35,139 nucleotides of DNA, from assembly GCA_002727675.1 (NCBI GenBank), contig PBXQ01000079.1:1-35139 (forward strand), in the 5' to 3' direction. The DNA comes from Thermoplasmata archaeon (GTDB lineage Archaea > Thermoplasmatota > Poseidoniia > Poseidoniales > Thalassarchaeaceae). The notes below the pieces were generated by a model. That model was not told the DNA's origin and made no database searches. It was given only the letters and a program-made list of their open reading frames with translations. Positions 1 through 35,139 of the stretch are shown in pieces. Made by a program: the position numbers and the translations under genes. The number at the start of each line of letters is the position of its first letter. Position 1 is the first letter of the stretch.

Positions 1-108
1 ATAATTTCGGCACTAGATGCAACAAGTTATGATGGCTATCGTCCGATAGTGAAATGGGATGAGCATGGCCGTGTAATTCTCGACTTTGATCCAATTAATA
101 GTGATTAG
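1..108 (+). CDS. C-terminal fragment of a CDS truncated by the window edge; unknown product
   Basis: Frame 1 is open from base 1 to TAG at 106-108: IISALDATSYDGYRPIVKWDEHGRVILDFDPINSD*. Confidence 0.5.
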   Translation: MISALDATSYDGYRPIVKWDEHGRVILDFDPINSD

Positions 109-149
109 AATCACATAATGTTTATTTAGCGGCCCCATTTCTATATTTC

Positions 150-962
150 ATGGACTTTCTTAGGTCATTGTATGTATTGGTTCTTGGATTATTGTTTGTT
201 TTATCTGGTTGTTTTGGTTTATCATCCGATAGTTCAGCAGATGATGATTCATCAAATGAAAATAATTTAGCACCAGTAGTTACTGCTTCTTGGATGGGCG
301 ATTCAACTCCAACTTTTGGTTCAATAAATCCTGGTTGGAATGTTACTGTTTATCATGCAATGACTGATTGGGATGGCAGCATAACTAATGCCGGTTGGGA
401 TATTAACCTAGATGGTACAATAGATTATCCAATTTATAGCGCCCAGGGTTTAACAACCATCTTTATTCCAGAAAATAGTGTTGTTAATTCATCATTAACA
501 GGTCCAATGACTAGCATCTTATTTGGTGCTTTAGATGATGACGGTGCTTGGAGTTCTTCGCCTTTAATTACATTGAGGTTATCTTCTCTTCCATCTATTA
601 ATTTAGGTAATTACAATACTTACACAGCAGAGGATGCAGCAGACGATGCAAATGATGCAACTGGATCTGATGACACATTGATTAAGATGCAAATGACAGG
701 CTCCGACACCCTAGCATGGTCATTCGTAGATATCACACTAAGTGTCGGTGACAATTACTACACCTGCAGCGTAGCAGCAGGCGACGACTGTGTCATCTCC
801 CAGCAAGCTGGAGACAACGACAATGCATGGGAACCTGGTGAGTACATCTTCCTAAGTGAAGCTGATGCAGAAATCTGCAGTTCATCTGGATGCATGGTAG
901 ACATCTCCGTAACCTCCAGTGGAAACACTGTTGCTGGTGACGGCGCTGTTGCAGTTAACTGA
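150..962 (+). CDS. Secreted lipoprotein with an archaellin/pilin-like C-terminal beta domain
   Basis: Signal peptide with lipobox-like LLFVLSGC; C-terminal TLIKMQMTGSDTLAWSFVDITLSVGDNYYTCSV...VDISVTSSGNTVAGDGAVAVN resembles surface-appendage-type domains; TGA stop. Confidence 0.7.
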   Translation: MDFLRSLYVLVLGLLFVLSGCFGLSSDSSADDDSSNENNLAPVVTASWMGDSTPTFGSINPGWNVTVYHAMTDWDGSITNAGWDINLDGTIDYPIYSAQGLTTIFIPENSVVNSSLTGPMTSILFGALDDDGAWSSSPLITLRLSSLPSINLGNYNTYTAEDAADDANDATGSDDTLIKMQMTGSDTLAWSFVDITLSVGDNYYTCSVAAGDDCVISQQAGDNDNAWEPGEYIFLSEADAEICSSSGCMVDISVTSSGNTVAGDGAVAVN

Positions 963-1006
963 GCCCTTAAACCGGTTTTAGATAACAAATCAAGTAATGC
1001 GAACAC

Positions 1007-1055
1007 GGCCTTCGTTGGGCTGCCTTAGGGCGCCCAACGGGGGCCATTTTTTTTT
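1007..1055 (+). terminator. Hairpin plus T-tract terminator-like element
   Basis: GGCCTTCGTTGGGC (1007-1020) pairs with GCCCAACGGGGGCC (1032-1045), 14 bp including two G-U pairs, followed by T9. Confidence 0.8.
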
Positions 1056-1058
1056 CGA

Positions 1059-2336
1059 TTATTTCTTCATTTTACTTTTATCATATAATACAATTGAATC
1101 TCTAATTTCTTTTATGGGCTTCCAAATATGTGATTTTAATCCAATAGAAATTCTAACATGAACCCATACTAATACAAACATAGAATGAACATAAGAGATT
1201 AATGAAGAAGAAAACCTTCTTCTTTTTTCTGTTGGTGTTTTTGCAATCAAATATAGATAATATTGGATTACAGCATATATCAACAAAAATGAATTGATTA
1301 TAGAAAATGTGAATGATAATGGGGTTGTAGGAAACCCTAAAATTAATGTTAACAATAATCCCAATGAGCAAGCAATAGATGAAACAAATAGAAATGGAGT
1401 AATTACATGAATTAAGAATAATGATCTGATAGTAATCATCATAGCAATTCCTAATTTATTATTGAACATCAAATCTGAATTACGCCAAAGGTGTCTAACA
1501 AGTCCTTGTGCTCTCCTAGTTTTTTGTGTATGAATTGCTAATGCTGAATATGGGGTGGCTTCATAGAATATTAAATCTGAATCATGAATAGTTCGTAATC
1601 CCTGCCTTCTAGCTTCTAATGCTAATTGTGAATCATCAGCATTTGAATCTGCTATTACACCAGAATTAACTAATTTCCTTCTGTATGCTGCTAATGAGCC
1701 TTCAAATATAGGAGTTGAATCTATACGACTTTCAGCATCTCTAGCCCTATTGTAATAGTCACGATATGAATCAGGATTTTCCATAATTTTCCCATCATAA
1801 TCTATTGGTTGCTGGTGTCCACAAACAGCGCCAATTTCTGGATTAGCAAACCAACTAGTTATTTTCTTTAATGAATTTTCAGCCAGTCTTGAATCAGCAT
1901 CTGTTAGGATAATTACTTCACTATCAATATGTGATTCAGCTAACCCCAAGTTAACAGCAGCAGATTTTCCTGCGACAGTTGTAGTAGATAATAAGCGAAC
2001 TAATCTACCAAATTCAGGAGCTTTTTCAATCCAATCTTCAACAACATACATTGTTTGGTCAGATGAGCCCGTATCAATAACCAAAACCTCCATTTTATTT
2101 CTAGGGTAATTGCAAATTGCAAGATTACTTAATTTTCCAGCAATTACTTTTTCTTCATTTAAAACACAAATAATAACAGTAATCATTGGTAATTCTTCAT
2201 CTACAACCAAAGGCCTTTTTGGCAATTCATTTCTTTTTATCCATCTGCGATTTAATTTATCTTGAATTAATATTGGTGTAATTGCAAGAGCACCAAATCC
2301 AATTTCACCTAATGTTAACCAGTCTGCGAGAATCAA
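1059..2336 (-). CDS. Membrane-associated family 2 glycosyltransferase
   Basis: PMITVIICVLNEEKVIAGKLSNL, VLVIDTGSSDQT, ILTDADSRLAENSL, plus C-terminal TM segments. Confidence 0.88.
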   Translation of the reverse strand: MILADWLTLGEIGFGALAITPILIQDKLNRRWIKRNELPKRPLVVDEELPMITVIICVLNEEKVIAGKLSNLAICNYPRNKMEVLVIDTGSSDQTMYVVEDWIEKAPEFGRLVRLLSTTTVAGKSAAVNLGLAESHIDSEVIILTDADSRLAENSLKKITSWFANPEIGAVCGHQQPIDYDGKIMENPDSYRDYYNRARDAESRIDSTPIFEGSLAAYRRKLVNSGVIADSNADDSQLALEARRQGLRTIHDSDLIFYEATPYSALAIHTQKTRRAQGLVRHLWRNSDLMFNNKLGIAMMITIRSLFLIHVITPFLFVSSIACSLGLLLTLILGFPTTPLSFTFSIINSFLLIYAVIQYYLYLIAKTPTEKRRRFSSSLISYVHSMFVLVWVHVRISIGLKSHIWKPIKEIRDSIVLYDKSKMKK

Positions 2337-3367
2337 TTCCCCACCTCATTTAATGCCTTTTCATATAGTTTAGACCACTTTTTACCCAATACTTCCGGTG
2401 TTTGTTGTGCTATTGCTGAGGGGCCATTCAAAGCCATTTGATGCCATTTATATACATCATTTAATATTTCAGATATTGTATTAGCCCATACCTCTGAATC
2501 CAATTTTTCAACAATAATACCGCCATCACCTAATATTCCTTCACAAGCAGATGAAGCAATAACTGGCAGGCCACATGACAATGCTTCCATTGCACATACA
2601 GGCATACCTTCAAAAACCGAAGGAATCAATAAAACTCCAGCCTTATGTAACAATTCATTTTTTTCTTTTCCTGATAACCACCCCCTTGCATGAATTCCAT
2701 CTGTTTCGTCTAAGTTTCTAACCCATCGGTGAGATGATTCTATTCCAGAAAGGTGTAAATTCAGATCTTGTCCTCTATTTCGTAATTTTTGAACAGCCTC
2801 AATCGCCAATTGGTGGCCCTTAATTGGTGAAGGACGTGCAAGTAAAATTAACAGATTTTTTTCCCTAGTTTTTGGATCAATTTTTGTTATTGAAGGGGCC
2901 GGCGATCCTATTACTTCCATATTTGACAGCCCAATTTCTCTTTTATGACGGGGTGTTAATGCAACAGGAGTAACTAATTTATGTTGAGTTAAATGAAAAA
3001 ACTCTCTTGCTGCTGGTGGTTTATTCAATAAAAACATATGAAAATTACCTGCATGAATTTGTAAAATAACGGGCACTTGAAATTTTATGCACATTTTCAC
3101 TGCTCTAAGCTTGCGCCACCAAGAAAAATTAGTTGCTGTATGGATATGAATAATATCTGGTTTATTATCCATTAATCGTTTTTTTAACTTCTTCTTTGCA
3201 CCCCTCCATGCATTAATTTTAGCAAAAACGGAGCCATCGACATGAGTATTGATTGATTCAGTAATCCATCCATTCGGTGGGTGTTTGAGGTGGTGTCGAA
3301 TAGTGGCTTGCATACCACCTTTACTTTCTACAGGGCCAATGTGTAATACCGTCCTCAACACGCCCAC
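2333..3367 (-). CDS. Glycosyltransferase (GT4-like)
   Basis: HIGPVESKGGMQATIRHH at the N-terminus; C-terminal PSVFEGMPVCAMEALSCGLPVIASSACEGI donor-binding motif; 4-bp overlap with the next gene. Confidence 0.87.
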   Translation of the reverse strand: MGVLRTVLHIGPVESKGGMQATIRHHLKHPPNGWITESINTHVDGSVFAKINAWRGAKKKLKKRLMDNKPDIIHIHTATNFSWWRKLRAVKMCIKFQVPVILQIHAGNFHMFLLNKPPAAREFFHLTQHKLVTPVALTPRHKREIGLSNMEVIGSPAPSITKIDPKTREKNLLILLARPSPIKGHQLAIEAVQKLRNRGQDLNLHLSGIESSHRWVRNLDETDGIHARGWLSGKEKNELLHKAGVLLIPSVFEGMPVCAMEALSCGLPVIASSACEGILGDGGIIVEKLDSEVWANTISEILNDVYKWHQMALNGPSAIAQQTPEVLGKKWSKLYEKALNEVGN

Positions 3368-3419
3368 CTCATGTCGGGGGAGTGTAGCAACGATATAAGA
3401 GACAGTTCATCGAGGTACC

Positions 3420-4541
3420 ATGAAACTGCTCTGGGTGACAGCAAAGAGATTAGCGAGCGACCTCGCTAGCACCACCCAATTATCCGTTTCAAACACTTTA
3501 TCTGAACGCGGTTGGGAGGTAACAATTATGGCCCCCAATGATTCCAATGCCAAAGAAATTGTTGACAATAATGGGCATAATTTTATTGGAGTAAAACGTT
3601 CGCAAAAAGCAGGATTAGGTTGGTTAACTTTTGGGAAATCTGTGAAACAAAAATTACCACAAGTGATAGATCAATTTGATGTTGTATTAGTTGATTGGCA
3701 AGCAGTGGCTGGGGCATCAAAAACATTGAATAATCATAAAATTCCTTGGTTAGTTGTTGATCGTAGTCCTCCTGTATTTAATTCAATTATTGGTAAACTT
3801 CAATGGCTTGAATATCTTCGTGCTTGGAGGATTGCAAAAAAGAAAAAAGCTAGTGGTTCGGTTTTAAAGTCTCAAGCCTTAGCAGATTTTCATCGTACAA
3901 AATATCGTGCAATTAACCCAATTACTATTATGGAAGCTGGAGTTGATGTGAGTAAATTTACGCCAACTAATTTTTCTGGAACTACAGTAATTGTTCATCA
4001 TGGCCAGTTAGATCAAGAAAGAGATATACTAAAATTGGTCAGTATAGGAGAAATCCTGTATTCTAGAAAGATTGATTTTATCATGAAAATTGCAGGCAGG
4101 GGCAATAAATTATCATCATTACAGAAATTATCCTATCTTCATGATTGGTTAGATGTATTAGGACCATTACCACAAAAAGAAATCCCAAAATTTCTCGCAT
4201 CGGGGCATTTAGCAATTTTTCCGTTGCCTGATAATAATATATGGAGATTAGCCAGTCCATTAAAAGTTAGAGAATGGGCGGCAGCAGGGTTACCTATGAT
4301 TTTATCAGATATTACTCCACATCAATCAATAGGTGAAAGAAATTGGATAAACTTGGTTCCTCCAAATTATCCATTAGATAAATGGGCAGATCAAGTTGAA
4401 TCATTCATTAGCCAAGATTTGCATTCTATAGGTGCACAAGCTAGAAAAGATGCAGAATTAGAATTTGATTGGAAGAAAACAACTGAACAATTACATATTC
4501 AATTAATGAAATTAAAGGGGTTAAGAAATGACAAAACGTAA
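3420..4541 (+). CDS. Glycosyltransferase (GT4-like)
   Basis: SVSNTLSERGWEVTIMAPND N-terminal; LASPLKVREWAAAGLPMILSDI C-terminal GT-B motif. Confidence 0.82.
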   Translation: MKLLWVTAKRLASDLASTTQLSVSNTLSERGWEVTIMAPNDSNAKEIVDNNGHNFIGVKRSQKAGLGWLTFGKSVKQKLPQVIDQFDVVLVDWQAVAGASKTLNNHKIPWLVVDRSPPVFNSIIGKLQWLEYLRAWRIAKKKKASGSVLKSQALADFHRTKYRAINPITIMEAGVDVSKFTPTNFSGTTVIVHHGQLDQERDILKLVSIGEILYSRKIDFIMKIAGRGNKLSSLQKLSYLHDWLDVLGPLPQKEIPKFLASGHLAIFPLPDNNIWRLASPLKVREWAAAGLPMILSDITPHQSIGERNWINLVPPNYPLDKWADQVESFISQDLHSIGAQARKDAELEFDWKKTTEQLHIQLMKLKGLRNDKT

Positions 4542-5787
4542 AGTTGCGCCCCATCGTGATACACTATGGCTATCAACTGCAGATGCAATTAATTTAATCT
4601 TTGGAATAATAATTCATGTCATCCTTACTCGAGTTTTACTCAGTAGTGATTATGGACTTTTCATATTATTACTAGATTTTTTCCATGTATGTGTAATAAT
4701 AATAGATTTAGGAATGCCAACATTAATTGGTAGAGATGGTGAACGTTTAGGAATTCATCTGAATAAGGTTATTAGAAAAATCATTAAGATTCAGATAGTA
4801 CCATTTTTAATTGGGATATTTCTTTTTTCTTTCATTGGGGTCTATCTATTTGGTGGTTGGATTGAAGTTGCAATAATACTATCAATTAGTGCAGGATTAC
4901 TAGTTTTAACATACTCTTATCGTTCTGCTTTGCGTTCTTTAGGTGAGGCTCGTATTGAAGCTATAATAAGAATCATCGATAGAGGTGTGGTAGCATTTCT
5001 AATGATTACTTGGTCTAGTACCATACTTGAATTTGCAATTGCTACTCTTATCGGACCAATTTGTTCTTTTGTTATAGCATATACAATTTTCAAATTAAAA
5101 GTTTCACCTCAACTATCTGTCCCAAGTGAAGAAATTCCTGAGATTTCTGAATATGATAATTATAATTTGATAAAAGCAGGATTGCCATTTCTATTTGCTT
5201 CCGCAGCATTAGTAATTAATGTCAGAATTGAAAAATTATTGTTAGGCTTTATTGCTGGCCCTAACGATGTTGCTATCTATCAGATTGCATGGTTGGGTTT
5301 TATTGCGGGTTATGGGCCTATTTTATCTTTAAGGGCAATTTTACTGTCTTGGTTTGGGGAAGTTCGCGACGACTTAGAGAAAGTAATCTATCGTTTCAAA
5401 AGAGCAATGTACGCTACTATAATTGTAGCAATATTAGGAGCAATAATTGCTTTCTTAATCTATCCCTTTGTGTATGATATATTATTCCCAGAATATACTG
5501 ATTCTGTAAATTTACCATTTCGTATTTTACTTATTTCTTGGATATTACATACTATTTCTAGTCCGTCGTTATCATTAATTCAAACATCTACCACACCTTG
5601 GAAATACACTAGAATTCTATGGTATGGTATTACAGTTAGCGGTGTAGTTTGCCTATGCCTTATCTACAGTCTATCAAATGCAGTAATTGGGGCAACAATA
5701 GGAACAGTTTGTGGATCAACGATCGTATTCATTTTATCTATTTATAATTCTAGAACTATGATAAATAAATCAGAAATTAATGTTTAA
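4528..5787 (+). CDS. Polysaccharide flippase-like multi-TM protein (MATE/Wzx superfamily)
   Basis: Around 12 hydrophobic segments, STADAINLIFGIIIHVILTRVLLSSDYGLFILLLDF start typical of flippases; overlaps the upstream GT gene. Confidence 0.78.
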   Translation: MTKRKVAPHRDTLWLSTADAINLIFGIIIHVILTRVLLSSDYGLFILLLDFFHVCVIIIDLGMPTLIGRDGERLGIHLNKVIRKIIKIQIVPFLIGIFLFSFIGVYLFGGWIEVAIILSISAGLLVLTYSYRSALRSLGEARIEAIIRIIDRGVVAFLMITWSSTILEFAIATLIGPICSFVIAYTIFKLKVSPQLSVPSEEIPEISEYDNYNLIKAGLPFLFASAALVINVRIEKLLLGFIAGPNDVAIYQIAWLGFIAGYGPILSLRAILLSWFGEVRDDLEKVIYRFKRAMYATIIVAILGAIIAFLIYPFVYDILFPEYTDSVNLPFRILLISWILHTISSPSLSLIQTSTTPWKYTRILWYGITVSGVVCLCLIYSLSNAVIGATIGTVCGSTIVFILSIYNSRTMINKSEINV

Positions 5788-7193
5788 AATGAGAAATCGG
5801 AGAATTCTTCATCATCATTTATGTCTGGTCCACTTTTTTCATTTCTGGTTTTAGGTTCAGGCTCTGCCTCTGCTTTTTGCTTTTGTTTAACAGTTCTAGT
5901 TTTTCTAACCTTTCTTGGTACAGGTTTAGGCTCTGAAACATTACTAGGAATAATTGTGTTTTCTGGTTTATAACCTCTACTAGGTACTGTAACTCCCCCC
6001 TCGTTAAGGTCTTCTACCACGTTAATTTCTTCAATTTCACCTAAATCATCTTGCATTTCTTTTGCTTCATCAGTTACAATGACTCCACCACTAGTGCCTG
6101 ATGTTACAGACCGAGCACTCGGTCTATGAGCGCCATAGATTGCAGAATCAATGTCAAAATCATCTAATTCAACACTTGTTGTTTCTACATCAACATCAGG
6201 TTTTTCGATTTTAGTTTTCGTCTTTTCAAATTCAGCTCGTTCTTTTTGAATAGTACCTTCTGCTTTTCTTACTTCTTTCTTTACTCCACGAGCAGCAATC
6301 ATTTGTGTTTCAGTCATTAATTCTCTTGCACTTAATGTAGCGCCGCGTCGGATAATTCCAGAAATTGCAAAGAATAACAATACTGATCCACCAATTGAAA
6401 ATAATATTGATGTTGAATATAACCATCCACCAATAAATGGTACGGAGTAAGAACTGTAAGAATTTTCTTCATTAATCAATCCGTGATTACCTAGTTTAAT
6501 TTCAGTAACTAATAGGGTTCCGGAAAAGCCAGCATTGCTTGTTGGATACCCCCCGCTAATTATACGACATTCATCTTTTGATGAGTATACTATGTCATCA
6601 GGAATTTCTTCTAAAAACCATCCTTTAATGGCGATTTCCTGATGCCATTCAAGTCCATGAAATCCTTCAAGAACTTCTTCATTTCCTGGGATTAAACCTA
6701 CCACACCCCATCCTTGTTGAGGGAATGATGAACCGGTACTTCCAGGCGGTGAGGCTTTTAATCCGGGGGCATTTGGTGTATTCCAAGAACTTAATTTGAC
6801 ATTTATGTTTCCACCATCTGGTAATTTGGCATCATTGAACCTATTTAATTTAATGACAGCGGCACTAACTGCTAATGATTCTGAACCCATTACATCCCCT
6901 GGTTCTTGATTAAAATGCTTACTAGCACTCAGCCATCCCTCGATTGTAACAGGTGTTTTATTAGTATTATTTGCTATGTCTATTGCGTTTTCATCATTAC
7001 AGCCAACCATAGAATATTCCTGATTCTCAATATTTACATCATCTTTTGATATTGTGGCATTCATTGTTAATTCGTCAATATCCACTTCAATTCCATCAGA
7101 ACCCCATTCTTGAATTTCTGGGGATATACAACCGGAAAAAGTTAGACTTAGGGCTAAAAGCAAGGCAAATGCTGCTCGGCGCCCCCCTTTCAT
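5784..7193 (-). CDS. Lipoprotein with one internal TM and an acidic/basic cytoplasmic tail; unknown function
   Basis: Signal peptide with lipobox ALSLTFSGC; TM SILFSIGGSVLLFFAISGII; charged tail. Stop overlaps the convergent flippase stop. Confidence 0.7.
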   Translation of the reverse strand: MKGGRRAAFALLLALSLTFSGCISPEIQEWGSDGIEVDIDELTMNATISKDDVNIENQEYSMVGCNDENAIDIANNTNKTPVTIEGWLSASKHFNQEPGDVMGSESLAVSAAVIKLNRFNDAKLPDGGNINVKLSSWNTPNAPGLKASPPGSTGSSFPQQGWGVVGLIPGNEEVLEGFHGLEWHQEIAIKGWFLEEIPDDIVYSSKDECRIISGGYPTSNAGFSGTLLVTEIKLGNHGLINEENSYSSYSVPFIGGWLYSTSILFSIGGSVLLFFAISGIIRRGATLSARELMTETQMIAARGVKKEVRKAEGTIQKERAEFEKTKTKIEKPDVDVETTSVELDDFDIDSAIYGAHRPSARSVTSGTSGGVIVTDEAKEMQDDLGEIEEINVVEDLNEGGVTVPSRGYKPENTIIPSNVSEPKPVPRKVRKTRTVKQKQKAEAEPEPKTRNEKSGPDINDDEEFSDFSF

Positions 7194-7258
7194 GTTATAT
7201 CGAAGTAAGGCAGAGTTGATGACGCTTACGAGTAAATTGACAAAATAATTTTATTAAA

Positions 7259-8434
7259 TCATGAATTATCCAACAAAGTTTCTATATCTTCTAAGAATTC
7301 AGTAGTAGACCAATCATACCCAACCCAAGCAACTCTTTTGTTTCCATTATTATCTACAATGTAAGTTACAGTACTATGCCCAACGTCGTATTCCTCTTCT
7401 GCCATGTTAGAATCTTCATGTTCATCATGGGTTTCGTGCTCATTTACCATAATGCATGACATGTGGTCATCTCCATCCCATTGATACCCATCATCACACA
7501 TACAATGAGCACCGCTTCCTTCTCCCATTACCCAGCCATGCCCATCACATTGTTCAGAGGTAGGAGTTGGTAGATTGGAGGCGTTTGCATTACTTGCAAC
7601 CCAAGCAATATGTTGTTGGTGTGTGGAAATTTCTACGCCATCAATACCTACTTGACTTTCTTCCCATGATGAGTTTGTATCGTTCCAGATGTATAACGCC
7701 CACCACCATGACCAGTCACTGGGCGAATCAAAACCATTGATTCCAGTTACACCGTGACCATATTGTTCGTCCACAGTATAATTCAGTGACACATTGTTCA
7801 TTTCCATTGTCGTTTCAGTCAAATTCCATCCAGTTGCATTTTCTGGCAAGTGAGATCCATTGATTTGATATTCTGAAGTGGTATTATCTGGCATCATGGT
7901 GATAAGGGAATGCGTCATGTAACTATTACTCATGTCATGATCCATGTTCATGCCTCCATTAACATGAGAATCAATCATTGAGGAATTTACAGCCACGCCC
8001 CAACCATTCCATACTTCTTTGATCATGTCATAATCAGTTGAAGTCAGGTGAGGCCAATCATATCCATTATTAGCAACATAGTCGGCAAGAACCTCTTGAG
8101 TATCTCTCAAAGGATCTATTGATATTGAAAGGAAAACAACCTCTTCACCATAAGTATCCCCCAATTCTGCTTTCATGAATTTCATGTTTGCCTCAATTAC
8201 AGGGCAGACATCAGGACAGTGCGTGTAAGTGAAAGCTACAACTATTGTTTTCCCATCAAAATCAGAAAAAGAAACATTGTTTCCATCATGGTCTGTTAAA
8301 TTAAAATCAGGGACAGACACAGGGGGTTGATACATTAAACCATTAAATGACAAATCTTCAACTTCTGAATCTCCCAAACAACCGGCAAAAAGAAGTATTG
8401 TAGTTAAGAAGACCACTGCTATTTTATTGCGCAT
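7259..8434 (-). CDS. SCO1/SenC-family copper chaperone with a large internal insertion
   Basis: Lipobox LLFAGC; TYTHCPDVCPVIEANMKFM (CxxxC); later EYDVGHSTVTYIVDNNGNKRVAWVGYDW with the His ligand region; about 200 aa between them. Confidence 0.87.
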   Translation of the reverse strand: MRNKIAVVFLTTILLFAGCLGDSEVEDLSFNGLMYQPPVSVPDFNLTDHDGNNVSFSDFDGKTIVVAFTYTHCPDVCPVIEANMKFMKAELGDTYGEEVVFLSISIDPLRDTQEVLADYVANNGYDWPHLTSTDYDMIKEVWNGWGVAVNSSMIDSHVNGGMNMDHDMSNSYMTHSLITMMPDNTTSEYQINGSHLPENATGWNLTETTMEMNNVSLNYTVDEQYGHGVTGINGFDSPSDWSWWWALYIWNDTNSSWEESQVGIDGVEISTHQQHIAWVASNANASNLPTPTSEQCDGHGWVMGEGSGAHCMCDDGYQWDGDDHMSCIMVNEHETHDEHEDSNMAEEEYDVGHSTVTYIVDNNGNKRVAWVGYDWSTTEFLEDIETLLDNS

Positions 8435-8557
8435 ATTTTATGGCATGAAATTACATTATTATATTTTGTCAATTAAATCTTCATCAATTTATTTAGTTCT
8501 CAAAAACCATCTTCGCCACGCACTTTCAAGAACAAGGAGCAGGTCGGCTCATTTGCT

Positions 8558-8640
8558 GCGGACGTCGCATAGCCTGGTATCGCGCCGGATTTGAAATCCG
8601 GTGACCTTGTGTCGCGGGAGTTCGAATCTCTCCGTCCGCG
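8558..8640 (+). tRNA. tRNA-Ser(UGA), type II with long variable arm
   Basis: Acceptor GCGGACG/CGTCCGC, discriminator G, anticodon stem CCGGA-TTTGAAA-TCCGG (anticodon TGA), variable arm GAC..GTC, T-arm GGGAG-TTCGAAT-CTCTC; no encoded CCA. The D-stem has one weak pair. Confidence 0.92.
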
Positions 8641-8641
8641 C

Positions 8642-8968
8642 TTAGAACCTACACCAAGCAGGCAATGAATCTGGTGCGCCTGGTACAGTAATAGCAATAA
8701 AAATGAACATCATCAAAATGAAGAATGAGGGGAACAAAGCAGTTAGAGTTAGAATATTACTATCAGGCTCCATTCTCAAATGCATGAAGATGAAAGCAAT
8801 ACCTAGGAATTTAACTACTCCAATGCTAACAAGAATAAATATCACCATTTGTTCACTAATATCTCCATTCACAGATGAAGCAACCGCGCCGACTTCTACA
8901 GCAGTCAATATCATTAGCATTGCAAAATTCATGTTATAAGCGTCTTTTCCAAATATAGTATGACCCAT
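8642..8968 (-). CDS. Cytochrome c oxidase small subunit (prokaryotic COX4-like)
   Basis: Three TM segments; MGHTIFGKDAYNMNFAMLMILTAVEVGA...FLGIAFIFMHLRMEPDSN; GGGGGAG-type RBS before the ATG at 8968. The track's longer start lies partly inside coxC. Confidence 0.8.
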   Translation of the reverse strand: MGHTIFGKDAYNMNFAMLMILTAVEVGAVASSVNGDISEQMVIFILVSIGVVKFLGIAFIFMHLRMEPDSNILTLTALFPSFFILMMFIFIAITVPGAPDSLPAWCRF

Positions 8969-8979
8969 TTTTCTCCCCC

Positions 8980-10158
8980 CTAATACAGATAAAATGCTGG
9001 GAATACCAACACCCAAACCAAATCAACAAAGTGCCAATAAAGTCCGAAATACTCTATAGATACTGAATTATCTGGATTATAACTACCTTTGTGGGCTTTG
9101 TAGGTCATGTATGTTAATCCAATAATCCCTGCAAGTACGTGAGCCCCGTGAGTGCCAGTTGCAACAAAGAAGGTTGCAGCTGAAAGTCGTAAATTTACAT
9201 CAATATATTCGCCACCGTGTCCTCCAAAATGATACAACTCATTGTGGATTGTGTATCCATCGCTCATTAAACTTGGAGCGTAGAATGGTCCAATACTGAA
9301 ACCGACAAACCATTCAACCATTTTTAATATCAAGAACAGAGTTGCTAGTACTAAGGTGGCACCTAGATAATTACGAACTTTCCTTGATCTTTCTGTTGGT
9401 TCCAAATCCGTGCGCTTTGCTGTCTTTAGAGCTAAAACAACTGTAAATGATGAGATAATCAAAGCAAAAGTATTGATTGCGCCAGGTACTAGTGTATCAG
9501 GTAATAGTACTAATGTCCAAGATTCTGCATGTTCTCCTGCAATGAAGTAAGACGCAGGAACCCAGCAAGCATCGCCGGGAGAGAATGGTAGTCCGTTAGA
9601 ATAAGTAGCATGGTTGTCTAGAATTGTTTGACATGATTCAGTACCCATACGGTAACGGATATATGTAGTAAACAAACTTGAGAAGACCATCATTTCTGAC
9701 ATTAAGAACACCCACATTCCAACTTTACGAATATCGATGTTCTGGAATGGTGCTCCTGCAGACTTAGGTTCGTAATGACCATCAAATGAAAGATCTTGTC
9801 GCCACCAAATCAACAAACCAGAACAGATTACAGCTAAACCAACTAAAATCATAGATAGGTAATTTCCATTGTATACTGTATTATTCATATCATCATTCAT
9901 AACAAAAGTAGATGCGAATCCGAATAGGAAAATTGTAAAACCGAATGACATTATTATTGGTGCCCAACTATTGTGTGGCGCTCCATGCTCCCAGTCATGG
10001 GGCCCCCATGCACTGCCATGGTGGTCATCGTGGTGGTCATCATGGTGATCATCATGAGATGGAGGTGCGTGGTTTCTTTTCTTCACCACATATTCTTTCA
10101 TTTTTTCCTCAATAATTTCAGCAATTCGTTCCTCTGTTAGTTCAATATTTGCCTTCAA
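8980..10158 (-). CDS. coxC: Cytochrome c oxidase subunit III with His/Asp-rich N-terminal extension
   Basis: RKVGMWVFLMSEMMVFSSLFTTYI, LRLSAATFFVATGTHGAHVLAGIIGLTYM, EYFGLYWHFVDLVWVLVFPAFYL. Confidence 0.93.
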   Translation of the reverse strand: MKANIELTEERIAEIIEEKMKEYVVKKRNHAPPSHDDHHDDHHDDHHGSAWGPHDWEHGAPHNSWAPIIMSFGFTIFLFGFASTFVMNDDMNNTVYNGNYLSMILVGLAVICSGLLIWWRQDLSFDGHYEPKSAGAPFQNIDIRKVGMWVFLMSEMMVFSSLFTTYIRYRMGTESCQTILDNHATYSNGLPFSPGDACWVPASYFIAGEHAESWTLVLLPDTLVPGAINTFALIISSFTVVLALKTAKRTDLEPTERSRKVRNYLGATLVLATLFLILKMVEWFVGFSIGPFYAPSLMSDGYTIHNELYHFGGHGGEYIDVNLRLSAATFFVATGTHGAHVLAGIIGLTYMTYKAHKGSYNPDNSVSIEYFGLYWHFVDLVWVLVFPAFYLY

Positions 10159-12488
10159 TGAATCACCTCCTCTTCATCATTAGGGACCATTAGTTTAGTC
10201 AACCAATTTTCTTTTCTCTCTCCGTGTTCATTTACATCAATCAAAGTGGGTATTTCGTCGAATGAAGGAGTTGGTGGTGGAGATGAAACAAGCCACTCAA
10301 ATGACCAGCCACCCCATGGGTCAGCAGGTGCCTTCTTTCCTTTGACAAGCGTGATAATCATGTTATAAACCATGATTATTGTTGAAAGTCCAAATATAAA
10401 TCCATTAATTGAGATAAACATGTTCCAACTTGCTATTTCCGCGGGCAATGTTCCAACGACATCAGAGTATTCATTTGCTTGAATGAAGTAAGTGTGGTGT
10501 CGGCGAGTCATTCCTAGTAATCCTAATTTGTGCATTGGCCAAAATAGGCCATTATACGATATGAAAGCAATTAAGAAATGCAACATTCCTAATTTTTCGT
10601 TCATCATTTTCCCAGTCATCTTAGGGTACCAGTAGTAAATTGCTGAGAACAAGCCAAACACTACACCACCAACTAAAACGTAGTGGAAATGTGCAACGAC
10701 GAAATAAGTCTCAGTCAAATGTGTATTCATTGCAATTGAAGGGAAAAACATTCCCGAAATTCCACCAAGTGTGAAGGTAATTAAGAATCCTAGTGACCAA
10801 AGCGTGTGAGTACGATATACTAATGATCCACGATGCATGGTTTTTAACCAATTAAATATCTTAATTCCTGTAGGAACAGCAACAAGCATTGTTGTGAGCA
10901 TCATAACGAATCTAAGCCATGGTGCCATTCCACTTGTTAACATGTGGTGTCCGTATACAACAAATGAAAGTATACCGATTCCTGCTAATGCATAAACCAT
11001 TGATTTGTATCCAAAAATAGCTCGCCTAGAACTAGTAGCAAGAACTTCCGAAACTATCCCAAATGCTGGAATAATTACAACATAAACTTCGGGATGTCCG
11101 AAATACCAAAACAAATGACTCCAAAGAAGAGGATCTCCACCGGCGGCTGTATTGAAAAACGCGGTTGCAATTGTTCTATCAAGGATAGCCTCAATTAAGC
11201 CTACACCAAATGCAGGTATTGAAATGAATAAACACATCACTGATACTAATATTGACCATGTAAATAGCGGCATCTGCATCCATCCCATACCAGGTGCGCG
11301 CATTGCAGCAATGGTGGTAATAAAATTAATTCCAGCAAGTGTTGAAGAGGCAACCAACATTAATTGCCCTGCTAGCCAAAAGGTTGTGCCGGGGTGAGTT
11401 GTAACCCAAGATGTGATTGGTTGGTATCCCGTCCACCCAACATCAGCACCAGTTCCTGAGAAAACCCCCATCATAATAAGAATTGAGCCCGCAGGGTTAA
11501 GCCAAAATGCCATTGCATTGATGCGAGGGAATGCCAAATCTTTTGCCCCAATTTGAAGAGGTACAATTCAATTTGCAAAGCCATTAATTAAAGGCATAGC
11601 AGCTAAGAAAATCATAACAGTTCCGTGTAATGTAAAGAATTGGTTATATTGGTCTCTAGTCAAGAAATCATTTCCTGGTACGGCAAGTTGAACACGTATT
11701 AATAGTGCAATTACTCCACCTACAATGAAATAAAATAGTCCTGCTACGAAATAAAGAGTCCCGACCTTCTTGTGATCCGTGCTAGTCAACCAATCTGCAA
11801 TCCATGGAGCAAATGATTCCCAACTAAATGATTCAGGGTTCATTCTATAAAATACATAAACTAAACTAATTACTAACAAAGAAATAACTAGTAATAATGC
11901 TGAGAATAAAACAGTCATTGCATCTGCTGGTTCCACATTCGAAACTTCTTCTCCACCTATGGCGGCGATTGAATAAGTTGATTGAGCCCAAGCGTCATCT
12001 CCATTGATATCTGGTTCTCCATTTCCATTAACTGAATTTACTGATAATAGGAAACTTACTTCGCCACTACTAGGGGCTGTCCATTCTACAGACCAATTCA
12101 TTTGGTCATTGCCTGTAGTTGAATGAGTAAGCTCTCCTGCAATCATCTGGGTTGTGTCGTCTAGTATAGTAAAAGTTCCAGAACTAGAAACAAGGTTGAA
12201 TCCACCAGTATTTATTCTGTTTTCGTCAACAACAGCCCCGGGTCCACCAGAAAATCCGAATGATAATGTGTATGTTTCACCAGCATTGTATTCAGAAGGT
12301 AAAGCACTACCATTTCCTAATGTCATAAATGGCGATACATCTCCACTTGGACTGCCTCCATGACAAGTACATCCCATCTGAACATTATTGATTCCCCCGG
12401 ACCTCGCTTGAAGGCTAGGGGCAAACATTAACGATGCGATTAACAAAGTAGTAATTACAATAATTTTTTTGTTTATTTGCATAATCAT
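10155..12488 (-). CDS. coxA: Cytochrome c oxidase subunit I fused to an N-terminal secreted domain; interrupted by an in-frame TGA at 11568-11570 (split in the ORF track)
   Basis: N-part: STDHKKVGTLYFVAG...QFFTLHGTVMIFLAAMPLINGFAN*; C-part in the same frame: IVPLQIGAKDLAFPRINAMAFWL...WYFGHPEVYVVIIPAFG...HFHYVLVGG. Likely start MIMQINKK at 12488. Confidence 0.9.
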
Positions 12489-12492
12489 CGCC

Positions 12493-13137
12493 TCACTCGT
12501 GCACCTCAAGAATTGCAGTCATATATGCGTGGTCATCTCCACAATATTCAGCACAGTCTATGAAGAATTCACCAGTAATATCAGGAGTCAACCACATTGA
12601 AGTGTATAGCCCAGGAACAGCATCTTCTTTAGCACCCCATTGAACAACGAAAGGAGCGTGTGTAACATCTTCTGCAGTAATATTGAATCTGTAAATTATA
12701 TCTTTCTTGACACTCAAAAGAGTCAATCCTGTTTCATTATGAACACCTACATCACATAGATCACTGCTTAAGTCACGACAATCAAAGTCCCAATACCATT
12801 GCTTTCCTGTAAGGCCGATTTCGAAGTAATCTTCTCCTTCAACCCCTACTGAAGATGGGTCTGCCCAGACATCAGATGCGGGTGTTAATGAAATATATGT
12901 CAAGTATAAAATCAAAATAGTTGGAACAATAATCCAAGCCAATTCTAATTTAAAATTGTCATTATGGCGGGGAAACTCGCCCACAGTTATGTCATCAATA
13001 TTTGGGACTTCACCATCTTTAGACACGTAGAAGAATGAATGGTGTAAAAGCCACCCAAAAACAATAACACCTACTACGATAGACCAATCCCAAAATATAG
13101 CAAATAACTCATTGTATGCCTCTCCGCCTACGGCCAT
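12493..13137 (-). CDS. coxB: Cytochrome c oxidase subunit II with intact CuA site
   Basis: CAEYCGDDHAYM CuA motif and upstream HAPFVV; two N-terminal TM segments; likely start MAVGGEAYNELFAIF at 13137. Confidence 0.93.
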   Translation of the reverse strand: MAVGGEAYNELFAIFWDWSIVVGVIVFGWLLHHSFFYVSKDGEVPNIDDITVGEFPRHNDNFKLELAWIIVPTILILYLTYISLTPASDVWADPSSVGVEGEDYFEIGLTGKQWYWDFDCRDLSSDLCDVGVHNETGLTLLSVKKDIIYRFNITAEDVTHAPFVVQWGAKEDAVPGLYTSMWLTPDITGEFFIDCAEYCGDDHAYMTAILEVHE

Positions 13138-13370
13138 GCCTATTCCTCTCAACCCTCCGGTAAAGCAGTCCGTAGTTAAGCGTTGGCAGATGCTATACAA
13201 CTGTGGTTAATTTATCAACTCAAAAAAATCAATCAATTATACTTGCTTTAAGCAATTTTTTTCATTTTATATTGACAGAAGTCAAATAATTTAGAAAGTC
13301 ACAATTTTCTGCATTGAGAATGAGTTATTTACGCCAAAGGTTGAATTGGTAAGGCTGTCTCAGGGTACCA

Positions 13371-13751
13371 ATGAACCCCCGAGCACTGATTGTTGAAGAT
13401 AACAAAACCAATGTGAGATTGTTGCTAGCATTGCTTAAAGGAAAGGGCATTACTGATATCGAAGTTGCAGAAGATGCGAATCAAGCATTTGAAGCATTAC
13501 AAACAGGATTTTTTGATTTAATTTTCATGGATATCCAACTACCTTGGACTGATGGTCTACAACTAACTACTGCTATCCGTGATCATCCTTTAGTAAGAGA
13601 AAGCAAAATCATTGCAGTTACTGCATTTTCAACCCCCGAAGATCGTAGAAAAGCAGATTCTGCTGGTTGTGATGCCTTTGTCCCAAAGCCAGTAAGGCGT
13701 GAAGAATTATACAAGATAATTGATGAGCAATTAGCTGCCAGGAATAATTAA
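13371..13751 (+). CDS. Single-domain response regulator (CheY/DivK-like receiver)
   Basis: ALIVEDNKTNVRLL, DLIFMDIQLPWTDG phospho-acceptor, IIAVTAFS, FVPKPVRREEL. Confidence 0.92.
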   Translation: MNPRALIVEDNKTNVRLLLALLKGKGITDIEVAEDANQAFEALQTGFFDLIFMDIQLPWTDGLQLTTAIRDHPLVRESKIIAVTAFSTPEDRRKADSAGCDAFVPKPVRREELYKIIDEQLAARNN

Positions 13752-13789
13752 TTTAAATTAATAATTCCCTTTCTATTTTATAGAAATTA

Positions 13790-14371
13790 ATGACGGGTTA
13801 TGATTGGAATAATGGGCTGAAAATTGAGGGGTTAAGATTGTCCACTAAGAAAAAATTACCTAATAGGGATAATAAACGTGAACAAAAAGACGGCCCAGTA
13901 AGTAGAGAATTACGTTTCGAAAAGGTAGGAAAGGCATTATCTAATATAAGAATTAGAAACAGGAAAATAGAAGATGGTGGGTGTTTTTGTCCAATAATTG
14001 TTGAGGGATTAAAAGACAAATCAGCATTAATAAAATTAGGTTTTTCTGGGCCAATTGAGATAATAAATAGGGGCTGGGATCGTGGAAAACTAGTCACATA
14101 TTTATTTGAGAAATATGGTGTTGTTAATCCGATAGATGGAGGCCCCGCTCTAATTTTGTTGATGGATTGGGATAGGACGGGGGGGAGGATTCAAAACAAT
14201 CTAGTTATGTTGTTAAAATCTATGGATATCTCGATAGATGAACATACAAGAATAGAGCTAATACGTTCAATGAAACCAGAGGGAAAAACGGTTGAAACAT
14301 TGGCTCCATTCTCTGAACAACTTTGCAAAATAATGGATTATTATGATCCGTTCAGAATTGAACAAGAATAA
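13790..14371 (+). CDS. Toprim-domain protein
   Basis: FCPIIVEGLKDKSALIKLGF (conserved Glu) and ALILLMDWDRTGG (DxD), the two Toprim metal motifs. Confidence 0.72.
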   Translation: MTGYDWNNGLKIEGLRLSTKKKLPNRDNKREQKDGPVSRELRFEKVGKALSNIRIRNRKIEDGGCFCPIIVEGLKDKSALIKLGFSGPIEIINRGWDRGKLVTYLFEKYGVVNPIDGGPALILLMDWDRTGGRIQNNLVMLLKSMDISIDEHTRIELIRSMKPEGKTVETLAPFSEQLCKIMDYYDPFRIEQE

Positions 14372-14372
14372 A

Positions 14373-17363
14373 TTATTCTAATTTAATTATAATCCTTGCA
14401 CTTAATTCTGCTTGCATCCCTTCTCTAATTTTTTCTAAGTGATTCATTCTTTCATCTAGTTCTAATCTTAATTTTTCTATTAGACCTCTTTTCATTCTAG
14501 CCCAACGTTGGTCAACGATTTGCCCACCCATACTTTCTCTAATTGATGCCGCTCGTAATTGTTCTCTTTCTCTTTCTATTCTCTCCATCCATGATCGCTG
14601 AATATTATGTCGTAATTCGTCAAGCAAGGGGGTGAGTCTAGCATTTTCATCTTCTAATAACCAACCATGTAATCTATCAAGGAAATTGTCAATTTTCAAA
14701 TCTAAATCATTATCAAAAATGGTTCTATTTAGTTCATTGAATTCAGCCCATGGTTGCTTTGGTTGGTTAATTATGGGGTATCCCTTATTGTCAAGTAGTA
14801 ACCATCTACGAACCGAATGATCTGATAGCCCAGCCACAACCCAATCTAAACAGATTAATATTGAACTTCTTTCATCCCATTCTTCAGGTCTTTTTGCACT
14901 TAATTGAATTAAAGGAGAAATACCAGAATCACGCCAACCAGGTAGTGTGGCATCTTGATTTGCTTCACCACTAATTGAATCACGAAGCCATTGAACAATT
15001 GGATGCCAAGGTGCCAAATATTCGAATTCATTGTTTGCCCTTGCTTCTTCTCTTTCAATTACAAATGGAATTATGTGTGGTGGTGCAGCGTTATACAATT
15101 TATTAATCCTTATTTCCCAGTCTTTCAATTGATAATCAGGATTGTTTTTATCTGCACATCTGTTAACCAATTCTGACACACTTTCAGAACTTAGAATTAA
15201 TTGCCAGTAACCTCCGATGTGATGTAAGCGTGATTGCTGATCTTTCAATTCTAATCTTTTTCTAACCCATTTAATCAATTGCTCAGGTTCTATTCCGAGT
15301 TCCATTTTTATAGAATCTTCCCTTAATTTTCGGATACCTGGGTCATTACCCAACCATTCTCGTTCTTCATTGGCCCTTTCATCCAACCACCTCTCCCTCT
15401 TTTCCAACAACGTTTCTAAATTATCATCAGAGTTATGTACACTGTTTACTTGCAATTCTTTTGCATCAACAATGCTAAATCCACTATCACCCAATCTTCT
15501 AGCACGAGGGGAATTTAATTCGTTTTGAGCAACCATTTTCATGGCCTTACCAAGTAACGGATCTAACATACCAATGGAATCTTCAAATAGACGAATCCTG
15601 TAAAATAAGCGACCTAAAATTGCAGCGTCAATAGTCCCTTCAACAGCAATATTGAGAATTGTAATCACTTCAGCTTGTTGTCCGAAACGGTCCAATCGGC
15701 CAATACGTTGCTCTATTTTCATTGGATTCCATGGTAAATCGTAGTTAACTAATCTATGGCAATGTTGCTGATCTAACCCCTCGCTTCCTACTTCACTAGA
15801 TAACAATACATCTATTTCTCCATTTGCAAATTTATTACGTAAATCTTCTCTTTCAATCATGGGGGTAAGTCCATTCAAAACTTCACATCTGACTCCTTCA
15901 TTTAGAAGACGATCTTTCAGATAATTTAGTGTCCCACGGAAATGACTGAAAAGAAGAATACCCCCCTCAGTATCTTTAGTTAAGGAATCTAGAATCCATA
16001 ATTTCAAAGCTTCAAATTTAGAATCAAAACTCCCTAGATCTTCAGCAGCTATAACCAATTCATCTAAGTCGCCAAATCGGCCAAGAAGTCGGTGCTCTGC
16101 TTCTTCAATTGTTACTTCTAATACTTCTTCATCACCTTCGGTATCAAAATCAAATGCATTTATTGCAGTATCTCGAAGTTGAGTTCGTACATGATTGGCA
16201 AATGCAGGTAAACAACTACTCGCCATTCTTTCAGGAACTACTAATGCCCAATCAAAACGTTCAGAATCGGGGTGACGTAATTGCATTAATCTCCATGTCC
16301 AACGCCTAGCAGCTTCGTACAATCTCCATTCTGCTTTTGTCAATTGAACATCTAATGTAATCGCATCTCTTCTTGCTAAATTCAAATCAAGGTCACGCCT
16401 CCTAGTTCTTACAATTATCTCGTTCAATGGCCTAATTTCTCTTAATAAATCAGCAACACGTTGCCTATGGTTTGATACTTCAGTCCAACCCAGCGGGTCA
16501 CGACAGATTTCTATGGCTTCTTTTAATCTTAAATCAGTAGAAAAACCAGGTGTAAATTCTAATCTCTCAAGTGCTGTAATCGCACTTTGTAAATCTGGTA
16601 TTTTTTTAGATGTGGCATCTAATGCCGTATTCAAATTACGCATGGGGCCCATTGTACTCTGAAATGATTGAAAATCCGGCCAACGATCAGGGGCGAGCAA
16701 AGATAGTTGAACCCATAATTCTTCATTAGAAAGATTAACTGGAGTGGCAGTTAAGAAAAGAATATTATTACTATGTAGGGTTAATAATTGAATTGCATCG
16801 TGTAACCTACTTCTAGGATTTCGGCAATGATGTGCTTCGTCTACAATTGTTAGAAGTAATTCTGGAATACCATCTTCCATTAACTGCCTCAATAATTTTG
16901 GTTGACGGAGAATACCATGGCTCGTCACAACGACTAATGATTCCCCTTGCCTAATTCTCTCTATTGCATGTAGAAGCTTCGCACCAGTATTTGCCTCAAA
17001 ACCCACTAAGTCGCATCGATGAAACATTTCTTGTAACCATTTGATTCTCAAACCACTTGGGCAAGCAATAATCGCTCCACCTTTTTCACCTATTGAATGT
17101 AGTCTACGTAATACATGAAGGGCGGAGATTGTTTTTCCTAAACCTACTTCATCAGCAATCAGTAAACCATTCCAATTACTCGATGCCAATCTTGCAGCAG
17201 GCAAATGTTGGTGGGGTTGGTCCTGCCACCGCCCGAATCGTAATAGCGGGCAGAAGTCTGTAGGGGGGTAACGAATGTCTAAATCACATCTCAAAAGTGC
17301 CCACTCTTCTTGACTCAAAACTGAACCAATGGGCTTCACTCCACCTCCGCTCAAATCTTTCAA
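14373..17363 (-). CDS. SNF2/RapA-like superfamily 2 ATPase
   Basis: ADEVGLGKT (motif I), VDEAH (motif II), LFLTATPVN (motif III), SSEVGSEGLD and QRIGRLDRFGQ (motifs V/VI). Confidence 0.93.
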   Translation of the reverse strand: MKDLSGGGVKPIGSVLSQEEWALLRCDLDIRYPPTDFCPLLRFGRWQDQPHQHLPAARLASSNWNGLLIADEVGLGKTISALHVLRRLHSIGEKGGAIIACPSGLRIKWLQEMFHRCDLVGFEANTGAKLLHAIERIRQGESLVVVTSHGILRQPKLLRQLMEDGIPELLLTIVDEAHHCRNPRSRLHDAIQLLTLHSNNILFLTATPVNLSNEELWVQLSLLAPDRWPDFQSFQSTMGPMRNLNTALDATSKKIPDLQSAITALERLEFTPGFSTDLRLKEAIEICRDPLGWTEVSNHRQRVADLLREIRPLNEIIVRTRRRDLDLNLARRDAITLDVQLTKAEWRLYEAARRWTWRLMQLRHPDSERFDWALVVPERMASSCLPAFANHVRTQLRDTAINAFDFDTEGDEEVLEVTIEEAEHRLLGRFGDLDELVIAAEDLGSFDSKFEALKLWILDSLTKDTEGGILLFSHFRGTLNYLKDRLLNEGVRCEVLNGLTPMIEREDLRNKFANGEIDVLLSSEVGSEGLDQQHCHRLVNYDLPWNPMKIEQRIGRLDRFGQQAEVITILNIAVEGTIDAAILGRLFYRIRLFEDSIGMLDPLLGKAMKMVAQNELNSPRARRLGDSGFSIVDAKELQVNSVHNSDDNLETLLEKRERWLDERANEEREWLGNDPGIRKLREDSIKMELGIEPEQLIKWVRKRLELKDQQSRLHHIGGYWQLILSSESVSELVNRCADKNNPDYQLKDWEIRINKLYNAAPPHIIPFVIEREEARANNEFEYLAPWHPIVQWLRDSISGEANQDATLPGWRDSGISPLIQLSAKRPEEWDERSSILICLDWVVAGLSDHSVRRWLLLDNKGYPIINQPKQPWAEFNELNRTIFDNDLDLKIDNFLDRLHGWLLEDENARLTPLLDELRHNIQRSWMERIEREREQLRAASIRESMGGQIVDQRWARMKRGLIEKLRLELDERMNHLEKIREGMQAELSARIIIKLE

Positions 17364-17437
17364 CAGTAACCTACGGTAAAACGACTGTACTTGAACTCAC
17401 GCGAAATTAATAGTGATAATTGGTAAAAAACCCATTT

Positions 17438-17884
17438 TTATGGCAGTGTGACGCCTGTCTCTTTTACGGTATTTAGTACAACATGTGTCGTCGATCGTTC
17501 TACCCCTTCTGTTGAAAGCACAGTTTTAGTAAAATCATCAAGATCATCTCTATCTTTAACTCGTGCGAATACTAAACTATCCATATCTCCAGTGACATCA
17601 TAAACAGCAAAAACACGCGAGTCAGAAGCGATTAACTCTTGAATTTCAAGTAATCTTCCCTTTACAATTCTTAACCCAACCACAACAGTCATTTCCCAAC
17701 CAATTTTATCAGGATTAAGGTTAACAGTATATCCAGTAATTACTCCATTTTCTTCTAGTTTATTCAAACGGTTTGATACTGTTCCTAAAGCAACACCAAC
17801 AATATCAGCGAGAGCTCGCATAGAATATCTCCCATCTTCTTGTAGGGCTACTAACAATGATTTGTCTATATCATCTAACTCCAT
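17438..17884 (-). CDS. Lrp/AsnC-family transcriptional regulator
   Basis: N-terminal HTH DDIDKSLLVALQEDGRYSMRALADIVGVALGTVSNRLNKLEENGVI plus a C-terminal RAM-type domain. Confidence 0.93.
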   Translation of the reverse strand: MELDDIDKSLLVALQEDGRYSMRALADIVGVALGTVSNRLNKLEENGVITGYTVNLNPDKIGWEMTVVVGLRIVKGRLLEIQELIASDSRVFAVYDVTGDMDSLVFARVKDRDDLDDFTKTVLSTEGVERSTTHVVLNTVKETGVTLP

Positions 17885-17923
17885 TTTATCGCCTCGGATT
17901 TATGGCGCTCGACAGAGGGTTAT

Positions 17924-17984
17924 TGAACGTTATTGTTGATTATTGCGTGCAGGGTGAACGAATGAACATTAAATAAGTATATAA
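17924..17984 (-). promoter_or_regulatory. Putative lrp-like gene promoter with repeated TGAAC/GTTCA elements
   Basis: TTATATAC on the minus strand (17977-17984) and TGAAC at 17924, 17955 and 17963 (plus-strand reading). Confidence 0.35.
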
Positions 17985-18007
17985 TGAAATATTATTCAAT
18001 ATATTCA

Positions 18008-19108
18008 TTAGTCATTAATTGGCAGATTTAAATCAAGTACCCAACCACCTAATTCATCAACATCCACTTTCCAATGAGTTGGAACTGTGTCACCAATAAT
18101 ACCAGAACATTTCATTTTTACAGTGAAACTACGACTTGTTTCTGCTGGGATTAATTGTTGAGTGGGTACCTTGCCCATCTTCCAAGGTTCATTTGCGAAA
18201 GCACCTTTCAATGTTACATCAAAAATCCCGGCAGTAATCATTACTTTAGCATACCAACTATCATTGTTGTTTTGATAAAGAGTACCGCGCAATCGTGGTA
18301 AACCAATTTCTCTCCTTTGGTCTTGACGAACAATAATTAGTAGTCCCACAATTACAACAATTCCAATCAAGATTGTAGGGAACTTTTCAGCTGTAGAATT
18401 TGGAACATTTGTTGGAGCCTCCAATTGTATTTTGTCGGCGCCATAAATTGTATGGTTTAAATCATCAACAAACAGAATAACAACCTCCATCCTCCATAAT
18501 TCGTCTTCAGAAGTTGGGAGTCCATCTTCTTGTAATCTTTCAATACTAACCTCATGAGTCCAATTAGTTATATTTCCTTCTTCGTGATAAAATGAAGATG
18601 TCCAACCATAATGTTTCACCAGATCATGAACTATTACATCCCCAATTGAATCATAATCAACAGTGATGTACCAACGCATATTCAATGATTCTGATAAGTT
18701 TTCAAGTGGCAGTATGCTAGTAGAAAGTTGCAATCCTGAGAAGGTTAATTCAGAGGAATTTTTCCCATCATTTCCAAGAGCATGATTCCAAAGTAGGGTT
18801 ACTTGAAGGTCTGTTTCAACTAATTTTGTAATTCCATCTACATTAGAATTAGATGTAGGGGCACCATTTATCCAAGTGGAGCAATTTTCTGCTCCCAAAT
18901 TTTCTGCTCGTTGTTTAGCAGCAAGGGTACTATCATTGCTATGAATCCAATTTAATCTTACATTTGAATTATAATCATAATCAAAACCACACCCTGAATC
19001 ATCAACAAATGACTCGTAAACATGATTTTCTTGACTATTTGAGGAGGCTTGAACAAGAGTAGAACAGATGAATATTAACAGAATTAATAAACATCTGATG
19101 AACTTCAT
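18008..19108 (-). CDS. Secreted, single-TM protein of unknown function
   Basis: Signal peptide MKFIRCLLILLIFICSTLVQA; TM FPTILIGIVVIVGLLIIV followed by a C-terminal cytoplasmic domain. Confidence 0.7.
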   Translation of the reverse strand: MKFIRCLLILLIFICSTLVQASSNSQENHVYESFVDDSGCGFDYDYNSNVRLNWIHSNDSTLAAKQRAENLGAENCSTWINGAPTSNSNVDGITKLVETDLQVTLLWNHALGNDGKNSSELTFSGLQLSTSILPLENLSESLNMRWYITVDYDSIGDVIVHDLVKHYGWTSSFYHEEGNITNWTHEVSIERLQEDGLPTSEDELWRMEVVILFVDDLNHTIYGADKIQLEAPTNVPNSTAEKFPTILIGIVVIVGLLIIVRQDQRREIGLPRLRGTLYQNNNDSWYAKVMITAGIFDVTLKGAFANEPWKMGKVPTQQLIPAETSRSFTVKMKCSGIIGDTVPTHWKVDVDELGGWVLDLNLPIND

Positions 19109-19239
19109 TCAATCACCTCTAAACCCAAATCATGAGAGAGTAAGAAACGTTCGGAATCAGGAATCATCAAAGTGAGTTTATTTCCTAACCATGCAGGCAG
19201 CCACCATTCATGCCCATCCAATGTTAAGTGTAAAATCAC
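19105..19239 (-). CDS. Small 44-aa ORF, GTG start, translationally coupled to the downstream gene
   Basis: VILHLTLDGHEWWLPAWLGNKLTLMIPDSERFLLSHDLGLEVIE*; GGGAGG immediately before GTG; stop overlaps the next ATG (ATGA). Confidence 0.55.
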   Translation of the reverse strand: MILHLTLDGHEWWLPAWLGNKLTLMIPDSERFLLSHDLGLEVIE

Positions 19240-19275
19240 GCCTCCCTTTCTTTCAGATTTAATGCCTGGAATTGT

Positions 19276-20736
19276 TTATGCAACTTCTTCAATGTTAGAT
19301 CCGCCTTTGAGTAATATATTTGTTAGAAGGCTGGATGAAATTTCATGAACATGTTTAGTACATTTTGGGGCTGTAATAAATATCCCTTTAGATGTAGGTC
19401 TTTGAAGAATTCCTTTTCGTAACTCCCATGTTGGAAGCCCTGCTTGTACTACTTGGAAAGGGTGCCAATGCCCCCCGGGTAATTTCCCTCCCCTTCGTAG
19501 CATTCTTTCTCCTGCCCATAACCATTCAATTTCATGACTTGTAGTGTATAATTTACTTCCACGAGAATACATTTTATTATATTCAACACCCCAATCTTTT
19601 TGAATAAATTTTAGCATTTCATCCGATGCAACCACTTGATGATTACTATTCGTCGGAGGAGGTGTCTTGATGTGCTTGTCCTTCATTTCTTCATTACTTA
19701 GTAATGATTTTGCCACATTAGAATCTCCAATATGTTTGAATGCAGCAACAAAAAATCCACCCGTGTCGTTTTCATCATTCCAGATTCGTTTGCAAAGATG
19801 TAATGAATTTATGATTTCATTATCATAACTGAATTCATTGTTCTCTTTAACCCAATTATCCATGCCTGGCCTAGAAATTAGGTTTGGGCATTTTGTAGAA
19901 ATATCCGTATCTTCAAGAATTAGGAATTCACAAATTCTTAAAATTTCTGCAACGACTAATTCATTTTCAACAGGATCTAATGAACAAGTAGAATACACCA
20001 TCCTGCCACCAGGTGCAAGTAACATCGCAGCTTTTTTTACAAGCGAAATTTGCAATTTCTGTAAATTATATCCCGCTTTTTGAGTCCAGTTTTGCCAGAT
20101 TTCTGGATTTTTTCTAGTAGTACCACTACCAGTGCAGGGGGCATCTACTAGTATCCTATCAAATCCTGGATTAGGGCAACGTGGTAAGTGTCGCCCATCA
20201 TGGCGGACGATTACCATAGAAGTAACACCGACTCTTTTAGAATTCGATACTAACAGATTTGCTCTTCCGGGGTTCGATTCATTGGCAATTACAATTCCTT
20301 CATCATTAATTGCTTCACATAATTGAGTTGCTTTGCTACCTGGCGCAGCGCACATATCTAATACGCGATGTCCAGGTTGACAATCTAGTAATTTCACTGG
20401 TATCATTGAAACAGCTTCTTGGCGTGTTATTCTACCACTATCATGTAGGGCTCTGATTAGCAATTCAGCTAATTTGTCCTCACATTTACCACGTTTCCAA
20501 GGCATCTCCCATCCTTGACCTCCACCCCCCTCTGGCAACCAAGGGATTGTTTTTCCACCTAATTCACGCAAAATTTTATTCGTCCAATCGCAATCATATC
20601 TAAGTGGATTAATTCTTAATGATTCGGTTAAGCGAGGTTGTGCTAGTTCTAACCATCCCATAGAATCTTTACGCCAAGATTGGACAGCAGCCCACAAAGC
20701 ACTTTCTTCAGCAGAGGGCCATATTTCGCTACTCAT
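19276..20736 (-). CDS. NOL1/NOP2/Sun-family RNA (cytosine-C5) methyltransferase
   Basis: VLDMCAAPGSKATQL, VDAPCTGSGTTRKNPEIW, MVYSTCSLDPVENE catalytic motifs. Confidence 0.92.
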   Translation of the reverse strand: MSSEIWPSAEESALWAAVQSWRKDSMGWLELAQPRLTESLRINPLRYDCDWTNKILRELGGKTIPWLPEGGGGQGWEMPWKRGKCEDKLAELLIRALHDSGRITRQEAVSMIPVKLLDCQPGHRVLDMCAAPGSKATQLCEAINDEGIVIANESNPGRANLLVSNSKRVGVTSMVIVRHDGRHLPRCPNPGFDRILVDAPCTGSGTTRKNPEIWQNWTQKAGYNLQKLQISLVKKAAMLLAPGGRMVYSTCSLDPVENELVVAEILRICEFLILEDTDISTKCPNLISRPGMDNWVKENNEFSYDNEIINSLHLCKRIWNDENDTGGFFVAAFKHIGDSNVAKSLLSNEEMKDKHIKTPPPTNSNHQVVASDEMLKFIQKDWGVEYNKMYSRGSKLYTTSHEIEWLWAGERMLRRGGKLPGGHWHPFQVVQAGLPTWELRKGILQRPTSKGIFITAPKCTKHVHEISSSLLTNILLKGGSNIEEVA

Positions 20737-20835
20737 TGACTACCCCCCTGACAATTCACAAGCATTCCTGAAAGGCATATCACTCAAGGATTGTGGATGC
20801 GCTAATCCCATGAACCACCTACTGTTGGGGGTACT

Positions 20836-22263
20836 ATGGCTGTGGGTGGTGGCGATGCATTTAGCCTATCTGCAACCCTTTTGACAATCATATTATTGTG
20901 GTCATTCATTCAATGGACAGCCCCTTGGTGGCTCCATGAAATTAGTAAACGTAATTCCATCGATGTACAAAGAATTAGGCAGTTAGATCGGGCTTTAACA
21001 TTACTTCCATTGGTTCTTTTATTCGCTGTTATGACAAACTTAATTTTTTCACATATTACACTTGATTATTCTAATGCACATGTAGCAAATTTTGGAGGTG
21101 GACATCTTTCAATTATAGAGAGGATTTTTGCAACTATGTTTTCAGAAGAAGGTCCTTGGTTAGCAATCCCCCTATCTTTTGCAATTAGTTCAATAATATG
21201 TGAGTATTTTTGTGGAAATCAATATCACATTATTGACGGTGGTATTTCATTTGTTAGAAGATCAAGTGCATTAAGATTACACGGATTTCTTTGGCCTTTT
21301 ATGTTAGTTGCCTATTTATCATCAGAATCTTTTGCAGTTTATTCTATTCCACAACCAGTTGGTGAATCCACTTTGATTGCACCTTTGTATTGTATATTCC
21401 AAATTATATCCGGTGCTTCATTAGCCGTATGGATTTATTTCACCAGTCGTCTTTCTCAAGAATCAGAAATTAGGCCCAAGCAAATTTATCCTGTATTGAT
21501 TTCAGGTTTATTTTCAATTATGCCAATTATTGTTTCCTTAGGTGTATATCCTAATCCAATTGAAGGTCCATCTTTATCTCATTTTGTTGCACTTGAAATG
21601 GCTGATTCACTGGCGTTATGTATTTCATTAGGTGTTCTTTTGATTGGGTGGCCATTGTTTCTATATATTCTCTCACACATACATTCGATTAGGGGTCAAG
21701 CAAGAGAAAGAAAATGGCTTGGGTTATTATTCATATTTTCTCACACTCTAATTATTACATGGATTTCAGGTGTTGTAATTTTGGAAACACTACCCAATGT
21801 TTCTGGATGGGATTCAGCTATGTGGCTTGCTCTTACCCTAATGTTGCCATTATCTGTGGTTGGATTAATTGGTACGTTATTACCTATGGCTGGATTTGAT
21901 GCTCGTCCTAGGCCAGAGATTTGGGGTTTTTATCTAATGACATCGTTGTTGATTCCTTTTCTTACCATCAAGTATCCTCTTACAGCAGCATTAGCCCCTG
22001 GATTGTTTATTTCAATGGTATCTTCTCCATTATTAGCAACTCATGTAGAAAATCGTCCTTCATTATTAGCCTCTAGAAGGGTAATTGAATCGCTTGTAAT
22101 TGTAATATTGAGTATTATTGGATTATATTGTTTGCACCAAGTTATGACTTGTGGAATATTGTATATGTTGGGTGCAATTGTAATAATTATTTGTATTCCA
22201 TTGTCAACGATTATGTTTACTAATTCAGTATCTAATGAAATTGAAATTGGTGAAGAAGAATAG
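20836..22263 (+). CDS. Polytopic membrane protein, possibly a divergent cytochrome c biogenesis (CcmF)-like protein
   Basis: More than ten TM segments; FSHITLDYSNAHVAN...MFSEEGPWLAIPL is reminiscent of the CcmF N-terminal region; no WWD-type motif seen. Confidence 0.6.
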   Translation: MAVGGGDAFSLSATLLTIILLWSFIQWTAPWWLHEISKRNSIDVQRIRQLDRALTLLPLVLLFAVMTNLIFSHITLDYSNAHVANFGGGHLSIIERIFATMFSEEGPWLAIPLSFAISSIICEYFCGNQYHIIDGGISFVRRSSALRLHGFLWPFMLVAYLSSESFAVYSIPQPVGESTLIAPLYCIFQIISGASLAVWIYFTSRLSQESEIRPKQIYPVLISGLFSIMPIIVSLGVYPNPIEGPSLSHFVALEMADSLALCISLGVLLIGWPLFLYILSHIHSIRGQARERKWLGLLFIFSHTLIITWISGVVILETLPNVSGWDSAMWLALTLMLPLSVVGLIGTLLPMAGFDARPRPEIWGFYLMTSLLIPFLTIKYPLTAALAPGLFISMVSSPLLATHVENRPSLLASRRVIESLVIVILSIIGLYCLHQVMTCGILYMLGAIVIIICIPLSTIMFTNSVSNEIEIGEEE

Positions 22264-22372
22264 GGTTGGTAAAAGGCATTTTTTTCTTTTTATCAGATGA
22301 AACGGTTATAGCACCGACAGCGCGCCTGCATCTCAGTTGACTGCTTTTGCAGACGGCTAGATGGGATGCGAA

Positions 22373-22798
22373 ATGAGTGAAGAAGGAAAGCACGTAGTAA
22401 AGCGACAGAAGAGAATTAGTCCATTGGCTAAAGCGAATAGAGAGGCGTTTAAAGCGGCAAGAAATCGGGCTGAAAACACCACTCAGAAAATCGAAAAAAC
22501 TAGAGAGGTACGAGAGCGTTTTAGAGATATTCATGAACGTGCTCTTGGCAGCCAGGTTGAGCAAGGGCCATTAGTTCCAGTAGAAGCACAAATGGAAGTT
22601 GAAGAGGATTCTTGGGTTTATCAAACTGTAGATGAAGATACTTTGAAAGAATTAAGCCATAGGGTTGTTTTACATACTAGTGCAGGTAGTAGAAAAGTAT
22701 TGTTTGAAACCCAAAATCTTGATGAAGCAATGGATTGCGCAGCACGAATTGTAGAATTTAGCGATGGTTGTGTATTAGTGGAAACCATTGATCCTTGA
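22373..22798 (+). CDS. Conserved-looking hypothetical protein with basic N-terminus
   Basis: Complete ORF; likely start MSEEGKHVVKRQKR at 22373; TGA stop. Confidence 0.6.
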   Translation: MSEEGKHVVKRQKRISPLAKANREAFKAARNRAENTTQKIEKTREVRERFRDIHERALGSQVEQGPLVPVEAQMEVEEDSWVYQTVDEDTLKELSHRVVLHTSAGSRKVLFETQNLDEAMDCAARIVEFSDGCVLVETIDP

Positions 22799-22851
22799 AT
22801 TAATACCTTATTCGTCGCGTTCATATATGCGAGGCAGGTCGGGCGTTTTGT

Positions 22852-23070
22852 ATGGCAGTCAAGAAAGACAAGAAGTCCAAGGGGCCAAATATCCAGCAAG
22901 CAGCTGGTTTAATTCGCTACTTCGATGAAGAGTCTGAGGAAGCTTGGCAAATTAGTAAAGGAATGATTTACGCAGTCAGCATCGTTTTTTCCGTTGTTAT
23001 CTATATCGCCAACCAACCCACACAATGGGATAATACTTGGATGTGGATGTGGGACAACCTCTTTGGTTGA
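22852..23070 (+). CDS. secG: Preprotein translocase subunit Sec61-beta / archaeal SecG
   Basis: Basic N-terminus, AAGLIRYFDEESEEAWQISKG followed by a single TM, matching the archaeal Sec61-beta pattern (GLxRFFDEE). Confidence 0.78.
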   Translation: MAVKKDKKSKGPNIQQAAGLIRYFDEESEEAWQISKGMIYAVSIVFSVVIYIANQPTQWDNTWMWMWDNLFG

Positions 23071-23073
23071 TTC

Positions 23074-24063
23074 TTATTCTGATTCTGTAAGATCGACAAA
23101 TGGAATGTCGTCACCTGTTTCGTTATCTAATCCATTTAGAAGGTCATCTGCAGTAACTCCTGTGGTAGATATTGCAGTTTCTACCGGAGTGATTCGTTCA
23201 ACATCATCAGGTAATTCTTCATGAACAAGAATCTGTTCTTTCAAAATATCTTCATCAATTTCAATAGCAGACTCTAGTAATAAGTCATCAGCTTCTTGAA
23301 AAGGTGTTCTGGTAACTTCGGTGGTTGGATCTGCCTCAATTAAAGACGCTTCTGCTCGGGCTAATGCCCTTTCAAATCCTGCAGCATTGTTATCATGTAA
23401 GGCATTACGAGCAATTTCAATTTGCGTCTTTGCTTCTTCAACAGATTTTGTTGCTGTGTTTATGTCCCAATTTTTGAATTCACTTTTAGAAAAGTCTTCG
23501 AATTTTTTCTCAAGTGCTTCTAGGCGTTGAACATATTTGTGTGCTTCTTCACTCATTTGTTCACGAGCATAATTAATGAGGCCTTCCCATGCTTCACGAT
23601 GTTCATTATGGGTTGCTTTAGTTGCTTTTTTCCACATGAAACCTAAAGCAGGTTCCCAAGGGTTGCGTCCCAAAGAAGCAACAAGATCGAAAATAAATCG
23701 TGCTCTTCTTTCGAGTGGTCCTTCAATAATTAATTCATTTAGAAAACACGAATCAAATAATCCAAATCCCCAATATGATTTGCTGTGAATTTCAACTCTC
23801 ATTGTTGAATCTTTTAGCACCATTGTCCATTTCTGTTGATCAAAACCAGGTGGTTTTGTTAATATTGGCGGCTCGTGTGCACCAAAACAACGTAACAAAG
23901 CATCTACCACATCTCCTAAGAAAAGAGTCGTTGCCTTATCGGGCCAATTCATATGCCGAAGTCTTTGTTCAGAGTCAATTTTCATCTCTGGTTTACCACG
24001 TTTAACTTGGCACCAAAGGTGGCTACTTAGTGCGTCAACTCCAATTACAGATTGAATAGTCAA
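23074..24063 (-). CDS. Hypothetical protein with coiled-coil and acidic C-terminus
   Basis: Long ORF; YVQRLEALEKKFEDFSKSEF...ATKSVEEAKTQIEIARNAL; possible alternative start at 23985. Confidence 0.6.
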   Translation of the reverse strand: MTIQSVIGVDALSSHLWCQVKRGKPEMKIDSEQRLRHMNWPDKATTLFLGDVVDALLRCFGAHEPPILTKPPGFDQQKWTMVLKDSTMRVEIHSKSYWGFGLFDSCFLNELIIEGPLERRARFIFDLVASLGRNPWEPALGFMWKKATKATHNEHREAWEGLINYAREQMSEEAHKYVQRLEALEKKFEDFSKSEFKNWDINTATKSVEEAKTQIEIARNALHDNNAAGFERALARAEASLIEADPTTEVTRTPFQEADDLLLESAIEIDEDILKEQILVHEELPDDVERITPVETAISTTGVTADDLLNGLDNETGDDIPFVDLTESE

Positions 24064-24207
24064 GTCACCCCCTCCTATGTGCTCGGAAATAGCACTAAAG
24101 CATGATTGTTGCTTTAGTTTGATTCCAAAAACATGCTAAATTATTAATTTCTAATTATGTCGGTTTAATCGTAAGACTGAATAAAAGACACGCTCCGTAG
24201 GCCTTCC

Positions 24208-24972
24208 ATGGCGAAGAAGGCGGGGTCGGCTAAGAAGAAGTCAGATAGTGCTGCAGCAAAGAAAAAATCAGCGGCGGCAAAGAAGGCAGCAGAGACAAGA
24301 AAGAAGAATGCAGCAGCCAAGAAAAAGGCAGCAGCAGCGAAAAAAGCAGCAGAAACTCGCAAAAAGAATGCAGCAGCCAAGAAAAAGGCTGAAGCAGCAG
24401 CAGCCAAGAAAAAGGCAGCAGCAGCGAAAAAAGCAGCGGAAACTCGCAAAAAGAATGCAGCAGCCAAGAAAAAGGCAGCGGAAGAAGCAGAAGCAGCTGC
24501 AAAAAGAAAGGTTGCAGCAGCTAAGGCGGCAGCCACAAGAGCTGCTAAAAAGGCAGAAAAAGCGGCTGCAGAAAAAGCAGCAGCGAAAAAGGCAAAAGCG
24601 GCAAAGGCAGCAGCAACTCGTAAGAAAAACGCAGCTGCTAAAGCTAAAGCAAAGGCAGACGCAGAAGCAGCGGAAGCAGCTCGTTTAGCCCTTGAAGCAA
24701 AGCGTAAACCCGGTTTGTTACTTGCTTCAGATCAAAAAGATGCAAATGTTGCTAAAAAGTTGCGAGCAAGAGCAGCCACATCAACAGCAGCTACTCACGT
24801 TGATTCACGCCAAGAAGTTTCTAAAATCATGTCAAAGGCAGTTAAATCCGGTTCTGGCAAGAAAGAAACTGCAGAAAAGAGGAAAAAGGCATTTCATAAG
24901 CGCTGGCTCGAAGGTGGTAATGCAAAAACGATTGAAGAGTTTGCCTGGCAAAGAGAGTTTCTTAATTCATAA
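24208..24972 (+). CDS. Histone H1-like Lys/Ala-rich repeat protein
   Basis: Repeated AAKKAAETRKKNAAAKKKA units over about 140 aa, then a non-repetitive C-terminal domain. Confidence 0.78.
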   Translation: MAKKAGSAKKKSDSAAAKKKSAAAKKAAETRKKNAAAKKKAAAAKKAAETRKKNAAAKKKAEAAAAKKKAAAAKKAAETRKKNAAAKKKAAEEAEAAAKRKVAAAKAAATRAAKKAEKAAAEKAAAKKAKAAKAAATRKKNAAAKAKAKADAEAAEAARLALEAKRKPGLLLASDQKDANVAKKLRARAATSTAATHVDSRQEVSKIMSKAVKSGSGKKETAEKRKKAFHKRWLEGGNAKTIEEFAWQREFLNS

Positions 24973-25011
24973 TCAACATCTTCATTGACTTTCTTCCCAT
25001 CACAGACTATC

Positions 25012-25197
25012 GTGCCAAGGCGAAAGTATGGGAAACTGCGCAAGGCAGTTGAGTTACCTAAGAAGGATAATTGTTCGCGTTGCCGTTCAGGAAAATTTTG
25101 CCCAATATTAGGTCATTCGGGTAATGAGGTGACTCCAGAAAAAGAGTGGAAGGGTCCAGAACAAGTTAAGCGTAGAGATGCTAAAAAAAACAAGTAA
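25012..25197 (+). CDS. Small Cys-containing basic protein, GTG start likely
   Basis: VPRRKYGKLRKAVELPKKDNCSRCRSGKFCPILGHSGNEVTPEKEWKGPEQVKRRDAKKNK; C-x2-C-x4-C motif. Confidence 0.55.
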   Translation: MPRRKYGKLRKAVELPKKDNCSRCRSGKFCPILGHSGNEVTPEKEWKGPEQVKRRDAKKNK

Positions 25198-25198
25198 T

Positions 25199-26245
25199 TT
25201 ATTCGATTTCTCCGAATAAATCAGGCTCTTGTGCTCTATGATATACTTCTCTTAGGGTTTGATCAGTTATGTCAAGATAAACACGAGTTGTGCTGATATC
25301 AGCGTGTCCGAGTAGTCTCTGAATACTAACAATATCTGCGCCACGCTCAAGTAAGCCAGTTGCAAAATTATGCCTCAATGTATGAGGTGAAAGGCGTTTT
25401 CTTGGAATGTGCGCCTCATCTGCAAGTTTGTCCATCATTTTTTGTACGTTTCTTTGAGTAAGTCTGTGCCCTCGCGAATTTATGAATAATGCTTCTTCAT
25501 CTGTAGTATTTCGTGTGGTCTTATGCAACATCCATTTTTCCATTACTGATTTACTCAGTTTAGTGAATAAAACTCGGCGGTCTTTGTTTCCTTTTCCAGA
25601 CCATACTGTTGCAGATAAATCATTAAAATCAATATCAGAGATATTCAATGCACATAATTCACCAACCCTCAGACCTGTTTCTAATAATACAACAACGATT
25701 ACTTCTGCAAGAGGATTTTCTGATTGACGGCAAACTTTGATTAAATCATTCAGTTCTTGACGAGTTAAAGTACGGGGTAATTTTTTACTTCTCTGCGGGC
25801 GTACAATCCATTCAGGAATAGTATGTCCAATCCATTTCAATAAATGTGTTATTGCAGCCAATCGGGCATTAATTGTTGATGGCTGTAAATGAGAGATGGA
25901 TTGCAACCAAATATCAAGTCGGCCGTTATTTGGATCAAGATGACCAACTGATTTAATCATGGTAAAATCTTCGATTTCCTCGTCAGTTAATTTTTCTTCA
26001 CATGGTAAATTAGTTGCAATTAGTTGACGGGAAGCAATAAAATATGCTCTTGATGTGTGTTTACTCTTCTTTTCTGAAACTAATTGTTGTTTATAGCAAC
26101 CAAGCATTGGCAAGTCTCTGAGCCGAGATAATCTGGCTGGTAATGTGAAACCATGACCTACTACTTCATCACTAAAACGCTCAAGATATTGGCGATTACC
26201 AGAATCAGCCCATGTCTGTTTTTCATCATTATTTTTCTGCGACAT
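25199..26245 (-). CDS. Tyrosine recombinase, XerA/XerC/D-like
   Basis: TGLRVGELCAL, SPHTLRHNFATGLL, RLLGHADISTTRVYLDIT: catalytic R, HxLRH, GH and Y residues present; SAM-like N-terminal domain. Confidence 0.93.
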   Translation of the reverse strand: MSQKNNDEKQTWADSGNRQYLERFSDEVVGHGFTLPARLSRLRDLPMLGCYKQQLVSEKKSKHTSRAYFIASRQLIATNLPCEEKLTDEEIEDFTMIKSVGHLDPNNGRLDIWLQSISHLQPSTINARLAAITHLLKWIGHTIPEWIVRPQRSKKLPRTLTRQELNDLIKVCRQSENPLAEVIVVVLLETGLRVGELCALNISDIDFNDLSATVWSGKGNKDRRVLFTKLSKSVMEKWMLHKTTRNTTDEEALFINSRGHRLTQRNVQKMMDKLADEAHIPRKRLSPHTLRHNFATGLLERGADIVSIQRLLGHADISTTRVYLDITDQTLREVYHRAQEPDLFGEIE

Positions 26246-26391
26246 ACTAACCTCTCTTCATCGTTAGCGCCACGCATGACGCCTTATCCCATCCCCTTAC
26301 AGGGAAGCGAGGTTAGACCCATTTGACTATCAATGCTTCGCGTGTCAAGGTGTATTATCCGTCTAACGTTAAGCGGTTTAGAAAAAGCCAC

Positions 26392-27597
26392 TCACAAATA
26401 ATCACTGCTAAATTCTACAGTTGATGGATTGAAATTATCATTCTGTGAATGGGAAATCCAAGGTTCAAGTTGTTCGTGAATTTTGTTTAATTCTCCATAA
26501 CAAATTATTTCATCACCTTTTCTCAGAATAAATGTTCTTCTTGGTTTCCAAATGTGCATACCTTCACGTGCAATTGCAAATACCACATTGTGTTGTTCTA
26601 TATCTGTGAATAAATCACCAATTTGTTTGCCATTAAGGATTTGGTGCCTTGCTGTTGAAAAACTCACCACTCCATGTCCTGGTCGGCTTCGTAATAGTTG
26701 GTCCAATCCAACTTTACTAAACCCTTGATGGGCTATACAATAATCAATTATAGCACCAGCAACATTAATTCCAGATGCAGACTCAATTCCTTCTAATCCG
26801 GGAGATGAATTTACTTCTAAAACCAAAGGTCCTCGATTGCTTTCTAACAAATCAACACCAGCCACATCTAAATTTAACAAACGCGCAGCACGTGTAGCAA
26901 CTTCTGCGTATTCTCGTGGTAAGTCTATTTTTTCGACTGTCCCATTAAGGTGGAAATTTGAACGAAATTCCGTCCCTCTAGCTTTTCTTCGCATTGCTGC
27001 AACTACTTCGCCACCCACTACTAATACACGTACATCCCGCCCATGACTTTCTTCTATGTATTCCTGAACAAGTACGTGATGGCCTTCTGATAGTAATTTG
27101 TAAGTCAATTCTCTTGCTCTGTCTTCAGAATTAACTAAGAATACTCCACTACCTTGTGTGCCTTCTGTAACTTTAATCACAATTGGCATACCCCCTACTT
27201 GATGCAATGCTCTTTCCACATCTTGCCAAGCGCGAACATGGCAAGTAGTTGGGACAGGTATTCTGTTTTTTGTCAACAATTGTGTTGCATGTAATTTATC
27301 TCTACTTTGACTAATGCCATCACCGCTGTTAGCTACATAAATTCCAAGACGCTCAAATTGACGAATTAAAGCAACTCCATGATGGGTGATAGAATAACCA
27401 ATTCTTGGGATTACAGCATCAACTTCAACAGGCCAACCTGAATTTAGTATTCTTGGTTCTTCATTTCCAACGGTAATACTGAGTCTCATTGGATCTAATA
27501 CCTCAACGTAACAATCACGTTTCTCAGCCTCCTCAACCAGACGACGGGTACTGTACAAACGAGGGCCACGTGAAAGGATAGCTAGGCGCACCGTCAT
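26392..27597 (-). CDS. RimK-like ATP-grasp ligase with C-terminal RCK_C-like domain
   Basis: RimK-type ATP-grasp: VIKVTEGTQGSGVFLV, VQEYIEESHGRDVRVLVV, DLLESNRGPLVLEVNSSPGLEGIE; then an RCK_C-like tail. Confidence 0.9.
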   Translation of the reverse strand: MTVRLAILSRGPRLYSTRRLVEEAEKRDCYVEVLDPMRLSITVGNEEPRILNSGWPVEVDAVIPRIGYSITHHGVALIRQFERLGIYVANSGDGISQSRDKLHATQLLTKNRIPVPTTCHVRAWQDVERALHQVGGMPIVIKVTEGTQGSGVFLVNSEDRARELTYKLLSEGHHVLVQEYIEESHGRDVRVLVVGGEVVAAMRRKARGTEFRSNFHLNGTVEKIDLPREYAEVATRAARLLNLDVAGVDLLESNRGPLVLEVNSSPGLEGIESASGINVAGAIIDYCIAHQGFSKVGLDQLLRSRPGHGVVSFSTARHQILNGKQIGDLFTDIEQHNVVFAIAREGMHIWKPRRTFILRKGDEIICYGELNKIHEQLEPWISHSQNDNFNPSTVEFSSDYL

Positions 27598-27756
27598 GGC
27601 CGGCGGTCCAACCCATCATTTTTGAGACCTATGGAGGAAATCCCATAAAATGCCGACGAAATGTTACCTTTTAGTGTAAAAAAGCCGCTTTGTTAATTAT
27701 TTCAAAATTAATGGTATTGTCGGCGCTTTCATAATCAAACCCGTACTGCCGTAATC

Positions 27757-29070
27757 ATGGAAACAGGCCCCTCAGGACCGCCCGCTTCAGGACCGACCGG
27801 TCCCCCTACAGTGGGTCCATCTGGTCCACCTTCATCAGGCCCTTCAGGCCCTCCTGCGACAATTAAAGGCCCACCAACCAAAGTAAAAGGCCCTCCTGTT
27901 AAAGTCAAAGGACCTCCTAAATCCTTAGCAACTCCTTTTTCAAAGAATGAGATGAAAGAAGAAGATTATGAGGGTCTTGCTGAACAAAATATTGTTCGCC
28001 AAAAGGAATTAGACCGTCGTGATAAAGAAATTGAATTAAAAAAAGAGAAAAATGAAAAGCGTAACAATGTAATATTATTGCTTCTTTTCATGGTCATTTT
28101 TGGCATTGCTGCTTTGTGGCCTATTTCTCATGGAGATATTTCAAGAAATCCACACCAGAACGGTGAAGAGCATGTAATTGTACAACGTTATGCTCAACAA
28201 ACATGGACAAAAGATGATTTGGAATTAATGGATTCAAAGATTTGGGATGGGAATGATGTTTCATCAGGTTCCTTTCAATATGATTTATCTCTTCCAGGAA
28301 TTCCAGTAGCAATTAATGGCGTTACCACTGTATCAATTGAAGTCTCACTCATTAGTTATCGTTCTGATAGCGCTGGTACGGGTTTCAGACTAGGTTTATT
28401 CTCTTCAACTTGTATTGATAATATGGGTGTATCAATGGATGATCTTGATGCTAATTATATCCGTGAAAAAGATTCAATGATTATTGGGGATGAAGTAAAG
28501 GTTGAATTTGAAGTTCCCGCTGGTAAATATTGCTTAATATTTGAATATACAGATCCAGTACCATCGGATGAGCGAGGTTACCGTGCAACAATTGATGCAG
28601 AGATTATAGCACATTGGAATACTCCACTTTTTGCTCCATTATCTGGATTAATGGGTCTTTTAGCAATTTTTGCTGCTGTTGGTGCCCATAAAGTTGGTAA
28701 GGCTTGGAAGGCGGTAGCACAACCGGAAAATCCCGATAAGCAATCTACTGCAGAAGAAGTTTTAGAGCAAGCAGAAAAAGAACGTGGAGCAATGTCTGAA
28801 ACTGGAGTTGATGACGCCCTAGATGAAGAAGAACCCTCATCCGAATCTTCAGAGGAATCAGCAATTGAAACTCCCGAAGAGACACCAACTACTGAAATAC
28901 CAGTAGAGTCACCTCCAGAAGAATCTGTAGCAGAAGAACAAACGGATTCAACTGAACAAGAAGAGTCTGAAAAAATTTACACAGATGATGAGTTACGTGC
29001 ATTTGGTTGGACTGAAGAACAGATAGAATGGCAAAGACAGGCAGAGGCTATTCAAGATAATCAAGAATAG
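27757..29070 (+). CDS. Membrane protein with collagen-like Gly-Pro-rich N-terminus and acidic C-terminus
   Basis: GPSGPPxx repeats then KGPPxKV repeats; TM NNVILLLLFMVIFGIAALWPI; second TM LSGLMGLLAIFAAVGAHKVG; Glu-rich tail. Confidence 0.72.
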   Translation: METGPSGPPASGPTGPPTVGPSGPPSSGPSGPPATIKGPPTKVKGPPVKVKGPPKSLATPFSKNEMKEEDYEGLAEQNIVRQKELDRRDKEIELKKEKNEKRNNVILLLLFMVIFGIAALWPISHGDISRNPHQNGEEHVIVQRYAQQTWTKDDLELMDSKIWDGNDVSSGSFQYDLSLPGIPVAINGVTTVSIEVSLISYRSDSAGTGFRLGLFSSTCIDNMGVSMDDLDANYIREKDSMIIGDEVKVEFEVPAGKYCLIFEYTDPVPSDERGYRATIDAEIIAHWNTPLFAPLSGLMGLLAIFAAVGAHKVGKAWKAVAQPENPDKQSTAEEVLEQAEKERGAMSETGVDDALDEEEPSSESSEESAIETPEETPTTEIPVESPPEESVAEEQTDSTEQEESEKIYTDDELRAFGWTEEQIEWQRQAEAIQDNQE

Positions 29071-29182
29071 GACTCAAATTGATTTTGGGGTTTGCTTTAA
29101 TGTCTTGCAAATTACCAATTCCATAACAAAAGGCCGAAGATGTTGAAAGCCTCTAGTGTCCCCTATCATCTTGGGACACAGA

Positions 29183-31261
29183 ATGGTTGCTGATTCATCG
29201 CCTACTGCTTCTGAGCTAAAATCTATGAATGTGGCCACTTTGAAAGAAATGTGTAAAGAACATGGTTTGAAGGTTTCAGGTAAAAAACAGGAACTTATTG
29301 ACAGGTTATTAGAGGCGACAGCATCTGATGATGATATTTTTCTCTTAGAAGAGGAAGATGATGTAGATGTAATCTATGAAGCTGAAATTGAAGAAGAGGC
29401 TTTTGAACCCTCTATAATTGAAGAAGTAGAAGACGAAATTTTAGATGCTGAAGTTTTCGAAGCAGAACTCTTCGAAGATGAAGAAGAAGATTTTTTCCAA
29501 GAATCTGAACCCAAGGCTGTTAGGAAAACAAGATTACAAGGAGAATCTATATTTTCATCATTATCTAAACCTAATGTAATTGCAACTTTATTAGTTGTAT
29601 TAATTATTGCAGGTGGTGGATATTGGTATTGGAGTAGTCATCTAGATCCGTTTGTCTCTAAGCCCATAGAATATGGAGATCAAATGGAATTTACTATATC
29701 TAGTGGTACATTTGAGGTCGAGGGCGAAGAAATGATTAGAGAGATTGACAATCGTCTTAATGGTGCTCTTGCAGAAATTTGTGAAAAAATTAATGTTGAA
29801 TTTTATGGTTCCGGGGATATTTCTGTTAAGAAGGGAACTAGTAGTGAATTACTAGATTCATCAGACACAAAATTACTCGGGACAGTACAGGCAAAAGATG
29901 CCTATGGGTTGACATTTCTTGCAGTTGAACAAGAATTGACACACCAACTTACTGCAAACATAGAATCTAAAACTTGGTTTGGTGATTCTTCAGAAGGACA
30001 TTGTTCAGTAGAGGGTTCAGTTCCTGGTTATTCTTTATCTCAAACATCTAAATCATGGACTGAAATTGGTAGTAAAGCATTGCTAAGTACTGATTCCTCA
30101 TTAACTTTAGAAGATCCACAAGGTGCTGAAACCTCAATCAATGCAGTATCATTTGGCGTTCCTGATGATTCTTTATCTGATATCATGCCTGAATTATTAC
30201 TTCCCTTAAAACCCGTTGAACTAACTCCTTTATTTGGTAATTCATTACTTGAAGAAGGAAGTAGTGGAACTAGTGGATATTGGGATTGGGTGGTTAGTGG
30301 TTCAGTATCTGTTGATGGAGTAAAGGGATTACAAATCAATATGCAACATACAGAAATTGAAGATTGTATAGGTAGAGCAAACATGGTTCTCTATGTTGTA
30401 CCTTCATCTCCTTGGGCTGTAGAACAACGTGTTGATATTAATCTTGAAAAAAGTCGTTACGATTCATCTGGTTGTGGAGTTTTTGCTGAATATTTAATCG
30501 ACCAAACATTGCCAGAAGGGTCCATAAGTATTCAATATACATTGGTTAAATCATCTATTAATGAGGGTGATGGCATGATTAATTGGCTAGAAGGTTACAA
30601 TCATCGCCCCGCTTCAAATTCAGGTGCAATATCAGCAAATCAAAACTGGGGTAATTCTGGCACGCATATGCCTGACCTAAGCGAATCAAGAGATTGGACA
30701 TTAGATGATGCTGTTGCATGTATAATTAACAAAACAGTTGAGGCTAATGATGCTGCAATTTCTCTAGCATCAGGGGGGTATGTATTCAAAGCTACAGATG
30801 ATAGAAGTAATGGCAATACTCAATGGAATGTTTCGTGGGTGGATGACAATAATGCAGGATGGGTAATAGTTGAAAGTAGGACAGAAAATTGTTCAGTATT
30901 AAGTTTAGATTCTCTTAATGAAGCCGATAGCCCAGCACATAGAAGAGAGAGCATTCCGAAATCAGCCACGATTAAAGAAATTGAAGATAGGATTATCGAT
31001 CCAGAAAGGTATCCTTCATTGGTATCAGATATCACGTCTAATGGTAAATTAACCAGTGATACAACAATTGGGTATTTCTTGACAGTGCCACCCGAAGCAA
31101 ATGATTTGTTAGATTTGATAGATGGTTATCAAGATGGAACAATTGGTGTTACAGGACAACGTGAATGGACTGAAAATGGATTAGATCATTCACTAAATTA
31201 TGCAATTGATGGCACAAATGGCAGAATGGTTGGCTGGATCAAAACTTCTTCAAATTCCTAA
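29183..31261 (+). CDS. SAP-domain membrane protein with a large extracytoplasmic region
   Basis: ELKSMNVATLKEMCKEHGLKVSGKKQELIDRLLEA (SAP); acidic linker; TM VIATLLVVLIIAGGGYWYW; likely start at 29183. Confidence 0.78.
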   Translation: MVADSSPTASELKSMNVATLKEMCKEHGLKVSGKKQELIDRLLEATASDDDIFLLEEEDDVDVIYEAEIEEEAFEPSIIEEVEDEILDAEVFEAELFEDEEEDFFQESEPKAVRKTRLQGESIFSSLSKPNVIATLLVVLIIAGGGYWYWSSHLDPFVSKPIEYGDQMEFTISSGTFEVEGEEMIREIDNRLNGALAEICEKINVEFYGSGDISVKKGTSSELLDSSDTKLLGTVQAKDAYGLTFLAVEQELTHQLTANIESKTWFGDSSEGHCSVEGSVPGYSLSQTSKSWTEIGSKALLSTDSSLTLEDPQGAETSINAVSFGVPDDSLSDIMPELLLPLKPVELTPLFGNSLLEEGSSGTSGYWDWVVSGSVSVDGVKGLQINMQHTEIEDCIGRANMVLYVVPSSPWAVEQRVDINLEKSRYDSSGCGVFAEYLIDQTLPEGSISIQYTLVKSSINEGDGMINWLEGYNHRPASNSGAISANQNWGNSGTHMPDLSESRDWTLDDAVACIINKTVEANDAAISLASGGYVFKATDDRSNGNTQWNVSWVDDNNAGWVIVESRTENCSVLSLDSLNEADSPAHRRESIPKSATIKEIEDRIIDPERYPSLVSDITSNGKLTSDTTIGYFLTVPPEANDLLDLIDGYQDGTIGVTGQREWTENGLDHSLNYAIDGTNGRMVGWIKTSSNS

Positions 31262-31314
31262 TTATTAGGGTGAATTGTCCCGTCACCCTCAATAATGCTT
31301 GAGGTGCCGCTGAC

Positions 31315-32271
31315 ATGGGTGAATCGATGAGAGGCGAAGAAAATAGCATCCCTGCTGCTGCTCCCGCACCTTTTGTAATCGATGTTGAATTTGTCGAGGA
31401 GGAGATAATTAGTCCTGAGCCACAAGAAGTTGGCCAAGCACAAATTCGTGAACCTCTAGACTTACCTCGTGCAGCTCCTACGCCTAAAGGAAGGGCCAGG
31501 GTTGTAACTGTAATCAATCAAAAAGGTGGAGTAGCAAAAACTACTACAGTAATCAATGTAGCAGCCCACCTTGCTATTCAAGGAGTAAAGGTTCTTGTGA
31601 TTGATTGTGATGCTCAGGGTAATTGTGCTACAGGTTATGGTATTGATAAATCAAGGATTAATTATGGTACAAGGACACTAATGGTTTCGCCAGAAGATGC
31701 AATTAGGGCAAGACATGCAACAGCCATAGAAAACCTCCATTTGATTGTAGCAGATAGGAAACTAGTTGGTATTGAAGAAGAATTAATTTCTCAACTTGGC
31801 CGGGAAAGAAGATTAGCAGAAGGCATAGAGATTCTCCTGCCTCATTATGATTTAATTCTAATTGACACCCCCCCTTCTCTTGGATTAGTTAGTATTAATG
31901 CATTAGTTGCTTCAGATGCTGTTGTAATTCCAGTTCAAACTGAATATTTTGCCTTAGAAGGATTAGCACTTCTATCTTCAACTATTAGAGAAATACGTCG
32001 CCGGCTTAATCCAAAACTGGGGGTAGATGCAGTGATTTTAACAATGCATGCCCCAACTCTTCTCAATGGCCAAGTAGCGTCTCAAGTAAGAGAAACATTC
32101 CCTGATTTAGTTTTAGATCCTCCAATCCGCAGAAACATTAGAATTGCAGAAGCACCGTCACATGGAACTCCAATTCATATTCATGCTCCAAAAAGTGCCG
32201 GAGGTCAAGATTATTTGCATTTGTCAAATTCTTTGATGAAATTATGGAATTTTGGTGAAGATAATGGGTGA
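31315..32271 (+). CDS. parA: ParA/Soj-family ATPase
   Basis: VVTVINQKGGVAKTTTVINVAAHLA (deviant Walker A), VLVIDCDAQGN, LILIDTPPSLG. Confidence 0.93.
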   Translation: MGESMRGEENSIPAAAPAPFVIDVEFVEEEIISPEPQEVGQAQIREPLDLPRAAPTPKGRARVVTVINQKGGVAKTTTVINVAAHLAIQGVKVLVIDCDAQGNCATGYGIDKSRINYGTRTLMVSPEDAIRARHATAIENLHLIVADRKLVGIEEELISQLGRERRLAEGIEILLPHYDLILIDTPPSLGLVSINALVASDAVVIPVQTEYFALEGLALLSSTIREIRRRLNPKLGVDAVILTMHAPTLLNGQVASQVRETFPDLVLDPPIRRNIRIAEAPSHGTPIHIHAPKSAGGQDYLHLSNSLMKLWNFGEDNG

Positions 32272-32734
32272 AAAAACAAACAAGCCAAAGAAGGGGCTTG
32301 GGCGTGGTTTGGGTGATTTACTTGCTCAACATGATACTGATTTACCGTTTCTTTCAGCATATGGGGAAGCAACAGGAGAACATGAAAAAGGAGTTCCTGC
32401 ATCAGCAGGTCAAGATAATTCCGATGAATTATTTGATGTGTGTCATAGATTTCTAATTTCTACATCAGGTTCTGAAAATCTCAAATTACACAAAAAGAAA
32501 ATCAGTGTGGGGGATTGGCTTGTAGTATCAAAGTCAAAAACTAATGGAATTGAATTGCATGTAGTCGGGATTAATTTACCCCTTGTCCCATCAGATTTAG
32601 TTACACCCGGAATGGTTGATGGTGCATTATCTGAAGATAGAAGCGAGGCAACAGTATGTATTATTCAGTGGGGAATAGAGTCAAGGAGATTACTTAGTCG
32701 TCTTTGTGAACATTTTACATTATTATCAAACTAA
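32264..32734 (+). CDS. Small putative ParA partner with ParB-type N-terminal GLGRGL motif
   Basis: MGEKTNKPKKGLGRGLGDLLAQ N-terminus; overlaps the parA stop; no recognisable ParB CTPase or HTH. Confidence 0.6.
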   Translation: MGEKTNKPKKGLGRGLGDLLAQHDTDLPFLSAYGEATGEHEKGVPASAGQDNSDELFDVCHRFLISTSGSENLKLHKKKISVGDWLVVSKSKTNGIELHVVGINLPLVPSDLVTPGMVDGALSEDRSEATVCIIQWGIESRRLLSRLCEHFTLLSN

Positions 32735-34084
32735 GTCATTTTCTTGTCCACAGTGTGAACAAGCAAGTGATCCCATTGGATCCCATGCAGGCAATACAAT
32801 TGGTTTGGTATCAAGAGCAGCAATCATTTCTTTTGAAAGGTAAGATTTAGGTGCAGCAATTTCAAACATATATTCGTCAAACCACGAGTCGTTCATAATG
32901 TAATATCCATCAATTCCACCCTTTGTTCCCCAAGAATTCTCAACTCTCCACCTTCTTGTTCCATTCTTATCTACATCTACTCCAGTAAATAACATGGCAT
33001 GAGTCATCAATGAATGGTGGTAATCAAGTCTGCTTTGTTTGTCAAGTCCAAATTTAATCCCGTACATCTCTTCGTATTCAAACATTTTAGCATCCCATAA
33101 CCCAAGTTTTCGGTGCATTTGTTTTCCAACGTCACAGCCCATCCATACTGGTATTCCATCTTCCAAGATTTTTCTAGTGATATTTTTCATTTCATCTATT
33201 GAAATATTGAGATATTCTACTGGTGGACCTCCAACAACATTTTGTAGAAAATCTACGGTATATGTTTGCATCTGAGGGTTTCTTGGATCATTAACTAAAC
33301 AAACATAATCGTTGAAATCTATGGTTACAAACTCATCCTTAAATTCATGGGGAGTCATTGTACCACGTGAATGAAATTTCTTATCATTGTCTCTCCATTG
33401 CCAATCAAACTGAGTAGGGGGTGTTCCAAGATGAATGCAAAGAAGCCTCCAAACATCTTCCATTCTCTTAGTTTTATGTTCACGAGCATCCTTAACTGAT
33501 CCACCATCTTCTATAATTCCACGAAGTTCAGATGCTATTGAGCGGATTAGTAACCGCAGATTCATGTTCATTCTAGCAGTTGCAGATGATGATTGAGATT
33601 CAGGATATGCTGATTTAGGGACTAGGCCATATTTGTTTATGACATTAATAGCCATATTCCACTGGCCACCATCCTCACTTGGATGATCAAGAATAAACCC
33701 TATTGTCCTATCATCTAGAGGTCTATCAGCTGTAGCAATCATAGCCTCAAGGTTGTGATTTGCACGCTCAAATTTATCCCAAAAATGAACAAATGCTTGA
33801 GAAAATTCGAAATCTTTCAAACCCATTTTTTCCATGGCTCCCGGGCGTAATAAATTCAATGTGGCAAAAAGCCAACATCTGCCCGATGCTTTTTGGTTTG
33901 TGACCTTCCAATCATCAATTTTGGTTGAAAACGAGTTGTCAATATTAGCAATTATTTCACGTGAAAGTGCAATTTCTGATGCAGTTGTAGTAGTTACTGC
34001 GTTCTGAATTATACGTGCATTTGCATCAGATGAAAAGTTCTTTCTCAACGTATCAATTTCTTTTTTTGTTATCTTTCCAGCCAT
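32726..34084 (-). CDS. C1-family cysteine aminopeptidase (bleomycin hydrolase/PepC-like)
   Basis: NQKASGRCWLFATLN (Cys), LMTHAMLFTGVD (His), VENSWGTKGG (Asn); PIVLPAWDPMGSLA near the C-terminus. Confidence 0.93.
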   Translation of the reverse strand: MAGKITKKEIDTLRKNFSSDANARIIQNAVTTTTASEIALSREIIANIDNSFSTKIDDWKVTNQKASGRCWLFATLNLLRPGAMEKMGLKDFEFSQAFVHFWDKFERANHNLEAMIATADRPLDDRTIGFILDHPSEDGGQWNMAINVINKYGLVPKSAYPESQSSSATARMNMNLRLLIRSIASELRGIIEDGGSVKDAREHKTKRMEDVWRLLCIHLGTPPTQFDWQWRDNDKKFHSRGTMTPHEFKDEFVTIDFNDYVCLVNDPRNPQMQTYTVDFLQNVVGGPPVEYLNISIDEMKNITRKILEDGIPVWMGCDVGKQMHRKLGLWDAKMFEYEEMYGIKFGLDKQSRLDYHHSLMTHAMLFTGVDVDKNGTRRWRVENSWGTKGGIDGYYIMNDSWFDEYMFEIAAPKSYLSKEMIAALDTKPIVLPAWDPMGSLACSHCGQENDLV

Positions 34085-34135
34085 GTTGACCATCCCGTTA
34101 GAATGCTCGCTTACTCGGGCGGGTCTAAGAGATTA

Positions 34136-34687
34136 CTATTGTCTGCGATTCATAGTTACTATTGCTACAACGCCTAAAACTGTGATTGCAACGATTGCAG
34201 TAAATCCTGGTAATCCCAAAAATCCGCCTTCACTATTACAACCGTCGCCTCCAGTTTCATCACCAGAAATCCAGCAATCAGACCACACTTTTCCACCCCA
34301 TCCAGATTCAGGGTAAGTGGTTGAATTTCCATCTTCAAAATCTAGAGTAATTCTAAAATTAATATAAGAATGGTCATCAACAGGTGTCATACTTGTTGTC
34401 CAGGTCTTACCATCGTCTGATGATGTTAAATCCTCGGGCGTGGGGGCAAGGCATACTCCGCTATTGAGGCATATCTGCCATGTCCATGCAACATTAGTAA
34501 CATTGTTTTCTTCATTTAGTGTTAAAGTAATGATGAAATTTTTCCCATCAGCAGATGTAGAAGGAATATCAATTGCAGATATTTGGGTTCCTTCAATATC
34601 AAATTCTTTGTTTTCGCCACCATCACTTGCTGAAACTGGGGGAATTATGAAAATCAAGCATAGCAAGAGAACGATGACCTTTCTCAT
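34136..34687 (-). CDS. Secreted protein with PGF-CTERM-like C-terminal anchor
   Basis: Signal peptide MRKVIVLLLCLIFIIPPVSA; C-terminal GLPGFTAIVAITVLGVVAIVTMNRRQ. Confidence 0.65.
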   Translation of the reverse strand: MRKVIVLLLCLIFIIPPVSASDGGENKEFDIEGTQISAIDIPSTSADGKNFIITLTLNEENNVTNVAWTWQICLNSGVCLAPTPEDLTSSDDGKTWTTSMTPVDDHSYINFRITLDFEDGNSTTYPESGWGGKVWSDCWISGDETGGDGCNSEGGFLGLPGFTAIVAITVLGVVAIVTMNRRQ

Positions 34688-34741
34688 ATTAATCCCTAGT
34701 ACCTTTTCCTTCATCAAACCTAACCTTAATTGTTCTCAAAT

Positions 34742-35139
34742 TCAACTGTATGTGATGGTATGCTCAATCTCCATCATGGACAACTCGTAGCCGCTGTAGG
34801 TGCCTTTCGACTCGAAGTACAGGCGTGTGTCCATGACCGTGATGTAGTTCGCATACCCACTTCCGCCTCCGCTGTAGATGTCTGCAACCTGCCATGTACA
34901 ACCACAAATCGTCTCGTGTACCCACAGTTCGTAGCCAGTGACCCCATCTATCGCCTCGAAGTACAGCCGTGTGCCCATGGCCGTGATGTCGGTCGGATAC
35001 CCACTACTGCTGCCACTGTTGATGTCTGCTGCTTGCCAAGTCGAGCCGTTTGTGGTTTCGTGTACCCACAGTTCGAAGCCGCTGTTGCCGTCGACCGCCT
35101 CGAAGTACAGTCGCGTGCCCATGACCGTGATCTCGTTCG
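34742..35139 (-). CDS. 3' end of a repeat-containing surface protein (ELWVHE repeats), truncated by the window edge
   Basis: Frame stays open through 35139; repeated MGTRLYFEA.DG..G.ELWVHET units; TGA stop at 34742-34744. Confidence 0.72.
   Translation of the reverse strand, partial: NEITVMGTRLYFEAVDGNSGFELWVHETTNGSTWQAADINSGSSSGYPTDITAMGTRLYFEAIDGVTGYELWVHETICGCTWQVADIYSGGGSGYANYITVMDTRLYFESKGTYSGYELSMMEIEHTITYS
34811..35139. repeat. Tandem repeats with 144-bp period
   Basis: CTCGAAGTACAG recurs at 34811, 34955 and 35099, an exact 144-bp (48-codon) spacing. Confidence 0.85.

Follow-up and report, generated by a model that had tools for sequence, protein, structure and literature searches.

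A ParA-type ATPase gene in the window, the whole 35,139-nucleotide stretch of archaeal DNA analysed here, is followed directly by a small gene whose product begins like ParB. To our knowledge few archaeal ParA/MinD ATPases have been assigned a role, and partners of such ATPases are difficult to spot, as they have no more than a short peptide in common. In the present case, a recognisable peptide and a conserved operon are found in one of the most abundant archaeal groups of the ocean. An earlier note on this DNA had claimed that the small gene overlaps the parA stop, and the overlap of 8 nt is confirmed by the coordinates of the two genes. The gene itself, with its ATG at 32264 and a stop ending at 32734, is likewise confirmed, although its product has 156 and not about 157 residues. 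The features of the locus are the following.

29156..31261, + strand: SAP-domain protein, for which a single membrane helix is predicted by reading the sequence, directly upstream of parA1
31315..32271, + strand: parA1, ParA/Soj-type ATPase of 318 aa with an acidic N-terminal extension, overlapping the partner gene by 8 nt
31522..31545, + strand: deviant Walker A motif KGGVAKTT of ParA1, with the signature lysine
32264..32734, + strand: ParA1 partner gene, 156 aa, with an N-terminal ParB-type tag, a 35-residue conserved disordered arm and an alpha/beta core
32294..32323, + strand: GLGRGLGDLL, residues 11-20, with the equivalents of Myxococcus ParB L11, R13, L15, L18 and I19
32339..32365, + strand: second short motif DLPFLSAYG, residues 26-34, conserved and predicted to be disordered
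32414..32731, + strand: core domain, residues 51-156, arranged as helix, four strands, short helix, two strands, helix

The partner has the N-terminus MGEKTNKPKKGLGRGLGDLLAQHD, with the tag-bearing start KKGLGRGLGDLL, and the N-terminal ParA-binding motif of ParB, L-x-R-x-L-x-x-L-[LI], is present. In Myxococcus ParB, the residues contacting ParA are L11, R13, L15, L18 and I19 (PMC12462528), and all five have equivalents in the LGRGLGDLL of the partner, which reads as L-x-R-x-L-x-x-L-L. Residues R14, L16 and L19 of the partner were R/K, L/F and L/F in 51/51 diverse homologs, and the positions corresponding to ParB R13, L15, L18 and I19 were R/K, L/F, L/F and M/L/I/F in the same 51. The ParB-type GLGRGL N-terminus of the earlier note is therefore as stated, and the motif is kept across homologs. 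The second motif, DLPFLSAYG, was more conserved than the ParB-like tag itself, though predicted to be disordered, with L27, F29, L30 and Y33 invariant in 51/51 homologs. Besides this N-terminal arm, the other highly conserved stretch was the core motif LPxVxSD...W...RR...R..E. An example of the corresponding peptide from Poseidoniaceae is KSRDLDHLMEQN. Among open reading frames of at least 120 aa in the parA1 neighbourhood of relatives (16 stretches), GLGRGL occurred four times in 88,392 residues, all four in the gene directly after parA1, and a genome-wide scan of the window's own genome with a degenerate DNA pattern found a single GLGRGL at the start of a reading frame, that of the partner gene. 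Because the motif is rare in the surveyed frames and confined to the gene after parA1, we do not attribute it to chance.

The remainder of the protein is not ParB-like. AlphaFold2 modelling from 26 sequences gave a pLDDT of about 94 for residues 51-156 and low confidence for residues 1-50, which are therefore probably disordered. In the modelled core, one long helix at each end encloses six strands, and neither a helix-turn-helix (HTH) nor a ribbon-helix-helix (RHH) domain was found. The ParB/Srx CTP-binding domain was absent from Pfam and NCBIfam searches to E = 10, in which the partner had no match at all, and from the modelled core, which is of another fold; this bears out the earlier reading that a ParB core and an HTH are missing. 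The same model and the lack of a confident PDB match agree with the further proposal of another, possibly new, domain, which seems not to have been described before. No family was assigned to the partner by Pfam, NCBIfam, PHROGs or PADLOC, and its profile had no match among PDB sequences. Fold searches gave nothing better than E 1e-3. With the first model, Foldseek returned weak matches to the T4 MotA C-terminal domain (E 6e-3, TM 0.52 by target) and to type III secretion chaperones (E 0.01-0.05); neither resemblance was reproduced with a second model, of a 109-residue minimal homolog based on 51 sequences (best MotA E 0.6). Scattered low-count matches in a Pfam scan of alignment members, the best being PA2201_N at 1.6e-4 in one or two members, were treated as chance. 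The core was acidic in most of 13 homologs sampled (pI 4.3-6.8), which argues against DNA binding. In the window's own genome, which is about 71% complete, no match to ParB_N (PF02195) was obtained. A search of the order for hidden ParB proteins brought 5/116 genomes above the cut-off, with reading frames of about 140-220 aa, and none of the ParB-like cases compared lay on a contig carrying ParA1.

Homologs of the partner were detected in 38/59 close relatives and in 199/324 Poseidoniales genomes. Among 394 genomes across the phylum there were 82 matches, all in Poseidoniales, and no sampled genome outside this order contained a homolog. A scan of the GTDB collection gave matches in records named Poseidoniales, Poseidoniaceae, Thalassarchaeaceae, Marine Group II or plain Euryarchaeota, and viral contigs gave no partner homologs. 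Homologs were thus confined to archaea, in line with the archaeal system that the note had proposed. The partner gene starts close to the parA1 stop in every measured pair, at most 8 nt inside it or 5 nt beyond. The conservation of the parA and small gene pair, which the note had named as a check, holds in this sense, but it is not universal. ParA1 was present in all genera of the window's family (f1), taken as Thalassarchaeaceae, and in genera g16, g17, g20 and g21 of a second family (f2), which we take to be Poseidoniaceae. It was not found in seven further genera of the latter, g12-15, g18, g19 and g22, which retain the partner with most of its motif; in g13 and g14 the SAP-domain gene directly adjoins the partner, the arrangement that excision of parA1 would leave. 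Partners without ParA1 kept R-x-L-x-x-L and had mostly lost L11. Among related sequences, L11 was present in 16/19 homologs beside ParA1 versus 8/32 without it, one of the 32 (L010) being miscounted as its parA1 is cut by the contig end. We rejected the idea that the motif is simply lost along with ParA1, for only L11 follows ParA1 and the R-x-L-x-x-L part does not. Since the motif persists without ParA1, it is expected to have a use beyond this ATPase, which may be with ParA2, the second ParA of these genomes, or with something else. We judge the pair to be a real, lineage-specific variant of the ParA-partner theme.

ParA1 retains the catalytic D58, D60 and N64 and the DNA-binding R/K238. We compared the canonical ParB-docking residues V116, L150, L152, L155, L187, L192, Y81, E82, D110 and E117, using as mapping reference chain 8ray, which from its D60A change is presumably Myxococcus ParA. 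The floor of the hydrophobic pocket was mostly retained (150 mostly L, 152 mostly L/I, 155 I/V, 192 mostly L), as was position 117 in kind. Changes were found at Y81 (R/K), D110 (S/T/K/R/N), L187 (mostly E) and V116 (Q/E/D/N). Judged from these alignments, the docking site is mostly kept in its hydrophobic half and changed in its R13 half; this supports the general docking mode, with differences in detail.

Within the window's own family, the core gene was absent from genera g4, g5, g6, g8, g9, g10 and g11, and an EamA transporter lay directly after parA1 in these seven genera in every case with a measurable parA stop. The conservation of the pair is limited here too, as the transporter replaces the core, often with the same tag. 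The EamA gene (Pfam E 4e-26) preceded the same convergent nitroreductase gene at the loci inspected. Across a 150-genome survey of the family its ortholog was restricted to the seven core-less genera, with no case in the g1, g2, g3 or g7 genomes. The tag was fused ahead of the first membrane helix in 43/82 readable upstream regions, as a leader of about 30 residues of the form GLGRGL...(P)DLSSF, in which DLPFLSAYG is reduced to DLSSF. Tagged transporters made up 10/10 in g11, 8/8 in g5, 20/20 readable regions in g6 (with two variants, GLGMGL and GLGISL), 4/15 in g4 and 1/7 in g9. The leader was cleanly missing from the other 39/82, comprising all of g8 and g10 and most of g4 and g9, and the leader-less transporters begin close after the parA1 stop. 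For g8 and g10, a search of genomes for a partner in trans turned up no other gene beginning with GLGRGL. Between genera, the GLGRGL codons showed 71% synonymous versus 6% non-synonymous differences, a pattern indicating purifying selection on the tag, with the constraint somewhat overstated as the rows were chosen by motif. All EamA-type rows group together in the ParA1 tree (support 100/97), and core-bearing g7 is the sister of their clade (95/87), so that a single replacement of core by transporter, followed by repeated losses of the tag, is the history we derive. No earlier case of such a tag fused to a membrane protein was found in the literature searched, and its move onto one is, as far as we know, new.

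A second ParA (ParA2) was present in all 59 genomes searched, followed, at almost every locus inspected, by a conserved gene for an RHH-like protein of 80-90 aa (MTSVSVSxExRRQLNxMR...), the RHH being read by eye and giving no Pfam match. The loci are as follows.

G000:C44 (L059), about 3206-4291 and downstream: ParA2 locus
G036 (L060), 3474-4908: ParA2 locus
L092-L099: further ParA2 loci

Upstream of ParA2, a MoxR-like AAA ATPase was recognised by eye. ParA2 and the RHH-like gene are a candidate for the chromosome segregation pair of Poseidoniales. With ParA2 in all 59 genomes, next to an RHH-like gene at almost every locus inspected, we favour a positioning or adaptor function for the ParA1 pair over chromosome segregation. 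Of the "segregation or positioning" put forward in the earlier note, segregation is therefore the less likely part and positioning of another cargo the more likely one.

We consider it fairly probable that the partner is a ParA1 adaptor, in which the ParB-type tag docks on the ATPase and the folded domain bears a cargo other than a ParB/parS complex, and that this domain was swapped once for EamA. Like the N-terminus of ParB, the basic, disordered peptide KKGLGRGLGDLL would bind along the edge of the ParA1 dimer in its ATP-bound state, and this docking would promote ATP hydrolysis and the release of ParA1, a putative nucleoid-binding ATPase, from DNA. The folded C-terminal domain would connect ParA1 to its cargo. 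In the common ancestor of the seven sister genera this domain would have been replaced once by EamA, with the tag kept at first; having outlasted the replacement, the tag would amount to a portable module for binding ParA. Binding to ParA1, stimulation of its ATPase and a role in positioning are what we infer from this arrangement. Three points speak against a simple adaptor story: partners occur where ParA1 is missing, some ParA1-EamA pairs have no tag, and ParA1 has lost part of the canonical ParB docking site. A more tentative extension, which we hold to be possible rather than probable, is that the tag moved from a soluble adaptor to a transporter, and that a gradient of nucleoid-bound ParA would position or regulate the transporter in one clade and a soluble cargo in another.

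Three other explanations were weighed against the adaptor. The core could be a centromere-binding domain of new fold, the pair segregating DNA (a chromosome or a region) without ParB. Adjacency to parA and the DNA-binding nature of the best weak fold match, MotA, speak for this, but the match was lost with the second model, the core is acidic in most homologs sampled, ParA2 with its RHH-like gene is the obvious segregation pair, and a membrane transporter takes the place of the core in sister genera. A location near the origin was not supported either: in the sole complete chromosome, the partner and the main orc1/cdc6 gene are about 186 kb apart. We regard this explanation as the least likely of the three. 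Slightly less improbable is that the partner serves the ParA family in general, using ParA2 where ParA1 is absent, so that its main ATPase is not fixed. The R/K, L/F, L of the motif is indeed kept in all homologs without ParA1, and the hydrophobic ParB pocket of ParA2, which all 59 genomes searched have, is more canonical than that of ParA1; however, the partner adjoins parA1 tightly wherever both genes occur, was never seen beside ParA2, which has its own RHH-like neighbour, and has mostly lost L11 without ParA1.

To the same low degree we would credit the view that DLPFLSAYG and the N-terminal motif together make up an arm with a regulatory or structural task for the core, the likeness to ParB being convergent and the gene order reflecting operon conservation only. 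The arm does persist without ParA1, and DLPFLSAYG is conserved even beyond the ParB-like part. Against it stand the absence of GLGRGL from the other surveyed frames and the transfer of the tag to an unrelated protein solely at the position after parA1.

With chromosomal ParB/Spo0J, the partner shares the L-x-R-x-L-x-x-L-[LI] peptide in a disordered basic arm and the position after a ParA/Soj-type parA; it differs in having neither the ParB/Srx CTPase nor an HTH, in being half the size and in its other folded domain. Known partners of ParA/MinD ATPases, as described for bacteria, act through a charged disordered N-terminus, the rest being given to the cargo (PMC10241942, PMC9178275). McdB, TlpT, PomX and MinE are similar in being small, with such an N-terminus, and encoded beside a ParA-type ATPase, whereas the partner described here has an actual ParB-type consensus and an archaeal host. 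In the family, profile and fold searches its core had no detectable similarity to a known family. Archaeal SegAB and ParA-RHH systems also combine a ParA-type ATPase with a small partner, but here the partner is not an RHH protein, and the ParA2 and RHH-like pair is separate in the same genomes. The replacement partner is, by its Pfam match, an EamA/DMT transporter, distinguished by the ParB-type N-terminal tag and its place directly after parA. As the cargo module was swapped with the tag kept part of the time, the sister genera offer a natural experiment on the ParA residues that read the tag, with two testable protein pairs, ParA1 with the core partner and ParA1 with the tagged EamA. The tag on the transporter suggests that evolution here handed a new cargo to an existing positioning motor.

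The SAP-domain gene was found upstream of parA1 in both core- and EamA-bearing genera, and its predicted product is a possible third component, a candidate membrane-anchored DNA-binding protein. At its N-terminus ParA1 has an acidic extension (FVIDVEFVEEE, 31315-31490) that resembles the acidic repeats AEVFEAELFEDE of the SAP-domain protein (29156-29560), and these stretches may represent a shared interaction motif. One g7 genome, L083 (G225:C9), had two ParA1 copies, one of which matches a g3 sequence at every aligned column; that MAG is probably contaminated, the alternative being transfer. Elsewhere in the window, a lysine/alanine-rich histone-H1-like protein, MAKKAGSAKKKSD..., is encoded at 24208-24972 on the + strand and had no Pfam match. 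A tyrosine recombinase at 25199-26245 on the − strand (Pfam Phage_integrase, E 2e-41) belongs to the same conserved neighbourhood. At the window edge, 34742-35137 on the − strand encodes tandem repeats of about 45 aa (MGTRLYFEA.DG.SGYELWVHET), likely those of a surface protein.
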